From a virus: a stretch of DNA of 44,659 nucleotides. The translations under genes were made by a program, and so were the position numbers. Under the pieces are notes generated by a model that had not been told where the DNA came from, ran no database searches, and saw only the letters and a program-made list of their open reading frames with translations. Where the stretch lies: positions 1 to 44,659 of the IMG/VR virus record IMGVR_UViG_3300001783_000060. One strand, 5' to 3'. This document shows positions 1 to 44,659 of this stretch, one piece after another. The stretch's first letter is position 1, and each line of letters begins with the position of its first letter.

Positions 1-22
1 CTCTACTCTGGCTCCAGCGCAT

Positions 23-517
23 TTACTTGATACTCGCCACCATCCTGACCCACACCTGCAGCGCCCTCAGTTGCTCGGCATTCTCGTGGCAGGTCTGGTA
101 GTTGGCGGCAACGGTTCCGGCGACGGCAGAGAGCGCAATGCCTGCGGCGGCCGCATCAGCATCTCGGGCGGACTCGGGCAACTCACCGGTGGCGGCAGCG
201 TCGTGCAGGCGCACAAAGCCACGGTTGATAGTGCAAGCAGCATCAGCTTGAACGGGCACATAGACGGGAACCTCCTTGATGATGGTGTCGCCCTTCTCGC
301 GGACGATGCGGACGCGATCGACGTACTGCGTAACGACCTTGACGGTGGCTTGCGCCTGCCGCTCGCGGACGGCGGCGGCTTGCAGGGTTTGTTGCTGGAT
401 GGCGGCATCCCATTGCGCTTGAACGTGGCTCGCACCCTTGATCCAGCCGAATCCGATCAGTGCAGCGGCGAGCAGGACAAGGGCCAGCCAGCGGTACGGC
501 CACGAGATCAGGCTCAT
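23..517 (-). CDS. Rz: Rz-like i-spanin (inner-membrane spanin subunit)
   Basis: 164 aa. Residues about 10-27 form one N-terminal membrane segment (WLALVLLAAALIGFGW), followed by a charged, helical periplasmic domain rich in Q, A, E and R. This is the i-spanin layout: anchored in the inner membrane, it pairs with an outer-membrane lipoprotein to fuse the membranes at the end of lysis. The ATG at 517 overlaps the lysozyme stop by 4 nt, so the two are translationally coupled. The upstream in-frame extension to 577 lies inside the lysozyme gene and was rejected. An Rz1 lipoprotein gene is embedded in another frame at 67-261. It is the last gene of the leftward late operon inside the window. Function rests on architecture and position, not on sequence matching. 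Confidence 0.85.
   Translation of the reverse strand: MSLISWPYRWLALVLLAAALIGFGWIKGASHVQAQWDAAIQQQTLQAAAVRERQAQATVKVVTQYVDRVRIVREKGDTIIKEVPVYVPVQADAACTINRGFVRLHDAAATGELPESARDADAAAAGIALSAVAGTVAANYQTCHENAEQLRALQVWVRMVASIK
67..261 (-). CDS. Rz1: Rz1-like o-spanin lipoprotein, embedded in Rz
   Basis: 64 aa, read in a different frame entirely inside Rz. The N-terminus MCPFKLMLLALSTVALCAC is a short lipoprotein signal ending in the lipobox L-C-A-C. The mature protein would start CTTLPPP and is very proline-rich (PPPVSCPSPP and later PPTT), as in lambda Rz1. A strong AAGGAGG lies 9 nt before the ATG at 261, which decides this start; a second in-frame ATG at 243 is possible. The protein would be lipidated, sorted to the outer membrane and bound to Rz across the periplasm. 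Embedded Rz1 genes are known for lambda-type phages and are commonly missed by gene callers. I am confident because signal, lipobox, proline content, ribosome site and location all agree. Confidence 0.85.
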   Translation of the reverse strand: MCPFKLMLLALSTVALCACTTLPPPVSCPSPPEMLMRPPQALRSLPSPEPLPPTTRPATRMPSN

Positions 518-1014
518 GGCGCTTCCCCGATGCACTGGCGGTACTCGGCCTCGCGCCGTGTGGCCAGCCCGCCGCACAGGCGCGCATTGGCAGGCAGCGC
601 GCAGTCCTTGCGCTGGAAGAAGCGCCAGCGCAGCAGCTCGGCACAGGCTCCGGCGTAGTCCTCGGCGTTGAGTTTCCTGACCAGCGTGGACTGGCAGAAC
701 GCGCGGCTGCCGACGTTGTAGGAGAAGCTCACCAGCGCGTCATACTCGTGCTGGGCCAGCGGCACGGTCACGCACGTTTTCAATGCGCCCTCGAACTGCT
801 GCACATCGGTGAGCGCCCGAGCCAGCGCCTTCGGCGGCGTGGTGGTGTCACCCAGCTTCACCCCAGTGGTGGTGCCAAAACCAATGGTCGGCACATCGCC
901 CTTGACCGGGATCACTGCGCGATCGGTGTAGCCCTCGTGCAGCACGATGCCGACCAGGGCGGCGGCGGACAGCGCCAGCGCAGCCACGGTGCGTCTTTGC
1001 GGTGGCCGGATCAT
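514..1014 (-). CDS. Phage lysozyme (GH24-like, SAR-type endolysin)
   Basis: 166 aa. A weakly hydrophobic N-terminal segment at residues 10-25 (VAALALSAAALVGIVL) looks like a signal-arrest-release anchor. It is followed by HEGYTDR with the likely catalytic E27, then GDVPTIGFGTT (D40, T43), the family's Glu-Asp-Thr region. The second half contains the usual YDALVSFSYNVG segment. The protein cleaves peptidoglycan from the periplasmic side once the inner membrane is depolarised. Spacing between the acid and the Thr is one residue longer than in T4 lysozyme, a variant I associate with phage lysozymes of the RrrD type. It overlaps the upstream small membrane-protein gene and the downstream Rz gene by 4 nt each, forming a tight lysis cassette. 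Confidence 0.9.
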   Translation of the reverse strand: MIRPPQRRTVAALALSAAALVGIVLHEGYTDRAVIPVKGDVPTIGFGTTTGVKLGDTTTPPKALARALTDVQQFEGALKTCVTVPLAQHEYDALVSFSYNVGSRAFCQSTLVRKLNAEDYAGACAELLRWRFFQRKDCALPANARLCGGLATRREAEYRQCIGEAP

Positions 1015-1232
1015 CGGTGCATCTCCGGTTGCGCCACGATGCGGGCCACGGTCGCGCCGATGCTGGCGGCGAAGGCCAGCAGCACGAATGCGCCACGCGG
1101 CAGCACGTCGCCAAACAGCGGCACCACCACTTCCGCCGCCGTGAAAGTCGCGGCCAGCAGCGAGAAGCGGATGCTCCAGGCACGACGCAGCACGCGCCGC
1201 CAGTCGTCCAGCAGCCAGAGCTTGGGATTCAT
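1011..1232 (-). CDS. Small two-TM membrane protein, holin candidate
   Basis: 73 aa, starting MNPKLWLLDDWRRVLRRAW. Two hydrophobic stretches follow (SIRFSLLAATFTAAEVVVPL and GAFVLLAFAASIGATVARIV) separated by a short loop. Size, two predicted membrane helices, the charged N-terminus and its place immediately before the lysozyme (4-nt overlap) fit a holin or pinholin that sets the time of lysis. I do not recognise a named family with certainty. The start at 1232 overlaps the stop of the preceding gene as ATGA; the longer open frame to 1424 lies inside that gene and was rejected. The protein encoded just upstream also ends in a membrane segment, so either could be the holin and the other its partner. 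Confidence 0.65.
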   Translation of the reverse strand: MNPKLWLLDDWRRVLRRAWSIRFSLLAATFTAAEVVVPLFGDVLPRGAFVLLAFAASIGATVARIVAQPEMHR

Positions 1233-1537
1233 TGCGCGCCTCCCATCAGCTTCAACTTGATGGCAGCGCCGACCAGCAGCGCGGCCAGGATGCAGGTGGT
1301 GATGACCTTCACCGTGGTCTGCCATGCCGTGCGACGGGCATCGCGCCACGCTTCCAGCAGGTCGCGCAGCTCGCGGATGTCCTTCGCGGCACTGCCGTTT
1401 TCTAGGCCGAGATGGGCGAGGCAACGCTCGGCTCCGCGTTCGGCGGCACGGTCGAGCAGATCGTCGAAATCCTCCTTGCGCAGAAGCAGCATGTTCTCCA
1501 CGAGGGCGGCGGGCGCTTGTTGTTCGGGTTCGGTCAT
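1229..1537 (-). CDS. DUF6127-like protein with C-terminal TM segment, lysis-linked
   Basis: 102 aa. The acidic N-terminal two-thirds is helical (LLRKEDFDDLLDRAAERGAE, then LRDLLEAWRDARR) and the C-terminal third is a single hydrophobic segment (VITTCILAALLVGAAIKLKL). The central pattern of a Gly-Leu turn followed by an acidic repeat and WRDARR resembles the DUF6127 family of phage and prophage proteins; that assignment is from memory and moderate. It heads the lysis cassette and overlaps the holin candidate by 4 nt, so a regulatory or antiholin role is plausible but unproven. The start at 1537 is the only ATG with a purine-rich site upstream (TGGAGACC). Confidence 0.65.
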   Translation of the reverse strand: MTEPEQQAPAALVENMLLLRKEDFDDLLDRAAERGAERCLAHLGLENGSAAKDIRELRDLLEAWRDARRTAWQTTVKVITTCILAALLVGAAIKLKLMGGAQ

Positions 1538-1557
1538 TGCAGGTCTCCAGAAATGCA

Positions 1558-1580
1558 GAACCCGCCTCGTGGGCGGGTTC
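1558..1580 (-). terminator. GC-rich hairpin between tail and lysis genes
   Basis: A perfect 9-bp inverted repeat (GAACCCGCC / GGCGGGTTC, 5-nt loop) lies between the 73-aa tail gene and the lysis cassette. No T-run follows it on the minus strand (TGCATTTC), so it is at best a weak or partial terminator. It may instead be an mRNA-stabilising or processing stem that alters the tail/lysis transcript ratio. Confidence 0.4.
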
Positions 1581-1604
1581 AGGGGTTGATCGGAAAGTTG
1601 GATT

Positions 1605-1826
1605 TCAGATTTCGATGATTTCCAGCGTCAGGCTGGGCGCGACGCCCTCGATGACGTCATCGCGCACGAACACCTTCTGGCCGATGGCGGCGCTGCCACG
1701 TGCGCGGATCAGACCCCCACCGGGTAAGGCGACGGTCACCACGCCTGCGCCGACGCTCACCACCGTGCCAGCCTGCAGCGGCGGGTCGGGTATGAGCTGG
1801 CGGAACTGTTCGTAGAGGTTATGCAT
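1605..1826 (-). CDS. Small tail-region protein of unknown function
   Basis: 73 aa, starting MHNLYEQFRQLIPDPPLQAG. After a short helical start, the rest reads as small beta strands (GTVVSVGAGVVTVALPGGGLIRARG, then GQKVFVRDDVIEG), resembling an OB or SH3-like barrel such as those in phage baseplate spike bases. I do not recognise the family. The start at 1826 sits 7 nt inside the previous gene's end, implying coupled translation; the longer frame to 1937 lies in that gene. It is the last tail gene before the lysis hairpin. A structural role at the tail tip is inferred from the location only. Confidence 0.6.
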   Translation of the reverse strand: MHNLYEQFRQLIPDPPLQAGTVVSVGAGVVTVALPGGGLIRARGSAAIGQKVFVRDDVIEGVAPSLTLEIIEI

Positions 1827-3786
1827 GGCTCTGCACCCCCAAGGTCTGCCAGACCTCCGGCATCCCGGCCTCGATCTGCGTCGAGCGCACCAGCCCAAGC
1901 CGGGCGCTGTTGCCGTCCTGGTACTCGACGAATGCACCCGGCTGGATGATTCCGGTCTCGGCCAGCACCGGCAGGCGCAGGCTCACCTCGATCTGTTGGC
2001 CGGTATCGGCCAGTACAGCGATGCCGCGTTGGCGCGCTGCAGCGGCCTCCGTGATCAGCGCATCGACCACCATCGGGGCCAGAACATCTCCGGCAGTCCC
2101 GGCTCGGGTCACCTGGCCGAGCACGCCGACGTCTTGCCCTGACACGAACACGCGGTTGTACGCGGGCTTCTCCACCCAGCGCAGCGACTCGCGGGCCACG
2201 GCATCGACGGGCAGCACGAAGTCGGGCGTGACGGTGCCCCAGTCCCACGGCGCGGCCGGATAGCGGTGGCGCACACGGATGCTCTGGTCGGACGGATTCG
2301 GGATCAGGTAGCCCCCGGCGGCGCTGGCGATGGCGACCAGCGCTTCCATCCACGTACCCTGCTGTGTGAACACCCCAGCCGGAACGTTCCAGTCCGTCAG
2401 GCCCCAATCGATGTTCCAGCCCAGCGGGATGCCGTTGAGCGTCAGCACGTCGTCCATCAACTGCCGAGCCGTGCGCGCCTGCGGTTGCTGGAAGCTCATC
2501 ACCGGCGCGTAGGGAGCAGCCAGCACGGCGTTGCGTCCACGGCCCGAGATGCGGATGCTTGCGTCGCCAAACAACCGCTCGCGGCTGATGCTCTCGGCCA
2601 GCACGCGGAAGGCCGTGCCGTTGACGCTGGCCACCAGTTCGACCGGGCCGCCGTTGCTGCCGGGCGCGACGAGGCTTTCTGCAGCGGCGGGGAGCAGTGC
2701 CTCGAAGCCCCAGGTCCAGGACGCGGCGTCGAGCGACAGCGAGAGATTGAACACCGGCACGGGCAATCCATCGGGAAGCCGGTGCAGGGTCGCGTTGTTG
2801 ATCACGAAATAGACCCTCCGAACGGGAACGACCACCGGCTCGCCATCGGGCGGGTCGGTGTGGTTTTCGCAGAAGAACAGCAGATGGGCACTGGCAGGAG
2901 CCAGCGCAGCGAACAGCAGGTGGCCGCTCGGCGTGTAGCAACGCGGCGGCTCGGGCGGCTCGGGGATCACCCACACGCTGATGCCGGGTGGTGGCCGCAT
3001 CGCTTCCTGGTACCGCCCGCGCCAGCCCACCGGTCGGCGGCTTGCGCTCTGGAAGTCCGTGCCCTGGCGCTGCGTCAGCGCTCGGGCGCTTTGCCAGAGG
3101 ACGAGCCGACCGGCGCGCTTGCTACGGTCACCGTCCTGATGCGCGAAGCGCGTGGCGTCGCGCAAACGGGTGGCGTTCTGGAACACGCCCATCCGAATCG
3201 GCGCGATGGGCGCCGCGTTCTCGTGGGTGAACCCGGTTGCACCGTACAAGCGCTTCGCCTGCTGCTGGCCGGTGCGCCGCAGCAGCGGCGCGGCCACCAA
3301 GACCGGCGGCAACCGGTGCGCGATGCCGTGCACCGACACAGCCCCCCGCTGCCACGCCGCACCCCAGCCTGCGGGCTTGGCCGTCGCATCCTGCTGGCGC
3401 TGCGCTGCGCCGCCCTCGTGCTGCACGGCCTGCTGCCACTCGTGCGCCGTTTGGCCGATCGTCGGTCGCTGGGTGCGCGAGGCGTAGCGCACCTCGCCGG
3501 TGAACGCCACGCCGGGCAGGCTGGCCACGCCGACATTGAGCGGCACGCTCGGGCGCAGGATGAGCGTGCTGACTGTCAGGCCCGGCAGCTCGGCCAACAC
3601 CTCCAGCCGTGCGGGCGGGATGAAGGCGACGCTGGCCACCGGAAGCGGCAGCGTGGCCTGCACCACCACATCGTTGCGCGGCGGCACGTAGTCCGCGCCG
3701 AAGATCAGATCGGCGGCGGTGGCGGCGGCGGCGGCGGCGGGTCGGTCGTACAGCAGGTCGACGTTCTGCCCAGAGTGCGCAGGCAT
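1819..3786 (-). CDS. Tail-tip/hub-like structural protein, unrecognised
   Basis: 655 aa. The N-terminus carries an alanine run (residues about 16-24) coded by a GCC/GGC triplet tract, then mixed beta-rich sequence and a QQ/RR-rich linker (about 120-240). The second half is more conserved in look: RVYFVINNATLHRLPDG, GFEALLPAAAESL, ARTARQLMDDVLTLNGIPLGW, then a receptor- or hub-like section (WDWGTVTPDFVLPVDAVARESLRWVEKPAYNRVFVSG) and VFVEYQDGN-type barrel strands. The PLGWNIDWGL...DWNVPAG part and the later VxxPAYNRV pattern are reminiscent of phage tail hub proteins (gp27/gpD-like folds), but I cannot name a family. It lies among tail genes after the tape measure, with its stop overlapping the next small gene. 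Confidence 0.7.
   Translation of the reverse strand: MPAHSGQNVDLLYDRPAAAAAATAADLIFGADYVPPRNDVVVQATLPLPVASVAFIPPARLEVLAELPGLTVSTLILRPSVPLNVGVASLPGVAFTGEVRYASRTQRPTIGQTAHEWQQAVQHEGGAAQRQQDATAKPAGWGAAWQRGAVSVHGIAHRLPPVLVAAPLLRRTGQQQAKRLYGATGFTHENAAPIAPIRMGVFQNATRLRDATRFAHQDGDRSKRAGRLVLWQSARALTQRQGTDFQSASRRPVGWRGRYQEAMRPPPGISVWVIPEPPEPPRCYTPSGHLLFAALAPASAHLLFFCENHTDPPDGEPVVVPVRRVYFVINNATLHRLPDGLPVPVFNLSLSLDAASWTWGFEALLPAAAESLVAPGSNGGPVELVASVNGTAFRVLAESISRERLFGDASIRISGRGRNAVLAAPYAPVMSFQQPQARTARQLMDDVLTLNGIPLGWNIDWGLTDWNVPAGVFTQQGTWMEALVAIASAAGGYLIPNPSDQSIRVRHRYPAAPWDWGTVTPDFVLPVDAVARESLRWVEKPAYNRVFVSGQDVGVLGQVTRAGTAGDVLAPMVVDALITEAAAARQRGIAVLADTGQQIEVSLRLPVLAETGIIQPGAFVEYQDGNSARLGLVRSTQIEAGMPEVWQTLGVQSHA
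3717..3740 (-). repeat. GGC/GCC triplet run coding poly-alanine
   Basis: A near-pure GGC tract on the plus strand (one GGT interruption) encodes an alanine run near residue 20 of the 655-aa tail protein. It keeps the frame open and is a possible slippage-prone low-complexity linker. Confidence 0.7.
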
Positions 3787-3803
3787 CGTTCACCCCCGAT
3801 CCT

Positions 3804-4199
3804 TCAGCCCAAGATGGCCGATACCATCCGGGCGTCCCCGCCCAAATAGAGGTTGGTGCTGGCGAGCTTCACATCGCCCGCGCCATCGGTGCCGCTGCAA
3901 TCCAGATCGAGTGCCGTCACCTCACTGCCGTTGACCAGCCGCGCCCAGGTGGCGATGCCGGTGGCAGCGATCAGGCCGTCCTCCTGCTGGGTCAGCGTCA
4001 GGAGTCCGCCCGCAATCGTTCCTGCAGGTTTGGTGAGCGCGATCTCCACCAGCATCGCACTGGTGGGCGTCGCCGCCGGATTGGGTGGACGCGTGCCGCC
4101 GTAGATGCGCAGCCGCGCCGGGTTGGTTCCCGCATCGAGGAAGGACAGCGTGCCCGCCAGCCGTGCCTCGTTGTGTTCCTGCGTGATGGCGACGGTCAT
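3804..4199 (-). CDS. Small tail-region structural protein, unrecognised
   Basis: 131 aa, starting MTVAITQEHNEARLAGTLSFLD. It is beta-rich with many Thr, Ala and Gly residues (RLRIYGGTRPPNPAATPTSA, GLLTLTQQEDGLIAATGIATWARLVNG), and no membrane or signal segment is seen. The sequence resembles one domain of a phage tail fibre or baseplate subunit, but I cannot name the family. The ATG overlaps the previous stop (ATGA), so it is coupled to the 331-aa gene before it. It sits in the unusual tail-tip cluster and is probably a virion component. Confidence 0.6.
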   Translation of the reverse strand: MTVAITQEHNEARLAGTLSFLDAGTNPARLRIYGGTRPPNPAATPTSAMLVEIALTKPAGTIAGGLLTLTQQEDGLIAATGIATWARLVNGSEVTALDLDCSGTDGAGDVKLASTNLYLGGDARMVSAILG

Positions 4200-5191
4200 G
4201 GCATCGGCTCCGGCCTGAGGTTGTCCGCGATCACTGCGCGGTACATCTGTCGGTAGTCCGTGCAGATCACCGTGTAGCGCTGTTGAGGGTCGATGCGCTC
4301 GAATCGGTAGGTGCCGTCAGCCTGAGACCACGTGCTCGCCACCAGGACGTGGGTGTTTTCGCTGTAGAGCAGAACTTGGCGAACGAGGGGTTGGTCGGGC
4401 TGCCCCTTCTCCTTGACGGTGCCGGTGATCTGGCCGTTGCCGCCGAAATAGATGTCTCGGCGCGCGCTGGCCACAGCTCGAACCCGGGGCGGGTAGCTGC
4501 CTGGCTGGCTCCACAGTTCAGTGTTCGGGCTGTGCCAGCGGGCCAAGGCAGCGGAATGCACGCCGACCGGCGGTCCCGCGAGCGCGGCACGGCAGGCGGA
4601 TTCGAGCGCGCGCACGTCGGCAAGACTTGCGACACCAGACCACAACCCGGCCGCGAAGAAGCGCTCGCTGCCGCCGATGTTGTATTCGTTGCCGTCGGCG
4701 TAGTAGCCGATGCCGCCCACGCTGTCTGCCACCCACGAGCGCGCGAAAGCCGCGCCCGCCCAGTCGTCGTTGATGTACACGCGGGCACTGGCCGGGCTGA
4801 CGACCAGCGCCATGAACTTGGGCGCGCCCCACGCGGGCCCGCTGCCCACCTGACCGCCACTGCCATTGGCGTACTGGTAGATTGCGCCGTTGGACTCCTG
4901 ATCCAAAAAGTAGCTATTGCTGTCGCCGAGGGTCTTGTAGAACACCAGCCCTCGGCTGACGTGCATCACGAAGCCCGCCAGCACGAAGTCGCCGGACAAG
5001 GACATCGGCGTGGCCAACGGCCAGGGCTTGTCCTGGCCGTACAACCCGTAGAGCGGAAATGGCGTGGCCACACCGCCCTGCACGGTGATGGCATTGCTGC
5101 CGACCTGATCCTGCAGTTGCCCGTTCGCGAAGTGCAGCGCATCCCACGCCGCGACCGGCGTCAACGACGCCACGCTGTCCCACCACGCCAT
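4196..5191 (-). CDS. Tail protein with lectin-like and Cna/CarboxypepD-like domains
   Basis: 331 aa. The first about 210 residues look like a concanavalin/LamG-type beta sandwich (LSGDFVLAGFVMHV, ALVVSPASARVYINDDW, GGIGYYADGN, GGSERFFAAGLWSG with ALESACRAAL). The last about 80 residues have the pattern of a carboxypeptidase-regulatory or Cna-B-like fold (GQITGTVKEKG...VRQVLLYSENTHVLVASTWSQADGTYRFERIDPQQRYTVICTD). Domains of these kinds on phage tails commonly bind host-surface glycans, so an adhesin or receptor-binding role is a reasonable inference. The gene starts 4 nt after the previous stop and overlaps the next gene by 4 nt. Family naming is by pattern only. Confidence 0.65.
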   Translation of the reverse strand: MAWWDSVASLTPVAAWDALHFANGQLQDQVGSNAITVQGGVATPFPLYGLYGQDKPWPLATPMSLSGDFVLAGFVMHVSRGLVFYKTLGDSNSYFLDQESNGAIYQYANGSGGQVGSGPAWGAPKFMALVVSPASARVYINDDWAGAAFARSWVADSVGGIGYYADGNEYNIGGSERFFAAGLWSGVASLADVRALESACRAALAGPPVGVHSAALARWHSPNTELWSQPGSYPPRVRAVASARRDIYFGGNGQITGTVKEKGQPDQPLVRQVLLYSENTHVLVASTWSQADGTYRFERIDPQQRYTVICTDYRQMYRAVIADNLRPEPMP

Positions 5192-5194
5192 GGC

Positions 5195-6463
5195 TTACCT
5201 CCACGGCCCGGTGATATCGAAGGCGATCTGCGCGCCCTCGGTTTCCGAGCTGTACTGAGTCCTGACCAGCAGGAACTTCTTGCCCGCCTGACCGACCACG
5301 TTATCGACGATGGTCTGATCGCTGTAGGGGAGGTACTGCGGCATCCACAGCATCCCCGGCATCAGGCCGCGCATATGCCCCGACTCCTCCCGCACGTAGG
5401 TCGGCAGCAGCCAGAGGCTGTAGTCCGGGCCATTGGGGAACGGCATCGGGCCACGGCCGCAGATCTGCTGGCCATTGTTGGTGTTCAGCGATGTGAGGCC
5501 AAAGCGCACTGGGTGGCCGAGTTGGGTGTGGCTGCGCAGCAGAACCTTGCCCGCGAAGTCGAGCGACGAGGCCATCCCGTATCCGTTGTATTGGCCTGGG
5601 TAGCTGAGGTAGTGGTTGTTGTTGCTCCAGTACAGATCGTCGGCGCACAGCACAGTGGCGTAGTTGTCACCCAGCTTAAAGCTTTCGATATCGCCAAAGC
5701 AGTAGCTGTTGCGCCCGTACCAGCCGTACCCGGCAGCGTTGGAGACGAACAGGAAGAACAACCGGTCGTCGCCTACAAGTACCCAGTTGCGGCCGCCGCC
5801 GCCGCTGTCGCCGTAAGTGTCATAGCCGGTCTGGCGCGCGTGATACCACTTGTGCCAGCCCCACTGGTTGGCCTGTACCTGCTTCCAGTTCTGCGTCGGG
5901 TTGTTCGGATCGAACGGAGCCTGCGCGCCGACGATGGTGTCGATGTCCGTCAGGTCTTCGACGATGCCGACGTTGGCCCATTTGGCCCACGTCGTCGTAT
6001 AGCCCGGCGTCTTGAGGCTGTCGTCGATCAGCAGCAGGTTCTGCGGCGAGGCGGGATTCTTGCTGCGGTACGCCGCCTTGTTCGTGCTCGCGAACGCCTT
6101 CTCCCACCCCAGCGGCGCAACCTTGGCCGACAGGCTGGTGGCGCTGGTCGCGGGCGACACGGGCGTGCCGGTCACTGCGAAGGTGAACGTAGTTGCGGTG
6201 GTAGCGATGACCCGGAACTGCCCGTTGTACGCGGGCTGGTCGGCCCCGGCGATCTCGACTACCTGCTCGGGCCGGTAGGCGTGGCCCGCGCTGATGGTGG
6301 CGGTGGCCAAGCCATCAACACAGGTCAGCGTGTCGATGGCCTTGAGAGCGAAGCCGTTGACAAGGCAGGCGTCGAGCATCGTCACCAGATCGCCCCAGTT
6401 GTTGGCGATCTGGGGCGCGCCGGTCATGCCGCTGCTGAAGTATTTGACGGTCAGGTCGGTCAT
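5195..6463 (-). CDS. Tail protein, possible receptor-binding or baseplate subunit
   Basis: 422 aa, starting MTDLTVKYFSSGMTGAPQI. Residues about 65-115 form a small beta domain often seen in phage virion proteins (QVVEIAGADQPAYNGQFRV...TTFTFAVTGTP). The remainder is very rich in Trp, Tyr, Gly and Asn (NQWGWHKWYHARQTGYDTYGDSGGGG, AAGYGWYGRNSYCFGD, YWSNNNHYLSYPGQYNGYGMASS), which suggests a large aromatic binding surface. I do not recognise the family. A sound ribosome site (CAGGAATTCCT region) lies upstream of the ATG at 6463. It follows the 1202-aa repeat protein after a 46-nt gap and probably assembles with it at the tail tip. Confidence 0.65.
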   Translation of the reverse strand: MTDLTVKYFSSGMTGAPQIANNWGDLVTMLDACLVNGFALKAIDTLTCVDGLATATISAGHAYRPEQVVEIAGADQPAYNGQFRVIATTATTFTFAVTGTPVSPATSATSLSAKVAPLGWEKAFASTNKAAYRSKNPASPQNLLLIDDSLKTPGYTTTWAKWANVGIVEDLTDIDTIVGAQAPFDPNNPTQNWKQVQANQWGWHKWYHARQTGYDTYGDSGGGGRNWVLVGDDRLFFLFVSNAAGYGWYGRNSYCFGDIESFKLGDNYATVLCADDLYWSNNNHYLSYPGQYNGYGMASSLDFAGKVLLRSHTQLGHPVRFGLTSLNTNNGQQICGRGPMPFPNGPDYSLWLLPTYVREESGHMRGLMPGMLWMPQYLPYSDQTIVDNVVGQAGKKFLLVRTQYSSETEGAQIAFDITGPWR

Positions 6464-6509
6464 AGGAATTCCTGCGAGAAGGGTTCAAAGATCAGGGGCA
6501 CCCACACCA

Positions 6510-9500
6510 TCAGGGCGTGTCGACATCCCCGCGAATCAGCAACGTGAAGTGGTCGTCGGGCACGGACTCCGGTCCCTGCTGGACGGTGCGCACCACCCAG
6601 ACCGGGAACTGGCTGCCGATGGTGTTGAAGCGCAGCACGTTGCCGGTGGCCCAGCCGTTGCCCCAGCCGAGCGCGGGCAGACGGAAGTACGGCACGCCGG
6701 TCGCCGGGTTGTTGGGGGCGCAGTCGGCGCTGGTATTGCCGGTAGCGATCACGCCCACGTTCTCGCCGATGACCTCGAACGAGGTGCTGTTGGTCATCCG
6801 CACCACCCAGCGCTCGGTGAGCGCCCCGCGATTGGTGACCATGATCGGGTACTGGGTGTGGTTAAAGGTGGCGGTGGCAGCGCTGCCAACGAGTTCATCC
6901 GACCAGCTGCCGTTCCAGGTGCTCTGATCGAACACGAGGTTCACGCGGGCGAACAGGTCACCGGCCACCAGCGCACTGGAGACAAAACTGCCGGAGACGG
7001 GATCGCCGGGACTGGCCAGCGGATAGGCGTGCGTCAGCGGGCGCGTGAAGCTGATCTCGCCGTTGATCTGCACGTCGCGCACCACGGCCATGTCCTCGAT
7101 GCGGTGCTCGATGGTCACCGGCTGGCTGTAGCCAGTCACGTCGGTGAACGTGACGGTGCCTGCTTCCAGATCGGTAACGTAGCCTGTGTGGATCACCACG
7201 CCGTTGTGGCCGACCACACGCACGCGCGACAGACGCACGCGGGCACAGTCGATGGTCTGGCCGTTGCTGACCGAGGCAGTGATGCGACCGGTGTGGCCGA
7301 CGACGGAGAAACCACCTGGACGGAAGATCGGCACACGCCCGTCGCTGGGAAGGCGTACCGGGTCGATGCCCAGCAACGCCGCATCCAGGGGCAGATAGCT
7401 GTAGGCCACGGCGCTGTAACGCAGGCTGGAGGCCGCGACCGGCTCTGGCCGGAAGATCTTGCCGTCTGGCCGCACGTTCTCGGCGTCGAACCACGGCTCG
7501 CTCTCGTTGCCCGCCGCCGTGACCACGGTGCCAAACCTCACTCGCACAAGGCCAGTGTCGTAATCGACGCTGCCGATGACGCCAGACGCGGTGATCGTGC
7601 CGTCGATGCCTGCCGTCACGGTCTGGGTTCCACCCTCCGCGCGGGCGAACTGGATGGAGAGCGATCCTGGGCGAAGTGGCGCAGCACCGCTGCGGAACAC
7701 GTACTCGCTGGAGATGTTCTCGCCCACAGTGGTCACGCAACTGGCGCGCGTGATGCTGTTGGTCGCGCCCGCCGACCACGAGGTGAGGGTCACCGCGCCC
7801 GAGAGGTAGTTGATGCTGCCGCGCGTGACCCAGCCGCTGGGCGTGAATTCACGGAGCGTTCCCTGACCGTTGTCGCCCCAGGGCTGGCTGCCCGCAATGG
7901 CCAGCAATACCGTTCCGGTCACCACCTGCGCGTTGACGCCGGGCACCAGCCGAAACGACGGGCTGAACGCGAACGTCTCGCTGTGGTTGCTGGTCGAGCC
8001 CGCGCTGTTGTAGCGCAGCTTGACGTAGCCGGACTCGTCGTTCGGGTACATCGACGGCGCGTCCACGTAGCTGATGCCGCCGTAGTTGAGGCGAAACATC
8101 TGGCCCACGCCCGAGGCCCAACCAAGGCGCTGTTCGGTATACACCGGGCTTGGAATCTTGATCGTCACATCCGGCTGAAACTGCACCGCGCCCGTGGCGT
8201 AGTTGACGCTGCCGATGACTTGGCCTGCGCGCAGCACGTTGCCCGCCCCATCGTCGCGGGCGTACTGCGTGGGATCGACGAGATTCCACAGCCCCAGCCC
8301 CATCGCCTGAATCTGCTGCAGCGTATAGACCCCGAGTACGGCGGTGTCCGTCAGGGTGTTCCACTCGATCTCCAATGAACCCGGCTCGATGGAGCCAAGG
8401 GTTGCAGTCACGGGCACCTTGCCCTGGCCGTCCCGCGAGGGGTGCGCGAAGCTGTCTTCCTGCTTGGGGCCCGCAACGTAGTCCACCGTCAGCAGCGCGC
8501 CGACCGGCGGCAAGACGTTCGGTGCGAAGCTCAAGAGGTTTTGCGCGACGTTCAGGTTGCCGGTGGCAGCACCACTGAGCTCGCCAAACGTGGTGGCGGA
8601 AGCCGTGCGCGTGCCCGTGCCGCTCTCGTGTGGCCAGGTGATGGTGAGCGTGCCCGGCTGAACGCTTTTGCCTTCGGGCGGGGCAAGCTGCAGGGCCTGC
8701 GATGCCTTCAGAGCGGCGGTTGGCTGCTGCGTTTCCTGGGTCGGCACGTTCCACGTCAGGATCAGCGATGAGCCCACGTCGGGCAGTGCCCCCAAGGTCA
8801 CGACGAAGGCGCCGGTGTTCTTGTTGAAAGTGCCCGCGCCGTAGCTGGCATCCAGCCCTTTGAGGGAGCCATTGCCGCCATCCGAAAGCACGTACCAACG
8901 GCCCTGCGCCATGTAGCTGATGGCAAGCGTGGCGGGTTGCGGCACCGGGTTCACGGAGCCGACGTAGGACTGGCTGCGCGATTCCGGCGTGACCGCGATC
9001 TCCGCGCTTTGCGGCGCGCGCTGCAGTTGTGCAGCAGGTGTGTAGGTGATGGCCTTGCTGTTGGACATCGAGCCGGAGTTCAGGCTCAGGATGCCGTTGG
9101 CGTAGTCGATGGTGCCCAGCGTGCCGCTGGCGGTCTTGAGCAGGCCCGCGTCGTCGAAGATCGTGACGCCGTCGGTGACGATGGACAGCGATCCGGGCAG
9201 GCAGCCGCCCGGCAGGTTGAATTTGATGCTGGTGTTCCAGGCATGGCTGGCCGTGTAGCTCACGGGTGCAGCGCCCGGTACCGGCAAACCTGCTGCGGCG
9301 TAGGGGGGCACGAAGGAGATCGGCGTCTCGGTCTGGGCGCTGGGCACGAGCTGCGTGTAGATGGACGCGCCCTTGATGGTGAAGTCGCCCACATTGGCAG
9401 CCTGCGTCAGTGGAACCACGCCGACGTAGGTGCCCGCGTCGGCCACCACCGTGTCGCGTACCTTGGTGCTGTTGGTTGCACGCGTGAAAGTTCGGCTGGC

Positions 9501-10118
9501 AGGCGAGCCCGTGAAATCAAAGCGCAGCGCGTCGCTGATGGCGACTGTGACGACCGCCGCCTTGTAGTCTTGGTCGGTGTTGTAAGTGAAACTGCGCTCG
9601 ACCACCGACACGGCGGTGGCGCGGATGTACTGCTCCTTCTGCGTGGGCAGTCCTTCGTTCTCGATCAGGACGAGGGTCTGGCCGACGTTGGGCACGGCGT
9701 CGCTGAGGCGTTGGAAGAGCTGGATCACCCGCTGGCCAGCAATGTGGTTCTCGAACAGGTAGCCCGCCCACTCCGGCCCTTTGTTGAGGTAGGCCTCGAT
9801 GCGGGTCTGCGCCTGCTCACGGGTGTCGAAGGTCTTGCGGGTGGAAAACAGCGTGACGCTGACGCGCTCGTCCTGCGGCGGCTCGGCCACGATGACGTTG
9901 GCCCCGAAGTAGGTGTCGGTGTCATCCGTGGCCACTTGCACGAAGCTCTTGCGCAGGTTGACACGGCCTCCGGCGCGATCCAGCTCGGAGATGTCGGGGA
10001 AGATGGCGTTCGATACGCCATCGGCAATCACGAGGCCCGTGGGCGCGCCGCCGCCTTCGGGCACGTCCGCCATCACGGCGGACTTGAGCAGCTTCACGTC
10101 GCCAGATTGGATGGGCAT
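6510..10118 (-). CDS. 1202-aa repeat-containing tail-tip protein
   Basis: The largest tail protein after the tape measure. An N-terminal domain (1 to about 250: FVQVATDDTDTYFGANVIVAEP, IQLFQRLSDAVPNVGQTLVL) precedes about six related beta units near residues 308-349, 396-445, 488-547, 579-650, 730-780 and 817-863. Each unit starts with P(A/G)(S/T)L(S/T/E)I and ends G.(I/V)(D/N)Y.(T/N/S)G.(V/I), for example PGSLSIVTDG with LGTIDYANGILSL, and PGSLSIQF with IGSVDYDTGLVRV. The C-terminal third shows no clear repeats. Tandem beta-sandwich units of this kind suggest an elongated fibre or central hub. I cannot match it to lambda J. The ATG at 10118 overlaps the preceding stop. Confidence 0.75.
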   Translation of the reverse strand: MPIQSGDVKLLKSAVMADVPEGGGAPTGLVIADGVSNAIFPDISELDRAGGRVNLRKSFVQVATDDTDTYFGANVIVAEPPQDERVSVTLFSTRKTFDTREQAQTRIEAYLNKGPEWAGYLFENHIAGQRVIQLFQRLSDAVPNVGQTLVLIENEGLPTQKEQYIRATAVSVVERSFTYNTDQDYKAAVVTVAISDALRFDFTGSPASRTFTRATNSTKVRDTVVADAGTYVGVVPLTQAANVGDFTIKGASIYTQLVPSAQTETPISFVPPYAAAGLPVPGAAPVSYTASHAWNTSIKFNLPGGCLPGSLSIVTDGVTIFDDAGLLKTASGTLGTIDYANGILSLNSGSMSNSKAITYTPAAQLQRAPQSAEIAVTPESRSQSYVGSVNPVPQPATLAISYMAQGRWYVLSDGGNGSLKGLDASYGAGTFNKNTGAFVVTLGALPDVGSSLILTWNVPTQETQQPTAALKASQALQLAPPEGKSVQPGTLTITWPHESGTGTRTASATTFGELSGAATGNLNVAQNLLSFAPNVLPPVGALLTVDYVAGPKQEDSFAHPSRDGQGKVPVTATLGSIEPGSLEIEWNTLTDTAVLGVYTLQQIQAMGLGLWNLVDPTQYARDDGAGNVLRAGQVIGSVNYATGAVQFQPDVTIKIPSPVYTEQRLGWASGVGQMFRLNYGGISYVDAPSMYPNDESGYVKLRYNSAGSTSNHSETFAFSPSFRLVPGVNAQVVTGTVLLAIAGSQPWGDNGQGTLREFTPSGWVTRGSINYLSGAVTLTSWSAGATNSITRASCVTTVGENISSEYVFRSGAAPLRPGSLSIQFARAEGGTQTVTAGIDGTITASGVIGSVDYDTGLVRVRFGTVVTAAGNESEPWFDAENVRPDGKIFRPEPVAASSLRYSAVAYSYLPLDAALLGIDPVRLPSDGRVPIFRPGGFSVVGHTGRITASVSNGQTIDCARVRLSRVRVVGHNGVVIHTGYVTDLEAGTVTFTDVTGYSQPVTIEHRIEDMAVVRDVQINGEISFTRPLTHAYPLASPGDPVSGSFVSSALVAGDLFARVNLVFDQSTWNGSWSDELVGSAATATFNHTQYPIMVTNRGALTERWVVRMTNSTSFEVIGENVGVIATGNTSADCAPNNPATGVPYFRLPALGWGNGWATGNVLRFNTIGSQFPVWVVRTVQQGPESVPDDHFTLLIRGDVDTP

Positions 10119-10528
10119 CAGGCAATCTCCAAGAATCGAAGGGTCAGTCGGTAGAAATCGGTGCTCGCGCGCGCCGGGAAACCCATCACCGGCTCGGCCT
10201 CAATGGCGGCGTCCTGGTGACGGAACGCAACCGTGAAGACCCGGCCATCGGTGACACTCAGTTCGAAGCGGCCCGTGGCTTCACTCACCGCCAGCGCAGC
10301 CCACGCACGCAGTTGCTCCACGGCGGCGCGCGTCACCCACGCCATGTCGGGCGCACCCACCAAGGTGATCGGGCGTCCTGCCTGCCGCGTCGCTGACTGA
10401 ATCAGCAAGGCTCCGGTAATCAGGTAGGAAGTGCTGGCCACCGCAGGTGACCACGCGTGTTCGTCTGCCCACAGCAAGTCGTCGGGCAATGGCAAAGCCA
10501 CCCCGGTGGCGAGGTTCTTCAGTTGCAT
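10118..10528 (-). CDS. Small protein between tape measure and tail-tip genes
   Basis: 136 aa, starting MQLKNLATGVALPLPDDLLW. It contains ATRQAGRPITLVG and a C-terminal half with ELSVTDGRVFTVAFRHQDAAIEAEPVMG and YRLTLRFLEI, a pattern reminiscent of small distal-tail or tail-completion proteins whose final strand is a L.L.F...(stop) motif. I do not recognise a named family. Position directly after the tape measure (10-nt gap) is where distal tail proteins (Dit/gpM analogues) lie, so that role is inferred. It overlaps the 1202-aa gene by one base. Confidence 0.6.
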   Translation of the reverse strand: MQLKNLATGVALPLPDDLLWADEHAWSPAVASTSYLITGALLIQSATRQAGRPITLVGAPDMAWVTRAAVEQLRAWAALAVSEATGRFELSVTDGRVFTVAFRHQDAAIEAEPVMGFPARASTDFYRLTLRFLEIA

Positions 10529-10537
10529 CAGGGAATC

Positions 10538-13500
10538 TCAGACAGTGCGGGCGCGGGCGGCGTCTAGCAGTTGCAAGAGGCGCGCTTCATCGCGCGCATC
10601 GACGGTGGCGTTGACCTTCTGCTGTCCCGCAGACAGTTCCACGCGCACGGTGCGGGTGGGCGTGCTTTCGGACAACGACGGACGTGGCAGGCTGCGGCTT
10701 GCGGGCTGCACCAGACCGCCCGAGGCAAAGCCTTGGATGCCCGCCAGCGCACGCCCGGCCAGTGCCTGCGCCGGAGCGCTCAGGTTGTTGATGGCTTCGA
10801 AGAAGCCAGCGCCGTAGCGGGCGACGGCCTGCCGGTTCACGACGAACTCGCCCGGGGTGAGCATCGCAGGGACGGTGTCGGACTTGGCTAAACCCCCACG
10901 GGCAAAGAACTGACCGTCTAGAGACTCCATGTAGTCGATCAGGTCGCGTTCGAAGTCCTTGCCGTACATGATGACCGTTGACATGGCGTAGCGCCAACGC
11001 TGGCGGATGCCCTCGAGTTGGGCTTTTTCGTTGGCGGTCAGGGTCTTACGGTCGACCAGTTTCTCCAGATCCCGCCGATCGGTACGTGCCATCGGCATCC
11101 AGTAGGCAAAGGTCTTGTCCTTGGCGTCCAGGCTTCCGCTGTAGTTGATCTGTCCGAGTGCCTTGATGCCCAGTTCGATCATCTTCTCGGTTTCAACCAC
11201 CTCGCGATTGCGCTTGGGTGGTTGCGGGCCGACCGCGCCGCCGCGTGCAAAACGAGCGACGGAATTGGAAACTTGCGCCAGGCGCGCCAAATTGCCCGCG
11301 CCGTACTTACGCACCGCCGCCTTGCGAAGCACAAAGGCGCCCGCCTCCAGGGTCCGTGGCACAGTGTCGTGGTGACCCGAGCCCGGCACATTCCCGCCAG
11401 CCATCCGGGGGAACGCAGGCGCTACCGCACCGCCACCAGAGAAGTTCAGCACCCGGCCGACCATGCCGCCGGTAGCGTTCTGCTCCACCTTTTTGACGTA
11501 GATGGTGTGCGTGCTGCTGGTATTGGCACCGTTGAGGCTCATGATTTCTGAACGGGCCGCATCGGCATTGGTGCTGACCTGGTGGCGCGACTCGGTCTGG
11601 ATGCGATCAAGGGCTTTGATCATTCCGTCCACGTTGGTAATCGCGGCTTGGGCTTTTTCTGTTGCCACCTTGAGCTCGAACTGCGCGTTCTGATCGGCGT
11701 AGGTCTTGAGCTTGTCCAGTGCCTCCCGGGCCTTGGATACATCGGCATCGACCGGCAGCGTCTTGCCCTCTTTGAGCAGCTGCTCGTATTCCTTGAGTTT
11801 CTTTTCCGCCTCCTGCAGATCGGCCTGGATTTGCAGCAGGTATTCCTTCTCGGCCAGCGCCTTGTCCAGCTCAGCGATGGCCTGGTCGAAGCGCGTGGTG
11901 TCGGCATCGAGCGTGAGTTTCAGACCCTCTTGAAGCTGGGATGTGATCTGGTCGATCTGGGTTTGCGTCTGCTCCAGCGTCTGGCGGATCTGGTCTCGGG
12001 CCGTCAAGGCCGACTGGGCCGCCGTCTGGTGGGCTTTGGCCTCCGCATCCAGGGTCTGGTTGAGCAGTTCCTCGGACTCCCGGATGCGCTGGATAGCCTG
12101 GTTGACGCCATCTTTGCCCTGGGCAATCTGCGCGTCGGCCTCCCGGGTCTTTTGCGCCAACTGGGTACGGAGTTCATCGGCCTGACGCATCAGTGCATTG
12201 GCCTTCTCGTACTCCTGGTTGCGAAAGGCCTGGCGCGACTGTGCTTCGAGTTGTGTGACCTGCGATACCGCCTGTTCTGACTGTTTGCGAGCATCCTCGC
12301 CGCGCTTGGCCTCGCTGGTCTGGCTGCTGGCCACCTGTGCGGCCAAATCCATCGCTTTCTGCGCGAGCTGCCGCGCTTGCTCGAATTCACCATTGGCCAG
12401 CTGCTCACGGGCCTTGGTCTGGTACTCCGCGATCTGGCGTTTCCGGTCCTCCGTGGCCTCGTACTCCGTCATGCCCTGGCGCCGAATGTCGCGCACGCGC
12501 TCCTCCGTGGACATGGACAGCTGTCGCTTGGCCTCCTCGATGCGCTGGACTTCCGCCAGATGCCGGTTGGCCTCGGCGTTGAGGGCGTCGATGTGCTGGC
12601 GGTACTCAGAGAGCGCCTGGGTCAGCGTCTGGCGCTTGGTGGCCAGGATGTCGTTCTCGACACGCTGCACGTTGGCACGGCGATCTTCCTCGGTCTGGCC
12701 TTGCCGGGCGGCGGCGTCCTTGCGCGCCTGCGTTTCCTGATCGATCAGGCCAAGTGTCTCGGTCGTCGCCTGACGGCGCAGCGTGGTTTGCTGGGTGAGC
12801 GCCTCGGTGAGCAGTTGGGTGGACTGGGTGATTTGCGCCGCCTCGGACTGCTTGGAGAGCTCGAGGGCAGATTTTTCTTGGTCGTAGCGGGCTTTGACGG
12901 CCTGGATCTGTTGCTGAAGGTTGGCCTCCACGATGGAGGTAAGCCCTTTGTAGGCTTCGGCCATTTTGGCGGTGGCGTCGTTGACCTGCCCCTGCGCCTT
13001 ACCGACCGCCTGTTCGACCTCGCCCAGCCGGGACTTGAGCTTCTCCAACGCAGCATGTACCGCCTCGATGCCACGTCCGACCGCTTCCTGAGTGCCTTGG
13101 CGCACGGCTTCGAGCCGCTTGGCGATTTCCTCGACAGCGGTGGCCGCCGTATTCATCGCACCCTTGGCAGCCTCCGTCCCCTTGCCCGCGTCGGCGTACA
13201 TCTGCGCAAAGATCTGGTTCATCTCGGCGAGGCGCTGCTGGTGGCGCTGGGTGGCCTGGGCAATAGTGTCCGAAGTGAAGATGGCTGCGAAGGCTTCCCA
13301 GCGGTACTGAAGTTGCTCCACGCCCTTGACCAGCATTTCCACCATGAAAATGCCCGCCTTGCGCACGATCTCGAATTTCTCGGACAGCCAGGTACCGATT
13401 TCCCAACCCACGAGGAAAGCGCCCAGCACGGCAAACGCCGTCTTGAGCAAGCCCACGCTGGCCACAGCCGCCGACACCGACAGGTTGGCGGTTGCCCAGG

Positions 13501-14515
13501 CCGCCGATGTGGCGCTGGCGGCTGTCACTGCAGCCGCACCTGCCGTCTGCCAGGCCGTGATCAGGGCTGGGATCAGGCGGTAGATGAGCACGGCCAGACC
13601 CACCTCGGCGATGCGCTGCAGCCAATGCATCACCAACTCCAGGTTCTGCGATAGCCAGGTCAGCGCCTCGGCAAGCTTCTTCGTGAAGCCTGTCGATTCG
13701 TCCAGACGGCTGATCCACTGGCCGAAGGCATTGGACAAGCGCGTGAACGCCTGGCTCACGGTGGCGGGCAATTGGGCGTATTCAGCCGCCAGCTTGTCCT
13801 TTTGGCCCATCAACGCATTGACCACCACGTCGGCAGTGAGCCGACCCTCCTCAGCCAGCTTGCGCAGCCGTCCGATCGGCACATTCAGTCCGTCAGCCAA
13901 GGCTTGCGCCAGACGGGGGCTGTTCTCAACGACAGAATTGAACTCCTCACCGCGAAGCACTCCGGATGCCAGGGCCTGGCCAAACTGCAGCAGGGACGAC
14001 TGCGCCTCGGTGGCCGAAGCGCCCGAGATGCGCAGTGCCTGCGAGATGCTCTCGGTAAGGGTGAGCGCGTCCTTTTGCTCACCGCCGAGCATCCGCACCG
14101 CCTGCTGTAGCTTTCCGTACAGCGTGGCGGTTTCCTGGATCGGAACGCCAATACGCTGGGCGATGTCGAAAAGCTCCTTCTGGGCAACGGCGTACTCGCG
14201 CTGGCCAGCGGTGGCGAGCTTAAGGCGAGCGGACATCATGTTCCAGGCGTCCGCGATCTGGACGATCTCCTGCACCTTGCCGCTGGCCCAGTTGATGGTC
14301 AGGAAGGCCAGCAGTTGCGTCTTGGCACGGTTGATCTGTTCGCCAAAAGCGGAGACCCCCGCATTGACCTCGGCCATTCCGGCAGATGCCTTCTGGCCGG
14401 CAGTCTTAGCGCTGCCCGAGAGTTCGCCCAGCGACTTCTCCGCCGAATCAACGGCGCGCTTGAGCCCCTCATCAACGCCTTCGAGGGCAACGAGGACAGA
14501 GATGCGATTGGCCAT
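10538..14515 (-). CDS. Tail tape measure protein
   Basis: 1325 aa, the longest protein in the window, as expected for the ruler that sets tail length. The N-terminal about 290 residues contain the tape-measure domain (AEKSLGELSGSAKTAGQ, then the segment RIGVPIQETATLYGKLQQAV...LRISGASATEAQSSLLQFGQALASGVLRGEEFNSVVEN). A hydrophobic patch follows at about 305-385 (VGLAVLIYRLIPALITAW, VGLLKTAFAVLGAFLVGWEIG). A very long Gln/Glu/Ala coiled coil spans about 480-1000. The C-terminal part has Gly-rich RGG segments and repeated PRTLEAGAFVLRKAAVRKYGAG / PAMLTPGEFVVNRQAVARYGAG motifs, typical of phage tape measures. The start at 14515 sits 3 nt after the previous stop. Confidence 0.93.
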   Translation of the reverse strand: MANRISVLVALEGVDEGLKRAVDSAEKSLGELSGSAKTAGQKASAGMAEVNAGVSAFGEQINRAKTQLLAFLTINWASGKVQEIVQIADAWNMMSARLKLATAGQREYAVAQKELFDIAQRIGVPIQETATLYGKLQQAVRMLGGEQKDALTLTESISQALRISGASATEAQSSLLQFGQALASGVLRGEEFNSVVENSPRLAQALADGLNVPIGRLRKLAEEGRLTADVVVNALMGQKDKLAAEYAQLPATVSQAFTRLSNAFGQWISRLDESTGFTKKLAEALTWLSQNLELVMHWLQRIAEVGLAVLIYRLIPALITAWQTAGAAAVTAASATSAAWATANLSVSAAVASVGLLKTAFAVLGAFLVGWEIGTWLSEKFEIVRKAGIFMVEMLVKGVEQLQYRWEAFAAIFTSDTIAQATQRHQQRLAEMNQIFAQMYADAGKGTEAAKGAMNTAATAVEEIAKRLEAVRQGTQEAVGRGIEAVHAALEKLKSRLGEVEQAVGKAQGQVNDATAKMAEAYKGLTSIVEANLQQQIQAVKARYDQEKSALELSKQSEAAQITQSTQLLTEALTQQTTLRRQATTETLGLIDQETQARKDAAARQGQTEEDRRANVQRVENDILATKRQTLTQALSEYRQHIDALNAEANRHLAEVQRIEEAKRQLSMSTEERVRDIRRQGMTEYEATEDRKRQIAEYQTKAREQLANGEFEQARQLAQKAMDLAAQVASSQTSEAKRGEDARKQSEQAVSQVTQLEAQSRQAFRNQEYEKANALMRQADELRTQLAQKTREADAQIAQGKDGVNQAIQRIRESEELLNQTLDAEAKAHQTAAQSALTARDQIRQTLEQTQTQIDQITSQLQEGLKLTLDADTTRFDQAIAELDKALAEKEYLLQIQADLQEAEKKLKEYEQLLKEGKTLPVDADVSKAREALDKLKTYADQNAQFELKVATEKAQAAITNVDGMIKALDRIQTESRHQVSTNADAARSEIMSLNGANTSSTHTIYVKKVEQNATGGMVGRVLNFSGGGAVAPAFPRMAGGNVPGSGHHDTVPRTLEAGAFVLRKAAVRKYGAGNLARLAQVSNSVARFARGGAVGPQPPKRNREVVETEKMIELGIKALGQINYSGSLDAKDKTFAYWMPMARTDRRDLEKLVDRKTLTANEKAQLEGIRQRWRYAMSTVIMYGKDFERDLIDYMESLDGQFFARGGLAKSDTVPAMLTPGEFVVNRQAVARYGAGFFEAINNLSAPAQALAGRALAGIQGFASGGLVQPASRSLPRPSLSESTPTRTVRVELSAGQQKVNATVDARDEARLLQLLDAARARTV

Positions 14516-14518
14516 TGC

Positions 14519-15163
14519 TCAATCCACACGTCGTAGCTGTTTTTCGATGGCTGCTGCCAGTCGCGGAACACGTCCAGCGACCAGGCGCTCGACATTCAAG
14601 CGTTTTTTGAGCTGCACGCGTGGCACCAGCACTGCAATAGGAATGTCTGCCCCGCGCTTCAATTTCTTGATCCCCTCGGCCTTGCGGTATCGGCGCTTGA
14701 AGCCCCCCAACGGCCGGTCGTGTTCCTTGATGTTCTCAGCCATCAGCACGATGTTCCCCTTGGCGTTCTTGATGAAATAGGCGTTGCCGCCGCGCATCAG
14801 CTCGGCGATCTGGGCCTTGAAGCGTTTGCGGCCGACACGCCCGTGCAGCGGGATCAGCATCCGGCCGGAAATAGAGCCACCACGCTCGTGGATGCCCGAC
14901 CACGGGATGCGCGAGCCGACGTAGAGCGCAGGCAGCCGGTTCTTGTCCTTGTCGAGCACCTTGGCAGTGAAGCCCTTGACGAAGGACTTCTTGGCCACCG
15001 TCATCTGGCCCGCGACGTGGCTGCGCACGTCCTGCTTGAGTTCGGCGGCCTCACTGGCGATGCCGCGCGCGACTACTTTCTGGACCTTCTCGCGGAACTC
15101 GCCGCCCCAGCGGCGCAACTGCGCCTGCGCGGCCTTGCTATCGATGCGAACCGAGATGCGCAT
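14519..15163 (-). CDS. Minor tail protein (DUF6441-like), between chaperone and tape measure
   Basis: 214 aa, basic. It opens MRISVRIDSKAAQAQLRRWGGEFREKV and contains ALYVGSRIPWSGIHERGGSISGRMLIPL, close in pattern to phage proteins where a conserved A..V.S..P.I...HE.GG motif is followed by a conserved small barrel (tail completion gpZ/HK97 gp10-like or DUF6441). The assignment is from memory. Its ATG at 15163 lies inside the end of the frameshifted GT reading frame (26-nt overlap). Finding it between the tail chaperones and the tape measure is unusual, because the tape measure normally follows the chaperones directly. Confidence 0.65.
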   Translation of the reverse strand: MRISVRIDSKAAQAQLRRWGGEFREKVQKVVARGIASEAAELKQDVRSHVAGQMTVAKKSFVKGFTAKVLDKDKNRLPALYVGSRIPWSGIHERGGSISGRMLIPLHGRVGRKRFKAQIAELMRGGNAYFIKNAKGNIVLMAENIKEHDRPLGGFKRRYRKAEGIKKLKRGADIPIAVLVPRVQLKKRLNVERLVAGRVPRLAAAIEKQLRRVD

Positions 15164-15757
15164 GGTTTTGGAGCCTGTCGAGGGTCTGGTCGAGGTGACG
15201 CGAGTCGCCGCGTGCGCCGATGGCGATCAGCGAGAGCAGCCGCGCATCGCGTGCGGCGTCCTCCCGCGCGGTGGCGGCGGCGAAGCCACGCACCTGCGCC
15301 AAGGTGTAGTCGAGGATGTCCGGCAGCCGGTGGCCGTGGGCAATCAGGTGCTGGACGGTGTCGAACCAGCCGTGGCCGCTGTGGCCGCCACTGCGCTGGT
15401 CTGTGCGATCAGACCGCCCATTTCTCCGTTCAGGCGCGGCATCACCGTCCGGGTAAAAAAATCCGCGTTCACCTCGATCACCTTCGCTGCCAGCAGGATG
15501 GCCTGGTCGGCGGCCAACTCATCGACCCATGCGCGGGGCTTGCCGACGGCGATGGACACTGCCGTCAGCAGGTCGTCGCCGCGCTCGCCGAACAGTGCCA
15601 GCCAGTCGATGCCATCGCCGCCGATCTGCTGCATCACCGGGGTGATAGCGCGCAGGAAGGCGGGCATCTGGCCGACCTTGAGTGGCTTGATCGCCAGCGG
15701 CTCGCCATCGATGACCAGCTCCACCGCCTGCGGGATGAGGGTTTCCAGATCACTCAT
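15138..15757 (-). CDS. Tail assembly chaperone GT (-1 frameshift product)
   Basis: Predicted 206-aa fusion made when ribosomes slip by -1 at T TTT TTT (15461-15455). The total span of 620 nt plus the re-read base is 621, exactly divisible by three. Upstream of the slip it is identical to the 137-aa chaperone. Downstream it continues YPDGDAAPERRNGRSD, then the well-folded looking GHGWFDTVQHLIAHGHRLP and ILDYTLAQVRGFAAATARED, ending at TAG 15138. The downstream part has no start codon or ribosome site of its own. This matches the G/GT arrangement of lambda and many siphophages, where GT recruits tail-tube subunits to the tape measure. Confirmation needs peptide evidence. Confidence 0.75.
15344..15757 (-). 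CDS. Tail assembly chaperone G-like (unshifted product)
   Basis: 137 aa, starting MSDLETLIPQAVELVIDGEP. It is acidic and helical with LKVGQMPAFLRAITPVMQQIGGDG and ends AATAATAGSTPSST. Size, order (after the tail tube, before the tape measure) and the slippery heptamer near its end identify it as the lambda gpG counterpart. The start at 15757 is chosen because GGGGA lies 5 nt upstream; an ATG at 15769 (MGTAM...) overlapping the tail-tube stop is an alternative adding four residues. Confidence 0.8.
   Translation of the reverse strand: MSDLETLIPQAVELVIDGEPLAIKPLKVGQMPAFLRAITPVMQQIGGDGIDWLALFGERGDDLLTAVSIAVGKPRAWVDELAADQAILLAAKVIEVNADFFTRTVMPRLNGEMGGLIAQTSAVAATAATAGSTPSST
15455..15461 (-). promoter_or_regulatory. 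Programmed -1 frameshift heptamer T TTT TTT
   Basis: Seven consecutive A on the plus strand give T TTT TTT in register with codons GAT TTT TTT of the chaperone. All bases re-pair after a -1 slip. It is a rare homopolymer in a GC-rich gene and lies about 110 nt before the unshifted stop. Confidence 0.8.
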
Positions 15758-15768
15758 GGCAGTCCCCA

Positions 15769-16521
15769 TCACAGTTGCACGATGCGGCCAAACTGGCCGA
15801 GCACCGCGTCGTAGGGCTTGGTGGTGTCGGCCAGGAGCGAGCCTTCCAGCTCGAATTTGTTGTACTCGTCCGAGATGAAGGAGATTTCCTTCAAGGGATC
15901 GAAGGCCACGCGGTACAGCTCGACCAGCACCTTGGCGTTGCCCTGCGCGGTGTTGATGCCTTCCAGGCGCAGGTAACGCTCGGGCAGCGCCTGCGTGAAG
16001 ATGCCGATCTCGGTGGCGACGCCGTAGCTGTAGGCCGCCTTGAACGGTGCGGTAAAGCCGGTGGTATCCAGAAACTGGAGGGCACCGAAGTCGGTGTCGG
16101 CGGTGTAGTGCGTGCCTGCGGTCAGCGTCGCGGGCGTGCCTGCCGAATCGGTCACCACCAGTGCCGAGACCTTGGGGTGCGCGAGGAAGTAGCGGTCGCC
16201 GACCACCGGAGCCGCGCCGCCAATGGGTTCAGCCGTCACAGTGCCCGTGCTGCCGGTGACGTGGTTGCCGTACAGCGCCAGCGCGAGGTTTTCCTTGGTG
16301 AACTCCTCGATGGTGAGGTTCACAGTGGCCGATTTCTGCTTGACCATCCGGTGATCCAGCGAACGCTGACCGGTCTGGCTCTCGTAGTGCTCCAGCACGT
16401 CGGTCTTGAGGGAGAGCTTCAGCTCGGCGACGTTGCCGGGCGAGCGCACTTCGACGGGCAGGCCGTCGATGTCGCGCTTGCCGAGGAAGACGCGCCCTTG
16501 GAAACTGGCGTAGGTGCTCAT
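15769..16521 (-). CDS. Major tail tube protein
   Basis: 250 aa, starting MSTYASFQGRVFLGKRDIDG. The features are those of lambda gpV-like tail tube subunits that carry an extra domain: PVEVRSPGNVAELKLSLKTDVLEHYESQTGQRSLDHRMVKQKSATVNLTIEEFTKENLALALYG, then a beta insert (ALVVTDSAGTPATLTAGTHY, GALQFLDTTGF), and a C-terminal section VLVELYRVAFDPLKEISFISDEYNKFELEGSLLAD typical of tube proteins. It polymerises around the tape measure. Its stop overlaps the start region of the chaperone gene, and its start overlaps the preceding small gene by 4 nt. Confidence 0.9.
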   Translation of the reverse strand: MSTYASFQGRVFLGKRDIDGLPVEVRSPGNVAELKLSLKTDVLEHYESQTGQRSLDHRMVKQKSATVNLTIEEFTKENLALALYGNHVTGSTGTVTAEPIGGAAPVVGDRYFLAHPKVSALVVTDSAGTPATLTAGTHYTADTDFGALQFLDTTGFTAPFKAAYSYGVATEIGIFTQALPERYLRLEGINTAQGNAKVLVELYRVAFDPLKEISFISDEYNKFELEGSLLADTTKPYDAVLGQFGRIVQL

Positions 16522-16745
16522 TGCTTGGGTTCCTTGCGTTGGGTGGTGATGGGTCGGATGGGCTCAATGGGTGTGCCGTCGCCTTGCGGCTGGGGCTCGG
16601 GCTCGGGTACGCGCTGGCGGTCGTGGCGGGCGATGCCGTTGGCGATGAGCCAGTCGGCAGTGCTGCCATCCACATCGAGCCGTTCGCCCGCCTTGTGGGC
16701 CTGGCCCGCGTGGGTGTGCGGTTGGGTCAGAACGATGGAAGTCAT
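16518..16745 (-). CDS. Small phage protein (DUF7210-like)
   Basis: 75 aa. The first 45 residues (MTSIVLTQPHTHAGQAHKAG, then ERLDVDGSTADWLIANGIA) match the look of a small family in phage tail regions where a His/Thr-rich opening is followed by a D...A.WL...G motif, which I recall as DUF7210. The rest is a proline-rich acidic tail (PEPEPQPQGDGTP). AAGGG lies 9 nt before the ATG at 16745, which favours this start over the ATG at 16754 that overlaps the previous stop. Function unknown; the position between the tail terminator and tail tube suggests a tail assembly role. Confidence 0.65.
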   Translation of the reverse strand: MTSIVLTQPHTHAGQAHKAGERLDVDGSTADWLIANGIARHDRQRVPEPEPQPQGDGTPIEPIRPITTQRKEPKQ

Positions 16746-16750
16746 GGATG

Positions 16751-17197
16751 TCATCCCTTGGTTGAAAGATCGGTGTCGAGCGTCCGGTAGGTGATCGCGT
16801 AGCGCGCGGGAATAGCGGCGGCCACCGCGTCGGCGTCCTCGACGTCCCACTCGCATTCCTGCTCGCGGATGCCAAGGCTCAAGCCGCCCAGATTCCGGTC
16901 GGCCAGCAGCGCGGCGTGGGCGGCGGTGATCAGCCGGTCGGCTTCGGTTTCCGGAATGGCGGGAGGTACCGCGCGGGCCAGCGCGACCAGGCGCACCGTG
17001 AGCTCGCGCGTGACACGGTCGTTGGCGCGCTCGGTGATCGATTCGGACTCGGGGAACACCACCAGCGCCGGGCATTGCTCCCGGCTGATGGCCACCGTGG
17101 GCGAGCGGTGCAAGGTCGCCCCAAGCGACTCCACCGGCGTGCGGACCGCCGCCATCACCGCGAGCAGGATCTGTTCGCGGATCGAGTTGCTGGACAC
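16751..17197 (-). CDS. Tail terminator-like minor tail protein (gpU/gpZ-type)
   Basis: 148 aa. It opens MSSNSIREQILLAVMAAVRTP, then has LHRSPTVAISREQCPALVVFPESE and a beta/helix core (TRELTVRLVALARAVPP...ADRLITAAHAALLADRNLGGLSLGIREQECEWDVEDADAVAAAIPARYAITYRT). The order of helix, strand VVFPE.E, strands of alternating V/L, and final Y.I.YRT matches small tail-terminator proteins that cap the tail tube. Position just before the tail tube protein agrees. The name is inferred from the pattern and order. Confidence 0.75.
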   Translation of the reverse strand: MSSNSIREQILLAVMAAVRTPVESLGATLHRSPTVAISREQCPALVVFPESESITERANDRVTRELTVRLVALARAVPPAIPETEADRLITAAHAALLADRNLGGLSLGIREQECEWDVEDADAVAAAIPARYAITYRTLDTDLSTKG

Positions 17198-17201
17198 GGC
17201 A

Positions 17202-17507
17202 CTACACCCGGGTGAGCTGTGCGCGCATCTCCGAGCCGTCGCCCACGGCCCGGGTGCTACGCACCTGATAGATCACGCCATCGATCTCGACCGCCTCGCG
17301 TGGGGACAGCCCCACGAACACCGACGCCGGGTACGACATCTGATAGTCGGTGGTCGAGGCCAGCCCGTCGAATACGGAATCATCCGGTGCCGTGAAGCCG
17401 ACCGCGTGCGTCTGCGACGGAGATCCACCGGCTGGCTGCCACCGGCAATCACGCAGCAGGCCCGCGTTCAAAGCGGCGGCATAAACCTGCTCGACGAGAC
17501 CCATCAT
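17202..17507 (-). CDS. Head-tail joining protein (gpFII-like)
   Basis: 101 aa, starting MMGLVEQVYAAALNAGLL. The body is beta-rich (SVFDGLASTTDYQMSYPASVFVGLSPREAVEIDGVIYQVRS) and ends with RAQLTRV, the pattern of small joining proteins (lambda FII / Gifsy-2 'ATP-binding sugar transporter' family). It sits right after the major capsid gene and overlaps it (ATGATG with TGA). It would attach the finished tail to the filled head. Confidence 0.75.
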   Translation of the reverse strand: MMGLVEQVYAAALNAGLLRDCRWQPAGGSPSQTHAVGFTAPDDSVFDGLASTTDYQMSYPASVFVGLSPREAVEIDGVIYQVRSTRAVGDGSEMRAQLTRV

Positions 17508-18517
17508 GCAGCCACCAGCTTCACGAGCACACCAGGGCGATGGCACATCGGCAGCGGGTTGGACTGCGTGTGCAGGTCGGTGCCCCGGTCAAACTTGCGC
17601 GGCTCCTGCTTGGCGTACAGCGATAGGCCGAGCGTATTCACCGTCTCGTTGAAGTCGGCTGGTGCAAAGTAGGTGCCGAAGGTGTCGATGGTGCCGGTCG
17701 GGAAGGCGTGGGCATCGCCTGCCTCGATGAAACGGCGCACGACAACGGTCTCGCCGATTCTCGCAACAGCTTTACCCCGGTACTCCTCGAAGGTAATGCC
17801 GCCATAGGTGAAGCCCTTGCGCACATCGTTGATCAAGATGGCACCGTTTTGCCAATTGGCATAGGCCGTTTTTACCGTCGGGTGGGCAATCAGCGCTGCA
17901 AAGAACTCCTGCGAGCACAGCACGTGGATTCCGGTTGAGAACTCACCACCGAGACCTTCTTCGATAGCTGCTGCCGTAGCGATACAGGCGCCTTTGACGT
18001 CACCTTTCTCGTTGGAAAACGGAAACTCGACAACGGTCTGATCGATCTCGAAGGCATCAAACAAATCCACCAACTCCGACCCATCGGCGTCGAGGATCAC
18101 ACCCTTGAGCGCCCCCATGCGCAGGTGCTCCAGCGTGATGGCGTGCTTGTTGCGCATGGTCTCCAAGTGACGTGCGACGACGTTGGCGATGGATTCGGTT
18201 TCCGTTTCCGAACCGAAGGCACGCAGACCTTGCACTTCTTCCGGCAGCACCACGTCGTCGTGTGGGATGTGCGGTACCACGAAGGAGCGCAGCTTGCGCT
18301 TGCCGCGTACGCCAACCGTACCAGGCGAACCCGGTGGCAAGGTGGGCAACAGGTTGAGTACACCGTTCATCTCCTCCACGATGATCTGGCGCTGACGCAC
18401 TGGCTTGGGCGGCATCAGGTTCAGTTCTTCCAGTCGCCCATAGCGGTTGGGCAGGATGTTGATGGCGGCGGTGAGCGCTGCCATCGAGAACGCAGGATTG
18501 CTGAAAGGGTTGTTCAT
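17504..18517 (-). CDS. Major capsid protein (lambda gpE-like)
   Basis: 337 aa, starting MNNPFSNPAFSMAALTAAIN. Lambda gpE-like features include LEELNLMPPKPVRQRQIIVEEMNGVLNLLPTLPPGSPG near the N-terminus, FVVPHIPHDDVVLPEEVQGLRAFG, LEHLRMGALKGVILDADGS, and the C-terminal DTFGTYFAPADFNETVNTLGLSLYAKQEPRKFDRGTDLHTQSNPLPMCHRPGVLV. A good ribosome site (AAGGAGCC) precedes the ATG at 18517. Length is normal for the family. It lies directly after the decoration protein, as in lambda D-E order. Confidence 0.95.
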   Translation of the reverse strand: MNNPFSNPAFSMAALTAAINILPNRYGRLEELNLMPPKPVRQRQIIVEEMNGVLNLLPTLPPGSPGTVGVRGKRKLRSFVVPHIPHDDVVLPEEVQGLRAFGSETETESIANVVARHLETMRNKHAITLEHLRMGALKGVILDADGSELVDLFDAFEIDQTVVEFPFSNEKGDVKGACIATAAAIEEGLGGEFSTGIHVLCSQEFFAALIAHPTVKTAYANWQNGAILINDVRKGFTYGGITFEEYRGKAVARIGETVVVRRFIEAGDAHAFPTGTIDTFGTYFAPADFNETVNTLGLSLYAKQEPRKFDRGTDLHTQSNPLPMCHRPGVLVKLVAA

Positions 18518-18519
18518 GA

Positions 18520-18897
18520 TCAGGCTCCTTGACGGACGAGCACGCCCAGCGCCTTCAGTTGCGCGATGGCTGCGAGTTTTTCGGCGGTGGTGATGGCGTC
18601 GGGCCACGCGAGCGCATGGTGGGCGACGATGGCGTGGCGCGCGACGACGAGACCGTCGTCACGGTCGATCAAGGTGGCGTCGCAGGCCTGTAGCAGCACG
18701 CCAGCGGCGACCTGCGTGCCGTCTTCTGCGGACGGATCAAGCTGTTTGAACTTGGCCGTTGCGGTGACGATGCCGACCACCGTGCCCAGCGGCAGGTTCT
18801 GGCCCGAAGCGACCGTGACGCGGTCGCGCGAGTAAAGGTTTGGGGCTTCGTACTTGAGCAGGTCGCCCAGGTTCAGAGGTTCGGCGAGAGAGGGCAT
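18520..18897 (-). CDS. Head decoration protein (lambda gpD-like)
   Basis: 125 aa. The sequence LGDLLKYEAPNLYSRDRVTVASGQNLPLGTVVGIVTA, then QVAAGVLLQACDA and the C-terminal AIAQLKALGVLVRQGA are characteristic of the gpD family. It trimerises on the expanded capsid and stabilises it. It starts 1 nt after the protease/scaffold stop and ends 3 nt before the major capsid start, matching lambda's C/Nu3-D-E order. Confidence 0.93.
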   Translation of the reverse strand: MPSLAEPLNLGDLLKYEAPNLYSRDRVTVASGQNLPLGTVVGIVTATAKFKQLDPSAEDGTQVAAGVLLQACDATLIDRDDGLVVARHAIVAHHALAWPDAITTAEKLAAIAQLKALGVLVRQGA

Positions 18898-18898
18898 C

Positions 18899-19240
18899 TC
18901 AGATCTCCTTCTTGGTGGATTGCGCCGCGATCTGCTTGGCGGCGTCGATCAGCGGATTGCTGGCCACAGGGCGCGCGGCGTCGGGGGCGATGCGGCTGGT
19001 GATTTCGGGACTGGCTTCGGCCTGCGCCGCAAGCAGTTGGCTGCGCACCTTGGAGGGCGAGGACTGCGCTTCGAGAAAGCCCGCAATCAGGTCGGTTCGC
19101 CCGGCCAGCGTGCAGGTCTGGGCGATTTCGACGGCGTCGGCCACGCTCAGCGCGGTGGCGGTGGCGGACGGTTGAGGATGACTGCCAGCAGGATCAGCAA
19201 GAGGCCGATCAGAAGCAGCGGGGTCGGTTCGATCATTCAT
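18899..19240 (-). CDS. Nested head scaffold protein (Nu3-like) from internal start
   Basis: 113 aa, in frame with the protease C-terminus. The ATG at 19240 has GGAG about 8 nt upstream (GATGGAGTCTTTC), whereas neighbouring Met codons lack such a site. The product MNDRTDPAASDRPLADP... is acidic at first, then helical (VADAVEIAQTCTLAGRTDLIAGFLEAQ, LLAAQAEASPEITSR). Lambda makes scaffold Nu3 the same way from the 3' end of C, so this is a family-based inference supported by a visible ribosome site. Confidence 0.6.
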   Translation of the reverse strand: MNDRTDPAASDRPLADPAGSHPQPSATATALSVADAVEIAQTCTLAGRTDLIAGFLEAQSSPSKVRSQLLAAQAEASPEITSRIAPDAARPVASNPLIDAAKQIAAQSTKKEI

Positions 19241-20134
19241 GAAAGACTCCATCTGGTGGTTGCGAAGAAAGCCCGCTTGGCTGGCCGTAGCCACCTGAGT
19301 CGGGAGTGGGGAAAGCGATTGCGTGAGTTGTGTAAGCGCGTCGTCAAGGCTGCCGACGGCGTCGGCCAAACCGGTGGCGACGGCGTCCGGGCCGAAGAAC
19401 AGACCCGCTTCCGTGGCGCGCACGGCGTCCGCATCGAGGCCGCGATGGCGCGCGACCGTCTCGACGAACAGGTCATAGATGCGATCCACCTCGGCCTTGA
19501 GGACGGCGTGGGCTTCGTTGGAGATCGGTTCGTGCGGGTTGAGGTCGTTCTTGCGTTCGCCCGCGAACACGGCGGTGTAGCGAACGCCGTCATGAGCGTC
19601 CTTCACCGACTGATCGACGTGCATCGCGATGACGCCGATCGAGCCGACGCCGCCGGTGCGCGCGACAAACACGCGGGCGGCGGCGGACGCGAGCGCATAG
19701 GCTGCAGAGAACGCCATGTCGTTGGCCACAGCCCAGATGGGCTTCACTTCCGACGCCGCTCGGATACGGTCGGCCAGATCGAACACGCCGCCCGACTCGC
19801 CACCGGGCGAATCAATGTCGAGCAGGATCGCGGCGATTTCAGGGCTGGCCAGCGCCGCATCCAGTTGCGCGGCGATGCCGGTGTAGCTGGCGAGGCCCGA
19901 CTCGGCTTCGATGCCCGAGGTTCGGCGCACCAGCGTGCCGTGGATCGGAATGACGGCGACCTTGCCGCTCGGAGGCCCAAGCGCGCGGGCCGCAGGCGTG
20001 TAGCCCACGGGCGCAGCGAGGTCGGCGAGGCCGACGCGTGCACCGAGCACGGAGAGGATGACGTCGAGTTTCGGGCGATGGATCGCCAGCGGCACGCCGA
20101 ACAGGCGCGCCGCCAGATGGGGTAGCACGGTCAT
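18899..20134 (-). CDS. S49-family prohead protease (lambda gpC-like) with scaffold tail
   Basis: 411 aa. Residues 55 to about 290 are an SppA/ClpP-like fold: VAVIPIHGTLVRR, LLDIDSPGGESGG, then NDMAFSAAYALASAA with catalytic S143, and the general base in GERKN (K195). The C-terminal about 115 residues (from MNDRTDPAAS) are helical, low in structure and resemble the scaffold region that in lambda is also made separately as Nu3. The protein matures the prohead by degrading scaffold and itself. It lies between portal and decoration genes, as in lambda. An internal start at 19240 with its own ribosome site supports a nested scaffold protein. Confidence 0.92.
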   Translation of the reverse strand: MTVLPHLAARLFGVPLAIHRPKLDVILSVLGARVGLADLAAPVGYTPAARALGPPSGKVAVIPIHGTLVRRTSGIEAESGLASYTGIAAQLDAALASPEIAAILLDIDSPGGESGGVFDLADRIRAASEVKPIWAVANDMAFSAAYALASAAARVFVARTGGVGSIGVIAMHVDQSVKDAHDGVRYTAVFAGERKNDLNPHEPISNEAHAVLKAEVDRIYDLFVETVARHRGLDADAVRATEAGLFFGPDAVATGLADAVGSLDDALTQLTQSLSPLPTQVATASQAGFLRNHQMESFMNDRTDPAASDRPLADPAGSHPQPSATATALSVADAVEIAQTCTLAGRTDLIAGFLEAQSSPSKVRSQLLAAQAEASPEITSRIAPDAARPVASNPLIDAAKQIAAQSTKKEI

Positions 20135-20167
20135 GGGAATCCTTGTGGAAGGCGGTCTGGCGGCCGG

Positions 20168-21679
20168 TCAGGAAGACGTTTGGCTGCCGGTGGCGTCAGG
20201 CACGCTGGCGCTGCGGTTGGGTTCCGCGCTGCCGCCGTCCTTCGACGTGTAGCGAGGGTCGGAATCGAAGATCAGGCCAAGGTCGTCGGCGCGCTGGTTG
20301 TCGGCGGCGATCTCCCGGTCGACGTCTTCGGCGTCGTAGCCGTTGGCCGAGATGGCTTCCGAGCGACTCATCAGGCCCGCGCGGATAGCCAGCAACATCG
20401 CCTTGAATTCCTTCTCGGGATCGACCCACTGCCAGCCCTGGGGAATCCACTTCACCGCGAGGTACTGGCGGCGACGGGCTGGCCCGCCACGATCGAAGCC
20501 CGGGGCATCCAGGGCCCCGGCGAGCACCGCCTGCTTCATCCAGGCCGCCCACACCGGACGGCACATCTGATGCACGAGCACCCCGTGCTGCACCATCTCG
20601 CAGCGACGCCGGAACTCCAGCATCCCGGCGCGGATGGACGAGTAGTTCACGCCGGTCAGATCACCGGTCAGCTGCTCGTAGGTGATGCCAATGGCGGCGG
20701 CAACCGCGCGGAACTGTGTGCGCAGGAATTCGGAGTACGAACCGCCAACGTCGGCAGGATCGGAGAACTTGATGTCCTCTCCGGGCTCCAGGATCTGCAG
20801 CGTGCCCGGCTCCAGTCCGGCAAGCGCAATACCGTCGGCGTCCGATGCGCCTTCGCCCATCAGGTTGTCCTCGGGGTTGGCGCGCGTGACGAAACCCGCG
20901 AACATCGCGGCGGTCTTCTTGCGCACCAGCTCAGCATCGTCGTACTGGTCAAGCTCGTTGAGCTTGACCAGGGCCCGCGACAGCCACGGCTCGCCCCGGA
21001 TCTGGCCTGGGCGCAGTACGCGGAACAGGTGAATGATCTCCTTGGCATCGATGCGCACCGTGTCCATCCCGCCCTGGCCCGACATCGGGGCCAAACGCCC
21101 GTCCTCCGGGTGCGAGCGGTACAGATGGTAGGCCACGCGACGCCCCAGGCTGTCGAACTCGATGCCGGAGCGCACGACGTTGCCGGACGGCAGATCGGTG
21201 TTCAGGTTGATGGGCAGGTGCTCGGGCTCCAGCAACTGGAGCTGCAGGGGTACCGACAGGCCATCCTCCGGACGGCGTGGCCGCAGTCGGATCAGGCATT
21301 CGCCACCTTCGAGCATCGCCCGACACGCCAGGGCCTGCAGGCCATAGAAGTCGGTCTGTCCGGCCGCGTCGGCTTCCTCGACCCAATCGCGCCACAGTGC
21401 CTGCACCTCGGCCTTGAACCGTTCGTCGCCAGACAGGCTTTGCGGCTTGATGCCGGTGCCGACCGCATTGGCTACGAAGGCTTCGATACCGGCCTGCGCC
21501 CATGCATTGCGCCGAACAAGGTCCCGGCTCTTACCGCGCAGTTCGGCGTTGGTCGCCAGCATCGCGGCGACCGCGCCGGGGTTGCCGGGCATCCACGCCA
21601 GCGAGCGGCGGCCACGCCCCGCCGCCTCGTGGACGGGAGGCTGACCAAAAAGGCTACGGAGTTTGGAGTACCAGGCCAT
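20168..21679 (-). CDS. Portal protein (lambda gpB family)
   Basis: 503 aa. Family features are plain: RSLAWMPGNPGAVAAMLATNAELRGKSRDLVRRNAWAQAGIEAFVANAVGTGIKPQ near the N-terminus, FYGLQALACRAMLEGGECLIRLRPR, DAKEIIHLFRVLRPGQIRGEPWLSRALVKLNELDQYDDAELVRKKTAAMFAGFV, and LTGDLTGVNYSSIRAGMLEFRRRCE. Twelve copies form the ring at one capsid vertex through which DNA enters. The ATG at 21679 shares a base with the gpW stop. Length and order (gpW, portal, protease) follow lambda. Confidence 0.96.
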   Translation of the reverse strand: MAWYSKLRSLFGQPPVHEAAGRGRRSLAWMPGNPGAVAAMLATNAELRGKSRDLVRRNAWAQAGIEAFVANAVGTGIKPQSLSGDERFKAEVQALWRDWVEEADAAGQTDFYGLQALACRAMLEGGECLIRLRPRRPEDGLSVPLQLQLLEPEHLPINLNTDLPSGNVVRSGIEFDSLGRRVAYHLYRSHPEDGRLAPMSGQGGMDTVRIDAKEIIHLFRVLRPGQIRGEPWLSRALVKLNELDQYDDAELVRKKTAAMFAGFVTRANPEDNLMGEGASDADGIALAGLEPGTLQILEPGEDIKFSDPADVGGSYSEFLRTQFRAVAAAIGITYEQLTGDLTGVNYSSIRAGMLEFRRRCEMVQHGVLVHQMCRPVWAAWMKQAVLAGALDAPGFDRGGPARRRQYLAVKWIPQGWQWVDPEKEFKAMLLAIRAGLMSRSEAISANGYDAEDVDREIAADNQRADDLGLIFDSDPRYTSKDGGSAEPNRSASVPDATGSQTSS

Positions 21680-21900
21680 CAGAACCCCTTCGACGTCGTG
21701 ACACGGATCTGGCGCGGTGCACCGGGCAGCAACCCGGTTTCAGCCGCCTGCTGCAGCAGTCCGCGCCTGACCTCGCGGATAGCGGCCATCAGTTCGTCAA
21801 CCGAGCGGTACTCGACCGTCTTGTCGGCAAAGGTCACACGCCGTTCGCCCTTGGCGAGCGCGGATTCCAGGGCCTGGAGCTGGGTTTCTGTGTAGGCCAT
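21679..21900 (-). CDS. Head-tail joining protein gpW
   Basis: 73 aa, starting MAYTETQLQALESALAKGER. It contains VTFADKTVEYRSVDELMAAIREVRRGL, the short alpha-beta-alpha pattern of gpW, with a Gly/Arg-rich C-terminus. It plugs or extends the portal so that the tail can join. Lambda gpW is nearly the same length. The start at 21900 overlaps the previous stop by one base. Confidence 0.88.
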   Translation of the reverse strand: MAYTETQLQALESALAKGERRVTFADKTVEYRSVDELMAAIREVRRGLLQQAAETGLLPGAPRQIRVTTSKGF

Positions 21901-22292
21901 CAGCGGTACACCACGAGATTGATTTCGGAGGAGTCGTCGAACGACGTTGCTGTCGTCGCGCAAGAGATGTCGACGTACTGGGCCGTTTTCAGGTCGGAGC
22001 TGGCGCGAATGACAGCCACACGCTGCTGGCCGCTGTTGGTGCTGCTCCGCGCGAGCGCCGTCCAGCAGTAGTTCGCATCCGGCATCGCCGCTGCGAAATG
22101 CACGCGGTACCGGCCCGCCGCCGTGCGCACGACGCTGGCAACGTTGCGCGCGCTGCCGATCACGATCTGACCGCCCACGTAGCCAAAACTCACCCACACC
22201 CGAGCAAGTCCAGGGTGCGTGGCGTCGATCTTGGCCTTGACCTCGAAGCCGATGCGCGCAGCCAGGGCGGCGATGCTGGACGCGAGGCTCAT
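21900..22292 (-). CDS. Fibre-tip-like protein between terminase and gpW
   Basis: 130 aa, starting MSLASSIAALAARIGFEVKAKID. After a short helical leader, it has VWVSFGYVGGQIVIGSARNVASVVRTAAGRYRVHFAAAMPDANYCWTALA and ends EINLVVYR. The pattern of V.R...G.Y.V.F...MPDANY followed by a terminal (I/L)NL.VYR strand is typical of C-terminal knobs of phage tail fibres and of collar or head fibres. I do not know a fixed family name. It overlaps both neighbours by one base. The opening MSLAS.I..LA.RIG resembles the N-terminus of the gene before it (MSLATRIESLVIRV), suggesting a shared attachment peptide. The head-gene location suggests a head fibre or decoration. Confidence 0.6.
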   Translation of the reverse strand: MSLASSIAALAARIGFEVKAKIDATHPGLARVWVSFGYVGGQIVIGSARNVASVVRTAAGRYRVHFAAAMPDANYCWTALARSSTNSGQQRVAVIRASSDLKTAQYVDISCATTATSFDDSSEINLVVYR

Positions 22293-22783
22293 CAGGCCAG
22301 CGCCCCGTCGAAGATCACGACGAAATCCGTGTCGGTGTTGCCAACATCGACGGCCGCAACCGCGCCAATGTTGGTGCGCGCCTGAAGTTGCTCGGCGACC
22401 GTCAGGGTCTGCGCCGCGTCGAAGCGCACACGCAGATTGACGGCGGCCAGGAGCGCGTCCAGACCCGTGCTGCCGTTCTGCAGGAGCTGCTGGATCTCGA
22501 CCAAAGTGTCGTAAGCGGCGTCCGCGCCACCGAGGATGTCGGCCTTGAGCGCGTCGAGTAGCGACACGATCTTGTTCGACGAGTAGGTGGTGGAGGTGGC
22601 GATCTGGTTGTCGTCGATGGCGGTGGCGGAAAGCACCGCCGCCTTCAGCTCGTTGATCGCCGCGACCAGACTTGACTTGTCGGTGGTGGACAGGCTGGCG
22701 AGATTGCCTGCGGTCGCCCGGACGTCGTTGAACTCTTGGGCGACCCGGATGACCAGGCTCTCGATACGGGTGGCAAGACTCAT
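22292..22783 (-). CDS. Fibre-stalk-like protein between terminase and gpW
   Basis: 163 aa, starting MSLATRIESLVIRVAQEFND. It contains NLASLSTTDKSSLVAAINELKAAV, a motif common in trimeric tail-fibre shafts (L.TT.KS.LV.AINE), then IATSTTYSSNKIVSLLDALKADILGGADAAYDTLVEIQQLLQ, and ends FVVIFDGALA. A good ribosome site (CAAGGAG) precedes the ATG at 22783. I infer a trimeric fibre or spike that could partner the next gene, with which it shares its N-terminal motif. Fibre genes at this position, amid head genes, are unusual for lambda-order phages. Confidence 0.6.
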   Translation of the reverse strand: MSLATRIESLVIRVAQEFNDVRATAGNLASLSTTDKSSLVAAINELKAAVLSATAIDDNQIATSTTYSSNKIVSLLDALKADILGGADAAYDTLVEIQQLLQNGSTGLDALLAAVNLRVRFDAAQTLTVAEQLQARTNIGAVAAVDVGNTDTDFVVIFDGALA

Positions 22784-22813
22784 GTGTTCTCCTTGGTTTG
22801 AAGGCGACGGCCA

Positions 22814-24772
22814 TCAGCGAAGCCAACGGCTTCGGATGACGCGTCGACCGGTATTGCGGGTTCCAGAAGCAGCGAGGCCACCGCTGGGGGTGGCCTCGTT
22901 CAATTCGATGTCGTGGATGGGCGGTGGCTCATCCGGTGGGGGTGCTACCCCCAGTTGCCGCTCCAGTTCGCGCCAGTGGCGTTCCTCGAAGCGATCCAGT
23001 CCCGCGCTGGATGCGGCCGCGCGGGCGTAGACATAGCAGTCCAGGGCCTCGTTGCGCTCTCGCATCTTTTGCCACTCGCGCACCGGGAAGCCGTTGCGGT
23101 CGCGGCGGGTGATCAATTGCTCCGCGCAGAGCTGCTGGATGAACTCGGCGTCGATCTTCGGCAGATGGACGAACCCGGCAGGAAACTCCGGGGTCAAGCC
23201 GTCCTCGCCGACGTCCGCGCCCTTGCGCAGGTTGTTGTAGAACTCCAGCTTGGCGATGCCGCCCGCCACCGTGAACACCTTGATGCCCCGGCGCAGCTTC
23301 TTGCCGCCCTGCGAGACATCGATGGCCGTGGGCGTGCCGATCAGGGCCGCGCCGCGCGGCACGCCCTTGACCGCCATCACGCGCGCATCGTGGCAGGCAC
23401 GCACGAAGGCGTAGGCTTCCTGCGTGGCAAAACCGGTGTCCAGCGCGAAGCGCGCCAGCGGCATTGCCGCGCCCGATGCGTGCGTCCACTGCTCGGCCAG
23501 CATCGCGGCCAGGGCTTTCCACACCGCGTCGCGGGCGGTGTCACCCATCAGCACGCGATGCTCGACCAGCCACGATTCCTTGCCGCGCCCGAAGGCCCAG
23601 ACCGAGGCCTCGATGCGATCCTTCTGCACGTCCGCGCCGCCAACCAGCAGCAGACCGCCTTGCGGCACGCTGCCGATGCGGTACTCCTCGCGGCGCTCGA
23701 CCAGACGTTGCCAGTCGGGCGCTTCGCCTTCCTCGACCCAGGTTTCGCCCAGCTCGGTGTTCTTGAAGGTCTTGATCGCGGCGGCCGATCCCGACTCCTT
23801 GTTGACGGCGGCTTCCCACGCGGCAGCGATGTCACGCCAGGAGCGCCAGCCCACCGGGCTGTACAGCGACGACAGGTGAAAGCCTGCCGTCTTGCCCTGT
23901 GCCATCGAACGCCATTCGCCACGCTCCAGCATCCACGTCTTGTGGTGCTCGGAAATCGCGGTGTCGCAGGACTCGCAGATGTATGCGGCGGTTTCCGGTT
24001 GCCCCTTATCCCAGCGCAGTTGCTCGAAGCGCAACCACTGCGGGTGGTTGCAGTGTGGGCACGGCACGAAGTAGCGGCGTTGGTCGCTGGCCTCGTATTC
24101 GCGTTCGATGGCCGAGGCCCCCGAGATCGTCGGCGTCGACACGATAAAGATCTTGCGCCGGGCAAAGGTGCGCGTGCGCGCCTCGGCCAGCGAGATCGCA
24201 TCGCCTTCACCCTCGACGTCCAGCGGATACCCGTCAACCTCGTCAAGGAACAGGTAGCGCACCGGCATCGAGCGCAAGCCTACCGCGCTGTTCGCGCCGG
24301 TCATCACCAGCACGCCACCCCGGAACTCCTTGGCCAGAATCGTGTTGCCCGAATCCCGGCTGCGCGCGGGTGCGATCAGTTCCGCCAGCGCCGCAGACTC
24401 CTCGATCAGCGGGTCGATCCGCTGCTTGGAGTTGCGCTTGGCCATCTCCACCGTCGGCCAGACCGCCATCATCGGTCCCGGCGCGTGGTGAATGACGTAG
24501 CCGATCCAGTTCGACCCCATCTCGGTCGCACCGAGCTGCGCTGCCTTCATGAACACCACACGCTCGACCGACGAGGTCGGCGACAGGCAATCCATGATCG
24601 CCTTCAGGTAGGGCGTGCGGCTGGTGCGCCAGCGCCCCGGCTCGGCAGACGCCTTGCTGGAGAGCATCCTGTGGCGATCTGACCATTCCGATACCGTGAG
24701 CAGCGGGTCGGGAGTGAGCCCATCGCGCCACGCCCGTTCGATTTCCTGCGCGCCTTCGTAGTCCATCGTCAT
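22814..24772 (-). CDS. Terminase large subunit (GpA family)
   Basis: 652 aa. The ATPase domain shows the Walker A-like region VVFMKAAQLGATEMG (about 74-86) and Walker B LFLDEVDGYP (about 174-182). A zinc-ribbon pair, CPHCNHPQW and CESCDTA, lies near residues 237 and 270, as is typical of lambda GpA. The C-terminal nuclease half includes LVGGADVQKDRIEASVWAFG and FALDTGFATQEAYAFV. It cuts and pumps phage DNA with TerS. The ATG at 24772 overlaps the TerS stop (ATGA). The family mostly packages from cos sites, so cohesive ends are expected, though no cos site could be identified. Confidence 0.96.
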   Translation of the reverse strand: MTMDYEGAQEIERAWRDGLTPDPLLTVSEWSDRHRMLSSKASAEPGRWRTSRTPYLKAIMDCLSPTSSVERVVFMKAAQLGATEMGSNWIGYVIHHAPGPMMAVWPTVEMAKRNSKQRIDPLIEESAALAELIAPARSRDSGNTILAKEFRGGVLVMTGANSAVGLRSMPVRYLFLDEVDGYPLDVEGEGDAISLAEARTRTFARRKIFIVSTPTISGASAIEREYEASDQRRYFVPCPHCNHPQWLRFEQLRWDKGQPETAAYICESCDTAISEHHKTWMLERGEWRSMAQGKTAGFHLSSLYSPVGWRSWRDIAAAWEAAVNKESGSAAAIKTFKNTELGETWVEEGEAPDWQRLVERREEYRIGSVPQGGLLLVGGADVQKDRIEASVWAFGRGKESWLVEHRVLMGDTARDAVWKALAAMLAEQWTHASGAAMPLARFALDTGFATQEAYAFVRACHDARVMAVKGVPRGAALIGTPTAIDVSQGGKKLRRGIKVFTVAGGIAKLEFYNNLRKGADVGEDGLTPEFPAGFVHLPKIDAEFIQQLCAEQLITRRDRNGFPVREWQKMRERNEALDCYVYARAAASSAGLDRFEERHWRELERQLGVAPPPDEPPPIHDIELNEATPSGGLAASGTRNTGRRVIRSRWLR

Positions 24773-25338
24773 CAATCAACGCGCGGACGCAACTCGCCCA
24801 ACTCAATCAAGTGCTCGCGCACGGCAGATTCGAGCGCCACGTGCATCTGGTGCGCGTCGATGCCGAGCGTGGACGCCATCTGGCCGGAGACGCGCGCAGG
24901 CCAGTTCAACCACGCATCACGCTCGATGCGCGCGAGCTTGAAAACGTGTGCCACGGCCTGCGCCCGATCCACCAGTTCCTTCTTGCGGTGCGCCAGCTCC
25001 AGGTTGTTGAGCTTGGCTTTGAGCACCTCGTTGACCGTGCGCGCTTGCAAGAGCGAGGTGCCACTGGCCGACATCGGCGCTGTGCTGGCGTCGACGGCAT
25101 CGCGCTGCGTTGCTGCTTCGTCCGTCGCGGCCACGCGCCGCGCTTTCGCAGTGCTGACCTTCTCTGGCGCAGCGGCGCTGCGCGGCTGCAATGTGTTTTG
25201 TGCCCACTGGGCGTCCGCCGTGTCCGGATCAATCGTGCCGTCAGGCAGCGGTGTGATCCGCCCGGTGTCGATGGCCTTTTTCACGGCCACGTGCGACACG
25301 CCACGGTGGCGCGCGTAGGCGCGAATCGAGAGTCCCAT
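24772..25338 (-). CDS. Terminase small subunit (Nu1-like)
   Basis: 188 aa, starting MGLSIRAYARHRGVSHVAVKKAIDTG, a winged HTH DNA-recognition start, followed by the conserved opening ITPLPDGTIDPDTADAQWAQNT, an Ala/Ser-rich linker, and a helical C-terminus (NEVLKAKLNNLELAHRKKELVDRAQAVAHVFKLARIERDAWLNWPARV). It recognises the packaging site and loads TerL. GAAGGTG stands a few bases before the ATG at 25338, which is preferred over the GTG at 25350. The three plus-strand accessory genes begin only about 100 nt upstream, reading away from it. Confidence 0.92.
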   Translation of the reverse strand: MGLSIRAYARHRGVSHVAVKKAIDTGRITPLPDGTIDPDTADAQWAQNTLQPRSAAAPEKVSTAKARRVAATDEAATQRDAVDASTAPMSASGTSLLQARTVNEVLKAKLNNLELAHRKKELVDRAQAVAHVFKLARIERDAWLNWPARVSGQMASTLGIDAHQMHVALESAVREHLIELGELRPRVD

Positions 25339-25379
25339 CGTCACCTTCACTCATTTGTTCGTCATGTCGGCAGATTGAG

Positions 25380-25444
25380 CTTGGCTTCCATCGGGAACAG
25401 CGCGTTCATCACGTCACGCCAACCAACCCCGAAAGGAAAACGCC
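25380..25444 (+). promoter_or_regulatory. Repeated plus-strand leader, copy 1
   Basis: CTTGGCTTC at 25380-25388, then exactly 9 nt, then CAGCGCGTT at 25398-25406 (followed by CATCAC), then CCCCGAAAGGA and the ATG at 25445. It matches three other leaders in the window. This copy lacks the upstream hairpin arm. In the LGF frame the leader ends CCA TGA with the TGA overlapping the gene's ATG. Confidence 0.75.
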
Positions 25445-25651
25445 ATGAGCCAGATCGACACCATCCTCACCCTCATCGCCCAGAAGCATCTCGGCATCGA
25501 AACCCTGCAAACCCGCAACGCCGACAGCCTCGACTTCCACGACACGGCGGTTTGGTGCCTCAAGGACGCGTTGGAAGCGGCCTTCAAGGCGGGCGTCGAA
25601 TTTGGCGTATCGAGCCCGAAGGCCTCGGACGCAGAAATCGCCAAGGACTGA
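25445..25651 (+). CDS. DUF6900-like small accessory protein
   Basis: 68 aa, starting MSQIDTILTLIAQKHLGIET. It contains the motif LQTRNADSLDFHDTAVWCLKDALEAAFKAGVEFG, which I recognise from DUF6900, a short alpha-helical family in phages, plasmids and genomic islands; function unknown. It has a sound ribosome site (GAAAGGA) and the repeated leader. It is transcribed against the surrounding late operon, so it probably belongs to an inserted 'moron'-type cassette with the next two genes. Stop TGA at 25649-25651. Confidence 0.8.
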   Translation: MSQIDTILTLIAQKHLGIETLQTRNADSLDFHDTAVWCLKDALEAAFKAGVEFGVSSPKASDAEIAKD

Positions 25652-25663
25652 TTGGAAACCGAC

Positions 25664-25744
25664 GAAGCCAAGCAGAAAGCGCTTGGCTTCAGTCCCAGAC
25701 AGCGCGTTCATCACATCGTCATCCACCCCCCGAAGGAGCAGCCC
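25664..25744 (+). promoter_or_regulatory. Repeated plus-strand leader, copy 2, with perfect hairpin
   Basis: GAAGCCAAGC (25664-25673), a 7-nt loop, and GCTTGGCTTC (25681-25690) form a perfect 10-bp stem. Nine bases after it comes CAGCGCGTT (25700-25708), then CATCAC, CCCCCCGAAGGAG and the ATG at 25745. It is the most complete of the four copies. The LGF..RQRVHH frame runs into the DUF3489 gene without a stop and could start at a TTG (25652). Confidence 0.75.
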
Positions 25745-26308
25745 ATGACCACCACCAACCTGACCCCGGCCCAACACGCCATCCTGGCAAAAGCCATCAA
25801 CACCAGCGCAGGCAAGATCGACTGGTTCCCCGACAACATCAAAGGCGGCGCGCGCAAGAAGGTGCTCGACGGGTTGTTCAACCGTGCCCTGATCACCACC
25901 GACGGCACTGACTGGTTCGTCGCCGCCGAGGGCTACGACGCCCTGGGTATGCCGCGCCCCGGCGTAAACAGGAACAGCATCGGTCCGTTCGAAGCCCATC
26001 TCGACCAGATCATCGCCAACGCTGAAGGCGCGCAAGCCGCCGCGAGTGATCCCGAACTGGAAGCCGCCGTAACCGCCGCCGAAGCAACGTGGGCCAAGCC
26101 GCGCACCCGCGACAACAGCAAGCAAGCCGAAGTGATCCGGATGCTGCAACGCCCCGAAGGCGCAACCATCGGCCAGATCTGCACCGCCACCGGTTGGCAG
26201 GCACACACGGTGCGCGGCACCTTTGCCGGGGCCTTCAAGAAGAAGCTGGGCCTGACCATCGTGTCGGACAAGCCGCAGGGCGGCGAGCGGGTCTACCGCA
26301 TCGCCTGA
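25745..26308 (+). CDS. DUF3489 domain protein
   Basis: 187 aa. The N-terminal half (MTTTNLTPAQHAILAKAI, then KIDWFPDNIKGGARKKVLDGLFNRALITTDG, then FVAAEGYDALG) is a winged-helix-like unit. The C-terminal half (KQAEVIRMLQRPEGATIGQICTATGWQAHTVRGTFAGAFKKKLGLTIVSDKPQGGERVYRI) is the DUF3489 motif, also HTH-like. Two HTH-like units suggest DNA or RNA binding, perhaps regulation; function is not established. GAAGGAG lies 6 nt before the ATG at 25745; the longer in-frame extension from 25652 is the leader. It is part of the plus-strand cassette. Confidence 0.85.
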   Translation: MTTTNLTPAQHAILAKAINTSAGKIDWFPDNIKGGARKKVLDGLFNRALITTDGTDWFVAAEGYDALGMPRPGVNRNSIGPFEAHLDQIIANAEGAQAAASDPELEAAVTAAEATWAKPRTRDNSKQAEVIRMLQRPEGATIGQICTATGWQAHTVRGTFAGAFKKKLGLTIVSDKPQGGERVYRIA

Positions 26309-26325
26309 TCAGAATGATCGAAAAA

Positions 26326-26405
26326 GAGGCCAAGCGGCGCTTGGCTTCTCAATCGAACAGCGCGTTACTACGGGTGTCGCAACGATCAACCCGAAGGAGC
26401 CAGAA
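26326..26405 (+). promoter_or_regulatory. Repeated plus-strand leader, copy 3, with wobble hairpin
   Basis: GAGGCCAAGC (26326-26335), a 3-nt loop, and GCTTGGCTTC (26339-26348) form a 10-bp stem in which one A-U of copy 2 is replaced by G-U. Nine bases later comes CAGCGCGTT (26358-26366), then CCCGAAGGAG and the ATG at 26406. Confidence 0.75.
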
Positions 26406-26774
26406 ATGAACACCACCACGCAGATCCCCGCCACCCAGAACGAAGCCTGGGGCTTTTGGGGCACGATGAACGAACACGCCAGCGCCGCATGGCCCCTGGC
26501 GATGACCGCCATCTCGGACGCCACCAGCCAGCCCCTCGAATCGGTTCAGGTCTTCCTCGACAGCCGCCACGGACGCCATTTTGCAGACGACGTCCAGAAC
26601 GGGCTCTATCAGGGCCAGCCCCTGGCGGGCGCGATCAACGCCGCCACCCAACGCTGGATGGGCTGGACGATTGGCCGCCAGACCAGCAAGCAATACGGCA
26701 TCCCGCGCGGCCTGCCTTACCTGACGGGCTTTGTGATTCACTGCGAGATCGTCGACGAGTCGCTCGCCGCCTGA
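26406..26774 (+). CDS. Accessory phage protein, unrecognised
   Basis: 122 aa, starting MNTTTQIPATQNEAWGFWGT. It includes SAAWPLAMTAISDATSQPLESVQVFLDSRHGRHFADDVQNGLYQGQPLAGAINAATQRWMGWTIGRQTSKQYGIPRGLPYLTGFVIHCEI. Homologues of this pattern (FLDSRHGRHFADDV.N......L..AI..A...WM.W.I) occur as small proteins on plasmids and islands, but I know no function. GAAGGAG lies 6 nt before the ATG. Its last 37 nt overlap the 3' end of the minus-strand methyltransferase gene, tail to tail. Confidence 0.75.
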   Translation: MNTTTQIPATQNEAWGFWGTMNEHASAAWPLAMTAISDATSQPLESVQVFLDSRHGRHFADDVQNGLYQGQPLAGAINAATQRWMGWTIGRQTSKQYGIPRGLPYLTGFVIHCEIVDESLAA

Positions 26775-28000
26775 TCAAGCAACGCGCCATCCGCCTCGCG
26801 GGTAGCCTGCTTCCCGGTGAAATCTTCCCACCGACGCACGATCACATCAACGTACTTCGGATCGAGTTCGATCAGCCGCGCGATGCGGCCTGACTTTTCC
26901 GCCGCGATCAGCGTCGTGCCAGAGCCACCGAAGGGATCGAGCACCACGTTGCCGGGGCGGCTCGAATTGCGGATCGCGCGCTCGACCAGCTCGACCGGTT
27001 TCATCGTCGGGTGCAGGTCGTTCTTCTGCGGCTTCTTGATGTTCCAGACGTCGCCCTGGTCGCGGTCACCACACCAGTGGCGTGTCGCCCCCTCGGGCCA
27101 TCCATAGAGGATCGGCTCGTACTGGCGCTGGTAGTCGGCACGACCCAGCGTGAAGGTGTTCTTGGCCCAGATGATGAAAGTCGACCATTTGCCACCGGCG
27201 GCGCGGAAGGCAGCCTGCAGCACATCCAGCTCGCTGGAGGACATCGCCACGTAAATGCCGCCCCGGCAATGCGCCACTGTGGGCGTCAGCGCTGCCAGCA
27301 GGAAGTCGTAGAAGCCATCCCCCAGGTTGTCGTTCAGGATCGCGCGATCCTTACCGCGCATCTTGTCCTTGGCGCTGTTGGCGTAGTTCACGTTGTACGG
27401 CGGGTCGGTGAAGACCATATCCGCCAACGCGCCTTGCATCAGGCGGTCGTAGCTCTCGGCCACGGTTGAGTCGCCGCAAAGCAGCCGGTGCTGGCCCATG
27501 ATCCAGACATCGCCCGGACGCGAGATGGGCGTCTCGCTGACTTCGGGCACCGCATCCTCAGCGGTCTGCCCCTCGTTGTCCGGCTCGTCACCCGCGATCA
27601 GTTCGGCCAGTGCGTCGGCGTCGAACCCGGTGATGTCCAGATCGAAACCATCGAGCTGCAAGGCTTCGAGTTCGATCCGCAGCATCGTGTCGTCCCAGCC
27701 CGCGTTCTCGGCGATGCGGTTGTCTGCAATGACTAGGGCCCGGCGCTGCGTCGGGCTCAGATGATCCAGTACGACGACCGGCACCCGCTCCAGACCCAGC
27801 TTCTGGGCGGCGGCGAGCCGTCCGTGGCCAGCGACGATGATGCCGTCACTGCCCGCCAGGATCGGATTGGTGAATCCAAACTCCGCGATGCTGGCAGCGA
27901 TCTGCGCCACCTGCTCCTCGGAATGGGTGCGCGCGTTGCGGGCGTAGGGCAGCAACTTGCCGGTGGGCCACTGTTCGATCTTGTCGGCCAGCCAGTTCAT
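26738..28000 (-). CDS. ParB-like domain + DNA methyltransferase fusion (DPPY type)
   Basis: 420 aa. Residues 12-130 form a ParB-like nuclease/CTPase fold (LLPYARNARTHSEEQVAQIAASIAEFGFTNPIL, then IIVAGHGRLAAAQKLG). The methyltransferase follows with GDVWIMGQHRLLCGD, catalytic motif IV TDPPYNVNY (DPPY 199-202), and the AdoMet motif LDPFGGSGTTLIAAE near the C-terminus. The order IV before I is the beta class; DPPY favours adenine-N6 methylation. No restriction enzyme gene is near, so it probably marks phage DNA against host restriction. It is translationally coupled (ATGA) to the methyltransferase before it, a clear paralogue. Confidence 0.93.
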   Translation of the reverse strand: MNWLADKIEQWPTGKLLPYARNARTHSEEQVAQIAASIAEFGFTNPILAGSDGIIVAGHGRLAAAQKLGLERVPVVVLDHLSPTQRRALVIADNRIAENAGWDDTMLRIELEALQLDGFDLDITGFDADALAELIAGDEPDNEGQTAEDAVPEVSETPISRPGDVWIMGQHRLLCGDSTVAESYDRLMQGALADMVFTDPPYNVNYANSAKDKMRGKDRAILNDNLGDGFYDFLLAALTPTVAHCRGGIYVAMSSSELDVLQAAFRAAGGKWSTFIIWAKNTFTLGRADYQRQYEPILYGWPEGATRHWCGDRDQGDVWNIKKPQKNDLHPTMKPVELVERAIRNSSRPGNVVLDPFGGSGTTLIAAEKSGRIARLIELDPKYVDVIVRRWEDFTGKQATREADGALLDQAASDSSTISQ

Positions 28001-29430
28001 GCCATCACCTCGGCATCCAGGGTGGTGGCGCGCTCAGCAGCCACCTGCCCGAAGGACTGGCCGGTGGCGATCAAGGTGACCGGCACGCCGGGGTGGTTCT
28101 GCTGGAAGCGTTTGATGGCGACGTCCACGTACTCCGGAGCGATTTCAACGCTTCGGCAGATGCGGCCTGTGCGCTCGGCGGCCAGCATCGTCGTGCCGCT
28201 GCCGCCGAAGGGCTCGAACACGACATCGCCCGCATCCGTGTAGGCCTCGATCACGAACTCCGGCAGCGCCACCGGGAACACGGCTGGGTGGTCGATGTCC
28301 TGGCCGATCTTGCCCTTGTGGCGCATCACGCGGATCACCGAGTCGGGGATGCGGGTGTCTTGCGTGGGCAGCCCCTTGTGCGTCCAGCCGCCCACCTCGC
28401 CATCCTTGCCGCGCATCGCGGTGGACGACCCGTCGGCGCGCAGGTGGGATTCCTGGCCGGCGTGCTTGCAGGGGACGATCTTGTTCGGCTTGCGGCTCTC
28501 CCGGTTGAAGTGGAAGACGAACTCGAAGCTCGGCGCGAAGCGGCCTGCCCAATCGCCGGGCATCCCCGGCCCCTGATCCCAGACGTACCATGCAAAGCGC
28601 CGCCAGCCCTGCTGGCGCATCCAGGATAGCCAAGCGTCCCAGTACGGGATCACTTCGTTATCGCGGTGGATCAGACCCAGGTTGACCAGCACCTGACCGT
28701 CGCCTGCCATCGGCAGGTGCGCGAACACGCCGCGCATCAGGCCGTCCCAATCGGAGATGCCACCTGAGGTGTAGTCGCGCTGGTTGCCGTAGGGTGGCGA
28801 GGTGAAGCACAGGCGAGAGACTTCACCCTGCATCAGCGAAGCGACCACGTCCCGGTCGGTGGCGTCGCCACAGATCAGGCGGTGCGCGCCGATGGCCCAG
28901 ACATCGCCGGGGCGAGACACCGCCACGACGGGTGCTTCCGGCACGTCGTCTGCGGCATCCGGTTCCTCGGTGTCCGGCTCTGCGTCGGCATCGGCATCGG
29001 CATCGGCGTCGGCGTCGGTCACGTCACCGGTGAGCAGTGCCTCGATCTCGGCATCCTCGCAACCGGTCAGAGCGAGGTCGTATCCGGCCTCGGACAGATC
29101 GGCCAGTTCCAGGGCCAGCATCTCCTCGTCCCAGCCCGCATCCAGTGCCAGCCGGTTGTCGGCGATCACCAGTGCCCGCTTCTGCGCGACGGTCAGATGG
29201 GCCAGTTCAATCACCGGCACCTGATCCAGCCCGAGCTTGCGCGCAGCGGCCAGACGCCCGTGCCCGGCGATGATGCCGTTGTCGCCATCGACCAGGATCG
29301 GGTTCGTCCAGCCGTACTCGACGATGCTGGCCGCGATCTTGGCGATCTGGCTCTCGGCGTGCGTGCGCGGATTGCGGGCGTAGGGAATCAGCGCCTCGAC
29401 CTTGCGGTACTCGACGTTGAGCGTGTTCAA
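27997..29430 (-). CDS. ParB-like domain + DNA methyltransferase fusion (SPPY type)
   Basis: 477 aa. The ParB-like domain (about 10-125: ALIPYARNPRTHAESQIAKIAASIVEYGWTNPIL, IIAGHGRLAAARKLG) is joined by an Asp-Ala repeat linker (about 138-150) to a beta-class methyltransferase with DVWAIGAHRLICGD, motif IV TSPPYGNQRDY (210-214), and EPFGGSGTTMLAAE. SPPY is frequent in cytosine-N4 enzymes, so its target may differ from that of the downstream paralogue. The likely start is TTG at 29430 (no ATG nearby), with no clear ribosome site; a start further in cannot be excluded. A terminator-like hairpin ends 13 nt upstream. Confidence 0.9.
   Translation of the reverse strand: MNTLNVEYRKVEALIPYARNPRTHAESQIAKIAASIVEYGWTNPILVDGDNGIIAGHGRLAAARKLGLDQVPVIELAHLTVAQKRALVIADNRLALDAGWDEEMLALELADLSEAGYDLALTGCEDAEIEALLTGDVTDADADADADADAEPDTEEPDAADDVPEAPVVAVSRPGDVWAIGAHRLICGDATDRDVVASLMQGEVSRLCFTSPPYGNQRDYTSGGISDWDGLMRGVFAHLPMAGDGQVLVNLGLIHRDNEVIPYWDAWLSWMRQQGWRRFAWYVWDQGPGMPGDWAGRFAPSFEFVFHFNRESRKPNKIVPCKHAGQESHLRADGSSTAMRGKDGEVGGWTHKGLPTQDTRIPDSVIRVMRHKGKIGQDIDHPAVFPVALPEFVIEAYTDAGDVVFEPFGGSGTTMLAAERTGRICRSVEIAPEYVDVAIKRFQQNHPGVPVTLIATGQSFGQVAAERATTLDAEVMA
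28982..29018 (-). repeat. Hexanucleotide repeat coding an Asp-Ala linker
   Basis: Six in-register GC(A/G)TCG units on the plus strand encode alternating Asp-Ala between the ParB-like and methyltransferase domains. The tract could vary in copy number by slippage without breaking the frame. Confidence 0.75.
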
Positions 29431-29442
29431 AGTGGAAGTCCC

Positions 29443-29480
29443 AAAAGCAAAACCCGCCGAGCGTTGCCGCCGGGCGGGTT
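29443..29480 (-). terminator. Terminator/attenuator-like hairpin just before methyltransferase start
   Basis: On the minus strand an 8-bp stem (AACCCGCC / GGCGGGTT, loop of 14 nt that is itself GC-rich) is followed by TTGCTTTTGG. It lies only 13-50 nt upstream of the TTG start of the methyltransferase. It could end the early transcript, or attenuate transcription into the methyltransferases. Confidence 0.6.
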
Positions 29481-29505
29481 GGGTGAATAAAGATTCTGGT
29501 GGCGT

Positions 29506-29560
29506 GGTAACTGCGCCTGGGGGTGGTAACCGGGGCCGGTAACCTGGCCGACTGGTAACC
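29506..29560. repeat. Four GGTNACC-type palindromic repeats in the 29431-29787 gap
   Basis: GGTAACC occurs at 29525-29531, 29538-29544 and 29554-29560, and GGTAACT at 29506-29512 (start-to-start spacings 19, 13, 16). GGTNACC is palindromic. The rest of the 357-nt gap holds the terminator hairpin, a GACGCT-A5-AGCGTC stem at 29574-29590, and no convincing gene; a minus-strand frame at 29578-29784 lacks a good start. Iterated palindromes suggest a protein-binding or packaging site, unproven. Confidence 0.55.
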
Positions 29561-29787
29561 TTGCCCGCGCCCTGACGCTAAAAAAGCGTCGCGCTCGCGC
29601 CCCCCGCATTGCGATTTGGGAAGGAAGGACCCCTTTTGCCTGGGCCTATTGCCAAGCGCTCGGCCTCAACCGTCACCGCTGTCCAGAAGATAGCCGAAAT
29701 ACTACCCCCGACCGGGCTGTTTTGTTGCAGAACTGCCGGGCCTCGAAACGGACAAGCAAGGCAAAGCAGGGACAAGCGCGGCAAGCA

Positions 29788-30204
29788 TTACCCTAAATTG
29801 CCCACGTTTTTGGAAGGCAACCGCACGCCTTCGCTGTTGAGGTTCGCCGCCACGATCTCCATTGCCCTCTGCCAACGCCGCCACGCCGTCGTCCGGTCGC
29901 AGGCAAAGCGAATCGTGATGTCCCTCCAGCCGTAGCGCTTGGCCCGCATCCACACGAGGTGGCGCTGCTCGACCTCGAGCCACTGCACCCAGCGCATCGT
30001 CTCCAGCATCCGGTCGATGGCCTCGGGGCTTGGTGGGAAGGGTCTGTACACCTTCTCGTCGGCAGCAAAGGCTTCCCACTCCTTGCGAACGAAGGCGGGC
30101 CAGCAATTGAAGTAGCCCTGCACACGTACAGGGGGCAGGCGTCGTCCGGTGGTGGCGGCCTCTTCGAAGCGTGCTGCCACGTCGTCGGTTGTCCACTCAG
30201 CCAT
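29788..30204 (-). CDS. DUF6362-like HTH protein
   Basis: 138 aa, starting MAEWTTDDVAARFEEAATTG. The sequence LPPVRVQGYFNCWPAF, then MLETMRWVQWLEVEQRHLVWMRAKRYGWRDITIRFACDRTTAWRRWQRAMEIVAANLN matches my memory of DUF6362, in which a WL......L.W.RA....W..I..RFG..RTTAWRRW block forms a helix-turn-helix. This is a probable DNA-binding protein of late early-region or packaging control. GGGAGGGA precedes the ATG at 30204, which overlaps the previous gene by 8 nt. It is the last gene of the early operon before the 357-nt gap. Confidence 0.8.
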   Translation of the reverse strand: MAEWTTDDVAARFEEAATTGRRLPPVRVQGYFNCWPAFVRKEWEAFAADEKVYRPFPPSPEAIDRMLETMRWVQWLEVEQRHLVWMRAKRYGWRDITIRFACDRTTAWRRWQRAMEIVAANLNSEGVRLPSKNVGNLG

Positions 30205-30406
30205 GACGCGTCCCTCCCAGCCCGTACAGGCGTTCACCAATGCGTCGCACGATCTCGCGCTCGATGAAGTCCAGACGGTCGTCGGAGGCGTTGACCACCA
30301 GGATGTGCTGGTCACGCCAGCCACGTTCCTTGATGGCGTCCAGATCCGTGGCTTGCGGCTGCAGCCGACCAAGGGGGCAGCGGTATTGGGGTGTCGGCAC
30401 CTTCAC
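30197..30406 (-). CDS. Small early phage protein, unrecognised
   Basis: 69 aa from GTG at 30406 (first residues VKVPTPQYRCPLGRLQPQAT). AGGAGGT lies 5 nt before the GTG, which decides this non-ATG start; a longer open frame to 30487 runs into the RuvC-like gene and was rejected. Its sequence DLDAIKERGWRDQHILVVNASDDRLDFIEREIVRRIGERLYG is helical and typical of small phage early proteins, with no motif I can name. It is coupled to both neighbours (stop of the previous gene 1 nt upstream; 8-nt overlap downstream). Confidence 0.65.
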   Translation of the reverse strand: MKVPTPQYRCPLGRLQPQATDLDAIKERGWRDQHILVVNASDDRLDFIEREIVRRIGERLYGLGGTRHG

Positions 30407-30407
30407 G

Positions 30408-30872
30408 TCACACCTCCTGCGTCTCGATGGCCCAATGCAGCAGGGCCAGCGCGTCGGCCTCGTTGTCATCGACTGGGGTGTGACCACGTTCGCGGACGGA
30501 CGTGATCATTTCGTCCTTGCCCGCATTGCCTTTGCCGGTCGCGTGCTTCTTGATCGTGCCGATCGGAACGCCCTGGTACGGAATGTTGTGATGCTCACAC
30601 CACGCGGTCAGGTGCCCCATGAAGCCGCCGTAGGCGTGCGCCGCATCAACGCCCGCGTGCCGCCGAACTTCCTCGAAGAACACCGCGTTGATGTGATTGC
30701 TGGCCGAGAGGAGTTCGTTGAGCCAGCGCTTGAATCGAAGGAATCGCATTCCGCCGCCTTCGAATCGCTGCGGCTTAAAGTGCTCCGTGCCGCTGGTGAT
30801 GGTGCCGTCCAGGTGCTGCAGAGCCCACCCGGTGTGTGTGCCCAGATCAAGGGCCAGGATTGTCGTGTTCAT
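30408..30872 (-). CDS. RuvC-like Holliday junction resolvase / RNase H-fold nuclease
   Basis: 154 aa. The start LALDLGTHTGWAL places the first catalytic Asp at D9, FFEEVRR gives the Glu (67/68), and DDNEADALALLHW supplies the last acidic residues (136-140). This is the RuvC fold as found in small phage resolvases that trim branched DNA before packaging. GGAG lies 8 nt before the ATG at 30872. The gene is separated from the primase by 128 nt that contain a long inverted repeat. The alternative upstream start at 30962 lies within that repeat and was rejected. Confidence 0.85.
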   Translation of the reverse strand: MNTTILALDLGTHTGWALQHLDGTITSGTEHFKPQRFEGGGMRFLRFKRWLNELLSASNHINAVFFEEVRRHAGVDAAHAYGGFMGHLTAWCEHHNIPYQGVPIGTIKKHATGKGNAGKDEMITSVRERGHTPVDDNEADALALLHWAIETQEV

Positions 30873-30893
30873 CGTCTTTACTCCGTGTTGGGT

Positions 30894-30993
30894 GGGCGAG
30901 TGACGGATGCGACGGGTTGTCAGGACAACGTCCTTTACGTGCGCGCACGTGTAGAGCGTCAATCAGGAAACCCGTCAAATCCGTCACTCGCCC
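30894..30993. repeat. 25-nt inverted repeat around a 14-nt palindrome, primase-RuvC gap
   Basis: The left arm (30894-30918, starting GGGCGAGTGACGGA) and right arm (30969-30993, ending TCCGTCACTCGCCC) pair over 25 positions with only 2 mismatches. Between them lies a perfect 14-nt palindrome, ACGTGCGCGCACGT, at 30937-30950. TGACGG is also directly repeated within the arms. The structure fills almost all of the non-coding gap. It could be a folded mRNA element, a cruciform or a replication-origin-like site; it has no T-run, so it is not a simple terminator. Confidence 0.8.
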
Positions 30994-31000
30994 GGATTGG

Positions 31001-33292
31001 TCAGTCATCGCGGTAGGGGTAGGCGTTGCTGTACGGCTTGGGCCTGAGGGCGATGCCCGCGATGGCGCGAGCCCCTCCGGTCAGCCGACACTTCTCGAAC
31101 TTGCGAGTCGCCATCAGCTCCGAGAACCGCTTGACCGAACCCACGTACTCGCCCGCTCGCTCGGCCCATTCGCGCCAGTCGGCGAACAGTTCGGAGACGC
31201 CTTCGCGGTGGGACTTGGCCAGCAGACAGCGTTCTTCGATCCACTGCCCGAGCGCATCCTCGGCCTCGAAATACTCCTCGGTCGCCGACACCACGCTGGC
31301 GGGCGGCTTCAAGCCCTGGCGCTGCCAGCGGCTGCAGCCCTCGACGGCCCACGCCAAAATCCCATCGCGCTCCTTGAGCAACTTCTCGGTCAGCCTGCCG
31401 TCGCGGCGCTCGGGCGGGATCGTCACCGTGAACGGGATCAGGTGCAGTCGGCGCTTCATGGCCTCGTCGACATTGCGGATCGACGGCTTGTGATTGCCCG
31501 CGATCACCAACTTGAACTGCGGCAGGTACTCGAAGAAGTCCTGGCGCATAAAGCGCGCGGACACCTTGTCGCCACCGGTGATGGCCTTGACCTTGGACTC
31601 GTTCCAGCGCCGCCCTTGCTCGGTTTCGATGGATGACACGAAGCGTGCGCCGCGCAGCCCTGCGAGATCGGTGGGGTGCCGGTCGTTTCGCGCCTCCATG
31701 AACGTGTCCATCGGCGCGTTGGCCGCGTAGTCGCCCAGGATGGTGGTCAGCACGTTGACGAACACCGACTTGCCGTTCGCGCCCGTGCCGTACAAGAAGA
31801 ACAGCGCGTGTTCGCTGGTGACGCCCGTCAGGCAGTAGCCAACCATCAGCTGCAGGTAGGCCATCAGATCGGCGTCGCCACCGGTGACATCCGTGAGGAA
31901 GGCTCGCCACGTCGGGCAAGCGCTGTCCGGATTGCCCTGCGGAGTAGCCGTGGTCACCTTGGTCATTCGGTCGTCCCGCCGGTGCGGGCGCATCCGGCCG
32001 GTGCGTAGATCGACCACGCCACCGGGGGTGTTCAGCGCCCAGACATCGGCGTCCCATTCCTCGGCGGTGGATGCGTGCTTCGGGTCAGAGCGCGCGATCT
32101 TTTCAACCGACGAAATCGTGGCGGAACTGGCCAGCTTGCCCTTGAGCCTCGGCGTGTCCGCTTTCAGCGAGGCGTTGCGGCAGATGCCCCTGGAAAGATG
32201 CGACACGTAGAGCACCTGATCGGGATTCCAGCGCACACCCGTCCAGACCAGCCACTTGCCCCACAGGGCACAGTAGCGCCAGTCTTCGCCATAGCGGCGG
32301 GTGAAAGCGCTGGACAGGCCATCCTCGGTCGTCCAATCAATGCCCGTCAGCAAGTCTGGCGAAGGCGCTTCCTCCACCGAGCGCATCACCGGCATCCGCT
32401 CGCCGACGGCCAGAAAGCCACCGACATCGAAACCTTCGGGAATGGCATCTGCAGCGTCCCACCCCTCCGGCTTGTCGTCGGGTGGCATGAGGATGGCGAC
32501 CGAGGTCGCGCCTGCCTGCAAGATCGCCTGCGACGCGCGGTCGGCGTAGTCCCACCCTGGCGCATCGCGGTCGGGCCAGATCAGCACCGTCTTGCCAGCC
32601 AGTGGCGACCAGTCGGTCTTGTCGACCGGGGCATTGGCACCGTGCATGGCGGTGGTGGCCACCACGCCGCTGGCGATCAAGGCCTGCGCGCACTTCTCGC
32701 CCTCGACCAGGACGACGTGGCTGGCCGCAGCGACGCCCGGCTGGTTGAACAGCGGGCGCGGCTCAGGCGGGGCCATCTTGCGGCGCTTCGCGTCCCACGG
32801 TCGGAATTCCTTCTTGCCTCCCGGTGGGTCATAGCGGTAGACGACGGCGATCAGCTTGCCACCGGCATCGAAGTAGTCCCACTTCGCCGTAGCCGGGCCG
32901 AGGTCGTCGACAGGCGCTTCCTTCTTCGCCTTGCGCACTGGCACCGACCGCGACCGCCCGAGCAGATCGGCAGCTTCATCCAGCACGCGAGGGAAATCGG
33001 TGTGGACGTTCGCACCGAGATAGGCCGCGATCAGGGCGAAGATGTCGCCGCCATCGCCGGTGGCACGATCCGTCCACAGACCGGCCTTCTCACCTTCCAG
33101 CACCACCTCGAGGCTGTCACCTGGACTGCCGAGGATGTCGCCGATCAGGAACTTGCCACGGCGCTTCTTGCCAGCCGGAAACATCGTGGTCAGCACCGAC
33201 TCCAGACGCGCAAGCAAGTCGGCGCGAATCTCGTCTCGTTCAGATTCCCTGTTGTGCTCCGCAGGTTGGGTGGTGTCGTTGAAGTCGATCAT
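31001..33292 (-). CDS. Phage primase-helicase (Toprim + D5/P4-type)
   Basis: 763 aa. The N-terminal about 130 residues have a primase-like opening with RGKFLIGDILGSPGDSLEVVLEGEKAGLWTDRATGDGGDIFALIAAYLG. A Toprim domain follows with VVLVEGEKCAQAL (EGEK 197-200) and VLIWPDRDAPG. The C-terminal half has a D5-type N-domain and an SF3-type helicase with Walker A GTGANGKS (502-509), LRGARFVSSIETEQGRRWNESKVKAITGGD and LVIAGNHKPSI. It would prime and unwind phage DNA. GGGAGCCG precedes the ATG at 33292, which overlaps the preceding HTH gene (ATGA). Length is normal for this class. Confidence 0.95.
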   Translation of the reverse strand: MIDFNDTTQPAEHNRESERDEIRADLLARLESVLTTMFPAGKKRRGKFLIGDILGSPGDSLEVVLEGEKAGLWTDRATGDGGDIFALIAAYLGANVHTDFPRVLDEAADLLGRSRSVPVRKAKKEAPVDDLGPATAKWDYFDAGGKLIAVVYRYDPPGGKKEFRPWDAKRRKMAPPEPRPLFNQPGVAAASHVVLVEGEKCAQALIASGVVATTAMHGANAPVDKTDWSPLAGKTVLIWPDRDAPGWDYADRASQAILQAGATSVAILMPPDDKPEGWDAADAIPEGFDVGGFLAVGERMPVMRSVEEAPSPDLLTGIDWTTEDGLSSAFTRRYGEDWRYCALWGKWLVWTGVRWNPDQVLYVSHLSRGICRNASLKADTPRLKGKLASSATISSVEKIARSDPKHASTAEEWDADVWALNTPGGVVDLRTGRMRPHRRDDRMTKVTTATPQGNPDSACPTWRAFLTDVTGGDADLMAYLQLMVGYCLTGVTSEHALFFLYGTGANGKSVFVNVLTTILGDYAANAPMDTFMEARNDRHPTDLAGLRGARFVSSIETEQGRRWNESKVKAITGGDKVSARFMRQDFFEYLPQFKLVIAGNHKPSIRNVDEAMKRRLHLIPFTVTIPPERRDGRLTEKLLKERDGILAWAVEGCSRWQRQGLKPPASVVSATEEYFEAEDALGQWIEERCLLAKSHREGVSELFADWREWAERAGEYVGSVKRFSELMATRKFEKCRLTGGARAIAGIALRPKPYSNAYPYRDD

Positions 33293-33543
33293 TCGGCTCC
33301 CTCGACAGGTGCGTCCGCATCATGGGAATCACGGCCCTGAACGGCGGTGGTACGCGTGGCCCACGCAGAGAGTTCGGACAGCCGGTAGCGCACCAGACCA
33401 CCCATCAGGTAGTGCGGAATCCGGTACTTGGTGCGCATCGCGTGGTCGGCGAACCAGTAGTACGGCAGGCGCAACGCGGCGGCCGCCTGCTTGGCATCGA
33501 TCATCGGCTCGATGCCGGTGGCCGGGGTGTTGTTGTCGGTCAT
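33289..33543 (-). CDS. Small HTH protein (AlpA/excisionase-like)
   Basis: 84 aa, starting MTDNNTPATGIEPMIDAKQA. The core MIDAKQAAAALRLPYYWFADHAMRTKYRIPHYLMGGLVRYRLSELSAW has the MerR/HTH_17 excisionase layout: helix-turn-helix followed by a small wing with a conserved (V/L)R(Y/F)...EL..W. The ATG at 33543 has GGAGAA upstream and overlaps the nuclease stop. It probably binds DNA at or near the replication module; in similar phages such genes often sit just before the primase gene. A role in replication initiation or transcription is inferred. Confidence 0.75.
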   Translation of the reverse strand: MTDNNTPATGIEPMIDAKQAAAALRLPYYWFADHAMRTKYRIPHYLMGGLVRYRLSELSAWATRTTAVQGRDSHDADAPVEGAE

Positions 33544-34277
33544 GCTTGTGTTCTCCAGCAGCGGTCTTGCCACGCGCACATCCGGCACTCGAAGTGGGTC
33601 GGGTCATTGAAGGCGCGCGGCAGGAGATCTCCCGCTTCGGTCGCCGTGATGACCTTCACCGCCCGATCAGACATTCGCTGGGCCAGGGCTGCGTCAAAGG
33701 GCACGGCCTCGGTGTAGATCTCCATCGTGTCGGCGTTGAGCGCCGTGAAGATCGCCGGGTGCTCGTGCAGTTCGAGATAGGCTTGGTAGATCGCCACTTG
33801 CGCGGCGTATACGGGCTTGGCCACGGCGAGCCGGTTCTTCTCCAGCTCGCGCCAGGACTTCATGCCGAGGCACTTGTTTTCCCAGAGCGCCGGGTAGGCA
33901 AAGCCCTCCGGGCCATCGACGATGACGCCGTCGATGTGGCCCTGCAGACGGCCATCAGCCACGGAGAAGCCAAACTGCTCGCCATCGGCCCTGCGGGTAC
34001 GCAAGTCGAAACCGGCGTCGCGCAGCCACGCGACCATGCAGTCCTCCATGACGTGGCCGCGCTCGAAGATGCGCAGCATCCGGCCCGGGGTGTCCCGGCC
34101 GTGATCGACGGGAGCCTTGGCGTACTCAAACTGCAGCGCACGCTCGCAGGCAGCGCCCAACCGCGAGGCACCAAGGTACTGGCGCTCGGACTGCTGGGCT
34201 CGCGCCCGCTGCATCCCGGCGTCGACCAGCGCAGTGATCTGGCCCGAGATGCTCGAAGTGGAGTTGAAGTCCATCAT
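33540..34277 (-). CDS. PD-(D/E)XK nuclease with Fe-S cysteines (Cas4/RecB-like)
   Basis: 245 aa. The PD-(D/E)XK active site reads GHIDGVI (D116) and ALWENKCLG (E133, K135). One cysteine at C45 (GAACERAL) and three at the C-terminus (ECRMCAWQDRC) form the four-cysteine iron-sulphur pattern of Cas4/AddB-type exonucleases. YAAQVAIYQAYLEL is the conserved QxxxY helix. Together with the Sak4-like ATPase and ssDNA-binding-like protein upstream, it likely forms the phage recombination system. A Met-Met start at 34277 with GGGGAAG upstream overlaps the previous stop. Confidence 0.88.
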   Translation of the reverse strand: MMDFNSTSSISGQITALVDAGMQRARAQQSERQYLGASRLGAACERALQFEYAKAPVDHGRDTPGRMLRIFERGHVMEDCMVAWLRDAGFDLRTRRADGEQFGFSVADGRLQGHIDGVIVDGPEGFAYPALWENKCLGMKSWRELEKNRLAVAKPVYAAQVAIYQAYLELHEHPAIFTALNADTMEIYTEAVPFDAALAQRMSDRAVKVITATEAGDLLPRAFNDPTHFECRMCAWQDRCWRTQA

Positions 34278-34774
34278 GGCTTCTTCCCCTTCGGTTCTTC
34301 CCAAGGCAGGTCGTCCTCCAGATCCGCGAACGGATTGGCTGCACTCGGTGTCATGGGGTCGGGCGTCGGCGTCATGCCGCGCACGGGCGGGTACTTGCTC
34401 GCCTCGTGGTGCTCAACCATCGCCTTGGTGTAGCACGTGACGATGGCGTCGATCACCTGCAGCGCCTCGGCTTCTGAGTAGTTGCCCAGCGGTTTGGTGA
34501 AGCCGATCTCTCCTGCCGCCTCGCCGAAGGACTTGAGGCACTTGCGCATTGCGGCCAGCTCGATATCAGAGGGATCGATCATGGCGACCCCCTTGATGTC
34601 GCTGCGACCATCCTTGGCGCGCAGCCAGTTGCCGTACATCGCGTGGAACGCGGATTGGCAGCGCTGCGAGCAGAACACCCAGTCGATGGGGTAGCGCCGG
34701 GGATCGCCGACACCGTGTCGGTTGTCGGTGTGACCGAATCCCCGGGCCTGTCGTTTGCAGACCCAGCATTTCAC
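34274..34774 (-). CDS. Zinc-finger-like protein (DUF6511-like)
   Basis: 166 aa from GTG at 34774, which has GGAGG upstream and overlaps the P63C stop (GTGA). The N-terminus MKCWVCKRQARGFGHTDNRH, followed by VFCSQRCQSAFH, gives a CxxC...CxxxC zinc-binding pattern. A helical part (DIELAAMRKCLKSFGEAAGEIGFTKPLGNYSEAEALQVIDAIVTCYTKAMVEHH) and an acidic Pro-rich tail follow. I recall this as DUF6511, a phage early family of unknown job. It lies between the P63C protein and the Fe-S nuclease in the recombination cluster, so a DNA-binding role is plausible. Confidence 0.75.
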   Translation of the reverse strand: MKCWVCKRQARGFGHTDNRHGVGDPRRYPIDWVFCSQRCQSAFHAMYGNWLRAKDGRSDIKGVAMIDPSDIELAAMRKCLKSFGEAAGEIGFTKPLGNYSEAEALQVIDAIVTCYTKAMVEHHEASKYPPVRGMTPTPDPMTPSAANPFADLEDDLPWEEPKGKKP

Positions 34775-35625
34775 GCCCCCTCCTCAAAGTCTTCGGCCAG
34801 CAGCGCCAGCTGCAGCGCGCCGCCAGCGAAGGCCGCTTCACAGCGGCGGTCGAAGTCGCGGTAGCAGGTCGAGCTGCGCGCAATGGCGGTGACCGCGTGA
34901 ATCTGCGTTTCCAGACGGGCGAGGCCCTGATCGGACAGCCACTGGTGGTGCTTCTGCGAGATGCCCTTGCGGGCGCGAATCTCGTCGATCAGCGTGGCGG
35001 GCAGCACCGGGCCGTAGACCCAGCGCTGCGTGATCTGACCGACAACGTGGGGCGGGTTCTGGTCGTGGCCCTGGTACTTCCAGCCGAACAGCCGGTAGAG
35101 GGCGCGGTAGTAGTCCGGGTGGAAGCGGCGCTCCCACGAAGAGCACGACTGGCGCAGCAGCTTGGAGATCAGTTCCTGCAGCGCGTCAGGCGCGCGGTGG
35201 TACTGGTAGCCCGTCGCCTCGTCGATCAGCGCGACCTCGCCGGTGGTGGCCAGCGCGCGCATGATCTTCATGCAATTGGGCACGATGCCCTGGCGGGCCT
35301 TGTGCAGCGTGCCGTTGATGGCCGCGCTGACCACCGCCGACGCGACGTCGGCAATGATCCCGGCCGGGAAGAACTGCGCCTGCCGACCTGACGGCAACAG
35401 AATCGGCTCACGAGTTTTCTCCAATGCCGACAAGGAGTTAGGAGCGAAGTCGGCAAGAAACCGGGCAAATCGGCCACCCTTGTGCGTTTCGTGGAAGCCC
35501 AGCAGCTTGGCCAGTTGACGACGAACGTAGCCACGCTCGCCGCCCTTGAGGACGACGGCCTCGCATTGCAGATCGCCGAAGCGCACGACGCCGTAGTGAC
35601 TGGCAGTGAGGACGGATGCATTCAT
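34771..35625 (-). CDS. P63C domain protein
   Basis: 284 aa. The C-terminal half (LISKLLRQSCSSWERRFHPDYYRALYRLFGWKYQGHDQNPPHVVGQITQRWVYGPVLPATLIDEIR) is the P63C domain, found in phages and prophages; its biochemical function is unknown. The N-terminal half (VVRFGDLQCEAVVLKGGERGYVRRQLAKLLGFHETHKGGRFARFLADFAPNSL) resembles a Bro/KilA-type beginning. GAGGAG stands 6 nt before the ATG at 35625. It is placed between the ssDNA-binding-like and zinc-finger genes of the early operon. Confidence 0.85.
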   Translation of the reverse strand: MNASVLTASHYGVVRFGDLQCEAVVLKGGERGYVRRQLAKLLGFHETHKGGRFARFLADFAPNSLSALEKTREPILLPSGRQAQFFPAGIIADVASAVVSAAINGTLHKARQGIVPNCMKIMRALATTGEVALIDEATGYQYHRAPDALQELISKLLRQSCSSWERRFHPDYYRALYRLFGWKYQGHDQNPPHVVGQITQRWVYGPVLPATLIDEIRARKGISQKHHQWLSDQGLARLETQIHAVTAIARSSTCYRDFDRRCEAAFAGGALQLALLAEDFEEGA

Positions 35626-35635
35626 AGCCGTCTCC

Positions 35636-36262
35636 TCACTGAGCCCAGGACGGTTTGCCCGTCACTGGTGCGCGTTGCGGGGTGGGCGCGGAATAGGCCG
35701 GGGCCGCCTGCGCGGGAGCGCCGGAGTTGCCACCGCCCGGACTGCCCTTCGGCGGCACACCTTTCAACTTGGCGTAGTCGGGGTGGTCGGGCTCGACTGC
35801 CAGCTTCACCACGTTGCGGTCTTGACCCTTGGCGTCCTTCTCGATGTCGACGCGCGCCAAGAACTCCAGACCGTCCAGTTCGGCGAAGCCATTGATGCGG
35901 CGCGCGGCGGCGGCCTGTGGGCTGTTGTCTTGCGGGTGGACGTTGCGGGCGCTGTTGAGCGCGGCCCGGATGAAGCTGCGCCCCATCTGGCCCCAGGTCG
36001 GGCCTTTCTTGGAGAGCAGGCCGACGTTGCTCCACATCTTGCGCTTGGCATGATCGCCAGCGGTGACCACAAACTCGGCGGCCAGATAGATGGAACCGGT
36101 CTCGAACGATTCGGTGGCGTAGCCGCCACCCCAGCCTTGCTCGGGGTCGTCATAGCCACCCGGCTTGATGGTCATTCGCACCGGCACGACGGTGCCCTTG
36201 GGGATCAGATCGAAGCCGGATTGCTGAGAGTCGGCGTCGTTGAAGTCATTCCATGCGGTCAT
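35636..36262 (-). CDS. ssDNA-binding-like early protein (DUF669-like)
   Basis: 208 aa, starting MTAWNDFNDADSQQSGFDLI. It has an OB-like beta core (GTVVPVRMTIKPGGY, YLAAEFVVTAGDHAKRKMWSNVGLLSKKGPTWGQMGRSFIRAALNS, GLEFLARVDIEKDAKGQDRNVVKLAVEPDHPDYAKL) and a flexible Gly/Pro/Ala-rich C-terminal tail ending in KPSWAQ, the layout of single-strand binding proteins. The assignment to DUF669-type proteins, which follow Sak4-like ATPases in many phages, rests on pattern and neighbourhood. AGGAG precedes the ATG at 36262. Confidence 0.75.
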   Translation of the reverse strand: MTAWNDFNDADSQQSGFDLIPKGTVVPVRMTIKPGGYDDPEQGWGGGYATESFETGSIYLAAEFVVTAGDHAKRKMWSNVGLLSKKGPTWGQMGRSFIRAALNSARNVHPQDNSPQAAAARRINGFAELDGLEFLARVDIEKDAKGQDRNVVKLAVEPDHPDYAKLKGVPPKGSPGGGNSGAPAQAAPAYSAPTPQRAPVTGKPSWAQ

Positions 36263-36267
36263 TGCGA

Positions 36268-37116
36268 TTACTCCTGAGATTCGATGTGTGCGGGGTTGGC
36301 GGCGCTGGCTAGCGCGGGGACAGCGCCCGCGCACTTGGCGATCAGCGCGCCGAGATGCGGCGGCTCCAGCAGGTCGAGACGACCGCTGCGGTCTTTGGCC
36401 GGGAAGCCGTAGGGATTGACGGTGTGCGTGATGAAGGCGCGGTAGGAACTGCCGTCCTCGGCCTTGATCTCGGCCAGCGTCACGACCTCATCGACGATGC
36501 CGGGCAGCTCCAGGCTGGTCTTGCTGCCTTCGATCTGCGGGACGAACACCTTGCGATTGAAGTCATCCAGTCGCTCATCGAGGATCGCCACGAACACAAC
36601 GTTCTTGCCACGGGCGTGCTGCAGGTGGGTCAACGCGCCGATCATTTCCTGGCCGAGCAGCCCGTAGGCCGCGCGCAGATCGGGCTTGCCGGAACGATCA
36701 CTGACCGCCCCGGGCTGCGTCTTGCACCACGCAAAGCACTGGCGAGACAGTTGCGTGATCGAGTCAAGGAAGAAGGTCTGGTAGCGACCGAGCTGCGTCG
36801 CATCGCCAAACTTCTCGATGACGTGGTCGTAGTGCGCCTGCGAGAACGCGCTCTCCGGCGGCAGCGACTTGTCCGGGCCCGCAAGGAACACGAAGAAGTC
36901 GCGGCTCTCGGGCCAGGACGCCGGGCGGATGGTGTCGCCCGGCCAGTCGGCGACCGCCAAGTCGCCTGCCTCGATGTCAAGGAACAGTGTGGTGGCGGGG
37001 TCGAGGTCTTTGAGCCGAGACGTCTTGCCGATGCCGGACTTGCCCAGCATCAGCAGCTTCACGCCCTTGCGCTCGGCCATCCGCTCGACGGCGGACACGA
37101 TGGGTAGCCGCTTCAT
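36268..37116 (-). CDS. RecA-like ATPase (Sak4-type recombinase/annealase)
   Basis: 282 aa. Walker A is GKSGIGKT (25-32) and Walker B is YQTFFLDSITQL (D118), with conserved TTLFLDIEAGDL and LTHLQHARGKNVVFVAIL. This AAA_24/RecA-core layout corresponds to phage Sak4 proteins, which promote single-strand annealing together with an SSB-like partner, here the next gene. The start at 37116 overlaps the preceding stop (ATGA). A general ATP-binding protein is the conservative alternative. Confidence 0.88.
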   Translation of the reverse strand: MKRLPIVSAVERMAERKGVKLLMLGKSGIGKTSRLKDLDPATTLFLDIEAGDLAVADWPGDTIRPASWPESRDFFVFLAGPDKSLPPESAFSQAHYDHVIEKFGDATQLGRYQTFFLDSITQLSRQCFAWCKTQPGAVSDRSGKPDLRAAYGLLGQEMIGALTHLQHARGKNVVFVAILDERLDDFNRKVFVPQIEGSKTSLELPGIVDEVVTLAEIKAEDGSSYRAFITHTVNPYGFPAKDRSGRLDLLEPPHLGALIAKCAGAVPALASAANPAHIESQE

Positions 37117-37595
37117 GCCTCACCCCCATCGGTGCTCAGGGTGAAGGACGGCTTGCCGGAATCGACCGTGCGGGCGGCCGCGAATTGCTGCTGCAATGCG
37201 GGCGGCCAGTTGATGTACCGGGACTCGGACACTGAGAGCTTGACGTCGAGGTAGCCCTCGACCTTCTCGCCTGAGGCCACGATGCGCTCGGCGATTTCGC
37301 CCAACTGTTTCTGGTTCCAGCTGACCTTTTTGGGCAGCTCGAACTTGATGTGCAGCGGGCCGTCGCTGATGTGGGCGGTACCAAAGTCACGGCCGGATTC
37401 ACGCAGTGCGACACGGGCCTGCTCGCCGTAGCACTGTTCCAGCGCCGCATCGAACTTGGTGCGAGCCTTCTTTAGCCAGTCGATGGCAGCATCAAGGTTC
37501 TTGTCGACCTCGCACTTCTGCTCGGGCGGCAGCGCGGCCAGTTGGCTCACAGACATCTCAGCGATGTCGACGGGGAAGATGGTCAGATCGCTCAT
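37113..37595 (-). CDS. Early phage protein, unrecognised
   Basis: 160 aa, starting MSDLTIFPVDIAEMSVSQLA. It includes ALPPEQKCEVDKNLDAAIDWLKKARTKFDAALEQCYGEQARVALRESGRDFGTAHISDGPLHIKFELPKKVSWNQKQLGEIAERIVASGEKVEGYLDVKLSVSESRYINWPP. The first half is helical and coiled, the second beta-rich. I know such proteins only as hypothetical phage genes preceding Sak4. AGGAGGA lies 6 nt before the ATG at 37595; a longer frame to 37610 overlaps the previous gene. Confidence 0.75.
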   Translation of the reverse strand: MSDLTIFPVDIAEMSVSQLAALPPEQKCEVDKNLDAAIDWLKKARTKFDAALEQCYGEQARVALRESGRDFGTAHISDGPLHIKFELPKKVSWNQKQLGEIAERIVASGEKVEGYLDVKLSVSESRYINWPPALQQQFAAARTVDSGKPSFTLSTDGGEA

Positions 37596-37606
37596 GGCCG
37601 TCCTCC

Positions 37607-37870
37607 TCACTGGTACGCACGAGTGAAGCTCGAGTAGCGCGAGACGCGGCGCTCGAAGGCTTCGATTTCGTGCAGGAGGTAGGTGACCCGGCGACCGAGC
37701 TTGCAGTAGATGGGGCCGAGCTGCTCTTGACGCCAGCGGCGCAGCGTCTTGACGGAGAGCCCCCAGCGGATGGCGAGCTCGTTTTCGTCGAGGGCGATGC
37801 AGGTTGCACCGCCGGGATTCATCCGGCGCGGATTCCGACCGGATTCGATTGATGGAACTTGGGTTTGCAT
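37607..37870 (-). CDS. Excisionase-like HTH protein at head of early operon
   Basis: 87 aa, starting MQTQVPSIESGRNPRRMNPG. The core CIALDENELAIRWGLSVKTLRRWRQEQLGPIYCKLGRRVTYLLHEIEAFERRV is an HTH_17/MerR-type excisionase domain (recognition helix around VKTLRRWRQE, wing at LGRRVTYLL). It could act as a recombination directionality factor for the serine recombinase, or as an early transcription regulator. The ATG at 37870 is preceded by a perfect AGGAGG partly held inside an 11-bp hairpin, and by CCCATAAA repeats. Confidence 0.82.
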   Translation of the reverse strand: MQTQVPSIESGRNPRRMNPGGATCIALDENELAIRWGLSVKTLRRWRQEQLGPIYCKLGRRVTYLLHEIEAFERRVSRYSSFTRAYQ

Positions 37871-37906
37871 TTCGATGTGCCTCCTAGATGAAATGGGCAC
37901 ATCGAA
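37871..37906 (-). promoter_or_regulatory. Stem-loop over the excisionase ribosome binding site
   Basis: TTCGATGTGCC (37871-37881) and GGCACATCGAA (37896-37906) are perfect 11-bp complements with a 14-nt loop. On the minus-strand mRNA the AGGAGG falls across the loop and the start of the 3' arm, directly before the ATG. It could block translation until unwound, or be a palindromic DNA operator. Confidence 0.75.
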
Positions 37907-37919
37907 GTCTCCGCACGGG

Positions 37920-37962
37920 TTTATGGCCCGTGTCTGGTTTGATTTATGGGCGCGTTTATGGG
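37920..37962 (-). repeat. Three (C)CCATAAA repeats upstream of the early operon
   Basis: On the minus strand CCCATAAA occurs at 37962-37955 (its first five bases lie in the 310-aa gene's last codons) and 37950-37943, and CCATAAA at 37926-37920. The last lies in the loop of a CACGGG/CCCGTG stem. The spacing (12 and 23 nt) suggests operator or activator sites ahead of the early operon. Confidence 0.5.
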
Positions 37963-38888
37963 TTGCGTCGCAGGCGGTATTTGCCGCGCTTGACCAATGC
38001 GATCACGTCCTCGCGCTCAGCCTTTCCGCCGAAGGCGTCATCGAACGACTGGTAGCCGGTATTGGCGATCCTGTTGACCTCGGCCCAGGAAACTTCGGGC
38101 GCGTTCTTTCCGTCGGCACTCCACATCTGCTTGACGATCTTGGCCCGCTCCGCAGACAGCTCGCGTGATTCGGAGAAGTGCGGCAACTTCAAACGATTGC
38201 CTTGGAAGAACTGCTCTGGCTCCGGCGCACCGGTGGGGGTGATGAAGCCACGCAGCACCCTGTCGAATGCGCTCGCGTCGAAAGCGTCCTGACCGTCGTC
38301 CACGCGAACGAACTCGTCCAGACCGCGCATGACATGGTCGCGGGGCAGCTCAACTGGATCTCGCTGATGCCGCAACACGATGCCGCCACGCGGCCAGATC
38401 GGATCACTCAAAACCGAGGTCATCGCGGCAACAGGAGCACGCTCCCACGCTCGGGCAACGAACACCGGGGCGAAGTCGTGGGTGCCCGCGATTCGCACTT
38501 CCCCGAGGTGCCACAGGTGGCCCGGCACGCGATGTCGGCGGTCGGAACGCTGTCGATCTTCGATGCCGATCAAGGACGCCAAGTCGGCGAGCCACGCATC
38601 CACCTGGAGGGCGTACAACGCGATGTCGGCAAGAGGTCGCTCAACTGTTCGTGATCGCTGCTGCGGGCTGCGGTACCGGTACACCGCCGCATCCTGATCG
38701 ATCTCAACCTCGACTTCCTGCTCCGAATCCCGGACGGGGACCATCACATGGCTGAGGTAGTCCTCTTCCGTGACCCATCGTCGTTGCAGGAACGTTGGTC
38801 TGCATCGTCCGAGCGCCGCCGCCATGACGCGGGACTCAACCCGGGGCAGCCGCTCCAGCACTGCCAGAAAGCTCAGATGCGCCGACAT
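37956..38888 (-). CDS. Unknown protein, second gene of the 478/310-aa unit
   Basis: 310 aa, starting MSAHLSFLAVLERLPRVESR. It includes VMAAALGRCRPTFLQRRWVTEEDYLSHVMVPVRD, a charged middle (QEVEVEIDQDAAVYRYRSPQQRSRTVERPL), a conserved-looking HLWHLGEVRI / DFAPVFVARAW centre, LPRDHVMRGLDEFVRVDDGQ, and a C-terminal domain rich in K/R (GYQSFDDAFGGKAEREDVIALVKRGKYRLRR). The start at 38888 has AAGGCG upstream and lies 13 nt after the previous stop, so it forms a two-gene unit with the 478-aa gene; a longer frame to 38960 was rejected. The centre resembles no family that I know. No membrane segment or signal is seen. Confidence 0.75.
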   Translation of the reverse strand: MSAHLSFLAVLERLPRVESRVMAAALGRCRPTFLQRRWVTEEDYLSHVMVPVRDSEQEVEVEIDQDAAVYRYRSPQQRSRTVERPLADIALYALQVDAWLADLASLIGIEDRQRSDRRHRVPGHLWHLGEVRIAGTHDFAPVFVARAWERAPVAAMTSVLSDPIWPRGGIVLRHQRDPVELPRDHVMRGLDEFVRVDDGQDAFDASAFDRVLRGFITPTGAPEPEQFFQGNRLKLPHFSESRELSAERAKIVKQMWSADGKNAPEVSWAEVNRIANTGYQSFDDAFGGKAEREDVIALVKRGKYRLRRNP

Positions 38889-38901
38889 TGCGGTAGCGCC
38901 T

Positions 38902-40338
38902 TCAGAACTCACGGAGCACCCCAATTCGCGTGAGCTGTTCCAGAACGCGCTTTCGGTCATCTTCGGTCTTGCTCTTGTCGTTCAGACCGTTCGGCGACGT
39001 GATTTGGACGGCGACGTTGTGGGCCTTGCGGTGCGGCTGTTTGGCCATCCTGACTACCAACTTCACCTGCGCCAGCGTGTATTCCGTCAAGTCGTCGATG
39101 CCATAGTCGTCATAGGCGACCTGATAAATCTGCCGGGTGTCGCGCCGATCCTTGCCGATCAGCATCGTGCTCGACAGATGCTGGATCAACTCACGTCCGT
39201 TGGCCGCGTCGGTGGTTTGCTGCTCGAACGGCCGCGCCACCTTGATCTGCAAGATCGAAATCTTTTCGATGCCCGCCACTCGCTCCTGCTCGATGCGCTT
39301 GAGCATCGCCGGTGTCGAGAATCCGAACAGGTCGAATTCGCGCATCGGCATGTCGTTGATCTCCCCGTCGCACGCCAAGACGACATCGCGGAAGATGGTC
39401 GCCAGTTCACGGCGCACCTCACGGTCTTCGCAGAACACGCCGAGCGCACCGGTGCCGGGCTCCCACGAAAAGCTGGCCGACATCGCTGCAGGTTCTTCGT
39501 GCTCGACCACCTCGCCGTTGGCAACCTGCCGAAAGTGCGCCGTCGACCCGTTGAAGGTTGCAGTCAGGGTGTGCAGGAGCACGGGCGTGACCTCGTCAGA
39601 GTCCTTGCCGCCGCAGCGGTCGGCATGCGCGAGATCACGGCGCGTGAACTGCTCGATGATGATTTGGTCGGGAGCCACTTGCGGGAACAGCGCCGAAATG
39701 CGCCCGCGCAATACACCCTCAACGTCGGCATCAATGCTCGGCACCACGCCCTTCGGGCCGAGGTAGTGGCTGGAGTAGTTCTCGCTCTTCCATTGCCGAT
39801 GCATCACTTGCACGCGCTCGGCATTGTCGAAGCGCTGATCGCGCGTGGCACCGGTCTCCGGAAAGTCCTGCAGCAGGCAGAGAAATAGGGCCCGGCTGTA
39901 GCGATCACTCGGCGCGGCCATGATCGCTGCGTCATTGATGTCCTCGTCGTCAAGGAGAGACTGGACGGCCTGCGCACCGTACTCGTCATCGAGCAGCACC
40001 ACGCGCTCGGCCGCCCGCTCAATGCGCTGCTGGACGTCCGAGCCGAGCTTGGCGACGGCGTGGAACATCGCCTTGCGCGACTGCACCGCCAGGATGCCTT
40101 TGGCAGCGTCTGTCAGCGCCGCCACTTCCGGCAGCGACGTAGCGCTGGCGCGCTCGACCAGGAGCAAGGCGAGGCCGGGGCGCTTGGCTTTGCGCACCAG
40201 GGTCACGAAGTGCTCCATACACGGCAGGATTTCCGGGCCATCGTCCGATTGGCGGGATCGCGCCTGCTTCGCGGACTGCTGCGGCGCGGCGGTCGGCTGG
40301 TTGTGTTCTTGAGCGATGATTTGTTCGTCCGCTGGCAT
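38902..40338 (-). CDS. Unknown protein, first gene of the 478/310-aa unit
   Basis: 478 aa, starting MPADEQIIAQEHNQPTAAPQ. After a Gln/Ser-rich lead come a helical part (CMEHFVTLVRKAKRPGLALLLVERASATSLPEVAALTDAAKGILAVQSRKAMFHAVAKLG), an Asp/Glu-rich part, then a beta region (QVAPDQIIIEQFTRRDLAHADRCGGKDSDEVTPVLLHTLTATFNGSTAHF) and a conserved-looking C-terminus (KISILQIKVARPFEQQTTDAANGRELIQHLSSTMLIGKDRRDTRQIYQVAYDDYGIDDL). I do not recognise it. AAGGAAA precedes the ATG at 40338. It has its own upstream operator-like site 32 nt before the start, matching that of the XRE gene, and is separated from ImmA by a terminator. Confidence 0.75.
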   Translation of the reverse strand: MPADEQIIAQEHNQPTAAPQQSAKQARSRQSDDGPEILPCMEHFVTLVRKAKRPGLALLLVERASATSLPEVAALTDAAKGILAVQSRKAMFHAVAKLGSDVQQRIERAAERVVLLDDEYGAQAVQSLLDDEDINDAAIMAAPSDRYSRALFLCLLQDFPETGATRDQRFDNAERVQVMHRQWKSENYSSHYLGPKGVVPSIDADVEGVLRGRISALFPQVAPDQIIIEQFTRRDLAHADRCGGKDSDEVTPVLLHTLTATFNGSTAHFRQVANGEVVEHEEPAAMSASFSWEPGTGALGVFCEDREVRRELATIFRDVVLACDGEINDMPMREFDLFGFSTPAMLKRIEQERVAGIEKISILQIKVARPFEQQTTDAANGRELIQHLSSTMLIGKDRRDTRQIYQVAYDDYGIDDLTEYTLAQVKLVVRMAKQPHRKAHNVAVQITSPNGLNDKSKTEDDRKRVLEQLTRIGVLREF

Positions 40339-40369
40339 AGGCAATTTCCTTTTCTAAACGAAGTGCGCG

Positions 40370-40390
40370 ATTGCGCGAGTGGTTAACTGA
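40370..40390. promoter_or_regulatory. Operator-like site A, upstream of the 478-aa gene
   Basis: ATTGCGCGAGTGG followed by TTAACTGA (plus strand). 17 of 21 positions are identical to site B at 41568-41588 upstream of the XRE gene, with the same orientation relative to the gene it precedes. A second TGCGCGA lies just upstream (40364-40370). Confidence 0.7.
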
Positions 40391-40397
40391 GCGGTTC

Positions 40398-40421
40398 AAA
40401 AAAAGCCGACACGCAGTCGGC
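40398..40421 (-). terminator. Rho-independent terminator after ImmA
   Basis: On the minus strand GCCGAC-TGCGT-GTCGGC is followed directly by seven T. A 6-bp GC-rich stem with a U-tract, 20 nt after the ImmA stop, ends the XRE-ImmA transcript and insulates it from the 478/310-aa unit. Confidence 0.85.
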
Positions 40422-40440
40422 GGCGGGACGAAGGCTTTGA

Positions 40441-41277
40441 TCAGAAGATCTTGGCCCCCGGCTTGAGAAGGCCATAGCGCTCCATCCGCACCTGGATGAA
40501 CCGCCGGTTGACGCCGAAGCGCTTGGCCACGGCCTTCTGCAAACATTCGATGTCGCCATCAGCCGTCAGGTAAAGACTGGTGCCGGGCAACTCGGGGTCG
40601 AGCGACGGGCTACGATGGATCGTCACGCCGTGTTGCGCAGCCATCTCTTCGACAGCCAGATTCAACCGCTGGCGCGGCACCAGCAGCGACCCCATGAACT
40701 CGTTGGCACGCAGCTCGGCGAAGTATTCTTCCTTGGTGGTGTGGCCCGGAATCGCCAGGGAGGGCGTCGCAGCCGCCTCGGCGACGGGCGTGACTTTCGC
40801 CAAGTGCTCGACGTCGCGTGTGGTCGTGCGGTAGGCGCGCCGCGCCGCGTCGCTGGGTTCATCGAACAGACCCGGCCCCTTGCTGGCATCGACGATCCAT
40901 CCTGGCGCATCGAAAATGGCGTGGCCGAGTTCGTGGCCGAGGGTGCTCAGTACCAGTTCCTCGCTGGCGTTCACGCCAACCGGCGACACCGACACCATCG
41001 CCGTGTCCGGCACGCCGGGGTCGTACTCACAGATGCCCAGAACAGGGTTGCCGCATTCGTCATGCACAACATTCCCGGTGCCGACGAACAGGTCGAAGAC
41101 CACGCCGTTGATCTTCAGGCCGGAGATGGCGCTCAGGGTTGCGAGCGGGATGGCATCGGCAGCCGCCTCCACCAGTTGCTGGCGGGCCAAAACGGCGATG
41201 CCCTCAATCTCGGAATTCTTGATGTAGCTGGGGCGTTTTCGGTCGCAATGCCGGTAGCCAAGAGTCAACACCGGCAT
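40441..41277 (-). CDS. ImmA/IrrE-family metallopeptidase
   Basis: 278 aa. The zinc site is HELGH (115-119) with the third ligand E193 in FAELRANEFMGSLLVPR, the ImmA/IrrE signature. An HTH-like C-terminus (LQKAVAKRFGVNRRFIQVRMERYG) follows. Family members cleave the partner XRE repressor after DNA damage (for example ImmR in ICEBs1, DdrO in Deinococcus). Here the partner is the XRE gene immediately upstream, with ATG adjoining its TGA, so the pair is co-transcribed. It probably provides inducible derepression of the sites shared by XRE and the 478-aa gene. Confidence 0.92.
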   Translation of the reverse strand: MPVLTLGYRHCDRKRPSYIKNSEIEGIAVLARQQLVEAAADAIPLATLSAISGLKINGVVFDLFVGTGNVVHDECGNPVLGICEYDPGVPDTAMVSVSPVGVNASEELVLSTLGHELGHAIFDAPGWIVDASKGPGLFDEPSDAARRAYRTTTRDVEHLAKVTPVAEAAATPSLAIPGHTTKEEYFAELRANEFMGSLLVPRQRLNLAVEEMAAQHGVTIHRSPSLDPELPGTSLYLTADGDIECLQKAVAKRFGVNRRFIQVRMERYGLLKPGAKIF

Positions 41278-41556
41278 TCACTTGTCCCCCGTCGCTTGCT
41301 TGCGATACATCCGTACCAGGCCCCCCACGTCGTCGCGCATGTCTGGCGGAAGGCGGCTGGCCTCAACAAAGGCGTCGTCGACATTCTCGCCAAGGATTTC
41401 TGCCGCCTTGCGGATCAGCTCGTCCTTGGGCGGCTTCTCGATGTCGCGCTCTATGCGCGACCAGTAGGCAGGCGAGATGTCCAGCTGCCGGGCGAAGTCA
41501 TTCATCTGAATGCCCTTCGCCTCCCTCTTCAGTCTGATGTAGGCACCAAATGCCAT
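41278..41556 (-). CDS. XRE-family repressor
   Basis: 92 aa, starting MAFGAYIRLKREAKGIQMND. The HTH spans about 4-60 (LKREAKGIQMNDFARQLDISPAYWSRIERDIEKPPKDELIRKAAEILG), a Cro/CI-type domain. It probably represses its own promoter and others via the ATTGCG...GTTAA site. The ATG at 41556 is preferred to TTG at 41568. A promoter, TTGACA-N17-TACGAT, lies upstream on the minus strand, with the transcription start overlapping site B. Confidence 0.92.
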   Translation of the reverse strand: MAFGAYIRLKREAKGIQMNDFARQLDISPAYWSRIERDIEKPPKDELIRKAAEILGENVDDAFVEASRLPPDMRDDVGGLVRMYRKQATGDK

Positions 41557-41567
41557 TTTGTGACCCA

Positions 41568-41641
41568 ATTGCGTGATTAGTTAATTGACGCCATCGTATC
41601 GAGCAGATCGGCACCTGTCAACTGTTTCGTTAACGCGCAAT
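41568..41641. promoter_or_regulatory. Operator region between divergent XRE and DUF2924 operons
   Basis: Site B, ATTGCGTGATTAG plus TTAATTGA (41568-41588), matches site A. On the other strand, ATTGCGCGTTAAC (41641-41629) is a shorter, inverted relative (site C). They flank the XRE promoter: B covers its start point, C lies just upstream of its -35. A plus-strand promoter TTGTGA-N17-TTAATT (41558-41586) is possible and would overlap site B. The layout resembles a phage operator controlling divergent transcription. Confidence 0.65.
41593..41621 (-). promoter_or_regulatory. Sigma70-type promoter for xre-immA
   Basis: On the minus strand TTGACA (41621-41616), a 17-nt spacer and TACGAT (41598-41593) form a near-consensus promoter. 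The start point would be about 41586, inside operator-like site B and 30 nt before the XRE ATG, fitting autorepression. Confidence 0.75.
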
Positions 41642-41783
41642 CCGGTTCCCTGCTAGACAGGCGCCGCTGGCCTGCCGGGGCATCGAGGCCGGGCCACCAG
41701 ATGAGCCCGATTACCCGGAATTGCCATCCGCTTCGGAACATCGCGCACATCATCTGAGACGGTTGCAATTCCTCGGAGCCGTC

Positions 41784-41975
41784 ATGAAGAACCTCGAACT
41801 CGCATCTCCCTCAGAGATGTCCGCCAGCGCCCGCGCTGGTGAAATCACCGCCATCCTTGCGGCCGCCATCGTCCGCACCGTCGTCGCAGAAGCGCCAAAA
41901 CAGAGAGAAGTTGGCCTTGGCTTCCTGCCCGACCAGCGCGTTCATACAACCCCCTATCAAGAGGAGAAGTTGTGA
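41784..41975 (+). CDS. Small ORF heading the recombinase cassette
   Basis: 63 aa, starting MKNLELASPSEMSASARAGE. A short helical part (ITAILAAAIVRTVV) is followed by EAPKQREVGLGFLPDQRVHTTPY. A GGAG precedes the ATG at 41784. Its last part is the LGF...QRVH region coded by leader copy 4. The stop TGA overlaps the DUF2924 ATG. Comparable short ORFs ending in L(D/G)F...R.H just before DUF2924 are common in my memory of proteobacterial genomes, so it is probably translated, whether as a working peptide or as a leader. Confidence 0.6.
   Translation: MKNLELASPSEMSASARAGEITAILAAAIVRTVVAEAPKQREVGLGFLPDQRVHTTPYQEEKL
41893..41974 (+). promoter_or_regulatory. Repeated plus-strand leader, copy 4
   Basis: CTTGGCTTC at 41916-41924, 9 nt, then CAGCGCGTT at 41934-41942 followed by CAT, and GAGGAG before the DUF2924 ATG at 41975. 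A looser upstream arm (GAAGCGCCAA, 41889-41898) can partly pair with TTGGCTTC. It lies inside the coding 3' end of the 63-aa ORF. Confidence 0.7.
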
Positions 41976-42424
41976 TGAACGAGAAACAAGCATCCGTCGC
42001 CGCGCGGATTGCGGAGCTGGCTTGCCTGCCGATGTCCGAGCTCTGGACGGTGTGGGATCAGTATTTCCCGCGTCGCCCGGACTACCCCAACCGCACGCAC
42101 GTCGAGTCCCGTCTCGCCTACAAGCTGCAGGAGGAAGCCTTCGGTGGCCTTGCGCCCGAGACCAAGCAGCGCCTGGAAGCCATCGGCGCAAAACACTCCA
42201 AGATCAAGCTGCGGGCCAAGCCGCGCGAGTTCGATTTCGCGCCGGGCACGATCCTGCTGCGCGAATGGGGCGAGCGCGAACATCGGGTGACAGTCACCGC
42301 CGAGGGGCTGTTTGAGTACCAGGGGCGCAACTTCAGGAGCCTGACGGCGGTGGCCCGCCACATCACGGGCGCGCACTGGTCGGGGCCGCTGTTCTTTGGC
42401 CTGAGCAAGGGAGGTGCGCGATGA
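41975..42424 (+). CDS. DUF2924 protein
   Basis: 149 aa, starting MNEKQASVAARIAELACLPM. SELWTVWDQYFPRRP...HVESRLAYKLQEEAFGGL is the helical half. The C-terminal half HRVTVTAEGLFEYQGRNFRSLTAVARHITGAHWSGPLFFGL is the DUF2924 signature. The function is not known, but the family is nearly always adjacent to a large serine recombinase, as here (4-nt overlap), so a recombinase accessory or DNA-binding role is likely. The strong GAGGAGAAG before the ATG supports it. Start overlaps the previous stop. Confidence 0.92.
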   Translation: MNEKQASVAARIAELACLPMSELWTVWDQYFPRRPDYPNRTHVESRLAYKLQEEAFGGLAPETKQRLEAIGAKHSKIKLRAKPREFDFAPGTILLREWGEREHRVTVTAEGLFEYQGRNFRSLTAVARHITGAHWSGPLFFGLSKGGAR

Positions 42425-43812
42425 GCGATATTGCCAGCACCAAGGCCCGCAAGCGCTGCGCCGTCTACTGCCGGGTGTCCTCGGATGAACGACTTGACCA
42501 GGAGTTCAACTCCATCGACGCGCAGAAGGAGGCGGGCCACGCCTACGTCGCCAGTCAGCGATCCGAGGGCTGGATTCCGGTGGCCGACGACTACGATGAC
42601 CCCGGCTTCTCTGGCGGCAACACGGATCGGCCGGGGCTGAAACGCCTGATGGCGGACATCGAGCGCGGCCAGATCGACATCGTGGTGGTCTACAAGATCG
42701 ACCGCCTGACGCGCAGCTTGGCCGACTTCTCCAAGATGGTTGAAGTGTTCGAACGCCACGGGGTGTCCTTTGTGTCGGTCACCCAGCAGTTCAACACCAC
42801 CACCTCGATGGGTCGGCTGATGCTCAACGTCCTGCTGTCCTTCGCCCAGTTTGAGCGCGAGGTCACCGGCGAGCGCATCCGCGACAAGATCGCCGCCGCC
42901 AAGCGCAAGGGGATGTGGATGGGTGGCGTCCCGCCCCTGGGCTACGACGTCGACAACCGCCTGCTGGTCATCAACGAGGCCGAGGCGGCGGTGGTGCGTC
43001 GCATTTTCGAGGAGATGCTGACCATTGGTTCTCCAACCCAGATCGCCGTCAATCTCACCGCCGACGGCATCACTACCAAGGCCTGGACGACGCAGGAGGG
43101 CCAGACCCGCAAGGGCACGCGCATCGACAAAAAGTACCTGCACAAGCTGCTGCGCAACCGCATCTACCTGGGCGAGTTGTCGCACAAGGGGAACTGGTAC
43201 CCCGGCGCTCACCCGCCGATCATCGACCAGGAGCTTTGGGACAAGGTCCACACGGTGCTGGCCAGGGATGGACACGCCCGGTCGGTGGAAACCAAGATCC
43301 GGTCGCGCACCGACGCCTTGCTGCGCGGCCTGCTGTACGCCCCCTCGGGCGAACGGATGTACCCGACCTACTCACGCAAGAACGGGCGCAAGTACCACTA
43401 CTACGTGTCCAAGTCGGAAAGCCGGTTCGGAGCACCGGGCAAGAGCTACGAACGCCTGCCTGCACCGGAGATTGAGGCGGCAGTGGTGGCCCAAATCCGC
43501 ACCGTGCTGACCAGCCCGGAATCCATCGCATCGGTGGTGCGCCACATCCAGCAGAACCAGAAAACAAAGGGCGGACAGATCGACGAGGCCACCACGGTGA
43601 TGGCGATGGGACGGCTCAACGACGTGTGGGATCAGTTGTTCCCGGTGGAGCGCCACCGCATCGCCAACCTGATGATCGAGCGCATCGACCTCGTCCACGT
43701 CGGCGAGGTGCAGGGCATCAAGGTGAAGTGGCGGGAACTGGGCTGGGACGCCCTGATCGGCGAGTTCGCCCGGAGAGGCATCGGCGCGGAACTGGTGGAG
43801 GTGGAGGCCTGA
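42421..43812 (+). CDS. Large serine recombinase (probable integrase)
   Basis: 463 aa. The catalytic domain is plain: YCRVSSDERL with nucleophile S20, DIVVVYKIDRLTRSLADF, FNTTTSMGRLMLNVLLSFAQFEREVTGERIRDK. A Recombinase domain follows (GGVPPLGYDVDNRLLVINEAEAAVVRRIFEEM...KKYLHKLLRNRIYLGELSHKG). The zinc ribbon usually seen after this is degenerate: where CxxC pairs are expected, the sequence reads RGLLYAPSGERMYPTYSRKNGRKYHYYVS, with no cysteines. Length is average for large serine integrases. It is likely the phage integrase, or belongs to a transposing cassette. Coupled to DUF2924 and the following HTH gene. Confidence 0.93.
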   Translation: MSDIASTKARKRCAVYCRVSSDERLDQEFNSIDAQKEAGHAYVASQRSEGWIPVADDYDDPGFSGGNTDRPGLKRLMADIERGQIDIVVVYKIDRLTRSLADFSKMVEVFERHGVSFVSVTQQFNTTTSMGRLMLNVLLSFAQFEREVTGERIRDKIAAAKRKGMWMGGVPPLGYDVDNRLLVINEAEAAVVRRIFEEMLTIGSPTQIAVNLTADGITTKAWTTQEGQTRKGTRIDKKYLHKLLRNRIYLGELSHKGNWYPGAHPPIIDQELWDKVHTVLARDGHARSVETKIRSRTDALLRGLLYAPSGERMYPTYSRKNGRKYHYYVSKSESRFGAPGKSYERLPAPEIEAAVVAQIRTVLTSPESIASVVRHIQQNQKTKGGQIDEATTVMAMGRLNDVWDQLFPVERHRIANLMIERIDLVHVGEVQGIKVKWRELGWDALIGEFARRGIGAELVEVEA

Positions 43813-44183
43813 TGAACGACACACTGGAAACCTTCGTGCCACTGACATTCCGCCGCCGGGGCGCGCGGCGCGTGGCCGCCGACGACCGCCATGTTCACGA
43901 TGTGACGTTGCTGGAGGGGGTGGCACGCGGTTTCTACTGGCAGCACCTCGTGGACACCGGCGAGATGAAGAGTGGCTCGGAGATCGCCCGGGCCGAAGGC
44001 TTACACCCATCGGTCACCAACGAACTGATGCGCCTGAGCCTGCTCGCGCCCGACATCCTCGAACTGCTGATGGCCGGGCGGCAGCCTCGCCGGATGAACC
44101 TGATCTGGTTCCAGCGCAACCCGCTGCCGGTGGATTGGGAGGCGCAACGCCAGATCGTGAAGCGCTTTGAGGAGGACGCATGA
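43812..44183 (+). CDS. HTH-like protein after recombinase, paralogue 1
   Basis: 123 aa, starting MNDTLETFVPLTFRRRGARR. The core LLEGVARGFYWQHLVDTGEMKSGSEIARAEGLHPSVTNELMRLSLLAPDILELLMAGRQPRRMNLIWFQRNPLPVDWEAQRQIVKRF has a KorB/ParB-like HTH layout followed by a conserved PLP.(D/E)W.(A/E)Q motif. The start overlaps the recombinase stop by one base. Such genes often follow DUF2924-recombinase pairs; their function is not known to me. Compare the next gene, which shares the same blocks. Confidence 0.8.
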   Translation: MNDTLETFVPLTFRRRGARRVAADDRHVHDVTLLEGVARGFYWQHLVDTGEMKSGSEIARAEGLHPSVTNELMRLSLLAPDILELLMAGRQPRRMNLIWFQRNPLPVDWEAQRQIVKRFEEDA

Positions 44184-44659
44184 GCAAGAAGCACCGGGGC
44201 CGGTTCAAGGGTGATCCGGTCACCTATCAACTGCCGAGTCCAGCAGGCGGCGTGCAACTGGAAACCTTCGTGCCCTGGACGCTGGTGAAGCGGGGGCTGA
44301 AGAAGCAGGTCATCACGCCCCTGGACGCTCCACAGGAATTCCTGTCCGAGGCCACCCGGGAGCGGGAAGCCCGGTCGGCCGCGCAGGACACCGCGTTGAT
44401 GCGGGCGCTCGGACTGGCGCACCACTGGCAACGCCTTCTGGATGAGCAGCGGGCGGCATCAGTAGCCGAGATCGCCGAGGCCGAAGGCATGGACGTGACG
44501 CAGGTGCGCCGGGTCATGCGGCTGACGCTCCTGGCCCCGGAGGTCGTGGAACGGCTGGTGGGCTCGCCCGATGCCGTGCTGGAGAAGGTGATGCGCCGCC
44601 CCTTGCCCAACGGCTGGGCTGCCCAGAAACTAGTACTGCACGATACTGTCCAAAGTTGA
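44180..44659 (+). CDS. HTH-like protein after recombinase, paralogue 2
   Basis: 159 aa, ending with TGA at the window's last base. After a basic lead (MSKKHRGRFKGDPVTYQLPS) comes GGVQLETFVPWTLVKRG, matching LETFVPLTFRRRG of the previous gene, then the same HTH block (ALGLAHHWQRLLDEQRAASVAEIAEAEGMDVTQVRRVMRLTLLAPEVVERLVGSP) and MRRPLPNGWAAQKLVL. GGAGGA lies upstream of the ATG, which overlaps the previous stop (ATGA). It is clearly a paralogue of its neighbour and may bind DNA with it. The end of the window just after the stop hides what follows. Confidence 0.8.
   Translation: MSKKHRGRFKGDPVTYQLPSPAGGVQLETFVPWTLVKRGLKKQVITPLDAPQEFLSEATREREARSAAQDTALMRALGLAHHWQRLLDEQRAASVAEIAEAEGMDVTQVRRVMRLTLLAPEVVERLVGSPDAVLEKVMRRPLPNGWAAQKLVLHDTVQS

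Follow-up and report, generated by a model that had tools for sequence, protein, structure and literature searches.

SaPIs and PICIs have an origin located 3' of the initiator gene, in which two sets of iterons surround an AT-rich core (PMC6092414); the Rep protein of SaPI5 is of the D5_N type. Cch2, the D5_N-type helicase of SCCmec, binds direct repeats downstream of its own gene through its C-terminal domain (PMC7581432). The iterons of SCCmec are three 5-nt units, and the binding of Cch2 there is independent of inverted repeats. As for satellite phage P4, its alpha protein is a primase-helicase initiator with a winged-helix origin-binding domain, and the C-terminal tail of a related primase-helicase family resembles both this domain and Rfx1 (PMC10516667). 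In Streptococcus phage Sfi21 (AF115103), an origin is annotated directly after a DUF5906/Pox_D5 protein, and inverted tandem iterons of the TTAGTTACT type surround a low-complexity core.

The window analysed here, 44,659 nucleotides long, is the entire IMG/VR virus record IMGVR_UViG_3300001783_000060. Directly 3' of a primase gene, as in the SaPI/PICI arrangement (PMC6092414, PMC7581432), it harbours a palindromic element that is, with a probability of about 0.84, the phage's replication origin, recognised by the adjoining primase-helicase. The features of the locus are as follows.

30894..30993, no strand: palindromic iteron element, proposed replication origin (repeat search and relatives)
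30901..30909, plus strand: outer iteron TGACGGATG
30910..30918, plus strand: inner iteron CGACGGGTT
30936..30953, no strand: alternating purine-pyrimidine core of 18 bp, containing the 14-nt palindrome 30937-30950
30969..30977, minus strand: inner iteron TGACGGGTT
30978..30986, minus strand: outer iteron TGACGGATT
31001..33292, minus strand: D5_N/DUF5906 (SF3, P4-family) primase-helicase, proposed initiator (Pfam and fold matches)
31046..31255, minus strand: winged helix at the C-terminus of the primase (residues 680-749), candidate reader of the iterons (structure model)
31130..31132, minus strand: Lys721 codon; this residue opens the recognition helix and covaries with iteron base 6 (covariation)
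30408..30872, minus strand: downstream RuvC-like gene, a neighbour that is not required (phrog_159)

The 25-nt arms of the element, 30894-30918 and 30969-30993, pair with 2 mismatches and enclose a perfect 14-nt palindrome, ACGTGCGCGCACGT, at 30937-30950; taken as a whole, its two 50-nt halves are 74% complementary with zero spacer. It begins 7 nt past the primase stop codon and is the top inverted repeat of the window, with a score of 20 vs best scores of 13-14.5 in three whole-window Markov-1 simulations. In each arm, the 9-bp iteron TGACGGATn is present in two tandem copies; those on the plus strand start at 30901 and 30910, those on the minus strand at 30986 and 30977. The arms are mutually inverted, with the copies pointing inward from both ends, and a scan of both strands found no other [TC]GACGG pair at 9-bp spacing in the window. 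Direct reading of the sequence revealed no T-run after the element, which does not qualify as an intrinsic terminator. The original prediction had described the arms with their mismatches, the palindrome and the missing T-run correctly, and the TGACGG repeats that it likened to iterons are indeed tandem 9-bp units, two per arm. Domain and family matches also agree with the placement that it gave, between primase and RuvC-like genes.

Relatives were gathered by the primase alone, so that the element itself was not selected for. In 151 of 152 of them, an inverted repeat with a score of at least 12 is found directly 3' of the primase gene; control stretches mostly score 7-11. The original prediction was to be abandoned if related phages lacked the repeat or conserved it merely as coding sequence, and this is not what we found. 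A separate DNA-pattern scan yielded at least 119 viral stretches, nearly all of which adjoin a related primase, and a direct DNA similarity search with the element in the phage collection gave zero matches. The hosts named in the relatives' genome records are chiefly Beta- and Gammaproteobacteria. In most loci the element lies within a co-directional operon, just ahead of the next start codon. It is immediately 3' of the primase in nearly all relatives and displaced in L120, L155, L196 and L198; in the first two, 3-4 kb separate it from the primase, and its neighbours are a methyltransferase gene on one side and the divergent head of the primase operon on the other. In three other loci (L417, L419 and L422), the primase stop codon is inside the left arm. 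Near the distant primases of the actinophages TforTroy, Samora and Bernstein, no matching element was found, and the repeat present in Samora has the look of a terminator stem.

Several individual loci deserve mention. In Mycobacterium phage Milly (L282), an inverted TGGACAGAT iteron repeat is found downstream of the primase at 2617-2744, within annotated gene 73, possibly a wrong gene call that covers an origin. In L158 (1633-2561), the left arm (GTGACGGATG) is present twice, with one copy fused to internal primase sequence, which suggests either that recombination took place at the iteron or that the assembly is faulty. In L120 (3485-5416) and L155 (2534-4372), a QueC-like region is part of large proteins encoded between the displaced element and the primase.

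Depending on the family, the tandem iterons of both arms bear TGACGG, TGACGC or TGACCG. In 43 of 92 cases, the tandem copies of an arm have the same bases 5-6, more than in any of 2000 shuffles (mean 18.9, maximum 32), a figure that is inflated by relatedness. The distant relatives L196 and L198 have GGACAGATG-type repeats, three per arm. In five loci (L347, L337, L353, L357 and L361), the iteron found after the primase is devoid of TGAC and reads approximately CGGCGCAGCCGGCGCA; residue 721 of the primase is Arg there, in agreement with C at base 6.

The adjoining primase matches the Pfam families D5_N (1.5e-36) and DUF5906 (8.9e-10). Its structure model comprises an SF3 helicase core that resembles ASFV PrimPol, vaccinia D5 and mpox E5 in fold, and the presence of both D5_N and SF3 helicase domains places it among the D5/SF3 (P4-family) primase-helicases. 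The model also contains a C-terminal winged helix, to which the RFX DNA-binding domain is the closest of the solved structures, with a modest E-value of 0.0023; the origin-binding domain of P4 alpha has a related fold (PMC10516667). That this domain reads the iterons is suggested by their joint variation. Among 192 relatives, Lys at position 721 occurs with TGACGG in 112 and Arg with TGACGC in 78, Lys is found with GC in 2 and Arg with GG in 0; the exceptions to the rule are L303 and L297. This pattern was first spotted by eye in the alignment and then tested on an enlarged set and on all columns. On a tree built without the C-terminal domain, there are 21 changes at residue 721 and 19 at iteron base 6, and the base follows the residue in 12-13 of 14 supported independent switches, with 0 opposing (p ~0.0002). 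Position 721 ranks first among 425 variable columns (12.5/13), the top six of which are all within the winged helix. Of 33 distinct proteins with a third type of helix, TSRWL, 29 have TGACCG in both arms of their element, and the iteron spacing is 10 bp rather than 9 bp in 30 of 32. The covariation, the column ranking and the TSRWL pairing constitute strong indirect evidence that the primase binds the iterons.

By comparison with known systems, the best reading is that of an origin of the SaPI/PICI (pri-rep-ori) kind in which an alternating CG-rich core replaces the AT-rich one. As in SaPIs and PICIs, two iteron sets flank a core, and the recognition of iterons by the C-terminal domain of the initiator may have its counterpart here, to which the coevolution of residue 721 with iteron base 6 lends indirect support. 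The core itself differs. In 48 sequence clusters, it harbours an alternating purine-pyrimidine run with a median length of 21 bp vs 7 bp in control stretches, mostly CG-rich and roughly centred in the palindrome (relative position 0.43-0.58). The inner region averages 56% GC vs 64% for the loci and is below the locus average in 47 of the 48 clusters, which does not make it AT-rich in the SaPI/PICI sense. As one defining feature of PICI origins is thus lacking, we classify the element as a variant that would work like a PICI origin rather than as a PICI origin proper. It also differs in that its 9-10-bp iterons form a single compact palindrome of ~100 bp, and in its carriers, which are not satellites but tailed phages, prophages and plasmids. 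The Sfi21 origin shares its position and inverted iteron layout with the element. Nevertheless, Sfi21 is a Firmicute phage whose core is AT-rich, whose iterons have another sequence and whose Prim-Pol domain is encoded by a separate gene. The open-access literature yielded the SaPI/PICI and SCCmec precedents; no description of the element was found there, which does not prove that none exists.

Circular plasmids whose annotated replication gene encodes a P4-family primase have inverted arrays of 9-10-bp iterons, often as their strongest repeat. The plasmid iterons differ in sequence from those of the phage element and are laid out alike. A Thermaerobacter plasmid of 8456 bp has three tandem copies of GTGAAC per arm, and pGEOTH02 has four copies of a 9-bp iteron per arm. 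In pMNOD03 the repeat begins at the primase stop codon, and an alternating core is also present. In several other plasmids, the score or visual inspection revealed inverted iterons 3' of the primase. No switch in GC skew was detected at the element in 72 dereplicated loci (p = 0.32). An origin with iterons was among the options of the original prediction, and conservation, the covariation of iterons and primase, the plasmids and Sfi21 strongly support it.

By analogy with SaPI Rep and SCCmec Cch2, primase-helicase hexamers might load on the two iteron arrays so as to face each other and open the core region, from which bidirectional unwinding and priming would start, as proposed for those two proteins. 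It is a guess that strand opening is located in the CG-alternating core. More tentatively still, one might envisage that a class of origin is widespread among phages and plasmids whose core, opened by an SF3 primase-helicase, is an alternating purine-pyrimidine, CG-rich stretch prone to form Z-DNA or a cruciform, and not an AT-rich element. A one-residue code, Lys or Arg at position 721 for G or C at base 6, would then largely determine which iterons are recognised. We regard this generalisation as rather doubtful.

Could the element be a site bound by the primase for another purpose, as an operator through which it controls the operon that encodes it or the gene downstream, or as a copy-control or incompatibility site? 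Coevolution indicates binding rather than origin activity, and in L155 and L120 the location between divergent genes is operator-like. An operator nevertheless fits poorly inside a co-directional operon just before a start codon, where most loci have the element, and an SF3 helicase-primase would be an atypical repressor. Furthermore, plasmids require an origin, and in several of them no other repeat is as strong as the element; its Sfi21 counterpart is annotated as an origin. We therefore deem this explanation unlikely.

Two other proposals of the original prediction, a folded mRNA element and a structure cut by the resolvase, fare much worse. A structured RNA in the polycistronic primase-RuvC mRNA, acting on stability, processing or translation control, would account for the strong folding z-scores (-6.3 for the plus strand and -7.2 for the gene-sense strand) and for the conserved position between two co-directional genes. 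A sense-strand RNA hairpin under selection is expected to have more G.U pairs than A.C mispairs. On the sense strand of the 48 clusters, G.T mispairs number 82 vs 83 for A.C, with no RNA-type preference for G-U, and the sense strand folds better than the antisense strand in merely 19 clusters. The placement of the element between divergent genes, or across the primase stop codon, in relatives also argues against an RNA, as does the coevolution of the recognition helix with the iterons. A search of the window with Rfam gave no family at the gathering threshold, with weak hairpin-type matches far below it. The mispair counts and the two kinds of placement contradict the mRNA proposal, which we have discarded as highly improbable; as judged from these comparisons, the element is conserved as a double-stranded DNA site and not as an RNA hairpin. 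As for a substrate of the adjoining RuvC-like resolvase, be it a cruciform or a recombination site, the palindrome is long and a RuvC-like gene adjoins the element in most loci. However, no such gene was found in seven loci that still have the element (L111, L112, L114, L120, L155, L184 and L191), so that a resolvase-cut structure is not needed, and the arms keep an iteron sequence and spacing that would be superfluous for cruciform formation. We have rejected this proposal too, with as little probability left to it as to the RNA.

Other genes surround the putative origin. Two adjoining N6/N4 methyltransferase genes, each encoding a ParB_N-like domain, are found near the element (window 26738-28000 and 27997-29430), and in L120 (6450-7715) and L155 (109-1392) a methyltransferase gene of the same type is located beside the displaced element. 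Methylation may be connected with the origin. Upstream of the primase gene are genes for a Cas4-like exonuclease, a P63C-domain protein and an AAA_24 ATPase (window 33540-34304, 34771-35625 and 36268-37116), which probably form a recombination-replication module.

With this element and its primase, a large set of prophages and some plasmids whose replication start is unannotated acquire a probable origin and a probable initiator. The very similar organisation in prophages and plasmids would extend the SaPI/PICI-type layout well past satellites. The correspondence between Lys or Arg in the primase and G or C in the iteron makes initiator-origin specificity directly testable by single substitutions, and the CG-alternating core poses the question of how strands are opened without an AT-rich element.
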